Shown piece by piece: positions 1 to 64,000 of a stretch of DNA of 64,000 bases (positions are counted from its first letter, which is position 1; each line of letters opens with the position of its first letter). Below the pieces are notes generated by a model. The model was not told the origin of the DNA and searched no databases. It saw only the letters and a list, made by a program, of their open reading frames with translations. The DNA is from Clostridiales bacterium (GTDB lineage: Bacteria > Bacillota > Clostridia > Christensenellales > UBA1242), in the NCBI GenBank assembly GCA_015055515.1, contig SVIC01000004.1, positions 1 to 64,000 on the forward strand. Reading direction: 5' to 3'. A program made the position numbers and the translations under genes.

Positions 1-126
1 ACTATGTTCCAAATCATGTTTGCTACCGCAAACCTACGATAAATCGTAGATACATAGATTGAATAAACATCAGTTGTATGAAAATAGGCTAACGCCTGCT
101 TTCCTCCAACTTCCGATAATATATTC
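1..126 (+). repeat. Dispersed structured repeat A, copy 1 (may extend beyond the window)
   Basis: CTATGT/ACATAG encloses GTTTGC-TACC-GCAAAC and CTACGAT-AA-ATCGTAG; second domain AGTTG/CAACT encloses AGGC-TAAC-GCCT. Confidence 0.85.
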
Positions 127-157
127 TAAGTGTTATTGTCATTAAAAGGATGAAGAA

Positions 158-3100
158 ATGGAAAAAAGAAACAAAATAAAAAATTTACTATTAATCATAG
201 TTGCAATATTCATTTGTCCAATAATATTTAGTGGTTGCGACTGCAAGTTCTCTTTCTTAACCAAGGAAGATAGCCTTACCGCACCTGTAATCACAGCCGA
301 TACCGACACTAAGTCGCTACAATGGTATAATACCGGTGAGACTAATATGTATTCTATTCACCTTAATGGCGAACACGTTAATACTATCAATTCCTCATCC
401 GACCTTATAACATATGATTATTCCGAACTAATAACAGACAATGCCGAGCATCATTTCACAGTTGTTGCTAGTGCATCAGATGGTAAAATGGCCGATAGCG
501 AGCACAGCAATACTATAATCATTAATACAAAGCACGCATTTACTTCCACTAGTCTATCTAGTAGCGAACTTGATTATTCCACTTCGGGCACCAGCACTAT
601 TACCGCCAGTGGCGCCAATATATCTTGGTCAGCCGTAAATGGAGCAACGGGATATATAGTATCATACTTCACTAATGACAGTGGGCTTATAGAGGTAAAT
701 ACACCTAATACATCCTATACCCTACCATCCTCCCCTCACGAGATAGTGGCATATATTGTTAGCGCCAAATATAGCGATGGTAGTACCAAGGTTGTATCCC
801 CTAGGATTAATTATTACAACCCTGATGGTAAGCAATATGTTATTAAGATCGTGGATGGATATCTGTGGGATTACTACATTAATTCCAAAGAAGAATTGAA
901 TGCCATAGTATACTATAATTTCATATGCAGACTACAAGACTACAATATTACCTTTGACAGTAGTTATGTAAATGAAATTGTACAAGACAACAATACTGCA
1001 AAAGAGTCCGATGCTGTTATAAATGAGATAGAGGACTCTCTAGACACATTCTATGAGACATGTTATTTTGACAAAAAAGATTATTCCCCAAGGTATGCAG
1101 GATTAATTAATTCTGATAGAAATGAATACAGAGTATCTATTAATTATTTCAATGTATCACAATGCGACCTTAACCAGCCTATTAATTCATCTTACTTAAT
1201 GACTAGACTGAATACTGGACTGGCGTATTATGATACATATGATTTCGGCACATCTAGTAGATCAGAGACATATGATGACTTTGTGTCGGATGACTATATG
1301 TTGGCACAAGATGTAACCACATCAGAGCAGTTATATATGGCAGTGGAGAATAAGGTCACTCCTATATGTGCAAAAGGTAGCAGAGCAGAAGACATATATA
1401 GTAGAGCAAAAGCGGTCTTAAGAGAGATTATCTCCGATAACATGACCGATTATGAGAAAGCATTGTCCATATTCGACTGGATCACATATACCACATTATA
1501 TGATTATGGCGCAGGACATTTCGAGGACAATCATATTGTCACCAAAGACTGTTGCTACTACCTAGAAGGTGTATTTATTAAAAATGTTGCAGTATGTGAC
1601 GGATTCAGCAAGGCATATTCGCTAATGTGCAATATGGAAGGCATAGATTGCGTGCGTATCGTAGGTGATGCAAAGACCGCTGGTGGATTTGGTGGTCACG
1701 CATGGAACAAGGTAAGACTAGATGGCAGGTATTATATAGTAGACATTACATGGACAGAAATAGTTAATTCTAGTGCAGAGGTATTGTCTCACAAATATTT
1801 CTTAGTCACCGATTATACCATGATGTCATCACATATTCCATATGCTAGAAGAAATAAATTTGCAATGTACCCTACTGGCATAAATGCAGAGATTAATTAT
1901 TACACAAATATTAATTATTCGTATATATCTACTACTGGAGATAAGATAGATACCATTCAATACATCGATTCTACCGAAGATATGAAGACAGTGCTGGACA
2001 CGCCTCTTCTTAACAACGCTAGCCATATAGAATTAGCAGTAGATGTCGAGTATATCAATTCATTGAAAGAAAAACATAATGAGACCGATGCCATCACCGC
2101 TTTGCAAAAAGAATTTAAGGCAACCAAATACACCCCACAATTACTAAGTATTATGTACGATAGTAGTGGTGGATACCTAGATGTTATCAGCATATCGGAA
2201 GATAAGTCTGCGACAGTTATCATCATGGAATCTTCCCTACTAGTCAACGAAGCAAATGAGATAGAGAATATTATTCAATATTACGGCGACTATGCAACGC
2301 ATAATAGCAAAATACTTAATGCAAGCATATCCATAGGCATAGATATATCGCTACTAGAGGATAAGTATAATATCACATTAACTTCTGGTAACTTACAATT
2401 CTATCTTAACAAATTCATGTTAGATATAGATAATAGCAATATTATGTGTGAATACACACTAGATCTATTAAAAGACAAATATGGTAGACTGGTATATAGC
2501 ACTAGTCGAATAAATGACAATGTCAACGACACTATCATATACTACTACACAATGCACATAACCTCTGCCTCTATGGAGCAATTAGCCACCCCTCAACTAA
2601 GCCTTGAGGGGTCCACAATATCGTGGCAAACTATCTTAAAGGCAGATTATTATGAGATCTATATCAATGACACCAAGGTAGAGGCAGATTATACTATAAA
2701 TAGTGATACTTGCTACCTTGATCTAAGCGATGTAGTTAACAATGCAGATATATACTCTATATACATAGTGGCTTGTGCAGATGGTTATAGAGATAGTGCT
2801 AATAGCAACACTGTAGAGTATGTTATATTATCTCCTATCACTTTAACCAAGAATAATACTACTGTGGAGTGGACAGGCATAGACAATGCAGTAGAATATC
2901 AGATATATGTAAATGACATCCTCACCACTACTACACTCGACCTATCCTATGACTTGTCAGATGTGTTAAGTAATGTAGGTACATACAAGGTACATGTCGT
3001 TGCTGTATACAATAGCACATACTTCTCTACATCTAACGAATTAACATATCTAATATCTCAGTTGTCTGCACCTAATGTATCTCTGGAGAACAATATTGTA

Positions 3101-5950
3101 TCTTGGCAAAGAGTTACAAACGCTACCGCCTATGAGATATATAATAACAACGAACTTATTGCAACTATTCCCGCAGATAGTTCTAGCAGTTACAATTATG
3201 ATTTAAGCAACCTAACTACTGCTGGTACTTACAATATATCTATTAAGGCAGTATCAGATAATTACGAATTCTTATCTAGCAACACGACATCTCTGTCATA
3301 CACTAGATTATCCTGCCCAGTATTACATATCTCAGACACTACACTAACTTGGAATGCAGTGACCAATGCAACCGAATACATAATATACCTGGACGGAAGT
3401 ATTATAGACACAGTATCCGCTAATTCTGCTAGAACTATAGACATTTCAACTTATGTGACCGAGGCGAGAACATATACTATACACATTGTTGCACAGATGA
3501 TATCCAATAGTGTTGTACTTAGTTCCAGCATTAGCAACAATGTTACTTATACCACCCTTCCTACACTGCAATCACCTAATATTCAGTTTTCTTCTAAGGG
3601 TATCATATCTTGGGATAGTGTTCCTAATGTAGAATATTATACTATCCACATTGAATCACAGATTGTGAATAACTATACAGCCAATACATATGATGTTGGC
3701 AGTACTCTAAATGTAGCGGGCAACTATGATGTGTATATTACAGCACATGCTACTAATTACAATGCTAGTACTAGTAACACTGTTACTTATATAGTTCTAG
3801 CCTCTCCATCCATAACTCTTCACTACGATGTAATATCATGGCAAGAAGTAGTAGGAGCAGAAGAATATCATATATACTGCAACGATACATACATAACCAA
3901 GACATCTAATACATCATATGACTTGGCACATACAATATCCGACATCGGCACATATAGCATATATATTAAGGCTATAAATGATGGTTACGAATACAAAGAC
4001 AATACGACTAGCAATATCGTTACCTATGTACATTCTACTAAATTATCTTCTCCTGTAGTATCAAAAGTAGATTATAATCTACACACTATCACTTGGGATA
4101 GTATTAACAATGCATCCTCATACAAGATATATGTGGACGATAGTTATATAACTAGCACTACTAATAACAGTATAGATTTGTCTAGCATTATATCAGACTA
4201 TGAGTTGCACACTATCAATATTCGTGCAATATCAAATAATTCTATTTATAGTGATAGTTCATTGAGCGAAGATATACTATATGAGATATCAGGCGAGAAT
4301 ATTGAGATAGCAGGATACTTGCCTAATGGTACTCCAACCGACTTTGTAATATACGAGAATTCTCTACTTGGAGTAAATTCTACACTTAGTATATCGGGCA
4401 ATACACTTACATGGACCAGCAATAGTCTAGTAGATTATTATGTAATTATGGCAACTAACGGCAATGGCTCGTATAAGATGATAGACAGAGTAGATAAGAA
4501 CACGAATTCGGTTGTTGTATCTAACCTATCCAACTATGCCTCTGATGATATTATGGCATATACCATTATATCGGTTATAGATTTTACCGATCTATACATG
4601 GATACATTCGAACTTACTTATTACAATCCAGATAATATTCCTGGATATACAGAAGATGATAAGATCTTCGCATTCAATGGTGACTTCCATGATTATTATA
4701 TAGAATCACAAGATGAATTAAATGAATTAATCTACTACTCATTCTTGTGGCGAAAGAGCACTATTGTATTCAAGACAAATGGCATTAGTGTTAACCCTGA
4801 CACTGCACACAATTCATTTACTGAGACTTATTACTATTCGGCAAGCCCTACCTTTGACCTTACCAGTGGAAATGTGTATACCTACACCCTACCTTTCGTA
4901 GACACAGAATGCAACAGTGACTTTACTAACACTTCTTCTTCTAATAATAACCACACTAATGGCACCGATCAGAAAACATACGCCGACACATACGATTTCG
5001 ATAAATTGGGCAGAAGAGATAACACATATAATGACTTCGTGTCCGATGAGAAGGTCGTAAGAATTCCTGCCACTACATCGGAGGAACTACTACATATTAT
5101 TGAGAGCGGCTATACCCCTATTTGCACAACCGCATCTAGAGCAGAGACTATATACAACAAGGCAAAAGACGTCTTAAGAGAGATTATCTCCGATAGCATG
5201 ACCGATTATGAGAAGGCATTATCCATATTCGATTGGATCACTTGCAACACAATATATGACTATACTGCACTGGATATTCCTAATAATATATGCAATATGT
5301 CCTGCCCATCATTCTACCTAGAGGGAGTGTTCATTCACGGCCTTGCCGTGTGCGATGGATTTAGCAAGGCATTCTCTCTAATGTGCAATATGGAAGGCAT
5401 AGATTGCATTAAGATATCCGGCGATGCAGGAACTAACGGCAATCGAGGCGGACACGCATGGAACAAGGTACGTATAGATAGCAATTGGTATGTAGTAGAC
5501 ATTACATGGACAGACCTTCTAGTAAATAGCTCATATGAGACATTATCCCACAAATACTTCATGGTTACCGACTCTATGATTGCTAGCACGCACTACCCTT
5601 GCGATAGATTTAAGATATCTAATTTGGCAACACCAGCCACTCCTTATAGTCACTACAATAATACCTTGATCAAAAATGAGAACCATGCTATAGAGAGTGA
5701 CAGCGACCTATATAATACAATAGATGAGATTGCAAAGAAGAAGATTACATATATCGACCTAATGTTCCTTGATAGTTATCTTGGCACAAACGATATAGGT
5801 ACACTTATTATCAATGCTCTTAATACATATAATTCTAACAACCAATCTTATGTATTTGCAGGCGCTTCTCGGATCGCATATACAACTAATTATACATACG
5901 CATCTGGCAAGACTGGAATAGGTGTCATTGTGATTTTTGAATATGCTTAA
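158..5950 (+). CDS. Large lipoprotein with two transglutaminase-like domains and multiple fibronectin-III-like repeats
   Basis: N-terminal signal with lipobox-like FSGC. Two copies of ...AVCDGFSKA(Y/F)SLMCNMEGIDC...GGHAWNKV...VVDITW (Cys/His/Asp triad). Repeated 'W..v..A..Y.IY.ND' modules typical of FN3-like domains. Confidence 0.8.
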   Translation: MEKRNKIKNLLLIIVAIFICPIIFSGCDCKFSFLTKEDSLTAPVITADTDTKSLQWYNTGETNMYSIHLNGEHVNTINSSSDLITYDYSELITDNAEHHFTVVASASDGKMADSEHSNTIIINTKHAFTSTSLSSSELDYSTSGTSTITASGANISWSAVNGATGYIVSYFTNDSGLIEVNTPNTSYTLPSSPHEIVAYIVSAKYSDGSTKVVSPRINYYNPDGKQYVIKIVDGYLWDYYINSKEELNAIVYYNFICRLQDYNITFDSSYVNEIVQDNNTAKESDAVINEIEDSLDTFYETCYFDKKDYSPRYAGLINSDRNEYRVSINYFNVSQCDLNQPINSSYLMTRLNTGLAYYDTYDFGTSSRSETYDDFVSDDYMLAQDVTTSEQLYMAVENKVTPICAKGSRAEDIYSRAKAVLREIISDNMTDYEKALSIFDWITYTTLYDYGAGHFEDNHIVTKDCCYYLEGVFIKNVAVCDGFSKAYSLMCNMEGIDCVRIVGDAKTAGGFGGHAWNKVRLDGRYYIVDITWTEIVNSSAEVLSHKYFLVTDYTMMSSHIPYARRNKFAMYPTGINAEINYYTNINYSYISTTGDKIDTIQYIDSTEDMKTVLDTPLLNNASHIELAVDVEYINSLKEKHNETDAITALQKEFKATKYTPQLLSIMYDSSGGYLDVISISEDKSATVIIMESSLLVNEANEIENIIQYYGDYATHNSKILNASISIGIDISLLEDKYNITLTSGNLQFYLNKFMLDIDNSNIMCEYTLDLLKDKYGRLVYSTSRINDNVNDTIIYYYTMHITSASMEQLATPQLSLEGSTISWQTILKADYYEIYINDTKVEADYTINSDTCYLDLSDVVNNADIYSIYIVACADGYRDSANSNTVEYVILSPITLTKNNTTVEWTGIDNAVEYQIYVNDILTTTTLDLSYDLSDVLSNVGTYKVHVVAVYNSTYFSTSNELTYLISQLSAPNVSLENNIVSWQRVTNATAYEIYNNNELIATIPADSSSSYNYDLSNLTTAGTYNISIKAVSDNYEFLSSNTTSLSYTRLSCPVLHISDTTLTWNAVTNATEYIIYLDGSIIDTVSANSARTIDISTYVTEARTYTIHIVAQMISNSVVLSSSISNNVTYTTLPTLQSPNIQFSSKGIISWDSVPNVEYYTIHIESQIVNNYTANTYDVGSTLNVAGNYDVYITAHATNYNASTSNTVTYIVLASPSITLHYDVISWQEVVGAEEYHIYCNDTYITKTSNTSYDLAHTISDIGTYSIYIKAINDGYEYKDNTTSNIVTYVHSTKLSSPVVSKVDYNLHTITWDSINNASSYKIYVDDSYITSTTNNSIDLSSIISDYELHTINIRAISNNSIYSDSSLSEDILYEISGENIEIAGYLPNGTPTDFVIYENSLLGVNSTLSISGNTLTWTSNSLVDYYVIMATNGNGSYKMIDRVDKNTNSVVVSNLSNYASDDIMAYTIISVIDFTDLYMDTFELTYYNPDNIPGYTEDDKIFAFNGDFHDYYIESQDELNELIYYSFLWRKSTIVFKTNGISVNPDTAHNSFTETYYYSASPTFDLTSGNVYTYTLPFVDTECNSDFTNTSSSNNNHTNGTDQKTYADTYDFDKLGRRDNTYNDFVSDEKVVRIPATTSEELLHIIESGYTPICTTASRAETIYNKAKDVLREIISDSMTDYEKALSIFDWITCNTIYDYTALDIPNNICNMSCPSFYLEGVFIHGLAVCDGFSKAFSLMCNMEGIDCIKISGDAGTNGNRGGHAWNKVRIDSNWYVVDITWTDLLVNSSYETLSHKYFMVTDSMIASTHYPCDRFKISNLATPATPYSHYNNTLIKNENHAIESDSDLYNTIDEIAKKKITYIDLMFLDSYLGTNDIGTLIINALNTYNSNNQSYVFAGASRIAYTTNYTYASGKTGIGVIVIFEYA

Positions 5951-6066
5951 AATAAGCCTTTTGGCACATTCGGACAAAACTTACGATAATAAAAAATAAA
6001 AAGTATCCAAATTATTAATTCGGATACTTTTTTATTCATTATGGATATATTATCATAGTTCTATAA

Positions 6067-9000
6067 TCATTTAATCTCTATCAGTTCATTCATCTTGAAT
6101 GAATATAGATACTTCGCCTTGACTTCTTTGCCATAACACATCTTGTACGCCTTGGCATACAGATCTAGTTGTGTAGTATATGTGTCTATCATATACTGCC
6201 TGTCCCTTGTTCTATTAGTCTTGAAGTCTATTATTATGGCTTCATCTTTACCCTCTATTACCAGATCTAGCACACCTTGTACCAATACATCTTCATTGCA
6301 CTTGCTACCATCTATTAATTGACTATGAGGTGCCATTGCCAAGAAATTAGTTTCTTTTCGTAATATTTCGCCATTTTTCGACATTTCTTCCACCATACGC
6401 TTTGCATTTGATATTTCTTCAATATTTATCATAGGCAGGTATATTGCGTTGATTTTGCCTTGCAATACCATATTATCTACTAGTTTCTTTATTTCTATAT
6501 CCTTATGATATTCTATCTCTTGCATTATGGCGTGATATGCAGTACCCACCTCCATAGCATCGCTTGATGTCACACTCTCTGATATGTGCAATTTACGGAA
6601 ATTATCTACCGCATTTGCATAATCCACCTCTCTGTCCTTAAGTATTCCTGTAACAGAGTTTTTGAAAGATATGTCACTATAATCTTCACTCACCATACCA
6701 TAGTACTTAGTTAACGCCTTTACAATCTCTGGCTTTGATACATCTAGTACCACTTGACCATTACTATATACACTATTCACATCTGGCAGATTTATATCAC
6801 ATATCACTTTTGCATTATTTGCTGTTGTTATCTCAAAATTATCTTTCTTATTCGCAAAGTATGCATAATCAGCATCGCTAATACCTAGTGCAAATAGGTC
6901 AAATCCCGACTGACACATATCTATATTCTTAGGCCTAGCACGATCCAAATCCACTACACCTGTGATATACAACTCCTTCTTTGGCCTAGTCAGTGCTACA
7001 TACATCAGCCTTATAGCCTCTTCGAATTCTTCCTTTCTATTCTTAAGTGCTATGGCAGTAGCATTCACATTATCTATTCTCTCATACACGCTATCATCTA
7101 CGCCACTCACAGCTATTCCGAACTCTCTACTAATCTTAATATCATGTGAATTATTCTTCTGCAGTTTTTCACCGAATCCGCCTATTATCACCACAGGATA
7201 ATCCAGTCCCTTTGATGCGTGCATAGTCATCAATGTAACACTATCAGCACCCGATGTAATAACCATCTCCGAATCCTTGCCCTTGATTACCTCTATGTAA
7301 TCTAGAAGTCTTGCGATATTACCCTCATACACTTCTGCACTGATTATATTTAAGAACTCCTTGATATAACACTCTTTCTCTATACCATCGGGCATGCTCT
7401 TGAAATATGTGAATATATTATGTTCTTCCATCAGTGCTTTTATAGTGTCGCATATACTATTATTTAATAATTGTAGCCTTAACTCTTTTAAGATATTTCT
7501 TAGTTTTGCCACCTTGTCCGATTTACCCATAGCCTCTGCCGATAGACACGCCTCATAATAAGTCTTAGCATCTTTTGCATTCAGCCTTATATCCACCAAT
7601 TCATCATCGCTTGCATTTATGAACGGACTCTTTAATAGCGTAGTAAATGCTACATCATCCCGCTCATTATATATACATTTTAAGAGCGAATGCAATATCT
7701 TTACTTCTGCACTTTCGAATATCTTTGCCTTCACCGTAACACTTACAGGAATATTATATTTTTTCAATGTCAACCACACATTTCTTGCTAACACTTGCTT
7801 ATCCCTTAAGAGTATAGCAATATCAGAGAATTTGTAACCCTTCTCTATTATCTCAGATACTTTTCTTGCAATCAATTCGCCTTCGTACTCATGCTTCTTT
7901 ATCTCTTCTTCATCATCATCTCTGTCGTCATTGGCATCGTTTATTGCATTCTTATCTATTATAGACACATACACCGTACTACTATCTACAACACCTTTAC
8001 CCGATATTAACCTTGCCTCGTTTCTATAATCTATACCCACACAATCCTTGGTTATAGCATTGTCAAATATTGTGTTCACGAAATCCAGTATATTCTTATC
8101 GCTTCTAAAGTTTTTGTTAAAAAGTATTAACTTTTTGTCAACATCTCCAGACTTGTAGTCATAATATTTCTCTATAAATATCTCCGGACTGCTCTGCCTG
8201 AACCTATATATACTCTGCTTTACATCGCCTATCATATATAGATTATTGCTACCCGCAATCCCGCATACTATCTTATCCTGCATAGGATTGACATCTTGAT
8301 ACTCATCGACAAATATATATGAATACTCCGATTTCAACTCCGCCACCACACTATCATTTTGTAGTAACATACAAGCATAATATTCCAGATCATTGAAGTC
8401 CAGCAAATTCTTCTCTGACTTAATCCTAGCATACTCAGCCTTTAATAACTTAGTTAGATTATACACTCCTTCCGCATTTGCCTTATTAACCTCGTTATCC
8501 TCTCTGAACGTTTCTTTTCCAAATGGTTTTACGACGCCCTCTATCATAGACTTGGCAATTTTGAATACATCATTTACTTCTTCTAATCTGTCATGCAGTG
8601 CCACCAGCGACATATCTTTATCTGTCCTCACCGTAGGCTTATTAGGCAACTTCTCTACATCCACCACTCTTGCAATCTCATTAACTTTGTTGCTATTCAT
8701 TATTTTGTCGCAGTAGTCCATTCTTGCCACAGCGTATGCCATTACCTTATCCATTCCACACACACTAGCCATATCGTATAGCCTAGCCACTTCTTTTCTT
8801 TGCTTTGATATTATATTCTTGACATATGCCATAATATAATTATGTACAGGATTATCGTCTAGGGCATAACATTTCTCTATTGCAGTTTCCGCCCATTTAT
8901 CAGAATCTATCCTACACACCAGATAGTCGTATAACGAGAATACAGCATTTCTTAACTTCTCATCCGTTCTAGCACTACTGAAGTTCTCATACAGTCTATA

Positions 9001-9501
9001 GAATTTCTCATCTTTCTTGTCTGACAATTTTTCAAAAACATTAGACATCGCCAAATTCATGAGATACCCTTTCGACTTCTCATTAGATAGTATAGAATAA
9101 TTAGGATCAATATCTAAGACATAGAAATACTTTTTGATAATTTTATTACAGAACGAGTGAATAGTACCTATATCCGCATTATTAAGTAGATCTATCTGCC
9201 TTGTTATGTGCGATATATCTTCATCGGCAGTGGCGATCTTAAGTGCATCAACTAGCCCTTGATACAGATCATGCTTCATCTTACTAGCTGCAGCAGTGGT
9301 ATATGTCACCACCAATAGACTAGTTATATCAACCTTCTTTATAAGTAGTAGATACAACAATTTTCTTATCATTGTAGTTGTCTTACCTGTTCCAGCACTA
9401 GCAGACACCAGTATAGAATGATCGAAATCATCTACGAACTGCCTTTGTTCATCGGTCAGATATTTGTATATTAGTTCATTATACATTATCCACCTCCTCA
9501 T
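6067..9501 (-). CDS. addA: ATP-dependent helicase/nuclease subunit A (AddA)
   Basis: UvrD-type Walker A 'SASAGTGKTTTMIRKLL', 'FVDEYQDVNPMQ', 'GDVKQSIYRFRQSSPEIF', C-terminal nuclease 'IIDFKTNR'; adjacent to addB. Confidence 0.93.
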   Translation of the reverse strand: MRRWIMYNELIYKYLTDEQRQFVDDFDHSILVSASAGTGKTTTMIRKLLYLLLIKKVDITSLLVVTYTTAAASKMKHDLYQGLVDALKIATADEDISHITRQIDLLNNADIGTIHSFCNKIIKKYFYVLDIDPNYSILSNEKSKGYLMNLAMSNVFEKLSDKKDEKFYRLYENFSSARTDEKLRNAVFSLYDYLVCRIDSDKWAETAIEKCYALDDNPVHNYIMAYVKNIISKQRKEVARLYDMASVCGMDKVMAYAVARMDYCDKIMNSNKVNEIARVVDVEKLPNKPTVRTDKDMSLVALHDRLEEVNDVFKIAKSMIEGVVKPFGKETFREDNEVNKANAEGVYNLTKLLKAEYARIKSEKNLLDFNDLEYYACMLLQNDSVVAELKSEYSYIFVDEYQDVNPMQDKIVCGIAGSNNLYMIGDVKQSIYRFRQSSPEIFIEKYYDYKSGDVDKKLILFNKNFRSDKNILDFVNTIFDNAITKDCVGIDYRNEARLISGKGVVDSSTVYVSIIDKNAINDANDDRDDDEEEIKKHEYEGELIARKVSEIIEKGYKFSDIAILLRDKQVLARNVWLTLKKYNIPVSVTVKAKIFESAEVKILHSLLKCIYNERDDVAFTTLLKSPFINASDDELVDIRLNAKDAKTYYEACLSAEAMGKSDKVAKLRNILKELRLQLLNNSICDTIKALMEEHNIFTYFKSMPDGIEKECYIKEFLNIISAEVYEGNIARLLDYIEVIKGKDSEMVITSGADSVTLMTMHASKGLDYPVVIIGGFGEKLQKNNSHDIKISREFGIAVSGVDDSVYERIDNVNATAIALKNRKEEFEEAIRLMYVALTRPKKELYITGVVDLDRARPKNIDMCQSGFDLFALGISDADYAYFANKKDNFEITTANNAKVICDINLPDVNSVYSNGQVVLDVSKPEIVKALTKYYGMVSEDYSDISFKNSVTGILKDREVDYANAVDNFRKLHISESVTSSDAMEVGTAYHAIMQEIEYHKDIEIKKLVDNMVLQGKINAIYLPMINIEEISNAKRMVEEMSKNGEILRKETNFLAMAPHSQLIDGSKCNEDVLVQGVLDLVIEGKDEAIIIDFKTNRTRDRQYMIDTYTTQLDLYAKAYKMCYGKEVKAKYLYSFKMNELIEIK

Positions 9502-12500
9502 CTATTGTGCCTAAGACTTCACGCAAGTTATTTACCTTAGTTACCCTTCTATACTTATTACCATACTTGATATTGAAGTTGCATATACCGCCATACTCGC
9601 AATATTTGCAAGCAGATGTGTTATCAATACTTAACGGCATTATATCTATACAACCATCCTCTATCCTTCTTGCATCTTCCTCTAATCTCGACATAAGGTA
9701 CTTAATACCCTCTTCCATGTCTCTATTTGATAACGCCAGATTGTTAATAGCATTGCACTTAGAAAAACCTCCTTCCTTCTTTCTTGATAACCTTAGAGTT
9801 TTACCAATTGATGGAAATTCACGCAATGCATTATCTATATTGCCAATAATATCTATGTTTTTGTCAAAAAATCCTTGATATCTATATTTTACTGTTTTTT
9901 CTAATTTATTATCTATCGGCAAATAGAACGCACCCACTGGCCTCATACCAGATGCATTCTTATATAGCATCATATAGCAAAATAACTGTATCTTCTTGCC
10001 CGCAACAAACTCTGTAAAATTGCTAAAACTAGAATTACCTGTCTTGTAGTCTATAATATAGAATGTATTATCCGCTCTATTAATATCTATCCTGTCTACC
10101 TTACCTATAATATTCACTTTCTTGCCTGATGGCAATACAAAACTCACCTTACCATTCTTCTCATTCAGAGAATATTCGGTGTGATATGGCTCATAGTCAC
10201 TATTTGCCATTTGCTCCACAATAGCATAGGTTATACGCACAATTTCCTCATATAGACCCATAATAGTAGTCGCATTAATAGAACTGGCTTGAAACCTTGC
10301 ATACTTATCACTATCTAGTACTTTTCTCAGATTATCGATTGCAAATTCCTTTAGATTAGAGATAAACTCATCATCATCCTTATAATTATATAGATCATAT
10401 ATCACAAGCCTCATATAATCATGTATTATATTACCTATATCATTAGTAGACACTCTCGCTATTTCTTTTTGCTTTAATTTAAGACCATAATTTAGAAAAT
10501 GTGCATATGGGCAATTTGCAAACTTCTCGAATTGGCTAGGACTAACATCTGATGATGTGAAATATAGTTTTGCACCCTTAGATATTCTGCACGACTTATT
10601 CGTATAATTAGCATTGCCCACCACATCTACACACTTATCAGGCAAGGCATGATACACACTAGAGACATTTTGCCTATACGCCTTGATATCATTATACAAG
10701 TTCCATTCCTTTACATAATCGCACACATTTGCCATTGCCAACTTAGTGGTTATATTGTCTGTGATTATTTTATCTGCAACTTGACTGCTATCTTCTACTA
10801 TTATACTCTCGCTTGCATCCAATACAGGATTTGCTACTATAACTTTTGCTAGTTCATCATATATCATAGTAGGATATAATTCTTCTCCCTTAGCATTGAC
10901 ACATACATAAGAAAATACAATAGCCTCTTGTGCTTTCTGTACCATCTCATATAACTTGTATTTCTTTCTCTTGTTAATCATATTGATGGTAGGTGCAATC
11001 TTGTTAACAACATTAACCTTCTCCATCTCTCTATCAGATAATAGCGCCGTCTCCATACTGTATTTAGGCAAAGCATCATCGTTAGCACCTATATAGTACA
11101 TTCGCTTAACCTCGGTCAGATAACTTGCCTCGAAGTCAGATATGACTAGGCTGGCAACCTTGATAGGTGGCAATGTCAGTGTAATATCTTCGACAAAGGT
11201 CTTGAATATTTCATAGAAGTACCTAGGCTCAAACTCTTCCGTTTTGAAAACCATTGACATTTCATTCCATGTTTTTGACAATTTGTTATATGTTTGCGTC
11301 AATTTCTTTGCACTGACTACATCTCCACCCTCTACATACCTTGCATACATCATTTCATAATACTCTTTGTATCTGATATCTTCCAAGACAGCATCTAGTC
11401 TAGTATGATAATCCTCTATCGTACCTGCCTTTATATCTAGACTTCTTATAATATTATTTATTATAGATATTGCGCTCTTTAATTCATCATCGGCATTTAT
11501 CTTGTCGGGGATAGTATATAGATACTTGCCCTTAGCATCTACTCTAGCAATATAGTCTTTGTATGCAGATATCTGGGATATAGTCATCTGACACACCCCA
11601 CTATCCACCAACTGCAATACATTATATTTCGTTATACCTGTACAAGCAATCTCCAGTAGCAATAGAACAATCTTGCACAGTACATTATCGCTTATGGACT
11701 CCGACTGATCGAAGTAATATGGTATATCTAGCCTTTGTAACATACTAGTTAATTCTTCCTTGTAAGAATCGATATTAGATACCACCAGTGCAATATCCGA
11801 TATAGCACACCCTCCATCCAATACAGTCCTCTTAATCTCTGTTAGAACTTGCCTCAATTCATCTCTGACATTGTTCGCCTTAATAAGTTGTAAGGATATA
11901 TGTTTAAGCTTGTCTACTGCACTTTTACCATACAATGATTTAGAGACAATACCCCTTTCTAAGTCATCATTCTCTACATTTACCTTGGTATATCTTATAC
12001 CCTCTATGTCGAATATATTTACAAGGCTATAATATATATCGTTGGTATATATATTTGCATTTGTTACACCAGCACACGCCTTAGAATAAGTGGTACATAT
12101 ATTTACCCCCTTGGCATATTTTGCCAGTTTTCCTACAATCCTCGCAATTGCAGGAGTTATATCTTCGAAGTCCATTATGTATATGGTGGTCTTGGCATAA
12201 TCACCTTTTGTTAGACTCTGGCAGAACAGATCTAGTTGATTAAAACTATCGGTATAATCTTCGCCCAGATACTCCTCATACTTCTTATACACCAATTGAA
12301 TATCATGCAACTTATAATCTAACAATCCTTGGTTGCTTGTTATATAGAAGTCATCTTCCGTTACCTTACAACTCTTATATAAGCAAATTGTTTCGAATAT
12401 CTTCTCGCAGAAACCCTCTTTTGTAACACTACTACCAAATACTTTTAGTTCACTCTTATGCTCTAATAATATCTTCTTGATAAGTGCTACACTGGCATGC

Positions 12501-12745
12501 TTGGTCAATACATTTCTATATAGCCCCTTATCCATTAGATAACTCTTGGCTATACGAGAAAATGTAGATACATTGATATCAAATACTGCCTTACCACCCG
12601 AAGACCTAATCACTTCTTTCTCTATATTTAGTGTATTTCTGTCGGGCGTAAGAACAAGTATGTCACCGCCCACGTTGTGCATGTCCTTGTATGCTTGTTT
12701 TTTCGCTACACTATTAAGATTAGACAAATAGAATTTTACGTTCAT
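9479..12745 (-). CDS. addB: ATP-dependent nuclease subunit B (AddB)
   Basis: Length 1088 aa, overlaps addA, RecB-like nuclease 'FYIIDYKTG', Fe-S type cysteines 'FANCPYAHFLNYGL' and 'CKYCEYGGICNF'. Confidence 0.9.
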   Translation of the reverse strand: MNVKFYLSNLNSVAKKQAYKDMHNVGGDILVLTPDRNTLNIEKEVIRSSGGKAVFDINVSTFSRIAKSYLMDKGLYRNVLTKHASVALIKKILLEHKSELKVFGSSVTKEGFCEKIFETICLYKSCKVTEDDFYITSNQGLLDYKLHDIQLVYKKYEEYLGEDYTDSFNQLDLFCQSLTKGDYAKTTIYIMDFEDITPAIARIVGKLAKYAKGVNICTTYSKACAGVTNANIYTNDIYYSLVNIFDIEGIRYTKVNVENDDLERGIVSKSLYGKSAVDKLKHISLQLIKANNVRDELRQVLTEIKRTVLDGGCAISDIALVVSNIDSYKEELTSMLQRLDIPYYFDQSESISDNVLCKIVLLLLEIACTGITKYNVLQLVDSGVCQMTISQISAYKDYIARVDAKGKYLYTIPDKINADDELKSAISIINNIIRSLDIKAGTIEDYHTRLDAVLEDIRYKEYYEMMYARYVEGGDVVSAKKLTQTYNKLSKTWNEMSMVFKTEEFEPRYFYEIFKTFVEDITLTLPPIKVASLVISDFEASYLTEVKRMYYIGANDDALPKYSMETALLSDREMEKVNVVNKIAPTINMINKRKKYKLYEMVQKAQEAIVFSYVCVNAKGEELYPTMIYDELAKVIVANPVLDASESIIVEDSSQVADKIITDNITTKLAMANVCDYVKEWNLYNDIKAYRQNVSSVYHALPDKCVDVVGNANYTNKSCRISKGAKLYFTSSDVSPSQFEKFANCPYAHFLNYGLKLKQKEIARVSTNDIGNIIHDYMRLVIYDLYNYKDDDEFISNLKEFAIDNLRKVLDSDKYARFQASSINATTIMGLYEEIVRITYAIVEQMANSDYEPYHTEYSLNEKNGKVSFVLPSGKKVNIIGKVDRIDINRADNTFYIIDYKTGNSSFSNFTEFVAGKKIQLFCYMMLYKNASGMRPVGAFYLPIDNKLEKTVKYRYQGFFDKNIDIIGNIDNALREFPSIGKTLRLSRKKEGGFSKCNAINNLALSNRDMEEGIKYLMSRLEEDARRIEDGCIDIMPLSIDNTSACKYCEYGGICNFNIKYGNKYRRVTKVNNLREVLGTIDEEVDNV

Positions 12746-12883
12746 ACCTTTTCCTTCTTTTGATTATTAAGATTATCTCACAAAATACCCTCCTGTCCAA
12801 CTAAAAACACACATCCTATCCTTAATAGAAAAGAAAATAATATTAACTATTTTTGCACACACTATATAATAGCGAGGTATATT

Positions 12884-13882
12884 ATGAAGAAATTAATTCC
12901 CATCATGCTGTCTTGTATTCTACTTACATCGTGTGGCAACACCACCGCCAATATGATTTGTGGACAGCCTATAACAATAGAACACACCACTGGCGTTGAT
13001 TTGTCGGACACACTTGCTCCAGCCATTGTTGGCGTAGGTGCTATTAGCGGATCATACCAATCATTAGGTGCAGGTGTGTGCATATCGGATAATGGCTATA
13101 TATTAACCAACTCCCATGTAATAAATAGTGCAGACAATATTGTACTGCATTTATCTGATGGCAATACCACCACCGCAACATTGGTGTACGAGGACACTGT
13201 CCTAGATTTTGCAATTATCCGATCTAAGATTAACTTGCCGTACCTAAAGATCAATACCGATGATCTGGTTGTAGGACAAAGCGTAATTGCGGTAGGTACT
13301 CCAATTAGCCTAATGCTAAAACACACATTCACCAAAGGTATAATCAGTGCGCTTAATAGAACAATACCTATAACTTCCACCTCTGGCGAGGCGTATATGC
13401 AGAATTTGATACAGCACGATGCCAGCCTTAATCCTGGTAATTCTGGCGGGCCACTTCTCAATGACAAAGGCGAAGTAATAGGCATTAATACACTTAAGAT
13501 ATCTTCAGGCGAAGGTATTGGCTTTGCTATTCCATCTCGTAGTTTTGTCACTATTCTGCAAAAGGTAATTAAGTATGGTAGCGTATCAGCACCATATTTG
13601 GGCGTATATGGCTATGATAGCGAGATTGCACACTTCAACCATCTTACTAGCATATCATCTGGTTTCTATATAGAGGACATATTAGACCAATCGCCTGCAA
13701 GCCAGCACCTTGCAATCGGTGATACAATAGTAGCCATTAATAATATACCTATATCAAATGCAAGCGATTTTAGACACGAATTATACAAGTATAGCCATGG
13801 CGATAGTATCACAGTAGAGTATATTCATGACAACATTCGACAAAGTGCGACAATAATATTAACTAAAAAATATGCAAAATAA
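12884..13882 (+). CDS. HtrA/DegP-like trypsin-family serine protease with PDZ domain, lipoprotein
   Basis: Lipobox 'LLTSCG'; 'HDASLNPGNSGGPLLNDKGEVIGINTLK' serine motif; C-terminal PDZ-like 'SPASQHLAIGDTIVAINNIPI'. Confidence 0.88.
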   Translation: MKKLIPIMLSCILLTSCGNTTANMICGQPITIEHTTGVDLSDTLAPAIVGVGAISGSYQSLGAGVCISDNGYILTNSHVINSADNIVLHLSDGNTTTATLVYEDTVLDFAIIRSKINLPYLKINTDDLVVGQSVIAVGTPISLMLKHTFTKGIISALNRTIPITSTSGEAYMQNLIQHDASLNPGNSGGPLLNDKGEVIGINTLKISSGEGIGFAIPSRSFVTILQKVIKYGSVSAPYLGVYGYDSEIAHFNHLTSISSGFYIEDILDQSPASQHLAIGDTIVAINNIPISNASDFRHELYKYSHGDSITVEYIHDNIRQSATIILTKKYAK

Positions 13883-14004
13883 AAATCTACAAATTTTCCT
13901 TTTTCGTAAATAAAAAAAGTGTTATAGTATTATTATATACTATAACATTTTTCTATAGTTTTGTTGTAAAATCAATAATTAATTTCATAAAAGGAGTTGT
14001 TTGC

Positions 14005-15180
14005 TTGGGAATTTTTAGAAGATTGTTTCAGAGTATAATGAAAGGCATTCTAAGCCTGCATTTTATTTTTTCAAGAAGATATTTTTTCAAGAATAATGGT
14101 CTTAAACCCCCGAAGGGTCCAGTGCTATTCTTAAGCAATCACCAATTGAACCTAGACGCAGTAAGACTTAGAATAGTTAATAATAGAAGAATAGTATTTG
14201 TCGCCCATGACGAAGTGTACCGCAATTGGTTTTTCCGATTTGTTGCACATAGCCTTGCCGATACCGTATGCAGATCCAACTCCAAGAACAATATCTCATA
14301 TCTTAAGGAATTATTCCAGGCAAAGAAGCAAGGGTTAAGTATAGGTATTTATCCCGAAGGCGGAATAGCGTATTTCAATCAATCCCTTCCTATAGATATA
14401 AGCATTGCAAAATTAGCAAAAAAATTAGATATTCCTATCATGCTATGCAATGTACATGGCGGATCATTTGTATCACCTAGATGGTCCAGACATAAGAGCC
14501 GAAACAAAGTAATATATAGTTATGAGAAACTAATAGATGTAGATACTTTGAGGCAGATGTCTGTCAATGATCTATACAATACTATTATGCAATATATATC
14601 CTTTAACGACTACGATTGGCAAAGAGATAAGATGTTAAAAATACGCAGAAAACACCCTTGTGCCAATCTAGAACACGCATTCTGTGTATGCCCTCAGTGC
14701 AAAGAAGTTAATTCGCTGTCATTTTATAATGACAAGATAATATGCAACAATTGCAACAATACCTTTAGCATGGATAATTACGGATTTCTTACTGGCGCAG
14801 ATGGAATAGATGACTTAGTGAAATGGAATAATTTACAGCAAGATATTCTTACTAAATACCTATCCACTCCACGCAGTAAAATATTGCTACATGACACTAA
14901 CCTAGAATATCTTACAACACCTATCGGAACATACTTTAAGAATAGTACTAAGAGTACAGCCGATATTACCTTATATTATGACCGAATAGAAATAATGTCC
15001 GAGAATAACACTTCTAGCATTCCTATACAAGACATAGTAAATGTATATGTAGAGTTCAAGAACACATTGCAGATCCACACCAATAGCAATAGATATAGAT
15101 TTACAAGTAACGATTTGCCCGCTTATGTCTGGGTGGCACACATTAATGCATTGATTAGTAATTTATCTATTAAGAAGTAG
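14005..15180 (+). CDS. PlsC-like acyltransferase with C-terminal zinc-ribbon-like region
   Basis: 'FLSNHQLNLDAVRLRI' and 'GIYPEGGIAYF' acyltransferase blocks; 'CPQC...CNNC' downstream. Confidence 0.7.
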   Translation: MGIFRRLFQSIMKGILSLHFIFSRRYFFKNNGLKPPKGPVLFLSNHQLNLDAVRLRIVNNRRIVFVAHDEVYRNWFFRFVAHSLADTVCRSNSKNNISYLKELFQAKKQGLSIGIYPEGGIAYFNQSLPIDISIAKLAKKLDIPIMLCNVHGGSFVSPRWSRHKSRNKVIYSYEKLIDVDTLRQMSVNDLYNTIMQYISFNDYDWQRDKMLKIRRKHPCANLEHAFCVCPQCKEVNSLSFYNDKIICNNCNNTFSMDNYGFLTGADGIDDLVKWNNLQQDILTKYLSTPRSKILLHDTNLEYLTTPIGTYFKNSTKSTADITLYYDRIEIMSENNTSSIPIQDIVNVYVEFKNTLQIHTNSNRYRFTSNDLPAYVWVAHINALISNLSIKK

Positions 15181-15293
15181 AATTATATTCTACTTTTTTT
15201 TGTCGAAAATATTATAAATATTAGAGTTTCCAATATCTTATTTTTGACTAAAAAATTTTTTACATTTTAATAACAATATGTTACAATAACTCC

Positions 15294-15881
15294 ATGGAAG
15301 ATGTAAGAAAGATTGTCGGAAAGAATATATCCGACCTTAGAAAATATAAGAAATTAACTCAAATGGAACTGGCAGAGGCACTTAATTATTCTGACAAAGC
15401 AATCTCTAAGTGGGAGTGTGGCGACAGCCTGCCAGATATAGAAATGCTGGTTGTTATAGCCAACTTTTTTGGCGTGTCATTAGATTACCTAGTTACCGAA
15501 GAGCACGAAACTCCGAAGGAAAAATTAATAAAAAAACCTAAGAAATACACTCATAACAAGGTTATGATTACATGCCTAGCAGTAATTGCGGTATGGATGC
15601 TGGCTACAATATTGTATACATGTCTAGACAGCGTTGGCCTTTATTCATATGCATGGACTGCGTTCATCCATGCTTTACCCGCCTCTTTTGTAGTACTACT
15701 AGTATTTAATTGCATATGGGGCAAGAAAACATTAAGGTTCATATATATTAGCCTGCTATCATGGACAATACTATTATCCATATATATCATATTCCTTAGT
15801 TACAACTTCTGGATGATATTTATTATAGGTATCCCTGTACAAATAGCCATCCTACTATGGTCACAGATTAGAAAGAAGTAA
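15294..15881 (+). CDS. XRE-family HTH regulator with C-terminal membrane helices
   Basis: 'ISDLRKYKKLTQMELAEALNYSDKAISKWECGDSLPDIEML' HTH followed by hydrophobic segments. Confidence 0.85.
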   Translation: MEDVRKIVGKNISDLRKYKKLTQMELAEALNYSDKAISKWECGDSLPDIEMLVVIANFFGVSLDYLVTEEHETPKEKLIKKPKKYTHNKVMITCLAVIAVWMLATILYTCLDSVGLYSYAWTAFIHALPASFVVLLVFNCIWGKKTLRFIYISLLSWTILLSIYIIFLSYNFWMIFIIGIPVQIAILLWSQIRKK

Positions 15882-15969
15882 AATCTTATATTATATAGTC
15901 TTTACTCTTGACTTTTAGGCGACAAAAGTCTATATTATTAATAATAAAATAATTAAATAGGAGATATAT

Positions 15970-17070
15970 ATGGCAAGAAAATTTGATAAATGGGAATTAG
16001 AACAACAACCATGGTCCGCAAGAAGACAAAAGAGAAATAAACAACTTAAGCAATATACGAAGGATGTATTAAGAGACTTAAATGAAATGAAGAAAAAACC
16101 AAATACTGCCTCAGAAATACAAGAAAAATACATCAAAGTATGGAAAAAGTGCACTCTTGAAGGACAACCCGTTCCAAAAGAAATTAAAGATACTCTAAAA
16201 CAACTAAATAAAGATCAAGAAGTAAAATTACCAGACAAATATGATGTAGTTAAGGGTTTTAAAGCACCTAAATATTCAATCTTTGGAAAGAAAAAACAAT
16301 ACGAAGAGGCAAAAAAAGAACTAAACAGAACAATAAAATGTGGCAATTTGAGTGAGAAAGAGTTAATCGACGAGTATAAGAAATTGATATATAAAGCAAT
16401 CGATAAAGGGGTTCCTATTGATGAAAACTCTCTTAGGGCACTTGACACTAGAAAATCTCAAATTATAGAAGACAAAAGAGAAATGGCTAATTCTCGTTCA
16501 AACTTCTCAGTAAGTAATGACGAGTATGAAAGAACTAGAGACAGACTAAGTTTTCATATCTCAAAACCAAGTAAAAACAATTTAGCAAAAGCAAATTACA
16601 AAAATAACAAACTTGGCATTTCTAATTTTTATGATGACCAATTAGGTTTGTTAAATTATGTTTATAAGCAAGAATCAGAAAAACACTATCCAGGTCATCC
16701 AAAAAGCTATGATTGGTACAAAGAACAATTAGACATACTTAGAGAAGAAGGACGTGAAAACGGTGAACTTGCCAAAAGATTACAAGAAGATTTTACAAAG
16801 CTAAAAGGAAAAGAACAAGAAGTTCTAGATAATAAAATTGCAAAAGAAACGGCTGAAGAAGAAAAAGAAAATCAAGAATTTAGAGACAGAATGGAAGAAT
16901 CCTTTGTTAAGTCAAAATTAGGAATAGACCATAAACCAATACAAACAATCAAAACACGTGTAGCAACCATCGGAGCGACTGGAAGTGCTTCTGTTGTAGA
17001 AAAAACCATTGTGCATGACCCTAATAAGATAGACAATACCCCAGAAAAAGATGATGGTATGGAAATGTAA
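15970..17070 (+). CDS. Hypothetical charged, helix-rich protein
   Basis: Long ORF with an RBS-like 'aggagatatat' upstream; Lys/Glu-rich; no family recognised. Confidence 0.6.
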   Translation: MARKFDKWELEQQPWSARRQKRNKQLKQYTKDVLRDLNEMKKKPNTASEIQEKYIKVWKKCTLEGQPVPKEIKDTLKQLNKDQEVKLPDKYDVVKGFKAPKYSIFGKKKQYEEAKKELNRTIKCGNLSEKELIDEYKKLIYKAIDKGVPIDENSLRALDTRKSQIIEDKREMANSRSNFSVSNDEYERTRDRLSFHISKPSKNNLAKANYKNNKLGISNFYDDQLGLLNYVYKQESEKHYPGHPKSYDWYKEQLDILREEGRENGELAKRLQEDFTKLKGKEQEVLDNKIAKETAEEEKENQEFRDRMEESFVKSKLGIDHKPIQTIKTRVATIGATGSASVVEKTIVHDPNKIDNTPEKDDGMEM

Positions 17071-17105
17071 AAAATAGCAGATGTTATCTGCTATTTTTTT
17101 ATACA

Positions 17106-17765
17106 TTAGAATACCAACTCCAACAATTTTGCTACCATATTATCTTCCGAGGTTATTATCATCTCTACCACACCCACGACACACGATCTGTCATAACCAC
17201 CTTTTGTCTTACTATCGGTGCTGTGCAGTCTATTATCACCCAGCACAAATACTTGATCTTCTGGCACGATATAGTTACCCTCGCTATCAAAGTTCTCTGA
17301 CTGATTTGACTTCAACATACCTAAGGGATTATACCCAGTATCATCAGTTGGGTCTATGTATTGCACTGCATTCTTAGCATTTGACAGACTTGGTAGAGTA
17401 ATATCCTCTTTTACATAATTTTCATCCACCAATTGATCATTAATGTATAATTTGTATACCTCGTTCTCATACACATACCTTACCTTATCGCCACCTAATG
17501 CAACAACCCTTTTTATAATCATTTCATCTTCACATTGCACTATGATTATGTCACCTCTAGTATATTTACGCAATTTGTTATAATACACTATATCGGTATC
17601 TACCACCCCACTATCTGCATTAAGTGTGGGTTGCATACTAATATCATATACCACTGCACTATCATATAAGAATAGAAATATCACTATCCATATAATGATA
17701 GTATATAATAACACATCTATTAACCTCTTTGCCCACCATAAGTTATTGCTTGATTTCATATTCAT
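17106..17765 (-). CDS. lepB: Signal peptidase I
   Basis: N-terminal TM, 'YDISMQPTL' Ser motif, 'GDIIIVQC', 'IIKRVVALGGDKV' Lys motif, 'VFVLGDNRLHSTDSK'. Confidence 0.9.
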   Translation of the reverse strand: MNMKSSNNLWWAKRLIDVLLYTIIIWIVIFLFLYDSAVVYDISMQPTLNADSGVVDTDIVYYNKLRKYTRGDIIIVQCEDEMIIKRVVALGGDKVRYVYENEVYKLYINDQLVDENYVKEDITLPSLSNAKNAVQYIDPTDDTGYNPLGMLKSNQSENFDSEGNYIVPEDQVFVLGDNRLHSTDSKTKGGYDRSCVVGVVEMIITSEDNMVAKLLELVF

Positions 17766-17950
17766 GCTATTATATTAGCATATTATATGTTGTTTTGCAA
17801 AGGGCAAACTGCGTATTTTTTATCGAAAAAAAGATATCTTGGTTTCTTTAGTTTTGTCGCAAGTTTTATAACATTTTCGTGTTTCTTTAATGTTTTATAA
17901 AAAAAGTGTAGCAAGATATATCGTTGCTACACTTTTTTAACTACACTTTG

Positions 17951-18433
17951 TTATTTATTTCTTTGATCAAATATTATATGTTCGAACTCAAAATCTCTTT
18001 TGGCTAATTTGTCACCGAACACCTTTGGTCTAAAATCAACATTTGGCAAGTCATCTAATTTAATCCATCTGAATTGCAAAGATTTCAATTCACCATTGTC
18101 GTTCTCTATAAATTCATAATCATCCATATTCATTTCATCATTGGTCTCTGCTACGTAACAAAAACACAACTCGTGCATCTTTCTGTCAGGTTTGTCAAAA
18201 AAATTCTCAATCAACGCAACCAGTTTAGTATTAGTGCAAGTTATTCCAACCTCTTCACCAATCTCTCTTAGTAACGCATCATGAGAACTCTCTCCCAATT
18301 GCACATGTCCACCAGGCAGACAATTAAATCCGTCGTGATTTATCTCAACAACCAATAATTTGTCGTCTTTGATTACAGCACCACATACACGACACTTGTA
18401 ATGCCCTTCGTTTGCTTTGATCCTTATATCCAT
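17951..18433 (-). CDS. NUDIX hydrolase
   Basis: Nudix box 'GGHVQLGESSHDALLREIGEEVGI'. The start is set at the internal Met (MDIRIKANEGHYK); the upstream ORF extension looks non-coding. Confidence 0.88.
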   Translation of the reverse strand: MDIRIKANEGHYKCRVCGAVIKDDKLLVVEINHDGFNCLPGGHVQLGESSHDALLREIGEEVGITCTNTKLVALIENFFDKPDRKMHELCFCYVAETNDEMNMDDYEFIENDNGELKSLQFRWIKLDDLPNVDFRPKVFGDKLAKRDFEFEHIIFDQRNK

Positions 18434-18670
18434 ATCAATAGCACCTCCTATATTTTTTTGTTTATACAAGTAGGCCACGACCAGGGCCAGTTTATCACAA
18501 TATTTTTTATTATACAAATAATTTTAATCAAGTTTTTTATTTTTTATAAAATCTAATCTGCAATTTCAGTTGAAAAATATATTTAGTTTTATACTTATTT
18601 CTAATTATTTGATATTGATATCTTTCAAAATATTTGTCATTCAATATATTTTATGATATTATATGTGCAT

Positions 18671-18754
18671 GCAGATGTGGCGAAACGGCAGACGCGCTAG
18701 ATTCAGGTTCTAGTGAGGAGACTCGTGCAGGTTCAAATCCTGTCATCTGCACCA
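18671..18754 (+). tRNA. tRNA-Leu (anticodon CAG)
   Basis: GCAGATG/CATCTGC acceptor stem, anticodon arm CTAGA-TTCAGGT-TCTAG, long variable arm, T-arm GTTCAAATCC, encoded CCA. Confidence 0.93.
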
Positions 18755-19110
18755 TACACCAAAAAGCCTATTATATAGGTTTTTTTTATTTGCGGTGCGA
18801 TGACTGGCAGATATTCTATCTGCCTTTGCGTATACGCATAGGATTTTCACTTGTATTCTGCACTTACGCGAGATTTATCTCGCCGTGCAGAAATTTGTCT
18901 CACTTCGTTCGCCTGCACCACATCCTGTCATCTGCACCATACGCTCTGTACGAGCATTTTTTGGCAAATCTCCTAACACCCACCTATTAAATTTCTTTTT
19001 CACATAAACACACTTTCGCCAATCATTCTTTTTTATTACCCTTTAATTTTCTTTACTTTTTTTACATTTATGTCTAATATATATTTAGAAAGATATAAGG
19101 AGATAAAAAT

Positions 19111-19425
19111 ATGCAAAAGAAAGTAGATGAATTCAATGCAATGAGGGGTTGTCACCTAGAGCCAATGCCAGTATATGCCAGACTACTAGATATCCAGTCG
19201 GAAATGGGAGAACTGAGTAAAGAATACTTAAAGCACTCTAAATACGGTACTGCAGATTTCGTGATGGATGATGAGTTCAAGTTGGAACTAGGAGATGCCT
19301 TGTACTCCCTACTATCCCTTGCTAGTGAAGTAAATCTGGATGCAGAGGAGTGTCTAGATATGGTATTAGAGAAGTATCGCAAGCGTATAGCAGAGAAAAA
19401 ATCTATGGGTAGCAATAATTCATAA
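19111..19425 (+). CDS. MazG-like nucleotide pyrophosphohydrolase
   Basis: 'LLDIQSEMGELSKEYLKHSKYG...DEFKLELGDALYSLLSLASEV' matches the all-alpha NTP-PPase helix pattern. Confidence 0.8.
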   Translation: MQKKVDEFNAMRGCHLEPMPVYARLLDIQSEMGELSKEYLKHSKYGTADFVMDDEFKLELGDALYSLLSLASEVNLDAEECLDMVLEKYRKRIAEKKSMGSNNS

Positions 19426-19555
19426 TATACAAAAAAATATTTATCCACAAATTGTTGTAATTTGTGGATTTTTCATACAAATCTTTAGTTTACAATTATT
19501 TAATTTGCCATATTTCGACATTATGTTACAATATATTTAAGTAAGAGGTGATATT

Positions 19556-20275
19556 ATGTCGAAAAAAGTAAAACAAAAGCGAAAATGGTGGTTCCGAGCA
19601 TTAAAAAAGATTATGAAATGCCGTTACAAAGAGCCGAATTTTGTTTTCCTTGGTGAGAAATTCAGTAACGGTGGAATTATCATTAGCAATCACGAGGGCA
19701 CAGATGCTCCTATGAGCCTGGAAATATATGCAGATGCGCACATTCGAATGTGGGGTGCACACGAGATGAATTCTGGATTGATCAAGATGTACAAATACCA
19801 GACGCGTGTATATTACCATGAGAAAAAAGGATGGAATTTGGGTCTCGCTAGACTATTCTGTCTCATTGCCAGCCCTCTAACCAACCTTTTCTACAAAGGA
19901 TTGAATTTAATCTCTACCTATCGTGACGCAAGAATGATCAAGACTATTAGAGAGAGTATTGAGGCAATCGAGGCAGGAGACAATATTGTAATATTCCCAG
20001 AAGATAGTACTAATGGATACCTTGCAGAATTAGAAGGTTTCCATCCGGGTTTTGTATTGCTATGTGATAGACTGAAGAAAAAAGGAATAGATGTGCCAAT
20101 ATATGTATCATACTTTAGAAAAAGTGATAGAACTTATATTATTGATTCACCTATACTATATTCCAGTATATCCGAAAATAGATCAAAAGAAGAGATTGCA
20201 GAATTGCTATTAAATAGATGTAATGAATTAGGCAAAATGGAAATAACTACTACTGAAGACAGTTCCAAAGATTAA
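19556..20275 (+). CDS. PlsC-like 1-acyl-glycerol-3-phosphate acyltransferase family protein
   Basis: 'IIISNHEGTDAPMSL' and 'NIVIFPEDSTNGYL' motifs. Confidence 0.7.
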   Translation: MSKKVKQKRKWWFRALKKIMKCRYKEPNFVFLGEKFSNGGIIISNHEGTDAPMSLEIYADAHIRMWGAHEMNSGLIKMYKYQTRVYYHEKKGWNLGLARLFCLIASPLTNLFYKGLNLISTYRDARMIKTIRESIEAIEAGDNIVIFPEDSTNGYLAELEGFHPGFVLLCDRLKKKGIDVPIYVSYFRKSDRTYIIDSPILYSSISENRSKEEIAELLLNRCNELGKMEITTTEDSSKD

Positions 20276-20346
20276 TAACAAAAAAAAAGAAGGTAATAAT
20301 ATAACAGTATATATCATCACTGTCATACAACACCTTCTTTTTTTTT

Positions 20347-21063
20347 CTACTCCATAGATATATCAATAGTTTCTGCCAATCTCACAGTAGGCTCAGGTCC
20401 CTTTACTCCTTCAGCACTCGTGCAAAATTTAGCCAAATCATATACTCCTATTGGTCTAGGTATTCCATACTCACCATCTTGATTATAGCCATTATCAACA
20501 TTAATATTCATAATGCCATATGCTATGTCATTTACATCGGACTTCTTTGCCTTAATGAAATGTTTACTATTGGCGGTAGCGAATAACACTCCTGCCACAG
20601 TAGCCTCTGCCATATTATAAGCATCATTAGGTATTCTAAAATTATCTGTCTCTGCATCATACAACTTCTCAAATGGTGCAGACCTCTTCCTTCCCTTATC
20701 ATCGACATATGGCTCAGTATATTTTACCGCAAGACTCTTAATCTTATGTTCTGCCGATATAGATTGTGCCATAGTATCATACACCGGCGATTTGCAGAAG
20801 ATTTTTATAAACCTCTGTATTTTAGAAATATTTAATGTCTCACAATATACAGTCTTGGTCACAATAGGAAGAATATCGCCATTATTTATAGCATTATATA
20901 TAGTTGCTAATCGTTTATAATTCTGATATACATACGGATTGGTTTTTTCTGGATCCAATGTCAAATCATTGTCAATGATCTCTGATACAACAGATAAATA
21001 ACTAAGCAAGTTAGAATCAAATGCTATAGCGGTTGGTTTTTTCTCTACTTTACTTTCTTCCAT
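20347..21063 (-). CDS. PIN-like domain protein (possible toxin-like nuclease)
   Basis: 'AIAFDSNLLSYL' N-terminal acidic motif and 'MAEATVAGVLFATANSKHFIKAK...DIAYGIMNI' acidic residues. The start at MEESKVEKK overlaps the upstream 55-aa ORF. Confidence 0.45.
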   Translation of the reverse strand: MEESKVEKKPTAIAFDSNLLSYLSVVSEIIDNDLTLDPEKTNPYVYQNYKRLATIYNAINNGDILPIVTKTVYCETLNISKIQRFIKIFCKSPVYDTMAQSISAEHKIKSLAVKYTEPYVDDKGRKRSAPFEKLYDAETDNFRIPNDAYNMAEATVAGVLFATANSKHFIKAKKSDVNDIAYGIMNINVDNGYNQDGEYGIPRPIGVYDLAKFCTSAEGVKGPEPTVRLAETIDISME

Positions 21064-21217
21064 TATCATCCTCCTTGCAAGATTTAATATATCTAGCATA
21101 GGCCTCGTTCTTCTCAGCATCTGTCATCATAGAAGCCATCTTCTTGCCCTCTTCTACTTGCTTCTCTATATCAGCAATCATACTCAAGAATTCTGCTTCT
21201 GATATTTTCTTTGTCAT
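21050..21217 (-). CDS. Small 55-aa protein overlapping the PIN-like gene
   Basis: ATG at 21217, reads MTKKISEAEFLSMIADIEKQVEEGKKMASMMTDAEKNEAYARYIKSCKEDDNGRK*. The RBS of the downstream gene lies inside it. Not in the supplied ORF track. Confidence 0.6.
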   Translation of the reverse strand: MTKKISEAEFLSMIADIEKQVEEGKKMASMMTDAEKNEAYARYIKSCKEDDNGRK

Positions 21218-21511
21218 ACTATACCCCTTTTTATTTTATACTAGATTTTTTATATTATAGTTTTTTCATATACTCCCTGTATCCAGTTTACACCAAATAA
21301 CATATTTTCTGAAAGCAATTTTAATCGTTTATTATTATTTTTGCATTTCTTTATTTAATAGTGGAATTATCTCACTTGGCACTTATACAAAATTATATAT
21401 TTACACAGATTTTATTTTAATTAACCCTTATATTAATAAAAAACATAAAATTTGCTAAACAAATTCTCTATTTAATGATATAATACTAAAAAAAATATTA
21501 GAAGGTGTGTT

Positions 21512-21802
21512 ATGAAAAACAGTACAAAAGCGATCTTGTTATCATTAGCCTCTTTGCTACTATTCGGAGTGGCATTACTTACTGTGGTATATGCTTTCAG
21601 CGTAAATATCATGCTAGGCATTATTGCAATGTTCCTTATATCTGCACCAGGCGGTGTCTGGAAGAAAGCATATAATCTTGCCAATGCATCAGATAGTGCT
21701 CTTACTAAAATATTTGTAAGATTTATTACCCCTGCACTGTTTGTAGTTGCCACATTCGGCTTTGTGCTAGGGTTTGGTCACCTACTTGGCTGGTTTTTGT
21801 AA
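21512..21802 (+). CDS. Small membrane protein
   Basis: 96 aa with two or three hydrophobic segments, RBS 'gaaggtgtg'. Confidence 0.55.
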   Translation: MKNSTKAILLSLASLLLFGVALLTVVYAFSVNIMLGIIAMFLISAPGGVWKKAYNLANASDSALTKIFVRFITPALFVVATFGFVLGFGHLLGWFL

Positions 21803-21817
21803 AATAAGATAATACTA

Positions 21818-21846
21818 TTGACTTTTCGTACTACTTGTCATATAAT
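21818..21846 (+). promoter_or_regulatory. Sigma-A-type promoter for the tyrS leader
   Basis: TTGACT - 17 bp - TATAAT. Confidence 0.8.
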
Positions 21847-21868
21847 AGGGACATATTTAGGAGATATT

Positions 21869-21916
21869 ATGAGACATTTAATTGCAATAACTTCATATTA
21901 TTACTACTACAGATAG
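21869..21916 (+). CDS. tyrS leader peptide MRHLIAITSYYYYYR
   Basis: ATG AGA CAT TTA ATT GCA ATA ACT TCA TAT TAT TAC TAC TAC AGA TAG, preceded by 'aggag' RBS and a promoter, followed by attenuator hairpins and tyrS. Confidence 0.8.
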   Translation: MRHLIAITSYYYYYR

Positions 21917-21965
21917 ATTGCTATATGTAGAAGTTTTTGCATGTATTATATAATTAACATAAAAC

Positions 21966-22004
21966 ATCTGTCATATAGCATTACACTATGTGGCAGATTT
22001 TTTT
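21966..22004 (+). terminator. Attenuator terminator 1 (segments 1:2)
   Basis: ATCTGTCATATAG / CTATGTGGCAGAT, 13 pairs (2 G-U), followed by T7. Confidence 0.8.
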
Positions 22005-22014
22005 ATTAAATTTT

Positions 22015-22053
22015 AATCTGCCAATAGCAAAATTAATATGGCAGATTTTTTTA
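22015..22053 (+). terminator. Attenuator terminator 2 (segments 3:4)
   Basis: AATCTGCCA (22015-22023) / TGGCAGATT (22039-22047), followed by a T run. Confidence 0.75.
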
Positions 22054-22171
22054 TTAAAAAAAGGAAAGGTAATTATTATGTGAATTATAAAACTATACGC
22101 CCAATCAAATGGGCAAAATATAGATAGAGAAATTAATTAAATATGTTACTATATATTATAAGGAGATAGAT

Positions 22172-23410
22172 ATGGAATTTAGAAATAACGCTTTTGAGCA
22201 ATTAGAAAATCGTGGTTTTGTATTCCAAACCACACATTTAGAAGAATTAAAAACAAGATTAAGAGAAAAACCTATCACATTCTACATAGGTATAGACCCC
22301 ACAGCCGATGACTTGCATATAGGGCATTTCTTCGGACTACAAATGGCTAGAATTTTGCAAGACTGTGGGCATAGATGCATAGTGCTAGTGGGCGGTGCCA
22401 CAGCATTAATTGGAGACCCTACCAATAAGTCTGACATGAGAAAAATGCTCTCTAAGGAAGAAGTAGCCAGAAATGCAAAAGAGATAAGCAGTATAATAAA
22501 AAGATTTGTACGAACAGATGGAGACAACCCAGCCATTGTGGTTGACAACGCAGACTGGCTGAAGCCTATATCTTACATCGACTTTTTGCGTGATATTGGA
22601 TCGAACTTCAATGTCAATGAAATGCTATCAAAGGACCTATATAAGAATAGATTAGAAAAAGGTGGCTTAACATTCATGGAACTAGGCTATATGCTGATGC
22701 AATCTTTTGACTTCGTACACCTAAATGATAAATACGACTGCATATTACAAATCGGTGGATCCGACCAATGGGGCAATATATGTGGTGGCGTAGAACTATC
22801 TAGAAAATTGAATTTCAAAGATGGTAGCGAGAGACCTCTAATGATGGGTCTAACCTGCCCTCTACTAACCAATGCCGAGGGTGTTAAGATGGGCAAGACA
22901 GAAAAAGGCACACTATGGGTGTCCAGAGAAAAAACCTCTGCGTTCGAATTCTTCCAGCACTTTGTTAATTGCCTAGATGATGATGTAGAGAGACTGCTAA
23001 GATTTTTTACCAACATCGATGTAGAAGAAATTAAATCAATGTGCAAGGACGACATTGTAAAGGCAAAGAAACTAATGGCATTCGAAGTAACAAAACTAGT
23101 ACACGGAGAGGATGAAGCATTGAAGGCAGTTCAGACAGCAAAGGATCTGTTCGAAAAAGGAAATATCAATACAGAAAATATGCCAACCGAAATAATCCAA
23201 AATGTTGGACAAATAAATATATTAGACTTCCTATCCTCGCTATCTATTATTAAGTCTAAAAGCGAAGCGAGAAGACTAATAGAGCAAGGTGGAATAGTAA
23301 TAGATAATATTAAAAGAGCGGATATCAATGAAATGCTAAATCTAACAAAAGACCAAGAGATAATAGTAAAGAAAGGAAAAAAGACTTTTGTAAAAATCGT
23401 TGTAAAGTAA
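22172..23410 (+). CDS. tyrS: Tyrosyl-tRNA synthetase
   Basis: 'YIGIDPTADDLHIGHFFGL' (HIGH), 'QIGGSDQWGNI', 'KMGKTEKGT' (KMSKS-like), C-terminal S4 domain. Confidence 0.96.
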   Translation: MEFRNNAFEQLENRGFVFQTTHLEELKTRLREKPITFYIGIDPTADDLHIGHFFGLQMARILQDCGHRCIVLVGGATALIGDPTNKSDMRKMLSKEEVARNAKEISSIIKRFVRTDGDNPAIVVDNADWLKPISYIDFLRDIGSNFNVNEMLSKDLYKNRLEKGGLTFMELGYMLMQSFDFVHLNDKYDCILQIGGSDQWGNICGGVELSRKLNFKDGSERPLMMGLTCPLLTNAEGVKMGKTEKGTLWVSREKTSAFEFFQHFVNCLDDDVERLLRFFTNIDVEEIKSMCKDDIVKAKKLMAFEVTKLVHGEDEALKAVQTAKDLFEKGNINTENMPTEIIQNVGQINILDFLSSLSIIKSKSEARRLIEQGGIVIDNIKRADINEMLNLTKDQEIIVKKGKKTFVKIVVK

Positions 23411-23456
23411 CATAAAGACCTAGTTTTTGGCTAGGTCTTTTTCTATTAATAATTAT

Positions 23457-23979
23457 TTAATTATGTTTTGCTGTATTTTCTTTTTCAAATACTAAAGAAT
23501 CACATTCACAGGGCTTTTTATGACATTCCTTGCACGATACATGAGGGTATAATTTGCCCCAATAACTTTTGTCTATCCTTAATAAATTAAATTGAAAATT
23601 TTCCAACTGTTTTTTTTGCATTGCATTTGCCATACACAGATATTGCCTCTGCTCTAAATTTTGAGAAATGAAAATCTTGTGATGCCCTTTTCATAATCTC
23701 ACTCAATAACATACTGCCTATCCCCATCTTCTGATACTCAGGCTTAATACAGCATATCATTAGATGAAATATATCCTCTTCCAACTGACCTATTATTACC
23801 CCAGCAAATTTATCATCACACAGCGCTATCAAGATGATTTCATTGTATTTTACTACCTCAATGCATTTCTCATCATCCCATACACCCCACTGCAAAGTCT
23901 GCATATCATATATTTCTTTTGCATATTTTTTATCAAAATCTATTATTCTAATTTCTTTTTTCATGTCTCTCACTTGCAT
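23457..23979 (-). pseudogene. GNAT acetyltransferase, apparently frameshifted at an A8 tract (supplied ORF ends at 23587)
   Basis: 'CCIKPEYQKMGIGSMLLSEIMKRA' acetyl-CoA motif. Removing one A at 23610-23617 extends the frame as ...NAKKQLENFQFNLLRIDKSYWGKLYPHVSCKECHKKPCECDSLVFEKENTAKHN*. Confidence 0.6.
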
Positions 23980-24449
23980 ATTTTCTCACATATAATACAT
24001 CTGCCAGACACACCAATACTTGAGACAATATATAATACATTTTCACTCCTTATTTTTTTAGAACCAACAAATTGCTTTTACTATGCAATTTCCTTTTAGG
24101 AGTATAGCACATAGTTTTATTAATTCCCATTCTTTTGCAATATCTTAGAATTATAATATTTTATGCAGATTATTTTCACTTTTACTAACTAATATTCTAT
24201 CACAAATATTTGTAAATATATCTGCACTACCTGATATGATAAGTGCCATATTATAGTCAAAGAATTGTTATGTAAAAGCCTATTTCGGAATTATAACTAT
24301 TAGTTAACATGTTGCATTTTATTTGAATGATTTAATAAAAACTTAATTATTTCTAATACACACATTAAGATTTATGAAAACATGATATCTCAGATAATTT
24401 GACAAAGTAAGATTAATTAATTAAAATTATAAAAATTGGAGGTATAGTT

Positions 24450-25007
24450 ATGGAAATAGAAAAGGAAGTAAGATATAACGTGACCGAAGATGAATGGCAA
24501 TTAGCACTAAGTAATAGCACCGAATACAAACCAAAGGCAGAGATGCTAGATATAACACTTGGAGCCTTTGGCAGAGACAGTGTAGCAAAGACAGGCAAAG
24601 TATTCCGTGTAAGAAAAAAACCAAATAAAATCACACTTGAGATCAAAAATAGAATAGATGGTGGCTGGCAAGAGGAGGCAATCGTTCTAGATAGCGTTGA
24701 GAGAGGTATAAATTTTCTAACGCTTGCAGGACTAAAACCTTATCTATTCATAGATAGAACTAGAGAAGTAAGAAAATATAAAGGACTAAAAATATTCTTT
24801 GATGATATCAAATTGCTTGGCAAATATATTGAGATAGAATATCAAGATAGCGAGAACGCAACGGCAGAACTAATTGAATTTTGCAACATTTGTAATATTT
24901 TTATGGATCCTGAACCACTATATGGTGATATTATCAATAAGAAATATAACGAAGATGAGACATTTCGTACTGCATTCGATCAGTATTTAGAAGATTTATT
25001 GAAATAA
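24450..25007 (+). CDS. CYTH domain protein (class IV adenylate cyclase / thiamine-triphosphatase superfamily)
   Basis: 'MEIEKEVRYNV' ExExK-like start, 'VFRVRKK...ITLEIK', 'YIEIEYQ'. Confidence 0.75.
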   Translation: MEIEKEVRYNVTEDEWQLALSNSTEYKPKAEMLDITLGAFGRDSVAKTGKVFRVRKKPNKITLEIKNRIDGGWQEEAIVLDSVERGINFLTLAGLKPYLFIDRTREVRKYKGLKIFFDDIKLLGKYIEIEYQDSENATAELIEFCNICNIFMDPEPLYGDIINKKYNEDETFRTAFDQYLEDLLK

Positions 25008-25061
25008 AAAAAGTAGATTAGTTAAGTATCACTTAAAAGACACTTAACTAATCTTTTATTT

Positions 25062-25315
25062 TGGTACGAGTGGCGGGACTCTAACCCTTTGGCATTCGGT
25101 TCCGAAGTACTTTAACTTGAGCCACTCTAACTTTTGTATTACTCACTATTTTTTGTAAAAGCGATTAACCTTTCATATACTTTCTAAAATTTGCACCTTT
25201 CAACAATTTTGTGATAATTTAGCACTCGTTGGGTGCCATTTCATACTTTGGGTACCAAACGGGTGCTTTTTTACAATTGCTCAAACCTTTTGCAATTTCG
25301 GGTGCCTTTTTTAGA
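25062..25315 (-). repeat. Module repeat R1: tRNA-Arg-like sequence (25062-25128) plus ~190-bp conserved tail
   Basis: Shares 'GGGTTAGAGTCCCGCCACTCGTACCA' and 'CTTCGGAACCGA' with the intact tRNA-Arg; the tail is shared with R2 and R3. Confidence 0.85.
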
Positions 25316-26062
25316 TTAAATATTTGAAATTTCAATAGATTGATCATCTTTACATATTTGTTTAATTTCATTATCTTTAATGATATAACTTTCACCGCAT
25401 ACTATTGTTTTATTGTTTTCTATTTTGATATAACTACCATTATTTAATGCAATAACAGGCGTTCTGTAACTGAATGGCAGTATTATCTCTTCAATATACT
25501 TCTTATTATCTAAAATATAATCTTTAAACTCATCATAGTGAGGCAATATATTAATATCTGTTAAACCCAAACCTTTCATATATCTATTAAAATTCGGGTC
25601 CACACTTTCGCCCTCAACTTCTGGTGGGCAATACACCATATCAGCACAATTCATACTGCCAGCACTTCCACCAACTATAAGTGCATTAGTGTTTTTAATT
25701 AATTCTTTTAAATTAATTTCATTGAAAAATTTATTTTGAGTTGGAAGATGACCGCCACACAAAAATATTAGGTCTGCTTTTTCTATTAATTCTTTTGCAT
25801 TTTTACAAGTTGTATAGTTAAGAATATTATAATTTTTAAAAGGCAATGTTAACTCAAAAGATTTGCAAGCATTATTAAAATATTGCTCTGTACTTTCATC
25901 ATCATTTCCTCTTGCTACAAATAAAAAGTTGTCATAATTTTTGATATGAGATTTCAAGCAATCTAATATACCATTGACATTACCAAAGTGATGGACAATC
26001 TTGTTGCCATTTTCATCTTTTTCATAAAAATCTAAACAACTCGTTAAAATAACACTACTCAT
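25316..26062 (-). CDS. Peptidase E-like (S51 family) protein
   Basis: 'LIVGGSAGSMNCADMVY' nucleophile Ser motif, 'DLIFLCGGHLPTQ', 'DINILPHYDEF'. Start chosen at MSSVILTSCLD. Confidence 0.75.
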   Translation of the reverse strand: MSSVILTSCLDFYEKDENGNKIVHHFGNVNGILDCLKSHIKNYDNFLFVARGNDDESTEQYFNNACKSFELTLPFKNYNILNYTTCKNAKELIEKADLIFLCGGHLPTQNKFFNEINLKELIKNTNALIVGGSAGSMNCADMVYCPPEVEGESVDPNFNRYMKGLGLTDINILPHYDEFKDYILDNKKYIEEIILPFSYRTPVIALNNGSYIKIENNKTIVCGESYIIKDNEIKQICKDDQSIEISNI

Positions 26063-26067
26063 AAATT

Positions 26068-26150
26068 TCTCCTTAAATTCATTATAACACATATATTTCA
26101 AATTTGTATCAAAAAGAAATAAAAAACTGGAATTCATACTGAATTTCCAG
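26068..26150 (-). repeat. Module 5' repeat (promoter plus terminator hairpin), copy 1
   Basis: 83 bp that differs from 27952-28034 at one position. Contains CTGGAAATTC-AGTAT-GAATTCCAG-TTTTTT and an extended -10 TGTTATAAT. Confidence 0.85.
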
Positions 26151-26160
26151 CCCATAAATA

Positions 26161-26406
26161 TGGTCTCCCAGTCAGGATTCAAACCCAAAAAGTGAGTTCC
26201 GTAGTACTTTAACTTGAACCACTCTAACTTTTGTATTATTTACCACTTTTTGTAAAAGCGATTAACCTTTCATAAAGTTTGTAAAATTTGCACCTTTTAA
26301 CAATTTTGCACGAGTTTAACACTCGTTGGGTGCCATTTCAGACTTTGGGTGCCAAATGGGTGCCTTTTTTACAAGTACTCAACCCTTTTACAACTTCGGG
26401 TGCCTT
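26161..26406 (-). repeat. Module repeat R2 with chimeric tRNA-like sequence (26161-26225) plus tail
   Basis: Same 5' half and tail as R1/R3, but the tRNA-like 3' end is GGGTTTGAATCCTGACTGGGAGACCA. Confidence 0.85.
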
Positions 26407-26967
26407 TTATAGATTATAATCTTCCCCTGCTGGTTTTATATTCCATTCTTTTAATGCAGTTTTGATTGTTTCTTCAATAAATGGATCTTTAGTCTTAGCG
26501 TAACCATCTCTATTGTTTTTAAATTCATTTTCGCACATTTCTTTAATTTTGGAATACTCTTCTACTTTTTCAGGATGAGAATTAAGGTAATCTCTAAAAA
26601 TAATGTGATTTTGCCATATTCTAGAATTTACATCTTCGATATGTATGAAGTGAGTTCTTAAATCGCCTTTACATCTTTTCAAAAACCAACGGACACCAAA
26701 ATCCGCATTTCCGCTATATGTCCAACCAATTTTTTCCAAAATTGGTATTAGTTGTTTTCCGTACTCCAAATTTGGAACGCCAATCGCTATATCAATTATG
26801 GGCTTTGCTGAACAGCCAATAATAGATGTACTTCCAATATGCTCTATTTGAACATCAAAATTCTTTAATACTTTCTTCAACTTTTTCTCTTGCTTTAAAT
26901 ATTCAACTTTCCATTTTGGATTATATTTATCAATTCTAACAGTTTTTGATTTTAATCCTAATTTCAT
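26407..26967 (-). CDS. GrpB family (UPF0157) nucleotidyltransferase-like protein
   Basis: 'VQIEHIGSTSIIGCSAKPIIDIAIGV' signature. Confidence 0.88.
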   Translation of the reverse strand: MKLGLKSKTVRIDKYNPKWKVEYLKQEKKLKKVLKNFDVQIEHIGSTSIIGCSAKPIIDIAIGVPNLEYGKQLIPILEKIGWTYSGNADFGVRWFLKRCKGDLRTHFIHIEDVNSRIWQNHIIFRDYLNSHPEKVEEYSKIKEMCENEFKNNRDGYAKTKDPFIEETIKTALKEWNIKPAGEDYNL

Positions 26968-27101
26968 TGAAATTTCTCCTTTTTGTAATATAAATCTTTA
27001 ATTTTTACTGGTGGTTCCAGAAGGATTCGTCTATGCGAACGCAAGTTCGGATACTTCGGGTGGCACAAAGTGACGGGGTCCCGAATACAAATACATTTTA
27101 T

Positions 27102-27352
27102 TGATACGAGTGGCGGGACTCTAACCCTTTAGCATTCGGTTCCGAAGTACTTTAACTTTAACCACTCTAACTTTTGTATTACTCACTATTTTTTGTAAAA
27201 GAGATTAACCTTTCATAATGTTTGTAAAATTTACACACTTCAAGTGTTTTGTGATAATTTAGCACTCGTTGGGTGCCATTTTGCATTTTGGGTGCCAAAC
27301 AGGTGCCTTTTTACACACACTCAAACCTTTCACAGTCTTGGGAGCCTTTCGC
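27102..27352 (-). repeat. Module repeat R3: tRNA-Arg-like sequence (27102-27168) plus tail
   Basis: Same organisation as R1; CCA changed to TCA. Confidence 0.85.
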
Positions 27353-27371
27353 ATAAATTCATTCATAGATG

Positions 27372-27944
27372 TTATATATTTGCATTTTCTTTTGAATTTT
27401 CTCTTAACCTTTCCCAATCTTCCTTGGTAATAGCATAATATTCTGCCATATAAGATACATTATCTTTCTTTCTTGTAAATTCTTCGCTATGAGTAAATTT
27501 CATTCCACAAGATTGTTGTAATCTTTTTGAAGGAATATTGTCTGGGTGGCAAGAGCAAATTATCTTTTTAGCATCTAATTCACCAAAGAGATAGTCAAAA
27601 AAACAATTTAAAATTTGCTTACCATAACCTTTACCAACACACTTTTCGCCCATACCGACACCACCATCTTCCCAAACACCATCTTCAATTTCTATCATTG
27701 CGGCTTGTCCGATAGCTTCACCAGTTGCTTTTTCATAAATCATAAATGCTAAATGATCTTTTTGGAATGCGATTGTTTTATCCAATCTTTCTTGGGCTTC
27801 TTCTAAATTTTTTTGAGGAACCCACAACATAAATTTTGCAGGTACTTCACTACACCAATAGTTGTTATATATTGAATGCAGGTCTTCTTGTTTAGCTTTG
27901 CCTAAGATAAGGTCTTTTGTTTCCAATTGATTTTTAAATTCCAT
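27372..27944 (-). CDS. GNAT family N-acetyltransferase
   Basis: 'GVGMGEKCVGKGYGKQILNCFFDYLF' and 'CHPDNIPSKRLQQSCGMKF'. Confidence 0.88.
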   Translation of the reverse strand: MEFKNQLETKDLILGKAKQEDLHSIYNNYWCSEVPAKFMLWVPQKNLEEAQERLDKTIAFQKDHLAFMIYEKATGEAIGQAAMIEIEDGVWEDGGVGMGEKCVGKGYGKQILNCFFDYLFGELDAKKIICSCHPDNIPSKRLQQSCGMKFTHSEEFTRKKDNVSYMAEYYAITKEDWERLRENSKENANI

Positions 27945-27951
27945 AATTCTT

Positions 27952-28034
27952 TCTCCTTAAATTCATTATAACACATATATTTCAAATTCGTATCAAAAAG
28001 AAATAAAAAACTGGAATTCATACTGAATTTCCAG
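27952..28034 (-). repeat. Module 5' repeat (promoter plus terminator hairpin), copy 2
   Basis: Near-identical to 26068-26150. Confidence 0.85.
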
Positions 28035-28057
28035 TCTAAAAAGGTGGTGGCCCCATC

Positions 28058-28163
28058 AGGATTCGTCTATGCGAACGCAAGTTCGGATGCTTCGGGTGGC
28101 ACAAAGTGACGGGGTCCCGAATACAAATACATTTTATTGGTACGAGTGGCGGGACTCTAACCC
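28058..28163 (-). repeat. 106-bp repeat, second copy at 27022-27127
   Basis: Two mismatches over 106 bp. Contains GCGAACGC palindrome and ends inside the T-arm of tRNA-Arg. Confidence 0.85.
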
Positions 28164-28214
28164 ACAACCCTCGGTTCCGAAGACCGATGCTCTATACAAT
28201 TGAGCTACACTCGC
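28138..28214 (-). tRNA. tRNA-Arg (anticodon TCG)
   Basis: GCGAGTG...CACTCGTACCA acceptor, anticodon arm TCGGT-CTTCGGA-ACCGA, encoded CCA. The T-loop TTAGAGT is atypical. Confidence 0.85.
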
Positions 28215-28379
28215 ATATACTTGCAATACAAATGTACCGCAAGTTATTAAATTATTGTCGAGGAACCGAGTAGGGCTCCCGAAAAGATTATTTATAATAT
28301 TGTTGGGAAAAGGAGCAACAGACTTAATAGGCTGAGCGTTGCTGACTAGCAACCTGCCACACGGTCTGATTGCGACGCT

Positions 28380-28421
28380 CCGAAGACCGATGCTCTATTT
28401 TAGTTATGCTACACTCGCATA
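28380..28421 (-). pseudogene. Partial tRNA-Arg (5' half through anticodon loop)
   Basis: TATGCGAGTGTAGC...ATAGAGCATCGGTCTTCGG matches the 5' half of tRNA-Arg; the 3' half is replaced by unrelated sequence. Confidence 0.75.
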
Positions 28422-28521
28422 ACATACATTTGGAATTTTACCAAATGCACTATTTATATCACATGGTTATAATTGACAACATGTATACACTTTTTGTCAA
28501 TATCTTCTATCGTTTGTGTCT

Positions 28522-31500
28522 TTAAGCCTTGTGTATAGCAATCTTTAATGACATATTATCGTACTCAAATACATCATCAGAATTTACATTAGATACCTTT
28601 ATATCAGTAGTCAATATATCTTGCATTATGCTTTCTTTCTGACCAAGGATAATATTCACTAATTTCTCATCTCCAGCAATCTCTATCACTATTCTGTCTG
28701 TAACCTCCAGAGTAGTTGCCTTTCTCATAGCCTGTACCTTAGATACGAACTCTCTGGCAATACCCTCGATCAACAACTCTTCTGTAATATGTGTATCCAA
28801 TACTATTGCTAGGCTTCCCTCTGTTGCAGATGCAAAGCCTTCCTTTTGAGTTACTGCAGATAGTATATCATCTGCTGTCAATACCACCTCTGTATCGGCT
28901 ACAGTAAATGTATAAGTACCATTTTCTGTTGCAGACATTATCTCTCTAGCATCAGCATTTAATAAGTATTCTCTGATAGCGCCTAGCACCTTACCATATT
29001 TTGGTCCTAGTGTTCTTAGATTTGGTTTCAAAGAATAGTTAACAAATTGGTCTAAGTTCTCATTCTCAACTATTTCTTTTACATTCAACTCTTCTTTGAT
29101 CTGATCTAATAGGTCATTAGATAGGTTGCTCTTGCCATTACCATCTGTTACATACAATTTTGATAATGGTTGTCTTATCTTAATATTAGATAGATTTCTA
29201 GCACTTCTACCTAATTCTGTGAACTTGTATGTCAATGCCATATCGCTAGTCAATTTCTCATCTATATACTTCTCATCCACAGTAGGATAATCGCATAGAT
29301 GCACGCTATCTGGTGCGCCCTTGTAGAAAGGTCTAGTGATATTCTGATATATTTCTTCTGTCACAAATGGTGCAAATGGTGCACATAGTCTAGTCAATCC
29401 GTCTAGCACTGTATATAGTGTTACAAATGCAGACTTCTTGTCCTCTGCAAATCCACTACCCCAGTATCTCTTCCTACATCTACGGATATACCAGTTAGAT
29501 AGATTATCTACAAATACTTGGATTTCCCTAGATGCCTCTGTGCAGTGATAAGCGTTCAATTCTTCTGTTACTTTTCTTACCAATTGGTTGTATTCAGACA
29601 ATATCCACTTGTCCATAATAGACAATTTGCAATCACTTAGCGTGTACTTGCTTGGATCAAACTCATCAATCTCAGCATATAGCACATAGAACGCATAGGT
29701 ATTCCATAATGTACCAAAGAAATTCTTGATAGTCTCTCCCGCACTCTTCACGCTCATAGGCTGATTGTTCCATGGCTGAGTTGTAGTATAAAAACTCCAT
29801 CTTACAGCATCAGCGCCCACCTCATCTATAATCTCTAGTGGTGGTCTATAGTTGCCTAGGCTCTTGGATAATTTCACACCATTGTCATCTACTACCATTC
29901 CATTTGCAATACAGTTACGGAATGGACTTGCACCAAATAGTGCTGTACCTAGTACTAACTGAGTATAGAACCAACCACGACATTGGTCCACGCCCTCAGA
30001 TATGAAGTTCGCTGGGAAACGCCTCTCGAACTCATCTTTGTTCTCAAATGGATAGTGGAACTGAGCAAATGGCATACTACCACTATCGTACCAGCAGTCT
30101 ATTACATCCGCCTCTCTTCTCATCACTCCGCCACATTTCTCGCAAGTTATGGTTACCTCATCTACATATGGCTTGTGCAACTCTATGTCATGGTCTAACC
30201 CGCAAAGAGTTCTTAGTTCCTCTCTGCTACCTATTACATGATAATGTCCGCACTCGCATTTCCATACAGGCAGTGGTGTTCCCCAATATCTGTCACGGCT
30301 CAAGCACCAGTCTATTACATTCTCTAACCAGTTGCCCATACGACCAGTCTTGATTGTATCTGGGAACCAATTCACACTCTTGTTATTGGCAATCAATTGA
30401 TCTTTGATAGCAGTAGTTCTTACAAACCAGCCATCTCTGGCAAAGTAGATTAGTGGTGATTTACATCTCCAGCAATGTGGATATTCGTGCTTGTGTTTTT
30501 CCAACTTGAATATCTTGCCATCACTCTTAAGGTCAAATGCAATCTCCTCATTCACCTCAAATACATTTCTGCCACTGTACTTGCCACAACCAGCCTTGAA
30601 ATTACCATCGCTACCTGCTAGTTGTACAAATGGTAGATTGTACTCCATGCCTACAGCGTTGTCATCAGCGCCATATGCTGGAGCAATGTGAACTATACCA
30701 GTACCATCTGTTAGCGTTACATACTCGGCACATGTTACATAATATCCTGTCTCTCTTGCTTTCTCTCCAGCAAAATCAAATAATGGCTCGTACTTTCTCC
30801 TCTCCAACTCTTTGCCGGTGTACTTTGCTACCACCTCGTAGTCTTTCTCAAAGTAATGCCCTATTAGCGCCTCTGCCATAATGTAGTTAACACCATCAAA
30901 GGTCAACTTCACATAAGTCTCCTTAGGATTAACCGCTAACGCAACGTTAGATGGCAATGTCCATGGAGTAGTTGTCCATGCTAGATAGTATGTGTTCTCT
31001 TCATCTAGTGCCTTGAACTTCGCTACAGCAGTCAGGTCATTTCTCTCCTTGTATCCTTGTGCCACCTCGTGACTAGACAGTGCAGTACCGCAACTAGGAC
31101 AACTAGGTAGTACCTTGTATCCCTTGTATAGTAGCCCCTTCTTGTCCAATTCCTTCAGGCTCCACCACACGCTCTCAATATAGTCATCATGGTATGTTAC
31201 ATAGCAGTCATCATCCATGTTAACGAAGTATCCTACTCTCTCACTAAAATCCTTCCATAGATCTACGTATTTCCATACATCTTTCTTGCACGCCTCAATG
31301 AACTTCTCTACACCATACTTCTCTATCTCTTGCTTGCCAGATATACCTATTTCCTTCTCTACAGATATCTCTACTGGTAGTCCGTGAGTATCCCAGCCAC
31401 CCTTACGTGGTACATAGTATCCCTGCATGGATTTCGCTCTGTTAAATACGTCCTTTAACGCTCTAGTTAGTACGTGGCCGGCATGAGGTATGCCGTTCGC

Positions 31501-31644
31501 TGTAGGAGGTCCCTCGAAGAACGAGAATATCTCCTTGCCCTTGTTGTGCTGTAAGCACTTTGACTTTACATCATTTTGTCGCCAGAAGGATAGTATTTCT
31601 TTTTCTGTCCTTGGCAAATTCAACTCTGCAACTTTCTTGTACAT
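28522..31644 (-). CDS. ileS: Isoleucyl-tRNA synthetase
   Basis: '[24 protein letters not shown]', '[10 protein letters not shown]', 'KLSKSLGNY'. Start set to [11 protein letters not shown] at 31644; the ORF extension upstream is leader RNA. Confidence 0.96.
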   Translation of the reverse strand: [1040 protein letters not shown]

Positions 31645-31661
31645 TTTTCTCTCCTTTAATA

Positions 31662-31893
31662 TAAAAAAATTCCTTAGCAAAAACAAGATTTCGCTAAGGA
31701 AATTATACCACTTGTTAATGCCCTTGGAGCCATCACTCCTCACTTCTATAACGGGAAGTCCCGGCATGGCCTACTATGTATTCAGCCAGCGACTCTGAGA
31801 GTGATAACGCACCTAAGACTATCGATTGCCTTGCACCACCCAGCAACTCTCTTAATGTCACATCTTACCACGCCTTGTCTCTCATAATAGCGT
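31662..31893 (-). promoter_or_regulatory. T-box leader of ileS (Ile specifier ATC)
   Basis: Stem I distal loop-like 'GGTGGTGCAAGG', specifier-like ATC at 31805-31803, 'AAGTGGTA' (TGGT complementary to ACCA), terminator TTCCTTAGCGAAA...TTTGCTAAGGAATTTTTT directly before the ileS RBS. Confidence 0.8.
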
Positions 31894-32149
31894 CTTTTTA
31901 TAACTAGATAAATATTCAGTTGTCGCATTGCACTCAGGTGGCGGATAAAATCGCCACCCTTGTACAAATAATAATGTCATAGATTACACTGGTAATAATG
32001 TATACGTCATATAATCCTAACACCCATATATTACATAATTTTGAAATAGTTGTCAAGTGTTTTTGTACTTTGCATTAACACACATGTTTTGATTAACAAT
32101 TACTTTATCTCTATATCCTAGTACAAATATAGTTTACACACTAATATTA

Positions 32150-33124
32150 TTAGTCTGCCAACTCATAATAATTAATTGTTGGATTGTCCTTTATTACCGC
32201 TAATCTTCTGTCTGCAATTTCTTTTGCTTCCATATATTCAGTTCTAACATCTTCTGCTACCTCGGTAGACATTTTGTTGATCCACTCTTCTGCAGTCTTA
32301 GGATCTTTCATCGCCTCGTTGTATTCTTCTTCCATCCTCTTCATATCCTCAATGCTGTAGTAGTATGGATTAGGAACTCCATTCCTAGACATCTCTCTGC
32401 CATATTCATCCCTTACTATCCCCAGCCTTGCATCTATCTTTTTCCTTCCTTCTGGCCCTGACTTCAATAACTCCAAATCTGCATCTATCTCTGCCCTAAT
32501 AGCATCATATCCTACTGCTTTCTTAAACAATTCTATTTCTTTTAATATTTTATCTCTATATAATACAGTTCCTATATGATTGCTGTTCTTAATTGCACTC
32601 TCAATCATTGGCATTGTCAATGGTAATAGATATTTGTCATTATCAAAGTTAATTGCCAGACCTTCCACTATATCAGGATCTTGCATGCACTGTTCTTTTG
32701 TAAATACCTGCTTTACCTTAGGCTTTTCCATCATGTAATAATAATCTTTATCATAAATTAAGCCTATTGAGGTATCGATTACCCATTTTCTGCCGCCACC
32801 AAAGTAACCTGTCTCTACAAATCCATGTCCGGCATAGTCTTTTCCTGCTGTTATTCTAAGCGACTCAATATCTGCGTGCACAACCACCGCATCATCGAAT
32901 GGTAACTGCATCAACCTTGCCCTGTCATAACAATGTCCATTGCACATTTCATTAACGAATAGCGTAATTGACGCAGGAAAACCACCAAAATTGTATGGTC
33001 TTAATCTATCAAATAATTCATCTGGGTAAGGGAAAATTTTGCCGTGCTTCACACCATAATCCATCATAAAATCCCTTAATTTTAACTTCGACCTATCTAT
33101 TATGCTCAAGCCTTCTTTTCTCAT
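32150..33124 (-). CDS. Hypothetical protein, possible transglutaminase-like cysteine hydrolase
   Basis: Ordered 'NGHCYDRARLM', 'AGHGFVET', 'WVIDTSIGLIYD' could be a Cys-His-Asp triad. Confidence 0.45.
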   Translation of the reverse strand: MRKEGLSIIDRSKLKLRDFMMDYGVKHGKIFPYPDELFDRLRPYNFGGFPASITLFVNEMCNGHCYDRARLMQLPFDDAVVVHADIESLRITAGKDYAGHGFVETGYFGGGRKWVIDTSIGLIYDKDYYYMMEKPKVKQVFTKEQCMQDPDIVEGLAINFDNDKYLLPLTMPMIESAIKNSNHIGTVLYRDKILKEIELFKKAVGYDAIRAEIDADLELLKSGPEGRKKIDARLGIVRDEYGREMSRNGVPNPYYYSIEDMKRMEEEYNEAMKDPKTAEEWINKMSTEVAEDVRTEYMEAKEIADRRLAVIKDNPTINYYELAD

Positions 33125-33349
33125 ATTCCATCATCCTTTTTTATCGAAACTTATTACCAAGCAACACAAAGTATCATTTGGTTATAACAACACATAATAT
33201 TTATTATACATATTATACCATACCCATATTTGTAATTGCAATACCCACTTATGCCCCAGAACGACATAAATTTTTATATTCACTATTGACTTTTTCCTAC
33301 TCATTGTGTTACGATATAATACATTTGAAGAAATTAGGAGAAAATATAC

Positions 33350-33928
33350 ATGGCACAATACGAATACACCAATATGCTAGATTTATTAACAGAAAGAGTT
33401 GAGGCAATTGGAACAAGCAACGAAGATGAACTATTTGATTACAATCTAGAGTTAACAATGGAATATGCTGATGGCGAGACCATATATGGTCATATGCAGG
33501 ACAATATCCAGTATAACGCTATCAATGAGTCAGAGGTTAACTCATATGGTGACAATATTCTATACAATTCTGGTGCACTTACATTCCGTGATACATCACT
33601 AATTATAGACAATGAGGCTGTGAATACTTTTGTAGCAGATCTTATTGCAAATGGTGAAGATGATGTTATGGCAGATTACCCTAACCTAATATCATTCTTG
33701 GCTACTGCTAATGTTGAGGCTATTGCTAAGTTTGATGGCAAGATTTATTCTTGGATAGAGACTTGCAAGGAGACTTCTAGCGAAATGCTAAATAAAGAGA
33801 CAGATTATTCTGGAATGCAGTACAAGAAGTATTATTATAGAAAGCATAATCTAGCAAAGATGACAGATTGCTATAACAAACTAGCATCTTTTGCAAAAGA
33901 AAACTATTCCGATATGATTAGCGAATAA
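33350..33928 (+). CDS. Hypothetical protein, paralog of 34136-34768
   Basis: 'YPNLISFLATANVEAIAKF...IYSWIETCK...YNKLASF' shared with the next gene. Confidence 0.6.
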   Translation: MAQYEYTNMLDLLTERVEAIGTSNEDELFDYNLELTMEYADGETIYGHMQDNIQYNAINESEVNSYGDNILYNSGALTFRDTSLIIDNEAVNTFVADLIANGEDDVMADYPNLISFLATANVEAIAKFDGKIYSWIETCKETSSEMLNKETDYSGMQYKKYYYRKHNLAKMTDCYNKLASFAKENYSDMISE

Positions 33929-34135
33929 GATAAAAAAGCGATAAGGTAATTACCCTATCGCTTTTTTTATTTTTAATGACTTTAATTGCTTTTTTAGTTA
34001 AATTTTCTATTTTCTTAATAACTATGTTATTTATTTTCGTTATATACAGACTGTATTTTTTATTTATACTTGACAAAGTATAGTGCTTTTTATTATACTT
34101 ATAATAACAAATATTGTTATATAGGAGAAAATGAA

Positions 34136-34768
34136 ATGGCAAAATACACCGAAATAAGTTCTTTTGAACAATTATTATCACAAAGAGTTGCGGACTCTCA
34201 AAACCTAGAGAAGGAAGATAATTTGTCTGATAACATTGTAGAAATTTTTTGGGATAAGGAAGAATTCTCTAACCCAGATATGTTCATAAACACTATTACT
34301 GCGAACTTTAATAGACTAAGACTTCCAGGAGAAGAATCTACAGAAATTAATCAATTCCCTTTTAATAAGATTAAGGAACACCCAAAGAGTGTATCTTGTA
34401 AGAATAGTGAAATTCAAGATGAAATGAAATTCATTACAGAAGAGATTCAAGATGAAATAATGTCAAAGTATCCTAACCTAGTTACTTTCTTAGCTACTGC
34501 AGATGTAGATACATTGGCGAAATTTTCAGATAGAATACCTGAATGGATCAAAGGTTGCGAAAATAATTATCTAACATCCATTAAGTCTGCAGGATTAAGA
34601 CTAGACAATACTCATCTTGCATTGGCAAAAGATAGACAGGCTAAGATAATAGCTATGAAAGACAGCTATAACAAATTAGCAGATTTTACTAATCTTAAGG
34701 TGTCTCAACAATTAGATTTGCTTAATCTAGATGTTCCTACTGATACAAAAGAAGAAATGGGAGAATAA
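34136..34768 (+). CDS. Hypothetical protein, paralog of 33350-33928
   Basis: 'YPNLVTFLATADVDTLAKF...IPEWIKGCE...YNKLADF'. Promoter TTGACA upstream, RBS aggag, start at MAKYTEISS. Confidence 0.6.
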   Translation: MAKYTEISSFEQLLSQRVADSQNLEKEDNLSDNIVEIFWDKEEFSNPDMFINTITANFNRLRLPGEESTEINQFPFNKIKEHPKSVSCKNSEIQDEMKFITEEIQDEIMSKYPNLVTFLATADVDTLAKFSDRIPEWIKGCENNYLTSIKSAGLRLDNTHLALAKDRQAKIIAMKDSYNKLADFTNLKVSQQLDLLNLDVPTDTKEEMGE

Positions 34769-34845
34769 AACCAAGCAAAAGAATTAAAAGTGATAAGCAT
34801 TAATCCGCTTATCACTTTTTTTGTCAATGATATATGCTGTACTAT

Positions 34846-34971
34846 ATATTATCGGAAGTTGGAGGAAAGCAGGCGTTAGCCTATTTTCATACAACTGATG
34901 TTTATTCAATCTATGTATCTACAATTTATTGTAGATTTGCGTTAGCAAACATAATTTGGAGCATAGTGAAC
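34846..34971 (-). repeat. Dispersed structured repeat A, copy 2
   Basis: Reverse complement closely matches window positions 1-126. Confidence 0.85.
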
Positions 34972-34979
34972 AAATCATA

Positions 34980-35972
34980 CTATTTACAGCCAATAGCCTT
35001 ACGCACTCTGTCTAGTGTCTTTCTAGCAACTCGTCTTGCCTTCTCTGCACCTGCTCTTAAGATCTCATCCACTTCTGACCTGTGCGACATATAATAGTTA
35101 TATTTCTCCCTCATAGGAGTTATAAATCTGTTCATCACCTCGAATAACGCTTTCTTTGCATCGCCCCAGCCAATGCCAGAACTCAATCTTTTCTCAAACG
35201 CCTTTATTTCTTCCTCTGTAGCAAATAACTTGTATAATTTGTTGATTGTGCAATCCAGTGGCTTTGGATCGGTAGGAAGAGAACTATCGGTTACTATCCT
35301 ATTAATAGTCTTTTGCAATGTCTTTTCATCGCAGAATAGTGGTATAATGTTACCATAACTCTTAGACATCTTTCTGCCATCCAATCCCTCTAATGTTGCT
35401 ACTTCTTTCTCAATATGCTCCATAGGAGATTTCAATATATTGCCATACTTGATATTGAAATTATGTGCAATATCCCTAGCGATCTCAATGTGTTGCTTCT
35501 GATCTAGTCCTACTGGTACATAATCACTATCCACCAGCAATATATCTGCCGCCATTAATATTGGATAATTATATAATCCCATATTAATGCCCTCATCGGC
35601 AGTAACACCAGCCTCCGCATTCTTCTCTACAATGGCCTTGTATGCATGGGCTCTGTTCATCAACCCTTTAGGTGTGACATTACATAATATCCAATTCAGT
35701 TCAAATGTCTCTGGCACATCCGACTGCTTGTAGAACACTACCTTATTAGGATCCAGTCCGCAAGCAAGCCATGTAGAAGCTAACTCATATGTATAATCTA
35801 CCAACTCTTTTCCAGTCTGCAGACTAGTCAATGCGTGATAATCTGCAATAAAATAATACGCTTCATTGTCCGCACTATTGCTAAATTCAATAGCAGGCTT
35901 GATAGCACCAAAATAATTACCTATATGTGGTATGCCGGTTGGCTTAATACCAGTCAAATATCTCTTCATCAC
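34980..35972 (-). CDS. trpS: Tryptophanyl-tRNA synthetase
   Basis: 'TGIKPTGIPHIGNYFGAI', 'GLDQKQHIEIARDIA', 'KMSKSYGN'. Confidence 0.96.
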   Translation of the reverse strand: MMKRYLTGIKPTGIPHIGNYFGAIKPAIEFSNSADNEAYYFIADYHALTSLQTGKELVDYTYELASTWLACGLDPNKVVFYKQSDVPETFELNWILCNVTPKGLMNRAHAYKAIVEKNAEAGVTADEGINMGLYNYPILMAADILLVDSDYVPVGLDQKQHIEIARDIAHNFNIKYGNILKSPMEHIEKEVATLEGLDGRKMSKSYGNIIPLFCDEKTLQKTINRIVTDSSLPTDPKPLDCTINKLYKLFATEEEIKAFEKRLSSGIGWGDAKKALFEVMNRFITPMREKYNYYMSHRSEVDEILRAGAEKARRVARKTLDRVRKAIGCK

Positions 35973-36104
35973 ATCATCCCTTTATATTCTAATACACCAA
36001 TCCTAGCACATCACCTCCCCATTTGTCAAGGAAGAATGCCTTAGGACAAAAAAATAAGTTGTACACATTCTATTTCTATTTGTGTACAACTCTAATATTT
36101 TTTC

Positions 36105-36446
36105 TTATTCTCTTTCCATTTGTTCGCCAAATACAATATCAACATATCTGCTGGCATTTCTTATGTCTACTTCATAACGGTCTGTCTTGTATTCCTTATC
36201 CGACAACCTCACAATTTGATTTAATACAGATACTCTTTGTTTGTCACTCATACCTGCTATTTCTTCTCTTACCTTGCCACTCCTCTCATACATTTCATCT
36301 TGTATACATTGGCATACTCTGCCACTGTGCACTTCATACAGCGCATTTTCTAAATCTGTTATTTTCAAGGCTTCTGCCCATATATCTTTTGCCTTCTGCC
36401 TTATATCTCTTTTTTCCATTATATACTTTGCCACAATATTTGCCAT
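36105..36446 (-). CDS. Hypothetical protein
   Basis: 113 aa ORF followed by a terminator (GTTGTACACA...TGTGTACAAC TTATTTTTTT). Confidence 0.55.
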   Translation of the reverse strand: MANIVAKYIMEKRDIRQKAKDIWAEALKITDLENALYEVHSGRVCQCIQDEMYERSGKVREEIAGMSDKQRVSVLNQIVRLSDKEYKTDRYEVDIRNASRYVDIVFGEQMERE

Positions 36447-36550
36447 GATTTACTCCCTAGTATCTCTATTACTGAATTATATTATAGATATTCGCAGTTG
36501 TCAATACTAGTTTAAAAAAAAGCACTAGATTATTATCTAATGCTGATATT

Positions 36551-37237
36551 CTAATACCCACGAAGACAAACTTCATCTATGCACCCAGCCAGAATTTCCT
36601 TATACTCTTCTGCCTCTTCTTTCTTAATATCACTTAGTCCCGCCGATATACAACTATCGTTGTCTACAAAATGCTGTAAGTATACTCTCTTTGCACCCGA
36701 TATATCCTGTGCCATTGTCCTTATCGCTTCTATATCATGATATTCTCTAACTAAAGTGGTGCGGAACTCATAGTCTACCCCGCCGGACTTCAGTATTTCT
36801 ACACTCTCTCTAATTTTGTGGATATCTACTTGCGGTTTGCCTGTAATCTCTGGATACTTATCAAATGCGTTCTTGATATCCATAGCCACATAGTCCACTA
36901 GCCCCTCATCTACAATCTTCTTTAATACCTTTGGATTAGTTCCATTTGTGTCTAACTTTACCTTGTAGCCTATCTCTTTTATCTCTCTAATAAAATCTAT
37001 CAGGTCGTGTTGCAAGGTTGGCTCACCACCACTAATGACAACTGCCTCCAGCATACCATAACGCTTTCGAAGGAATGTCATAATCTCATCATTATCTAGT
37101 ATCTGATGTTCCTGTACCACTAGCCCACTGTTGTGGCAAAAAGGACACAAAAAATTACAGCCACCGGTAAATAACACGGCACAGCAATATCCTGGATAGT
37201 CCACTAGGGACAATTTCTCAATGCCACTAATCCTCAT
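36551..37237 (-). CDS. nrdG: Anaerobic ribonucleoside-triphosphate reductase activating protein (radical SAM)
   Basis: 'LFTGGCNFLCPFCHN' CxxxCxxC-type motif, 'VVISGGEPTLQ', adjacent to nrdD. Confidence 0.85.
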   Translation of the reverse strand: MRISGIEKLSLVDYPGYCCAVLFTGGCNFLCPFCHNSGLVVQEHQILDNDEIMTFLRKRYGMLEAVVISGGEPTLQHDLIDFIREIKEIGYKVKLDTNGTNPKVLKKIVDEGLVDYVAMDIKNAFDKYPEITGKPQVDIHKIRESVEILKSGGVDYEFRTTLVREYHDIEAIRTMAQDISGAKRVYLQHFVDNDSCISAGLSDIKKEEAEEYKEILAGCIDEVCLRGY

Positions 37238-37257
37238 ATATTTTCTTCCCTTATTAT

Positions 37258-38166
37258 TTATTTCAATGTATTGATATAATTCACAGCCTCTGTACCAGCC
37301 ACAGCACCATCACCTATGGCAGTGGCTACCTGCCTTACGCTCTTCACTCTGCAGTCTCCCGCTACGAACAATCCGTCCGTCTTGGTATGACAGGTCTCAT
37401 TTGCCACAATGTATCCAGCCTTATCTATATCTACTACATTAGCGAATTTTGCATTGTCTGGTACTTGACCAATAGCCACAAATAGAGCATTGGTGTTTAT
37501 AACAAATTTGTTACCTTCGTTGGTTGTGAATTCTACCTTCTCCAATTTCTCATCGCCGATTAACCCACTTGCTACCGCATTCTGAATTAACTCTATCTTG
37601 CTATTATCTCGTATTGCATCCTCTAGTGCTTTTTCGCCGAAGAATCGGTCGAACATAGTAACCATAGTTACCTTGCTACAATATCCCGCTAACATCAATG
37701 CATACTGCATGGCACTATTGCCATCACCAACAAGTGTCACATCTTTACCAGCAAAGAATGGTCCATCACATATGGCACAATAATATACACCATTGCCTAA
37801 GAACTTCTCTTCGTTCTCCAATTTCAGTTTTCTAGCAGTTACGCCGTTGGCTATAACTACGCTCAATGCCTCATATGTATTATAGTTGGTCTTTACCTCA
37901 AATGTTTTGCCATTCTTCACTATGCTTTCCACATCTTCCAATTCAAATGTTACGCCTAGGTCTATTATTTGATCAAATATCTTGTCAGACAACTCCGCAC
38001 CCGACACAGTCTTTAGCGTTGGATAATTCTCCACCTTAGGTGATTTGGCTATCTGTCCGCCATAGTTCTCTCTCTCCAGAACTAACACTTTCTTATTACT
38101 TCTTAGAGCATAAAGGGCGGCTGTCATTCCAGCCACCCCACTGCCAATTATGATAACATCGTACAT
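37258..38166 (-). CDS. trxB: Thioredoxin reductase
   Basis: 'IIIGSGVAGMTAALYALR', 'YYCAICDGPFF', 'GDGNSAMQYAL', 'LFVAGDCR'. Confidence 0.9.
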   Translation of the reverse strand: MYDVIIIGSGVAGMTAALYALRSNKKVLVLERENYGGQIAKSPKVENYPTLKTVSGAELSDKIFDQIIDLGVTFELEDVESIVKNGKTFEVKTNYNTYEALSVVIANGVTARKLKLENEEKFLGNGVYYCAICDGPFFAGKDVTLVGDGNSAMQYALMLAGYCSKVTMVTMFDRFFGEKALEDAIRDNSKIELIQNAVASGLIGDEKLEKVEFTTNEGNKFVINTNALFVAIGQVPDNAKFANVVDIDKAGYIVANETCHTKTDGLFVAGDCRVKSVRQVATAIGDGAVAGTEAVNYINTLK

Positions 38167-38172
38167 AATTAA

Positions 38173-40560
38173 TTATTTCTTTAATCCTTCTATGTATTTC
38201 TTAATCTCTGATGCATTATCTAGGATGATAGTCATATCACCATTAGGAACGATTAGAGTAGGTGCATTCTTCACACCATATTCATCACATAGCGCCTTAT
38301 TCTGAGTAGCGTCTATTAACTCATAATCAAATCCTGCGTTAGATAATACCATCTTAGCCATCTTGCAGTTAGGACATGTAGGGGTTGTAAATAACATTGG
38401 CTTTATATTAGCCTTAGTCTCTTTTTTCTCCTTTTTTGGTATGGAGCAACCATTTCCATCACATTCTACCTGCTTTTCTTTCATTACAGACTTAGATATA
38501 TCATAAGTCTTTCTCTCTATATATTCTTGGCTCTTACCATCATTCCAGTTAGCCACTGGTCTATAGTATCCAGTAATACGGCTATATACCTCTGTCTTTG
38601 CACCACAATGAGGACAAGTAGCAACCTCACCTGCAATATATCCGTGAGTAGCACATACAGAATATGTTGGGCTCATTGTATAATAAGGTAACTTGTAGTT
38701 CTCTGCAATCTTCCTTACCAAGTTCATTGTAGCCTTCCAATCCTCTAGTCTCTGACCTAAGAATGTATGGAATACTGTACCAGATGTATATAGTGTCTGC
38801 AATTCATCTTGTACATCTAGTGCTGTGAATAGATCCTCTGTGTAGCCTACTGGTAGGTGACTAGAGTTGGTATAATATGGTGTATTGCAGTCCTCTGTTG
38901 CAGTAATAATATCTGGCCAACGCTCCTTATCATGCTTTGCAAGTCTATAAGAGGTAGACTCTGCAGGAGTAGCCTCTAGGTTGTATAGATCACCATACAT
39001 CTCTTGGTAATCACTTAGTCTCTCTCTCATGAAATTAAGTGTCTTCTTAGTGAATTCTACTGCCTCAGGATTAGTAAGATCTTTGCCCAGCCATACAGCA
39101 TTTAAGCATGCCTCATTCATACCCACTAGACCGATTGTGGAGAAGTGGTTGTTGAATGTTCCCAAATATCTCTTAGTGTATGGATACAATCCATTCTCTA
39201 ATAATTTAGTAATAGTGTCTCTCTTGATCTTAAGGCTACGTGCAGATATATCCATCATCTTGCCTAATCTGTCGAAGTATTCTTCTTCTGTCTTAGATAG
39301 ATATGCAATTCTAGGCATATTGATAGTAACTACACCTACACTACCAGTGCTCTCGCCCGATCCGAAGAAACCACCAGATTTCTTACGTAGTTCTCTTAGG
39401 TCTAGTCTTAGTCTACAACACATACTTCTTACATCACTAGGCTCCATATCAGAGTTGATATAATTAGAGAAGTATGGAGTTCCGTACTTAGTTGTCATTT
39501 CGAACAATAACTTGTTATTCTCTGTCTCTGACCAGTCGAAATCACGAGTGATAGAATATGTAGGGATTGGATATTGGAAACCTCTGCCATTAGCATCACC
39601 CTCTATCATAATCTCGATAAACGCCTTATTTACCATTGCCATTTCTTTCTCGCAATCTTTGTAGCAGAAGTCTTGCTCCTTACCACCTACGATTGCTGGT
39701 AACTCCGCTAGGTCCTTTGGTACAACCCAGTCTAATGTAATATTAGTAAATGGTGCCTGAGTACCCCAACGAGAAGGAGTATTTACACCATATATGAATG
39801 ATTGAATACATTGCTTAACTTCTTTGTATGATAGATTATCTATCTTTACAAAAGGTGCTAGATATGTATCGAATGATGAGAATGCCTGAGCACCAGCCCA
39901 CTCATTCTGCATTATTCCAAGGAAGTTAACCATTTGGTTACAAAGAGTACTTAGGTGACTAGCAGGGCTAGATGTGATCTTACCAGGAACTCCACCTAAT
40001 CCTTCCTTGATCAATTGCTTTAGTGACCAGCCTGCACAATATCCTGTAAGCATAGATAGATCGTGAATGTGGATATCTGCATTCTTGTGTGCTTGCTCTA
40101 TCTCTTTGTCGTACACATCACTTAACCAGTAGTTCGCAGTAATGGCACCACTATTGGATAGAATTAATCCACCTACGCTATATGTTACTGTAGAGTTCTC
40201 TTTTACTCTCCAGTCTGCCAACTTCAAATATTTGTCCACAGTAGCCTTGTAGTCAAGGAATGTATTGTTGATATTTCTGATCTTCTCATGATCTCTACGA
40301 TATATAATGTATGCCTTCGCTACATCCTCGTAACCGTTCTTCATAAGTACAGATTCTACTATATCCTGGATGTCCTCTACTGTAGGTATGCTATCTGGGA
40401 ACTTCTCTGTGATATATAATTCTGTTATCTTAGCCATTTTCTTTACATCTTTGATCTCTCCATCACCAATGGACATCATTGCCTTAGCGATAGCATTCTC
40501 GATCTTAGATATATCATAATCAACTAACCTTCCATCTCTCTTTCTTATCTTTGTAATCAT
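38173..40560 (-). CDS. nrdD: Anaerobic ribonucleoside-triphosphate reductase with C-terminal glutaredoxin/NrdH-like domain
   Basis: ATP-cone N-terminus 'ITKIRKRDGRLVDYDISKIENAI', zinc-binding 'CATHGYIAGEVATCPHCGAKTEVYSRITGYY', then 'MLFTTPTCPNCKMAKMVLSNAGFDYELID...NAPTLIVPNG'. Confidence 0.92.
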   Translation of the reverse strand: MITKIRKRDGRLVDYDISKIENAIAKAMMSIGDGEIKDVKKMAKITELYITEKFPDSIPTVEDIQDIVESVLMKNGYEDVAKAYIIYRRDHEKIRNINNTFLDYKATVDKYLKLADWRVKENSTVTYSVGGLILSNSGAITANYWLSDVYDKEIEQAHKNADIHIHDLSMLTGYCAGWSLKQLIKEGLGGVPGKITSSPASHLSTLCNQMVNFLGIMQNEWAGAQAFSSFDTYLAPFVKIDNLSYKEVKQCIQSFIYGVNTPSRWGTQAPFTNITLDWVVPKDLAELPAIVGGKEQDFCYKDCEKEMAMVNKAFIEIMIEGDANGRGFQYPIPTYSITRDFDWSETENNKLLFEMTTKYGTPYFSNYINSDMEPSDVRSMCCRLRLDLRELRKKSGGFFGSGESTGSVGVVTINMPRIAYLSKTEEEYFDRLGKMMDISARSLKIKRDTITKLLENGLYPYTKRYLGTFNNHFSTIGLVGMNEACLNAVWLGKDLTNPEAVEFTKKTLNFMRERLSDYQEMYGDLYNLEATPAESTSYRLAKHDKERWPDIITATEDCNTPYYTNSSHLPVGYTEDLFTALDVQDELQTLYTSGTVFHTFLGQRLEDWKATMNLVRKIAENYKLPYYTMSPTYSVCATHGYIAGEVATCPHCGAKTEVYSRITGYYRPVANWNDGKSQEYIERKTYDISKSVMKEKQVECDGNGCSIPKKEKKETKANIKPMLFTTPTCPNCKMAKMVLSNAGFDYELIDATQNKALCDEYGVKNAPTLIVPNGDMTIILDNASEIKKYIEGLKK

Positions 40561-40609
40561 TTTCCTTTCTCCTTTGAATACTATATTTAGTGGTTTTTGA
40601 TTTTGATAA

Positions 40610-40625
40610 ACACAAGATATTGTGG
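40610..40625. promoter_or_regulatory. NrdR-box-like operator upstream of nrdD
   Basis: ACACAAGATATTGTGG. On the minus strand it lies just downstream of TTGACA-17 bp-TAGCAT. Confidence 0.6.
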
Positions 40626-40954
40626 TTTAACTGTCTCTATGCTAGCATATCTAGATATGGCTGTCAAACAAAAATATATACTTTTCAAAAAAAATTTTCT
40701 TTCACCCAAGCCCTGTCGCTCGAATTTCAAAACCTCTCTTATCGTATAATAAATAATTTTTTTTGTCTAATGTTTTTGACCTCTTTTTGCAAAGTTTTTG
40801 AAAAACTTTTTTGCCTATTTTTGACATGTCACACTTATTGTCAGAAAGATACAATTATTAGCCCAAAAGTCATCGTTCGACAATTTACGCCAAAGACAAA
40901 AAAATAGCAAATGATCTACCACCTGCTATTTTTTGTGTATTCACCATCAGTATA

Positions 40955-41125
40955 TTTAACTCATTACTGATATATATTCATCAATTGGAATAATAAATGA
41001 CAACTCCGCTTTTGTACTTAAAGAGGTACTTGTCTTAAAAGATATTATGCCAATCAACTTTCCCTCGTCAGTAAATACAGGCGCAAACAATTGAAATTGT
41101 TCAAATCCAAATCTTTTCTTCACAA
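40955..41125 (-). pseudogene. C-terminal remnant of a trypsin-like protein
   Basis: Open frame KKRFGFEQFQLFAPVFTDEGKLIGIISFKTSTSLSTKAELSFIIPIDEYISVMS* without a start or catalytic region. Confidence 0.4.
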
Positions 41126-41130
41126 TCTTA

Positions 41131-41502
41131 TCACTCTATTTCACTTTTATGTTTTTCTAAGAATTTTTGATAATAATTTTCGCCTTCTTCGTAAGTCTGT
41201 ATTACATACTCAGAACTTACCCTATACCATGAGGATTTATCCTTTGTTATTTCTTTCAATACTCTTTTACATTCTTTGGGATAAAGGGAAATCAATACCC
41301 CTGCCACATGATATCTTACGAAATCATTTTCATCTTCTAATAATGGAAGCAGTAAAATATGATTATTTAACAATATTTCTTTTGTTTTTTTATCCAGTTT
41401 TGCTTCATATTTATTTGATGCCCGATAATCATCTTTATTATAAAGCATATCATGCTTTAACCAACATAGATTTTTTATCTCTTCTATTAAACTTTCTTTC
41501 AT
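41131..41502 (-). CDS. HEAT-like repeat protein
   Basis: 'DENDFVRYHVAGVLISLYPKECKRVLKEITK' resembles short HEAT-like proteins. Confidence 0.5.
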   Translation of the reverse strand: MKESLIEEIKNLCWLKHDMLYNKDDYRASNKYEAKLDKKTKEILLNNHILLLPLLEDENDFVRYHVAGVLISLYPKECKRVLKEITKDKSSWYRVSSEYVIQTYEEGENYYQKFLEKHKSEIE

Positions 41503-41775
41503 ATTTTCCCCTTTGTGTTAAGATTTTTTATATGAAACCAATTTCATTTTAATAATTATAAGTATTGATTATGGTAAAAATACTTTTACACCCAATTTCC
41601 TTTTCAACGCCTCAAATGATTTGTATCCTGTGCCCTTTGATACCTTTGTTCCTGTTTTTGCTAATGCAGTGAAAATCTTTGACCTAACACAATAAAATAT
41701 TAATTAAAAAATTTTTAGTAAAGTGTTGACAACCGCCTTTTTTTGATATATACTAATGAACGTTCAATTAAATAT

Positions 41776-41851
41776 GCTTCCTTAGCTCAGTTGGTAGAGC
41801 AACTGACTCTTAATCAGTGGGTCCAGGGTTCGAGTCCCCGAGGGAGCACCA
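41776..41851 (+). tRNA. tRNA-Lys (anticodon CTT)
   Basis: GCTTCCT/AGGGAGC acceptor, anticodon arm ACTGA-CTCTTAA-TCAGT, GGTTCGAGTCC T-arm, encoded CCA, terminator after. Confidence 0.95.
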
Positions 41852-41918
41852 AGCATAGCAGGTTTTTCCTGCTTTTTTATTTCTATAAAAAAATCCTTAT
41901 TATCAAGATAGGATTTTT

Positions 41919-43469
41919 TTAATTTATTGGATTACTAGTCGCTACTATTACTTGATAAGGTTTCAATGCGTCGGACAGTGGCATATTACTATACTCTACA
42001 TCAGTTTTCTTGACTGGATATGCCTCGTTGCTTAAATTTGCTACAATCCATATTTTCTTGTTATTACAGTCTATCTTATATCCTACTATATCTTTTTCAG
42101 TATAGAATGTATATTTACCTTGACTTATCACACCATCCATTTTCTTTCGCAACTTAATTATTTTCTTGTATTGTGATAGCATACTATTTGCATCTTTTTC
42201 TTGTATTTTTACATTGCAATTCTTATAATCCCCTACTTTTGCTACCGGTGCATATCCACCGAAGCCTCCGTATATACTATTATCCCACTGCATAGTAGAC
42301 CTAGCATTGTCTCTAGAATACATTTTTAGGTGATTGAATGTTTGATCTACATCTGTGGATTTTTTTAATAGGTTTCTTGCCTCCACATCTTGAAATTCAT
42401 CGATTGATTTCCAATGGTAATTCTCCATCCCAATTTCCTCACCATTATATATCATGACATTGCCCTTTAACATATACATAAGAGTTGCTAGACATATCTG
42501 TGCGTTCACTGGATCCGTTTCCCCGCTAATCCTACTTAATAATCTTGGATAATCATGGTTCATCCAGAATAGCATTGCCTTGCCATCTATCGAATTTTTA
42601 TTCCTTAGAACATCTCGTAGTTTGTCTTTATTTATCTTGTTGTGCTCATCAAATACACCTAATTGTTCGAATGTAAATACAGCATTTAATTCATTATTAA
42701 GGTATTGCACTATGTCTTCTTCCGTAGGATCGCCACCTAGTTCACCCATAGTCACTACTTTATTAGCATGAAATATTCTGTGAAAGTATTGTAAATATTT
42801 GTGTGTCTTTGGCATGTTAGAGAAATGCTTGTATTGTGGAATAAGATAATCGTTACCAAAATTATCTTTGCCCAGATGAGATATTGCATCCAGCCTAAAC
42901 CCATCTACACCCAGATCACAATAGTACTGTATTACTCTACCCATCTCATTTAATACTTTCGAATTTTCAAAATTAAGATCGGGCATCTTTTCTGAAAATA
43001 AATGTAGATAATATTGACCCCTCTCTTCACAGAACTTCCAAGCTGGACCATGGAAGAAAGATTGCCAATCATTCGGAGGACACATTACACCATCTACCAC
43101 ATTACCATCACGCCATATATAATAATCGGTATATGGCTCAATTCTCTTTATACTCTTTCTGAACCACTCATGTTCATCAGATGTATGGTTCATAACCAGA
43201 TCTACAACGACCTTTATATTATATTCATGGCTTACCTTTATTAGCATCTTCAGGTCATCATTGTCTCCAAATATTTGGTCCACTTTGCAATAATCACTAA
43301 TATCATATCCATTATCATCCATTGGAGACTGGTAAAAAGGTGTGATCCATATATAATCTACACCCAGTGATGAGATGTATGGTATTTTTTCTATAATACC
43401 GGCTATATCCCCCACACCATCATTGTTACTATCTCGAAAAGTCCTAATATAAATCTGATATCCTATCAT
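41919..43469 (-). CDS. GH13 alpha-amylase family glycosidase (oligo-1,6-glucosidase-like)
   Basis: 'YQIYIRTFRDSNNDGVGDIAGI', 'VVVDLVMNHTS', 'GVDGFRLDAISH', 'MGELGG', 'FWMNHDYPR'. Confidence 0.9.
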   Translation of the reverse strand: MIGYQIYIRTFRDSNNDGVGDIAGIIEKIPYISSLGVDYIWITPFYQSPMDDNGYDISDYCKVDQIFGDNDDLKMLIKVSHEYNIKVVVDLVMNHTSDEHEWFRKSIKRIEPYTDYYIWRDGNVVDGVMCPPNDWQSFFHGPAWKFCEERGQYYLHLFSEKMPDLNFENSKVLNEMGRVIQYYCDLGVDGFRLDAISHLGKDNFGNDYLIPQYKHFSNMPKTHKYLQYFHRIFHANKVVTMGELGGDPTEEDIVQYLNNELNAVFTFEQLGVFDEHNKINKDKLRDVLRNKNSIDGKAMLFWMNHDYPRLLSRISGETDPVNAQICLATLMYMLKGNVMIYNGEEIGMENYHWKSIDEFQDVEARNLLKKSTDVDQTFNHLKMYSRDNARSTMQWDNSIYGGFGGYAPVAKVGDYKNCNVKIQEKDANSMLSQYKKIIKLRKKMDGVISQGKYTFYTEKDIVGYKIDCNNKKIWIVANLSNEAYPVKKTDVEYSNMPLSDALKPYQVIVATSNPIN

Positions 43470-43568
43470 TTTGTCACCATTATATAATTTTTCCTATAAT
43501 ACCCCTAAAAACATATTTTTCAAAATGTTTTTTTGTTTTATAAAAAATATAACGACTATTATCTGTCG

Positions 43569-43883
43569 TTATATCCTTGTATTTCTCATTATATCGCATA
43601 TTAATGTGTAGTTATCATCCGCTGCACACTTGTTCCTCTTCTCCATTCCGCAAGATCTACACTTGTGTCTAATGATATACCCCTTATTAGCATGATAGTC
43701 TATGCCTATGGGCACCATCAATCCCTTGCAGTCATTGGCCCTGTCGCCTGGATCTATATCTACATGTATACTGCATAGACAATATGGACAGTGATTTCTG
43801 CTAGTGTAACCTAGTGGTCGAACTTCCTTGCCACAATTCTGACACACGAACCCGCTATCTAATTTCTTAAAACTCATCGCCAT
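43569..43883 (-). CDS. RNHCP domain protein
   Basis: 'RNHCPYCLCSIHVDIDPGDRANDCKGLMVPIG' with CxxC pairs. Confidence 0.8.
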   Translation of the reverse strand: MAMSFKKLDSGFVCQNCGKEVRPLGYTSRNHCPYCLCSIHVDIDPGDRANDCKGLMVPIGIDYHANKGYIIRHKCRSCGMEKRNKCAADDNYTLICDIMRNTRI

Positions 43884-44652
43884 CCACCCCTTTTGCAGTA
43901 TTCATAGACCTTAATCCCTTGAATGTAGCGATACATTGCATACGGAAATTGTTATATTCTTGGTTGTTATTAAAACTATATGGCTCTGCCACACCTCTAG
44001 CATATATCATGTGGTCAAGCAATTCTATATCTATTGCGTGCAACATCATATATACACGCTTAGTGAATGTGATGTCATCGATACTTGGAGTACTAATGCC
44101 AGACGGATGATTGTGTGCTAGCACCACCTTCTTTGCATTGTATTTCTTAATCACAGATATTAATTTGTCCGAACTAATACCTACATAATCACTATTGCCG
44201 TTAGACAATACTTCACGACCAATATATGTGTCGTTGCTAGCAATCATTAACACCACTAAGTTCTCATGACCTAGCGATGTCAAAAGTGGCTCTATCATAG
44301 CCTTCGCCTCATCTAGCTTCTGTATCACTATCTTGCCAGAGCCAGCATTCTTCACATATATGTCTAAAAACTCAGGAATGCATTTCAAATAAGATGCTAC
44401 CACCTCGCCTACACCATTGACATCCTTCAATACATCGTATGGTGCCTCCATTACATTATTGATACTACCAAATGTATTAATTAGCCTATGTGCCAATTCA
44501 TTGGTATCCTTTCTTGCCACTACAAAAGACAGCAAAAGTTCCAGTATCTCATGTTGCTGAAAACTGGCCAATCCATTGCTATGAAATCGTTCTCTTAATC
44601 TTTTTCTGTGACCCGCATGGCTGTGCTTCGCGGTCTTTTTCTTTTGTGTCAT
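43867..44652 (-). CDS. radC: RadC-family JAB-domain protein
   Basis: 'LAHNHPSGISTPSIDDITFTKRV' JAMM motif. Confidence 0.9.
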   Translation of the reverse strand: MTQKKKTAKHSHAGHRKRLRERFHSNGLASFQQHEILELLLSFVVARKDTNELAHRLINTFGSINNVMEAPYDVLKDVNGVGEVVASYLKCIPEFLDIYVKNAGSGKIVIQKLDEAKAMIEPLLTSLGHENLVVLMIASNDTYIGREVLSNGNSDYVGISSDKLISVIKKYNAKKVVLAHNHPSGISTPSIDDITFTKRVYMMLHAIDIELLDHMIYARGVAEPYSFNNNQEYNNFRMQCIATFKGLRSMNTAKGVDGDEF

Positions 44653-44784
44653 TATACTCTCAATAATTTTCGTATAGCATATTTTACATCATCTCACATC
44701 ATTTGTCAATCATATGTTCTAGAGGTAAAATAATACACAGATTTGAAAAAAGAGTGAGCATTGAAACAAGCACACTCTTTATTA

Positions 44785-47328
44785 TTATTCTGTAACTACA
44801 TTGCTATCATTTGTATCCGCAAATTCTGTATTTGATACTTCATTGGCTGGTACTTCTTCTTCCTCTGGCTCATGTGGTACAACAGCAATTGCCACCACCT
44901 TGGTATTACCTTTTACCTTCATCAATCTTACACCCTTAGTATTTCTACCTATTGTGTTGATCTCGCTTGCTTTTAGCCTTATCACTTGACCATCATCACA
45001 TATTAGGATTAAGTCGTTATCATCAGATATCTGCTTCAGACTAACTAGTCTACCTGTCTGATCATTGAATACACCTGCCATAACTCCTAAACCATATCTG
45101 CCTTGTAGCCTGTATTCTTCTTGTCTGCTACGCTTGCCATAACCATTCTCGGTCACTGTAATTATATCATGACTAGGATCTATCAAGACAATGTCTACTA
45201 GGTAGTCATCATCACGCAACTTCATACCACGTACACCTATTGCGTCTCTGCCCACTAGCCTTATATCCGACTCTTTGAATCTAATACACTTGCCGTTGTT
45301 GCTAGCAAGGATAATCTCATCATCTTCGCTAGTTACATATACGCCTATCAACGCATCATCCTCAGATAGCCTTATAGCCAACTTTCCACCCTTTCTAATA
45401 CTGTCGAATTCGGATATCTTAGTCTTCTTAATAAGACCATTCTTAGTACACATTAGTAAGTTCTTGCCTTCTCTATCCTCTTCCTTCACTGGAATAATAG
45501 TGGTTATTCTCTCGCCTTGGTCTACCTGCAATATATTCACTATTGCTCTGCCCTTAGATTGCTTCTGAGCCTCTGGCACCTCATATGACTTAATTGTATA
45601 TACCTTGCCCTTGTCACTGAAGCAGAACAGATCATCATGAGTGTTGGTCATGAATATGTTGTCCACCCAGTCCTCTTCCTTGGTCTTGTGACTGCTTACA
45701 CCCATTCCACCACGGTGCTGAGCCTTGTACTCACTCATAGCCATACGCTTGATATATCCGCCGTGAGTAAGAGTAATTATCACATCCTCCTTCTCTATTA
45801 GATCTGCTATGTCTATGTCACTGTAATCGTAAGAAATCTGAGACTTTCTAGGTACACCATATTTTGCCTTGATGTCTAATAAATCTTGCTTGATTATAGC
45901 CAGTACTTTCTCATCACTCTCTAGTATACTTCTTAACTCTCTAATAAGTTCTTGTGTTTCTTGTAACTCTGCCTTTAACTTCTCTACCTCAAGGCCTGTT
46001 AACTTCTGCAATCTCATATCTAGGATTGCTTGAGCCTGCTTCTCAGATAGTTCGAATAGTTTTGTCAATCTCTCAATAGCATCGTTCTTGTCCTCAGATA
46101 TCTTGATCTGCTTGATCACTTCATCGATATTAGCCTGAGCAATAACAAGACCAGCGAGGATATGCTCTTTCTGCTCTGCCTTGTCTAGATCGAACTTCGT
46201 TCTACGTATAATTATCTCTTTCTGGAACTCTAAGAAATGATGGATTATCTCTTGCAAATTACATATCTTAGGCGCACCATTCACCAGCGCAAGCATTATG
46301 ATACCAAAACTTATCTGCAACTGAGTGTGCTTGTATAGAGAATTTAATACAACTTGGGCATTAGCATCACGCTTAATGTCCACAACAATTCTCATACCCT
46401 CTCTGTCACTCTCTTCCTTGATGTCGGATATACCTTCTATCTTCTTGTTCTTTACAAGGTCTGCCATCTGCATTATCAATTTTGCCTTGTTCACTTGGTA
46501 TGGTATCTCTGTGATGACTATTCTAGATCTAGTTCCGTTATTGTACTCCTCTATCTCTGCCTTTGCTCTGATATAGCAAGTACCTCTACCTGTTCTGTAT
46601 GCATCCTTAACACCCTTTATACCCAAGATATAGCCCTTGGTTGGAAAATCTGGTGCAGGAATGTACTTCATCAGTTCTTCAATATCAATATCTTTGTTGT
46701 CAATCATAGCGACAACACCATCACACACCTCAGATAGATTGTGTGGTGGGATATTAGTAGCCATACCTACAGCAATTCCATCCGATCCATTCACTAGTAG
46801 ATTAGGAAATCTAGCAGGAAGAACAACCGGTTGTTGTAGTGTATCATCGAAGTTAGGGTAGAAATCTACAGTCTCTTTGTCAATGGTATTTAACATCTCT
46901 GCAGATATCTTACTTAGTCTAGCCTCGGTGTAACGCATTGCAGCAGCACTGTCTCCATCCACCGATCCGAAGTTACCATGACCCTCTACTAGCGGACTAT
47001 TGATAGTAAAGTCTTGAGCCAGTCTTACCAATGCATCGTATATGGCAGCATCACCATGAGGGTGATATTTACCCATAACATCACCGACAATACGCGCACA
47101 CTTCTTAAAAGGCTTGTCGTTAAATAAATTCAACTCTCCGCCCATTGTGTATAATATACGCCTATGCACTGGCTTCAATCCATCCCTCACATCTGGAATA
47201 GCACGAGATACGTTTACCGCCATAGCATATGCGATAAATGATTTCTCTAACTCATCCTTTACCTTTACTTCTAGGATTTTGCCAGTATTGTTCTTCTCTA
47301 TAATCTGATCAATTTCATTTCTGTCCAT
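44785..47328 (-). CDS. gyrA: DNA gyrase subunit A
   Basis: '[20 protein letters not shown]', '[18 protein letters not shown]', C-terminal beta-pinwheel repeats. Confidence 0.97.
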
Positions 47329-47497
47329 ATTTATCTCTCTGTTTAATATTTTACTTGGCAGAACTGCCATCATTAATACTTCGTATTAAAATTATAATTA
47401 ATTTTTTTGTGTCTTTTTGTTATGGATGATTTATACCCAGCATAACTGCCTGAAAACTTTTTTTCATCCTATGTTGCTTTAGCGAAGATGTACATAC

Positions 47498-47543
47498 TTT
47501 TTGACTTGGAGTGCTATGCACGACGGATAAAATCTATTATATT
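47498..47543 (+). repeat. 46-bp hairpin repeat B, copy 1
   Basis: TTTTTGACTTGGAGTGCTATGCACGACGGATAAAATCTATTATATT. Confidence 0.85.
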
Positions 47544-47658
47544 CGAATCATTTAATTCAATAATCTTTCCGCCTACATATTCCATTATGAGCCTATTTGC
47601 CTACAACCCTTACTGCACTAGTTACATCCGCTTTATCTATAGCGAGAATATAAATAGA

Positions 47659-47704
47659 TTTTTGACTTGGAGTGCTTTGCACGACGGATAAAATCTATTA
47701 TATT
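47659..47704 (+). repeat. 46-bp hairpin repeat B, copy 2
   Basis: One mismatch to copy 1, in the hairpin loop; ATAGATTTT/AAAATCTAT encloses GTGC-TTT-GCAC. Confidence 0.85.
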
Positions 47705-47711
47705 AGCACCC

Positions 47712-49646
<1,935 letters not shown>

Positions 49647-49988
49647 TCACCTTAAATAGTAATGTCTTTTTTGAATTTTCTACGCGTATATTATACACTA
49701 ATATTTATTTTAATTCAACTATTTGAGACACTTTCTTAATATTATTTTACACAAGTTTTTTATCGAAAATTGTGAGAACGAGGATTTATGCACCCATTTT
49801 GAGCCTCATATGATAGGTCTGTTTTGACTTGTTCTTTTTTAAGATGTGTTCATTTCGGCTTTAACGCCACAAAATGCGATTAATTTTTTATACAATTTAT
49901 TTGATATAATACACTATATTTGGTATAATATATGTGTGGTGTAATCTTCAATATTTTGCCACACTTGTATACTATTAACTTAGGAGAA

Positions 49989-51080
49989 ATGCCTATGTAT
50001 ATCAAATCAATCGAACTTAATAATTTCCGCAATTACGACAACGAGATTATATATCTAGACAAGGGATTGAATGTCATTGTAGGAGATAATGCACAAGGCA
50101 AGACCAACTTGCTGGAGAGTGTGTATCTTAGCAGTATTGGCAAGAGTCCTAGGACCAGCAAAGAGAAGGAATTAATTAAGTGGAATTCTACTTTTGCTAA
50201 GATCACCATAGAGTATGTTAAGACTATGACCAATCACAAGAAATTAGAAATATACCTGTCTAATTCTCAGAACAAATCCATTAAGATCAATGGATATTAT
50301 CTTAAAAAAATTAGCCAGCTTCTTGGTGAAATATATACAGTATACTTCAGTCCAGATGAGTTAAATATAGTGAAATCAGGACCTAATGAGAGAAGAAAAT
50401 TCATAGACATAGCAATATCCCAATTCGACAAAAATTATTTTTATAATCTGAATAAGTATTATGAGATATTAGAGCAGAGGAACAAACTTCTGAAATCGGG
50501 CAGTTCTGCCAAGACCATTGCCGATACACTATGTATTTGGGACGAGCAACTTGCTACATTTGGCTCGAAGATCATATATACAAGGCTTGGATTTTGTAAT
50601 ATCCTATCTTCTATTGCCAAGGATATCCATAGTGAACTAACCGATGGCAAGGAGAATTTTAGAATAGAGTATGTAGGAATACACTCTACCGATGTGAAAG
50701 ATATAGAGAAGAAATTATTAGAGGCACTATCCGATTGCCGAGACAAAGATATAGCACTTGGTTATACCAATGTAGGACCACAGAGAGATGATATCAAGTT
50801 AATTGTGAATGAGATTGATATAAGGTCTTTTGGAAGTCAAGGCCAACAGAGAACGGTTGCACTGTCTTTGAAGATTGCCGAGATGGAAGTAATTACCAAT
50901 GAGACACACGACACCCCAATACTACTACTAGACGATGTACTTAGCGAACTAGATGAGAATAGGCAGAATAAGTTAATTAAGAAGATATCCTCGTACCAGA
51001 CTATCCTTACGACAACCCAGTATAATCTTAATTCTCCTAGCCATATTATATACATCAATTCCGGCAAACAGCAAAATTAA
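49989..51080 (+). CDS. recF: DNA replication and repair protein RecF
   Basis: 'LNNFRNYDNEIIYLDKGLNVIVGDNAQGKTNLLESVY', 'GPQRDDI', 'ILLLDDVLSELD'. Confidence 0.95.
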   Translation: MPMYIKSIELNNFRNYDNEIIYLDKGLNVIVGDNAQGKTNLLESVYLSSIGKSPRTSKEKELIKWNSTFAKITIEYVKTMTNHKKLEIYLSNSQNKSIKINGYYLKKISQLLGEIYTVYFSPDELNIVKSGPNERRKFIDIAISQFDKNYFYNLNKYYEILEQRNKLLKSGSSAKTIADTLCIWDEQLATFGSKIIYTRLGFCNILSSIAKDIHSELTDGKENFRIEYVGIHSTDVKDIEKKLLEALSDCRDKDIALGYTNVGPQRDDIKLIVNEIDIRSFGSQGQQRTVALSLKIAEMEVITNETHDTPILLLDDVLSELDENRQNKLIKKISSYQTILTTTQYNLNSPSHIIYINSGKQQN

Positions 51081-51220
51081 TAAATACGCCTAAATTAAGC
51101 CATAATTTATGTCAAGATTTTTATGATTTATCCCCATATATATCATAATTCCTTGACATTTTTTTTTATATTTTGTATACTAGAATTGTTATAAAAATCT
51201 ATGCGTAAAAAGGAGGCAGA

Positions 51221-52561
51221 ATGAATATAAATTCTATATGGAATGAGGCTGTCAATAGCCTAAAAAATCAAGTGTCTTCTGTATCGTATGATTTGTGGAT
51301 CAAGTCCTTGGAGCCTATAGATGTGATAGAGGGTGTATTATACTTATCTACGACTAGCACGAATGCAAAAGAGAGAGTTCTTAGATTGCATGCCGATCAG
51401 ATCAAGGATACCATTCATGCAATAACCGATGATATCAAGGATTTTGTCGTGCTTGCACCATACGAGAAGGAAGAGTATTTTGAGAAGTTAAGAAAAGAGC
51501 AAGAGGCATTAATTGCTCAATCTAAGAAGCTATACAATTTCAATAAGAAATTCACCTTCGATAACTTTGTCGTAGGTAATAGCAACAAGTATGTATTTGC
51601 CGCAGCTGTAGGTGTGGCAGAACATCCAGGCAAGATGAACCCACTATTTATCTATGGTGGAACGGGTCTGGGCAAGACTCACTTGCTTCACGCTATAGGC
51701 AATTATTTAGAGGAGCATAACCCCGAACTTAATGTGCTATACGTGACTTGTGAGAAGTTTGTAAATGATTATATTGAGAGCATGAAGAATGGCGGAAATC
51801 ATTATAATAGCAATTTCCGTGACAAGTATCGTAATGTTGATGTTTTAATGGTAGATGATATTCAGATAATATCCAAGCATACAGGAACACAAGAAGAGTT
51901 CTTTAATACATTCAACGACTTGTATCAGAACAATAAGCAAATTATAATTGTATCGGATAGACCACCTAAGGAGATCCCTACCCTACAAGAGAGATTGGTA
52001 TCTAGATTTAGTATGGGCTTTACCCAAGATATTCAGAGCCCAGACTTCGAGACTAAGGTAGCGATACTGCAGAAGAAGGCTGAGATAGAGAAATATGTGG
52101 TAGGCAACGAAGTAATTAATTATATCGCAGAGAATTTCGACACCAACATAAGAGAGTTGGAAGGAATACTTATTAAGGTACACTTCTATGCTTGCTTGCA
52201 TATGAAGGATGTAGCCGATTTAGACGATGTAGCCGAGGCATTGAAGGACCACGTTACATCTACTAAGCAGAATTTAACCAGTGACCGTATTATAGACTGT
52301 GTATGCAAGTATTATAACGTTGCTCGTATTGATTTGCTTGGCAAGAAGAAGAATAAGGAAGTAGTAGAGCCAAGGCAGATAGCAATGTATATAATCCTTG
52401 AGATGTTGGCATTACCACTTACTAGTGTAGGCCAGATATTTGGTGGCAAGGACCACACGACAGTCATTCACGCTAGAGAGAAGGTAGCAGATTTGATCAA
52501 GAACAATAACCGTGTAAAGATAGCGGTAGATGATATCAAGAGTATGGCATCCAGACAATAG
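51221..52561 (+). CDS. dnaA: Chromosomal replication initiator protein DnaA
   Basis: 'NPLFIYGGTGLGKTHLLHAIGN', 'DVLMVDDIQ', C-terminal 'VGQIFGGKDHTTVIHAREKV'. Confidence 0.98.
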   Translation: MNINSIWNEAVNSLKNQVSSVSYDLWIKSLEPIDVIEGVLYLSTTSTNAKERVLRLHADQIKDTIHAITDDIKDFVVLAPYEKEEYFEKLRKEQEALIAQSKKLYNFNKKFTFDNFVVGNSNKYVFAAAVGVAEHPGKMNPLFIYGGTGLGKTHLLHAIGNYLEEHNPELNVLYVTCEKFVNDYIESMKNGGNHYNSNFRDKYRNVDVLMVDDIQIISKHTGTQEEFFNTFNDLYQNNKQIIIVSDRPPKEIPTLQERLVSRFSMGFTQDIQSPDFETKVAILQKKAEIEKYVVGNEVINYIAENFDTNIRELEGILIKVHFYACLHMKDVADLDDVAEALKDHVTSTKQNLTSDRIIDCVCKYYNVARIDLLGKKKNKEVVEPRQIAMYIILEMLALPLTSVGQIFGGKDHTTVIHAREKVADLIKNNNRVKIAVDDIKSMASRQ

Positions 52562-52810
52562 CATTGGGGATAACTTTTGGTATGTATGTGTATAATTTGT
52601 GGTGATTTGTGGATAGTTTGCCCACCTTTTCCACCGAGTTATCAACATAACAAAAATCAATATTTTGTGGCATACCCCACGAAAATTGATGTGTGCAAGT
52701 ACTATATTTTGTGGTAAATGCGAGTTATTCACATTTCCACAGAGCATATTATTATAAATATTATTGTAAAAAAATTTTTAATATATAAGTTTTAAGGAGA
52801 ACGCGCGAAG
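52562..52810. promoter_or_regulatory. dnaA-dnaN intergenic with DnaA-box-like sites (candidate oriC component)
   Basis: TGTGGATAG (52608), TTATCAACA (52639), TTATTCACA (52725) plus repeated TTTGTGG; AT-rich before dnaN. Confidence 0.5.
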
Positions 52811-53914
52811 ATGAAAATAGTATGTGATGGATTAGATCTATCAGATGCTGTCATCAAAGTAAGCAAAGCGATAAGTAATAAAAATGTTAATCCTATATTA
52901 GAGGGAATTAAGATTAGTACAGACGAAGATTATTTGATATTGACAGCGACAGATCTAGAATTAACAATAGAGAACAAAATAAGAGCAGATGTAAAAATTG
53001 ATGGCGATATGGTAGTCCCTGGTAAATTCTTTGGGGAATACATTAAGAAGTTAAACAATGAGAAGATTGAGTTAACAACAGATGACAGTAATAACCTTAG
53101 CATTAGATACGCCGATAGTTTTGGCAAAATACAATGCTATGATGCAAAAGAATATCCTATAACACAGAAGATTGATTTCGAGAATAGTTTTGAGATTAGT
53201 CAGAAGGATTTGAAAGATCTTATAACAAAAACAGTCTACGCAGTATCAGTAGACGAGACCAGACCAATACTAAAGGGTGTGAAGCTAGAGGTAGAGGATG
53301 GCAATGTGACAGCGATAGCATTAGATGGATTTAGATTGTCTAAGACTAGCAAAGTAATCCACAATGCAACAAATAATGTGAATATAATAGTTCCAGCAAA
53401 GAGTTTGAAAGAGATTTCTAACTTACTTAGTGACAGCGATGATAATGTAAAAATAAGTATTCAGAAGAATTATCTGATGGTAGAATTGCAGAATACAAAG
53501 ATTTCTACAAGATTACTTGATGGCGAGTTTATTAATTATAAGCAAATAATTCCTACTGCATATACAACAACAGTGATTATTAACAAAGCACAATTAGAGA
53601 ACTCTATTGACAAAGCAATGTTATTCAGTAGAGTAGATAAGAATAACTTAGTGAAGTTCGATATCACTGAGAAGTTAATGTTGATTGCTAGCCATAGCGA
53701 GATTGGTGAGAACAAAGATAATATATCAATCCACTTGAATGGTAAAGAATTAACAATAGCGTTCAATGCTAGATACTTCAGTGAAGCACTTAGAGTTATT
53801 GATGATGAGTATATTAAGCTTAACTTCAATTCATCTATCTCCCCTTGTGTAATTACAGCAAGTGATAACGAATCATTTACTAATCTTATTCTACCTGTTA
53901 GAATTAGTAATTAA
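52811..53914 (+). CDS. dnaN: DNA polymerase III beta sliding clamp
   Basis: Position after dnaA; 'GKFFGEYIKKL', 'TRPILKGVKLEV', C-terminal '...LILPVRIS'. Confidence 0.95.
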   Translation: MKIVCDGLDLSDAVIKVSKAISNKNVNPILEGIKISTDEDYLILTATDLELTIENKIRADVKIDGDMVVPGKFFGEYIKKLNNEKIELTTDDSNNLSIRYADSFGKIQCYDAKEYPITQKIDFENSFEISQKDLKDLITKTVYAVSVDETRPILKGVKLEVEDGNVTAIALDGFRLSKTSKVIHNATNNVNIIVPAKSLKEISNLLSDSDDNVKISIQKNYLMVELQNTKISTRLLDGEFINYKQIIPTAYTTTVIINKAQLENSIDKAMLFSRVDKNNLVKFDITEKLMLIASHSEIGENKDNISIHLNGKELTIAFNARYFSEALRVIDDEYIKLNFNSSISPCVITASDNESFTNLILPVRISN

Positions 53915-54395
53915 TTATATTAGTTCCAGATTTCATATCTGGAATTTTTTTTATCCACTCCCCTGCTAAATAAATTAATCAAAATATGTCATAAATATTT
54001 TTGTCAGTAATATTTGAAATTATTTTAACACCCCATCTAGAATAATTATAGACAACATATATTCTTGCCTGTGTTTTTTACTAATCCACAAATAACCTTA
54101 AATTGTGAATAACTAATCCAAACTTTGTTTAGTGGTTATTTAATACTTTTCTAAAAACGAAATTCTGTAAATTATTATCTGTCATCGTATAAGACAATTA
54201 TTTTTCAATAGAGTACTTTTGTTTAATTTTGTGTTTAAGCAAATTTATCAAATTATTAATTTTGGCTAACATTGATTGCTAGATGTTTTTTTATTTATCC
54301 TGTAGTCATGCTAATCATACTTATCTTGCAAAGTCTATTTAATATTTTTTAACTGCAACAGAATAGCACTATCCTCATATTCAAAAAAAAGTAAT

Positions 54396-54590
54396 CACAC
54401 ATATACGCCCGCACACGCCTATCGCATATATAGGCGTACGTGCATCTATCATACACACACCCGCCTATACGCCTGCATGTACCTATGCCCATGCGCATGT
54501 ACACACATACACACACGTATACACACATGATCGCGTGCATGCACACTTACGCATGTACGCACATACACGTACGCACGCGTGAGAGAGGTG
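54396..54590. other. Alternating purine/pyrimidine tract (Z-DNA-prone)
   Basis: About 195 bp of mostly alternating CA/TG/CG/TA steps (e.g. tgcccatgcgcatgtacacacatacacacacgtatacacacatgatcgcgtgcatgcac) in otherwise very AT-rich DNA. Confidence 0.8.
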
Positions 54591-55364
54591 ACTTATATGC
54601 TTATATAACGATTTAGTGTAAAAATCACCTATTTTTAACGATTTATATTTTATGTTTTATTTATAATGACAACAAATATATATTTTGTGACAATAACTAT
54701 ATACTTTGTATCATTATAATTAAAATCCAAAAATCAAATACTTGAAAAACGGCTAAATAAAGCCATTTTTAATTTTTTATTAAAATTTGGTGTTTTTATT
54801 AAATATTTGATGTTTTTAATATATTTACAAAAATAAGTTGTTTTTAAGTGTATTGTTATTAGAGTGTAAATATTTATTGTTCTTAAGTTTATGGGCTTTA
54901 TATTTTTTAAGTTTTGAAAAATTTGATTATTTTATTGTCTTCGATTATTTTTTTAATTTTGTCTTATTTGTACTTTGTAGAGGTTTTGTATGAATGGGTA
55001 TTTTAATAATAATTATAGTTATATTTTAATATTTATATATTATCTATTTCTATCTATTGTGTTATTTATTGTTATCTAATTATATAATGGTTTTCCACAC
55101 CGTAGGTTAAAATGTGGATATTTACCTATATTTAATATGATCTATATCATATAATATACTTTATTATATTATATATAGAGAATATATTTCTATTATTATA
55201 TATGTTATATAATATATAATATATAATATATAATATAGGATATAGGATATATGGTATATTAATAATATATATAATATATATAATATATAGTATATACTTA
55301 ATATATATTCATATGATATATAGAAGGGCTTATCTGTTTATTTTGTATTTATATTCCACAGTAT

Positions 55365-55499
55365 AATCTATGTGTTATTGCAACTATCGTTGCAAAGTGC
55401 TAATGCACTACAGCCATTAGAAATGGCTACACATAGATTGAATAAACATCAGTTTTGCTTGAATATGCCTTTGTCGCATTCAGACAAAACTTCCGATAA
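55365..55499 (+). repeat. Dispersed structured repeat A, copy 3 (cloverleaf-like)
   Basis: AATCTATGTG/CACATAGATT encloses three hairpins; shares ACATAGATTGAATAAACATCAGTT and AACTTCCGATAATAT with copies 1 and 2. Confidence 0.8.
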
Positions 55500-55844
55500 T
55501 ATTATTTTTTATATTTCAAACATTTATCTTTAACTTATATTTATATGTTTTTTATATTCTTATATAGTTGAATAGTTGTTGCCTATGTGTAAGCAAATTT
55601 ATATGATATACATAATTATATTTTGAGGGTTAATCTTTATTTTTTAATTTATATATTTTATTTGTTGTAGTTAATATAATAAGTAGAATATATATTTTTT
55701 TTGTATATAGCCTTGTCTATATTAGTTATTTACAAAAGTGTGTAAATATGATATAATATAAATAATAATATAATAGTAAATATTGTCAAATATGGCTTTT
55801 GTGACAATAAATACATAGTTTTTTGGTAATATATAGGTGGTTTT

Positions 55845-57200
55845 ATGGTAAATAATACAATTTGTGCGATATCTACTCCTATTGGTGTAGGTGGTATTAG
55901 TATTATAAGAATGAGTGGAAATAATGTTAGAGATATTGCTAACAAGGTTTTTTCATGTAGTGTTTCGGTGTATGATGTTGAGCCTAGAAAATTATATTTA
56001 GGTACTTTAACTACATCGGCATTTAAGGAAAAATGTATGATGGTTTATTTCAAATCACCTGCCTCTTATACCGGTGAAGATATGATAGAATTCCAATGTC
56101 ATGGCGGAGTAAAATTAGCATATGGCGTATTAGAAGAATTGGTTAATAGCGGTGCTAGGATTGCAGAAGGTGGAGAATTTACTAAGAGGGCATTTATTAA
56201 TGGTAAATTATCTTTGGATGAGGCTGAGGGTGTTATAGATATAATCAATTCAGAATCAGATAGCGAGATAAGAGCAGGGTATTCTCTAATGCAAGGTGGG
56301 TTGAAGAGTGGGGTTATAGAACTTCAGGGTAAATTAACAGACTGTCTTGCTAAATTAGAGGTTAATATGGATTATCCAGAAGAGGATTTGGAATTAGAGA
56401 CTAAGCAAGATGTGTGTAGGGAGTTAAGTGAAGTAAAAGATAGGTTGGTTAGTCTTAATTCTACATCTAAGACGGGTATGTGTATCAAGAATGGTACTAA
56501 GTTAGTTATATTAGGCAAGACAAATGTAGGAAAAAGTAGTCTTATGAATGCATTGCTTAATTATGATAGGGCTATTGTGACCGATATCCAGGGAACAACT
56601 AGGGATACTCTGGAGGAAACGTACGAGTATAAGGGTATTAAGTTCTCTGTTGTGGACACAGCAGGTATTAGAAATAGTAGCGATATTGTAGAAAATATAG
56701 GTATAGAGAAATCAAAAAAAGCCATAAATATAGCCGATTTAATACTATTTGTGCTAGATGGTAGTTCGAATATATCTGTTGAGGATAGAGAGATTGCTGA
56801 TCTAATTAAGGATAAATCAAATGTGCTGGTAATAGTGAATAAGACTGACAAAGGTGTTGTGTTAGATAGATCAATATTTGAAGGAAGAGATGTTGTTGAA
56901 ATATCTGCAAAAAATGGAATTAATATTGACACTCTGAAAGAAAGGATATATAATCTAGTGTTCGATAATAATATCACTTCTCAAAGTGTAATATTGACTA
57001 ATATTAGACATATCAAAATTATCCAAGAAGCGCTAGATTTAACTAATAACGCCATATCGGTGCTTAATAGTGGAGTTAATTTGGATTTATTATCCATAGA
57101 TATTAAGAATATATGGTTGAAATTAGGTGAAATTACAGGCGAGAGCGAAGTTGAGGAGATAATTAATACAATTTTTGCTAAATTCTGTGTTGGTAAATAA
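55845..57200 (+). CDS. mnmE: tRNA modification GTPase MnmE
   Basis: 'TICAISTPIGVGGISIIRMSG', 'ILGKTNVGKSSLMNALL', 'DTAGIR', C-terminal 'IFAKFCVGK'. Confidence 0.96.
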   Translation: MVNNTICAISTPIGVGGISIIRMSGNNVRDIANKVFSCSVSVYDVEPRKLYLGTLTTSAFKEKCMMVYFKSPASYTGEDMIEFQCHGGVKLAYGVLEELVNSGARIAEGGEFTKRAFINGKLSLDEAEGVIDIINSESDSEIRAGYSLMQGGLKSGVIELQGKLTDCLAKLEVNMDYPEEDLELETKQDVCRELSEVKDRLVSLNSTSKTGMCIKNGTKLVILGKTNVGKSSLMNALLNYDRAIVTDIQGTTRDTLEETYEYKGIKFSVVDTAGIRNSSDIVENIGIEKSKKAINIADLILFVLDGSSNISVEDREIADLIKDKSNVLVIVNKTDKGVVLDRSIFEGRDVVEISAKNGINIDTLKERIYNLVFDNNITSQSVILTNIRHIKIIQEALDLTNNAISVLNSGVNLDLLSIDIKNIWLKLGEITGESEVEEIINTIFAKFCVGK

Positions 57201-57384
57201 AGGGCTCGGATAATATGCTTTTTTCTCCGTAGTTGTTTATACTCCAAGTTAAATAGAGTATAATCATCCTCGCTAAAGTGTGATAGGATTAGGATAAATA
57301 AGTTGGCTTATGTAAATTTTATTCATTGTAGATAATGAATGACAAATTGCAACGCTTAAAATAGGCTGAATATAGGGAGTTTTT

Positions 57385-59244
57385 ATGGATTATGATGTAG
57401 TGGTTATAGGTAGTGGTCATGCGGGAGTTGAGGCGTGCCATGCTACTGCTAAGATGGGATATAAGACATTGCTATTAACGTTAAATCTTGATAGCATAGC
57501 TTTTTTAGCGTGTAATCCAAGTATTGGTGGCACTGCAAAGGGTCAATTGGTTAGTGAGATAGATGCCTTAGGTGGTCTTATGGGAATAATGGCGGATAGA
57601 AATACGATCCAAAGGCGTATGCTTAATGGATCCAAAGGTGCAGCCGTTCAATCTCTTAGAGCTCAAATCGATAAGGTTACATACCATACGACTATGAAGG
57701 AAGTGTTAGAGAATTTACCTAACCTAGATATAGTTCAGGCAGAGGCCAGTGAGATTATTGTAGAAGATGGTAAGGTTGCAGGTGTTCTGACGGCGCAACG
57801 CATAAGGTATAATTGCAAGGCGTGTATTGTTGCGACTGGTGTATATCTTAATAGTAAGATTATAATTGGTGATTATATAAAGGACTCTGGTCCTAATGGA
57901 TTTAGTAATGCATCATTACTTACTAAGTCTTTGATTGATCTTGGCTTTAAGATCAAGAGGTATAAGACTGGTACGCCTGTTAGAGTGCATTCCGACAGTA
58001 TTGATTACTCTAATCTGGAGGTGCAAAAAGGTGAGGATAATATACAAAACTTCTCATATATGACAAAAACACCCCCATCAAATGTCATAAACTGCTATTT
58101 GACATACACCAACTCAAGAACACACGAGTTAATATTAAACAACTTAGATAAGGCACCTATGTATACTGGGTTAATCACTGGAGAAGGTCCTAGGTACTGT
58201 CCAAGTATAGAGACCAAGGTTGTTAGATTTGCTGATAAAGATAGACATCAACTATTCCTAGAGCCCGAGGCTATGAGTACGAAGGAAATATATATACAAG
58301 GCTTTAGTACCTCTATGCCAAGTGATATTCAGAGAGATATGGTGCATAGTCTAGAAGGACTAGAGAATGCGCATATCATGCGTGATGCATATGCAATAGA
58401 ATATGATGCTATAGAGAGTACACAGTTGTATCCAACGCTAGAGTATAAGAATGTGTCTGGATTATTTATGGCTGGACAGGTAAATGGTACTAGTGGATAT
58501 GAAGAGGCAGGTGCTCAAGGCATTGTTGCTGGTATCAATGCTGTAAAGTATATAGAAGGTAATGACATGCTAGTACTTGGTAGAGATACTAGTTATATTG
58601 GTGTGTTAATTGATGATCTTGTTACAAAAGAAAGTAGCGAGCCTTATAGAATGATGACCAGTAGGGCAGAGTACAGATTGCATCTAAGACAAGATAATGC
58701 TGATCTTAGATTGACAGAGATTGGTAGAGAATTTGGTCTTGTTGATGATGATAGATATTCTGCTTATCTTAAAAGATTGGATAATTTGGCTAAAATAAGC
58801 GATATTTTGAATGCCCGATGTGGCATTAAGTCCGATTTGGCTAAAATATTTGCAGAGAAGAATGAGGCTTTTCCTAGTAGTGGATTATCTTATGCAGAGG
58901 CATTAAGGCGTCCATGTATTACTATTGATGATTTATTAACAATTCTTCCACTGTTGAATGATTATCCTTATCAAGATTTGAAAGAGATTGAGATACAAGA
59001 AAAATATAGCGGGTATTTATCAAGACAAGATATACAGATATCCCAAGCAAAGAAGAGCGAGAATGTAAAGTTGGATCCAGACATGGATTATTCTCAGATT
59101 AAGGGTCTAAGGATTGAGGCTCAGCAGAAGTTAAATAAAATAAAACCTCTTAATCTTGGCCAAGCAAGTAGAATATCGGGCGTTAGTCCTGCTGATATTG
59201 CTGTTCTAACAGTATTTATCAAGACATTAAAAACGGCTAAATAA
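57385..59244 (+). CDS. mnmG: tRNA uridine-5-carboxymethylaminomethyl modification enzyme MnmG
   Basis: 'VVIGSGHAGVEACHATAKMG', 'CNPSIGGTAKGQLVSEIDALGG', 'GTSGYEEAGAQG'. Confidence 0.97.
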   Translation: MDYDVVVIGSGHAGVEACHATAKMGYKTLLLTLNLDSIAFLACNPSIGGTAKGQLVSEIDALGGLMGIMADRNTIQRRMLNGSKGAAVQSLRAQIDKVTYHTTMKEVLENLPNLDIVQAEASEIIVEDGKVAGVLTAQRIRYNCKACIVATGVYLNSKIIIGDYIKDSGPNGFSNASLLTKSLIDLGFKIKRYKTGTPVRVHSDSIDYSNLEVQKGEDNIQNFSYMTKTPPSNVINCYLTYTNSRTHELILNNLDKAPMYTGLITGEGPRYCPSIETKVVRFADKDRHQLFLEPEAMSTKEIYIQGFSTSMPSDIQRDMVHSLEGLENAHIMRDAYAIEYDAIESTQLYPTLEYKNVSGLFMAGQVNGTSGYEEAGAQGIVAGINAVKYIEGNDMLVLGRDTSYIGVLIDDLVTKESSEPYRMMTSRAEYRLHLRQDNADLRLTEIGREFGLVDDDRYSAYLKRLDNLAKISDILNARCGIKSDLAKIFAEKNEAFPSSGLSYAEALRRPCITIDDLLTILPLLNDYPYQDLKEIEIQEKYSGYLSRQDIQISQAKKSENVKLDPDMDYSQIKGLRIEAQQKLNKIKPLNLGQASRISGVSPADIAVLTVFIKTLKTAK

Positions 59245-59287
59245 AGCCATATTTATACAATTTGATTAATGGAGAAAATAATAAGTT

Positions 59288-59998
59288 ATGACTTATCAAC
59301 AATTTAGTAGTATATGTGGAAAGTATAATATCAATATATCAGAAGAGAAGTATAATAAGTTCAACAAATATTATAAATTCCTTATAGAAGAAAATAATAA
59401 ATATAATCTAACTGCTATAACAGAAGAAGATGATGTGTATATCAAACATTTCTTAGATAGTATGATTGGATCAATATATATGAAAGATAATTCCAGAGTG
59501 TTAGATATTGGATGTGGCGCTGGGTTTCCTAGTATCCCATGCAAGATAATAAATCCTAGTCTAAAATTTACTCTATTGGATGCTGTATTGAAGAAAGTAA
59601 ACTTTATTAATATGTTATCTTGTGATATTTTGGGGCTAGATAACTGTGAGGCTATACATTCTAGATGTGAAGATTTAGCAAAAAAGCCTGAATATAGGGC
59701 TTATTATGATACTGTTGTGGCTAGAGCCGTTGCTCCACTTAATGTACTTGTAGAATATTGTATTCCTTTTCTAAAGATTGGTGGTAAGTGTATATTGTAC
59801 AAGAGTAGGATTGTTGATGATGAGATAATAAACGCAACTAATGCAATTAATAAATTAAAGTGTAAGATTGTTAACAGAATTGATTATCGTATAGATGAAA
59901 TTGATTCTGATAGAACTATATTAATATTAGAAAAGATATCTGATACGCCTAATATATATCCTAGGTTACAGAATAAAGTGAGGAAAAATCCCTTATAA
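59288..59998 (+). CDS. rsmG: 16S rRNA (guanine-N7)-methyltransferase RsmG
   Basis: 'KYNLTAITEEDDVYIKHFLDSM', 'VLDIGCGAGFPSIPCKI', 'RAEDL'-like segment, 'VARAVAPLNVLVEY'. Confidence 0.95.
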   Translation: MTYQQFSSICGKYNINISEEKYNKFNKYYKFLIEENNKYNLTAITEEDDVYIKHFLDSMIGSIYMKDNSRVLDIGCGAGFPSIPCKIINPSLKFTLLDAVLKKVNFINMLSCDILGLDNCEAIHSRCEDLAKKPEYRAYYDTVVARAVAPLNVLVEYCIPFLKIGGKCILYKSRIVDDEIINATNAINKLKCKIVNRIDYRIDEIDSDRTILILEKISDTPNIYPRLQNKVRKNPL

Positions 59999-60059
59999 AT
60001 CATTATAATACACCGTATTTGGTGTATTTTTCTTTTATTTTACATAAAATATAATTATT

Positions 60060-60454
60060 TGTTTCATGTGAAACATGAGATTTTTATAATACAATGTATT
60101 GTATATAATATTTCTATGTTTCATGTGAAACTTTTGTAATATAATTTGTTAATTAAACAATTACAATAACAACGATAAATATAAATACTAAAGCGATGCA
60201 TTTATTATATATAATTAAATTAATATACTGTCATGTTTCATATGAAACAATATTATTGCTTGGTATGATATAATAAATATTAATAATATCGAATAGATAT
60301 TGTATATTAAATAGATAATAGAAAGTAATTTAGTATAACAGAATAATAAATCAGATTTGTTTCATGTGAAACATATACAATAACTAAGTTATAAAAATTA
60401 TTAAATTTATAACTGTGGTTTTGAATAAAATACAAATTTGTTTCATGTGAAACG
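60060..60454. promoter_or_regulatory. Cluster of five parS-like ParB sites
   Basis: TGTTTCATGTGAAACA at 60060 and 60358; TGTTTCATGTGAAACT at 60117; TGTTTCATATGAAACA at 60234; TGTTTCATGTGAAACG at 60439. Confidence 0.85.
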
Positions 60455-60682
60455 TTGGTAGTGATGTGGGCATTTGCTAATAATCATGTAAAAAACTTAT
60501 AAAAACAACAAACTATGCTGTAAGTGTAAAATGGCTTAATATAGGCGTAATTTAATAAAATTAATAATAAAAAATTTGTAGTTTTCAAAAAATTAAAATC
60601 TACATATTGCGTTAAATATAGTTGGAGGTAATCTATCTTATATGTTATACTACATTTACATAAATAGTATTGCGAGGTGTGT

Positions 60683-61444
60683 ATGGGAAAAATAATTGCT
60701 TTCTTAAATCAAAAAGGTGGAGTTGGAAAAACGACTACTTGTGTTAATATGTCGGCATATCTAGCAAAGATGGGTAAAAAGGTGTTGCTAGTAGATATAG
60801 ATCCGCAAGGTAACGCTAGTTCAAGCTTCGGATTCGAGAAAGAGAAAAAATATAAAACAATATATGATATTATGTCTGGTCAAGCAAATATAACAGAAGT
60901 TATAATTCCTACAAAGGTTGCACAGTGTGATCTTATACCATCGGATGTGGATCTGGCGGGTGCTGAGATTGAGATGGTGCATATGAAAAAGCGTGAAAAG
61001 GTATTAAAAGAGATACTGGATGAGGTAAAAGATATATATGACTATATATGTATAGATTGCCCTCCATCACTTGGTCTTATTACAATTAATGCGTTAACGG
61101 CATGTGATAGTGTTATAATTCCTATGATATGTGAATTCTTGGCTATGGAAGGTATTACACAATTAATGTACAGTATTAAATTAGTTAAAAAACACCTAAA
61201 CGAAGCCATTTCTATAGAAGGAATAGTGCTTACGATGAAGAATGCTAGAAGTACATTATATGCTACTGTGGCAGATAATTTGAAGAAATATTTCAAGGAT
61301 AAAGTATATGATACGGTTATTCCTAGAAATGTAAGATTGGCAGAAGCTCCTAGTTATGGAGAGCCAATTGTGTTGTATGATCCTAAGTGTCCAGGAGCAC
61401 TTGCATATAAGGCATTGACAGAAGAATTTTTGAGTAAACAATAG
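60683..61444 (+). CDS. parA: Chromosome partitioning ATPase ParA/Soj
   Basis: 'IIAFLNQKGGVGKTTTCVNMSAYLA', 'VLLVDIDPQGNASS', 'DYICIDCPPSLGLIT'. Confidence 0.95.
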   Translation: MGKIIAFLNQKGGVGKTTTCVNMSAYLAKMGKKVLLVDIDPQGNASSSFGFEKEKKYKTIYDIMSGQANITEVIIPTKVAQCDLIPSDVDLAGAEIEMVHMKKREKVLKEILDEVKDIYDYICIDCPPSLGLITINALTACDSVIIPMICEFLAMEGITQLMYSIKLVKKHLNEAISIEGIVLTMKNARSTLYATVADNLKKYFKDKVYDTVIPRNVRLAEAPSYGEPIVLYDPKCPGALAYKALTEEFLSKQ

Positions 61445-61462
61445 AATAATAAGGAGTAGATT

Positions 61463-62437
61463 ATGGCAAATAGATTAGGAAGAGGATTAGATTCATTGCT
61501 AGGTATTCTAGATAGGGATGAAGAAGTTGCAGAGATATTAGAGGTAAAAGAGAGTAAAATAGAGCCAAAAGAAACCAAAATCGATACATTGGCAAATAGT
61601 GTCAAAAATATTAGTGAAAAAGTCAACAAAGGTGGAGAAATTGTCAAAAACTCTGGAGTTGTGGATATTGAAATATCGTTAATTGATAACAATACCGAAC
61701 AGCCTAGAAAGAAATTTGATCAAAATTCTCTGGAAGAATTGGCACAGAGCATAAGAGAGTATGGTGTTGTTCAGCCAATAATTGTTGTCCAAAAAGGCAA
61801 GCGTTATACTATAGTTGCAGGTGAAAGAAGATTTAGGGCTAGTAAGATTGCTGGGCTGAAGACTATTCCTGCTGTGGTTCGTGATTATACAGAGATGCAA
61901 ATCAAAGAAATTGCACTGTTGGAGAATATTCAGCGTGAAGACCTTAATCCTATTGAGACTGCAAGAGCACTAAATGAATTGATGCAAGAATTTAATTGGA
62001 CTCAAGAAATAATATCTCAGAAATTCGGTAAAAGTAGGCCTGCTATTGCAAATACATTAAGATTGTTGTCTCTATCTGCACCAGTTATAAAGATGGTAGA
62101 AGAGGGTAAATTAAGTGCAGGTCATGCAAGAAGTCTAGTTGTTGTAACCGATCCAGAAGTTCAGTTGAAATTAGCAAATCTTGCTGTAACTAAGCGAATT
62201 ACTGTTCGTGACATGGAAAAGGCTGTAAAGGATGCACAAGCGGGAAAAACAACAGCAAAGAAACATGTTAGAGAGTTGCCAATAGAGTTAAAGAACTTCG
62301 AAGACAAGATTACAAAGCGTATTGGTACAAAGGCAAAAATAGTAGGAAATAATAGGCGTGGAAAAATCACTATTAGTTACTATAATGCCGATGATCTAGA
62401 AAGAATATATGAGATATTCAATACATTAACTGTATAG
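61463..62437 (+). CDS. parB: Chromosome partitioning protein ParB/Spo0J
   Basis: 'NRLGRGLDSLLG', 'QPIIVVQKGKRYTIVAGERRFRASKIAGL', 'LLENIQREDLNPIETA'. Confidence 0.95.
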   Translation: MANRLGRGLDSLLGILDRDEEVAEILEVKESKIEPKETKIDTLANSVKNISEKVNKGGEIVKNSGVVDIEISLIDNNTEQPRKKFDQNSLEELAQSIREYGVVQPIIVVQKGKRYTIVAGERRFRASKIAGLKTIPAVVRDYTEMQIKEIALLENIQREDLNPIETARALNELMQEFNWTQEIISQKFGKSRPAIANTLRLLSLSAPVIKMVEEGKLSAGHARSLVVVTDPEVQLKLANLAVTKRITVRDMEKAVKDAQAGKTTAKKHVRELPIELKNFEDKITKRIGTKAKIVGNNRRGKITISYYNADDLERIYEIFNTLTV

Positions 62438-62641
62438 GATATCTTTATAATTAAGTAACAATGGGTAAATATCTGTAATGAGTTGATATTTACCCTTTTT
62501 TTGTTTCACAAGAAACATAGGTTTATCCACAAAATAAGAAAAATTGTGGAAAAAAGCAAAGAGTAACAACCTGCAAATATTAATATTGCTTTTGTGAATA
62601 AGATGTGATAAAATATAAATGTTATTTTATATATTAGTGAG

Positions 62642-63700
62642 GTGCAGGCCGTGCAATCTAATGTAAAATATTTAAGAAAGATAGAGTTGGCAAAACTGCC
62701 ACAAAGCGAAAGAGAAGAATATAATACAGTGTATAATGCATTAAGAAAACAAATGCGATCTATTATTGCGCACCAAGATAGTCCTACTAGTATTACTGGT
62801 AGACACAAATACACTATTAATAGCATAATAGGTGCATACGGATTAAAAGACAATAGAAGTTATGCAAATACCAAGATTATGTCTACCTTTGCTGGAGAAG
62901 ACTTATATAAAAATGAGATACTACCTATATACCAAGCACAGCGTGAGTATAACAGAGCAAAAGGTAGAGACAAAAAGAATATGCAAAAGGCAGGCAGTCC
63001 TATGGATTATATGGACCTAGCTACAATGTACTATTTCTATAAATTCCGCAGTGAGATAGTAAAAGCATATGAAGAGAAATTAGAAAAAGGCGGTAAATTA
63101 GGCACTTTTGATGGTTTGATCGAGGGTGTATACAAGGCAAAATTCTCTAAGCCAACCAAGGACAACATGTTCTATAGTGTAAAAAATCTGGGTGTAACAA
63201 AAGATGCAGTGTCGGGCTTTGTAAACGTAGATATAATGCAGAATAGGCAAGAAAAGAATGCAGAAAAAGAAGCATCAAAGGTGCAGTCTGGTGGTGACGA
63301 CATTATATCTGTATCGAAGTTGCCTATTACAGAGATTATTAAGGCTGATGTTATGCACTATATGATATCTTATGTAGAGAAAACAAAAGATATAGATGAG
63401 GCAGAGTTCGGCAACATGACACCTGCTACGTGGTATACTCTGAAGAGTGTTAAGACAATAGCAACAAGAAATTATAACAATGCACAAAGAGATTATATGC
63501 TAGGTAAGTATAACTTCTGTGAAATGGATACAGAGAAATTATTGAATTATTATTCCAAAGCCGAAGATATGATGATTGCAAGAGTGGATAATACTAAAGA
63601 AGTGGCAGCGGATACAAAGATTAAATCTAATTCAGCCCCAGCGAATAACGGTTCTGGTACGCAGGCAAGAGAATTAGATCAAATGAAGATAGAATTATAA
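62642..63700 (+). CDS. Hypothetical protein
   Basis: 352 aa ORF, no family recognised; charged, Tyr-rich. Confidence 0.55.
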   Translation: MQAVQSNVKYLRKIELAKLPQSEREEYNTVYNALRKQMRSIIAHQDSPTSITGRHKYTINSIIGAYGLKDNRSYANTKIMSTFAGEDLYKNEILPIYQAQREYNRAKGRDKKNMQKAGSPMDYMDLATMYYFYKFRSEIVKAYEEKLEKGGKLGTFDGLIEGVYKAKFSKPTKDNMFYSVKNLGVTKDAVSGFVNVDIMQNRQEKNAEKEASKVQSGGDDIISVSKLPITEIIKADVMHYMISYVEKTKDIDEAEFGNMTPATWYTLKSVKTIATRNYNNAQRDYMLGKYNFCEMDTEKLLNYYSKAEDMMIARVDNTKEVAADTKIKSNSAPANNGSGTQARELDQMKIEL

Positions 63701-63830
63701 ATTATAAAGATGAGAGGCGGATATTACTAGCCTCTTATTTTTATCTAATAAATTTTTAACTTATATTATTTTGTAAATAAAAATTATTAGTATATACTAA
63801 TAATAATTATGAAATAATGGAGAATGAGAA

Positions 63831-64000
63831 ATGACAATAAGGCATATACCTAGAAAGAGTAAAGTAAAGATAGAGGTATTTAATGGCATAGGCGTAATGG
63901 ATATAATTATTGCCTTGGTGGGTATTGTATTTGCGCTAATGTTATTGTTTGCCAATATATTAGAATTTCCTTACAGTATGTATTTGACATTTAGTTTCGT
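63831..64000 (+). CDS. N-terminus of a small membrane protein, truncated by the window edge
   Basis: MTIRHIPRKSKVKIEVFNGIGVMDIIIALVGIVFALMLLFANILEF... preceded by 'ggagaatgagaa'. Confidence 0.5.
   Translation, partial: MTIRHIPRKSKVKIEVFNGIGVMDIIIALVGIVFALMLLFANILEFPYSMYLTFSF

Follow-up and report, generated by a model that had tools for sequence, protein, structure and literature searches.

A conserved Tyr-codon leader of clostridial tyrS genes, a probable ribosome-mediated attenuator with two serial terminators

In the trp, his, pheA and pheST attenuators of E. coli, which of several mutually exclusive hairpins forms depends on where the ribosome stands on a tandem of cognate codons. The T-box has its home ground at the tRNA-synthetase genes of Bacillota. 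In Bacilli, His-leader peptide attenuators replace T-boxes at hisS and hisZ (Naville and Gautheret 2010, PMC2965389), and leader peptides have been described for the his operons of the B. cereus group, Peptostreptococcaceae and Erysipelotrichales (PMC9413887). Leader-peptide attenuators also precede leuS and trpS in Streptomyces (PMC1262725), and the attenuator peptide of S. aureus ilv-leu comes with supporting mutants (PMC5794164).

Here, we analyzed the region upstream of tyrS in a 64,000-nt stretch of DNA (the window) from the 1.07-Mb assembly of a gut Clostridia bacterium. Among named records, those closest to it are assemblies of rumen and rabbit-gut Clostridia and of 'Christensenella sp.'. 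An earlier sequence-only reading had proposed Tyr leader-peptide attenuation for this gene. The proposal is supported by the conservation of the leaders, by the retention of their pairings and by a fitting ribosome geometry. From these comparisons, the 350 nt upstream of tyrS very probably constitute a ribosome-mediated transcription attenuator, in which one sensor of charged tRNA-Tyr would govern two serial terminators.

All elements of that reading, namely the promoter, the Tyr-rich ORF, segments 0 to 4, the T tracts and a 20-bp repeat, were located at the same coordinates when the sequence was read directly, and they lie on the plus strand. The sigma-70-type promoter (21818-21846) consists of TTGACT (21818-21823) and TATAAT (21841-21846) at a spacing of 17 nt. 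It was the top plus-strand match in a promoter scan, agreeing with 11 of 12 consensus positions, and the aligned relatives have a TATAAT-like box at a similar spacing. Downstream are the Shine-Dalgarno (SD) motif AGGAG (21859-21863) and a 15-codon ORF, MRHLIAITSYYYYYR* (21869-21916), which runs from the ATG at 21869 to the TAG at 21914-21916 and contains five consecutive Tyr codons, TAT TAT TAC TAC TAC (21896-21910), the proposed sensor. Segment 0 (GCTATATG, 21920-21927) is an 8-bp complement of CATATAGC (21972-21979) in segment 1 (21966-21979). Segment 1 is the 5' arm and segment 2 (21986-21999) the 3' arm of terminator 1 (T1, 21966-22004), which has a 13-bp stem (21966-21998) followed by a T tract. 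The TGGCAG of segment 2, whose core is TGGCAGATT at 21991-21999, pairs with segment 3 (AATCTGCCA, 22015-22023), identified from the sequence and from its pairing in the leader alignment. Segment 3 also pairs with segment 4 (a second TGGCAGATT, 22039-22047) to form, with another T tract, terminator 2 (T2, 22015-22053). The copies of the 20-bp direct repeat are at 21991-22010 and 22039-22058, and the pairings 0:1, 1:2 (T1), 2:3 and 3:4 (T2) make up a mutually exclusive chain. The gene itself (22172-23410, plus strand) encodes, according to a Pfam domain search, a full-length tyrosyl-tRNA synthetase (PF00579, E 3.9e-72, SYY C-terminal domain and S4 domain).

A terminator scan found one plus-strand site with a 13-bp stem and a T run versus 0.1 expected over both strands. 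The leader region folds with a z-score of -4.8, none of 100 shuffles being equally stable, and the chain of repeat, complement and repeat with T tract recurred in only 2 of 5000 dinucleotide shuffles. The Tyr run is a different matter. Runs of four Tyr codons are not rare in this AT-rich genome (40 matches), and hence the run alone proves nothing; it is the SD motif, the fixed position and the conservation of the leader ORF that make it credible.

Between terminator 2 and tyrS, the window also carries a remnant of a second small ORF, recognized by comparison with the related leaders of the same class (class 1, described below), together with a GCCC...GGGC hairpin (22078-22114, plus strand). 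In the other 17 of 18 class-1 leaders this ORF is SD-led, encodes a Tyr-Ala pair (mostly YAxxGV) and spans an ACGCCC..GGGCG hairpin. In the window it has shrunk to ATG-TGA, and its hairpin is still present.

The sequence and structural features expected of an attenuator are all found in this leader: a short ORF behind an SD motif, containing consecutive cognate codons, an intrinsic terminator, predicted from sequence, ahead of the gene, a mutually exclusive antiterminator with covariation and, for footprints of 12-16 nt, a stop codon placed so as to hide the antiterminator strand. We propose that when Tyr-tRNA is ample, the leading ribosome would complete the 15-codon peptide, sit at the stop codon and hide segment 0. 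Segment 1 would then pair with segment 2 to form terminator 1, and a polymerase escaping it would meet terminator 2, the 3:4 hairpin. When Tyr-tRNA is short, the ribosome would stall on the Tyr codons and leave segment 0 to pair with segment 1. Segment 2 would be freed and would pair with segment 3, so that both terminators would be broken and tyrS transcribed. What we infer in this scheme is that the ribosome stalls, that the helices fold in this kinetic order and that tyrS expression responds.

Relatives of the leader were gathered within the same Clostridia family by searching for tyrS and for the Tyr-codon motif. Runs of four or five Tyr as the sole criterion were dropped; some pattern matches were UvrB (SYYDYY) or unrelated ORFs. 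The search yielded 17 further distinct leaders of class 1, whose tyrS genes are 75-84% identical to that of the window, and four leaders of class 2, also upstream of tyrS, with an identity of about 47%. Absence of the Tyr ORF or of the pairing from homologous leaders had been named beforehand as an outcome that would speak against attenuation, and it did not occur: the 21 further distinct tyrS leaders keep the 15-codon ORF. In all 22 leaders, the ORF is exactly 15 codons long, the Tyr run occupies codons 10-14, an SD-like purine motif precedes the ORF, and its stop lies 1-5 nt before the segment 0 core CTATATG. The run reads YYYYY, YYYCY or YYGYY, with four or five of the five Tyr kept in every leader, and the N-terminal half of the peptide is variable. 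Such a fixed ORF geometry fits a sensor of ribosome position, which would need it, whereas a riboswitch would not. In an order-wide search of 396 genomes, the homologous leader was confined to this family.

Two further observations concern the surroundings of these leaders. One genome (G201) has an orphan leader (L074) that has lost its stop codon (YYYYYIERYM*) and has no evident promoter, and only a C-terminal fragment of its tyrS is left. In seven leaders (L002, L035, L036, L039, L040, L068 and L080), a promoter-like TTGAAN-16/17-TAWAAT can be seen by eye just upstream of tyrS, right before the tyrS SD motif in class 1 and after the terminator in class 2; it perhaps provides basal expression that bypasses the attenuator.

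The pairings were scored on an alignment of the 18 class-1 leaders, the window included. Helices 0:1 and 2:3 are paired in 100% of the cells and the two terminator helices in 95% (1:2 in 93.5%, 3:4 in 97.9%), whereas partners slid against each other as a control pair in only 20-54%. One leader (L056) shows a coordinated change, in which G has taken the place of A in segments 0 and 2 and C that of U in segment 1. In another (L003), the same base-pair position has changed together in segments 1, 2, 3 and 4. The overall covariation is modest because most alignment columns are invariant, and each of these two-sided changes occurs in a single sequence. Judging from the alignment, the four-segment change in L003 would nevertheless be difficult to account for without a chain of alternative pairings.

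We also modelled the position of the ribosome, using 3' footprints of 12-16 nt. Over this range, a ribosome at the stop codon leaves at most three of the seven core nucleotides of segment 0 free, and a ribosome stalled at Tyr codon 1 or 3 leaves all seven free. Before segment 2 emerges, the mean probability of the 0:1 helix is 0.98 with the stalled ribosome versus 0.00 with the ribosome at the stop, although this contrast, like that in geometry, is partly a consequence of the assumed footprint. At the T1 decision, the mean equilibrium probability of the terminator over the leaders is 0.99 at the stop versus about 0.45 when stalled. The sequence-only reading had suggested folding with a ribosome footprint as a check. 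The window's own leader departs from this mean: here, equilibrium folding gives T1 a probability of 0.88-1.0 even with a stalled ribosome, and no readthrough is predicted on stalling. Since T1 wins at equilibrium, the switch in the window must rely on kinetic, co-transcriptional folding. In this model, it must be assumed that 0:1 forms first and lasts past the T tract.

The window leader contains one more helix, a possible protector hairpin (21883-21941, plus strand), in which the region of codons 5-9 (21883-21894) pairs with the stretch 3' of segment 0 (21930-21941). It is part of the minimum-energy structure, and its own arms form a duplex of -14.0 kcal/mol versus -11.6 kcal/mol with swapped partners. 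In the folded state with no ribosome, 0:1 is not clearly blocked. A role for this hairpin is plausible from the folding, with weaker evidence than there is for the other helices.

The explanation that competes best with the proposed double switch is a simpler attenuator, in which only 0:1 and 1:2 (T1) alternate and the 3:4 hairpin terminates constitutively or as a backup, escaping control through 2:3. We regard it as unlikely. The 2:3 helix has only 6 bp in most relatives, and at equilibrium terminator 2 stays likely with a stalled ribosome (mean 0.71). The class-2 leaders, which keep segments 0 and 1 and the 0:1 helix and have rearranged terminators downstream, speak for both sides. Two of them (L068 and L080) have a single U-tract hairpin, as the simpler scheme would have it. 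In the other two (L077 and L078), the 1:2 hairpin lacks a T tract, and a separate terminator lies downstream, the 5' arm of which is able to pair with segment 2; these leaders therefore need the 2:3 helix. A further genome (G016) has a Tyr leader of simpler build, with a single terminator (L004). Against the simpler scheme stand also the complete retention of 2:3 in class 1 and the concerted alteration of all four segments in L003. Furthermore, a constitutive terminator 2 would shut off tyrS from the window promoter.

A second alternative, which we consider very improbable, is that the conserved SYYYYY(I/K) motif is a nascent-chain arrest peptide or a general sensor of translation inhibition rather than a sensor of tRNA-Tyr. 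Leader peptides that respond to translation inhibitors do exist in Bacillota, as at erm and cat, and S-Y5-I/K is conserved as a protein sequence. However, Tyr is the very amino acid that the downstream synthetase handles, the N-terminal half of the peptide is free to differ from class to class, and YYGYY and YYYCY are tolerated. In addition, separate His-codon leaders precede hisS in the same family.

The weakest alternative, a T-box or another tRNA- or ligand-binding riboswitch with an incidental small ORF, can draw on the T-boxes of eight other tyrS genes in the family and of thrS, pheST and ileS in the window genome, but it is highly improbable given that the tyrS leader matches no Rfam model at gathering scores, neither the T-box covariance model (RF00230) nor the amino-acid leader models (Trp, His, Leu, Thr, Phe), that the 600 nt upstream of tyrS contain no TGGNACC-type antiterminator bulge (TGGTACC-type included), and that all leaders have a 15-codon SD-led ORF that a riboswitch would not require.

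The T-box comparison places the attenuator in its family context. Of the eight tyrS T-boxes, two were above the gathering score and six more were identified by E-value, the motif also being searched; family tyrS genes that lack the Tyr leader often carry one. These genes bear out, within the same family, the initial statement that tyrS is typically under T-box control, and the initial view that no T-box signature is visible at this locus agrees with the searches above. Leader-peptide attenuation was likewise rightly called an unusual mode, yet the replacement of T-boxes by leader peptides has been published for hisS (PMC2965389) and his operons (PMC9413887). In the window genome, a whole-genome search found T-boxes at thrS, pheST and ileS only. 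The one at ileS is a sub-threshold match (58.9 bits; 31681-31897, minus strand) directly upstream of the gene.

In the TyrS tree, peptide leaders occur on three branches, one of which is nested among T-box TyrS proteins (one gene, L038, has only 14 nt of upstream sequence, and its leader status should be left uncounted). The window tyrS shares 81% identity with that of another genus versus 48-49% with those of its genus-mates, and by sequence it falls into a TyrS clade that is foreign to the genus. A mis-binned contig was considered and rejected: ileS, on the same contig at a distance of 9 kb, shares 86-87% identity with that of three species of the window's genus and only 37% with that of genome G023. 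Two genomes (G021 and G023) hold both kinds of TyrS, and their second TyrS genes gave no T-box match. The foreign clade is probably explained by a transfer of tyrS together with its leader or by differential loss of a paralog.

Candidate leaders of a similar kind were observed at other genes. In three genomes (G080, G102 and G017) of one genus of the same family, His-codon leader peptides followed by hairpins precede hisS (L130/L113, L131 and L141, with peptides MKYYQIHHHHSVL, MKNYISNHHHSK and MKNNRTHHHSK). They emerged from a screen for His runs, most other matches of which were due to chance; a screen for Trp runs gave no useful information, since most occurrences of TGGTGGTGG read as Gly-rich coding sequence. 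In other Clostridia families, leaders rich in Tyr and Phe, with peptides including MKNMFFAAEYYYYYFFFMDKKE and MKQFSANFAYNYYYYYHNER, precede DAHP synthase genes (L153/L162, L159, L163, L165, L171 and L175), and in L153 and L159 a prephenate dehydrogenase gene comes next. In another genome (L150 in G927), a leader-like ORF, MKRRFFYYYYYYFSPAVECCAANI, and a terminator-like hairpin precede the gene of an ABC substrate-binding protein. Taken together, it seems likely, if far from certain, that Tyr leader attenuation occurs here and there in Clostridia as a layer of control that has yet to be described. On tyrS, it would take the form of the two-terminator device, which would have replaced T-boxes and moved with its gene. 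Other families would have devices of their own on a transporter gene and on DAHP-synthase/prephenate-dehydrogenase operons, and hisS in the family of the window would have a His version.

As far as the sequences can tell, the tyrS leader is a real, conserved ribosome-mediated attenuator of a known mechanistic class, with a new specificity, target and layout. Rfam and a literature search whose reach excluded most subscription papers gave no Tyr-specific tyrS leader with one sensor and two terminators. To our knowledge, neither a Tyr-specific tyrS attenuator nor a double terminator of this kind under a single sensor has been described. Within one family, tyrS is under a T-box in some genomes and apparently under an unrelated, codon-counting sensor in others, the RNA logic of which is kept base by base. 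This makes the family a natural system for studying how sensors are replaced and whether gene and sensor travel together, and the tandem terminators are a compact arrangement for switching tightly in response to a single input.

Among the known systems, the hisS/hisZ leaders of Bacilli (PMC2965389) also exchange a T-box for a leader peptide with cognate codons at a Bacillota synthetase gene, but they concern His in Bacilli rather than Tyr in Clostridia, and no report of a fifth segment or second terminator was found there. The his-operon leaders (PMC9413887) share three to five consecutive cognate codons, a terminator and an antiterminator, also in Bacillota; unlike the tyrS leader, they are His-specific and control a biosynthetic operon. 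Streptomyces leuS and trpS (PMC1262725) have a classical attenuator on a tRNA-synthetase gene, with Leu and Trp codons and in Actinobacteria, and S. aureus ilv-leu (PMC5794164) is a case of leader-peptide attenuation in Bacillota that differs in responding to branched-chain amino acids and in its RNA anatomy. The T-box (RF00230) on the tyrS genes of relatives has the same target gene and the same signal, uncharged tRNA-Tyr, but binds the tRNA directly without translation. Finally, compared with the E. coli trp, his, pheA and pheST attenuators, which have four segments and one terminator, the tyrS leader adds segment 0 and places two terminators in series.
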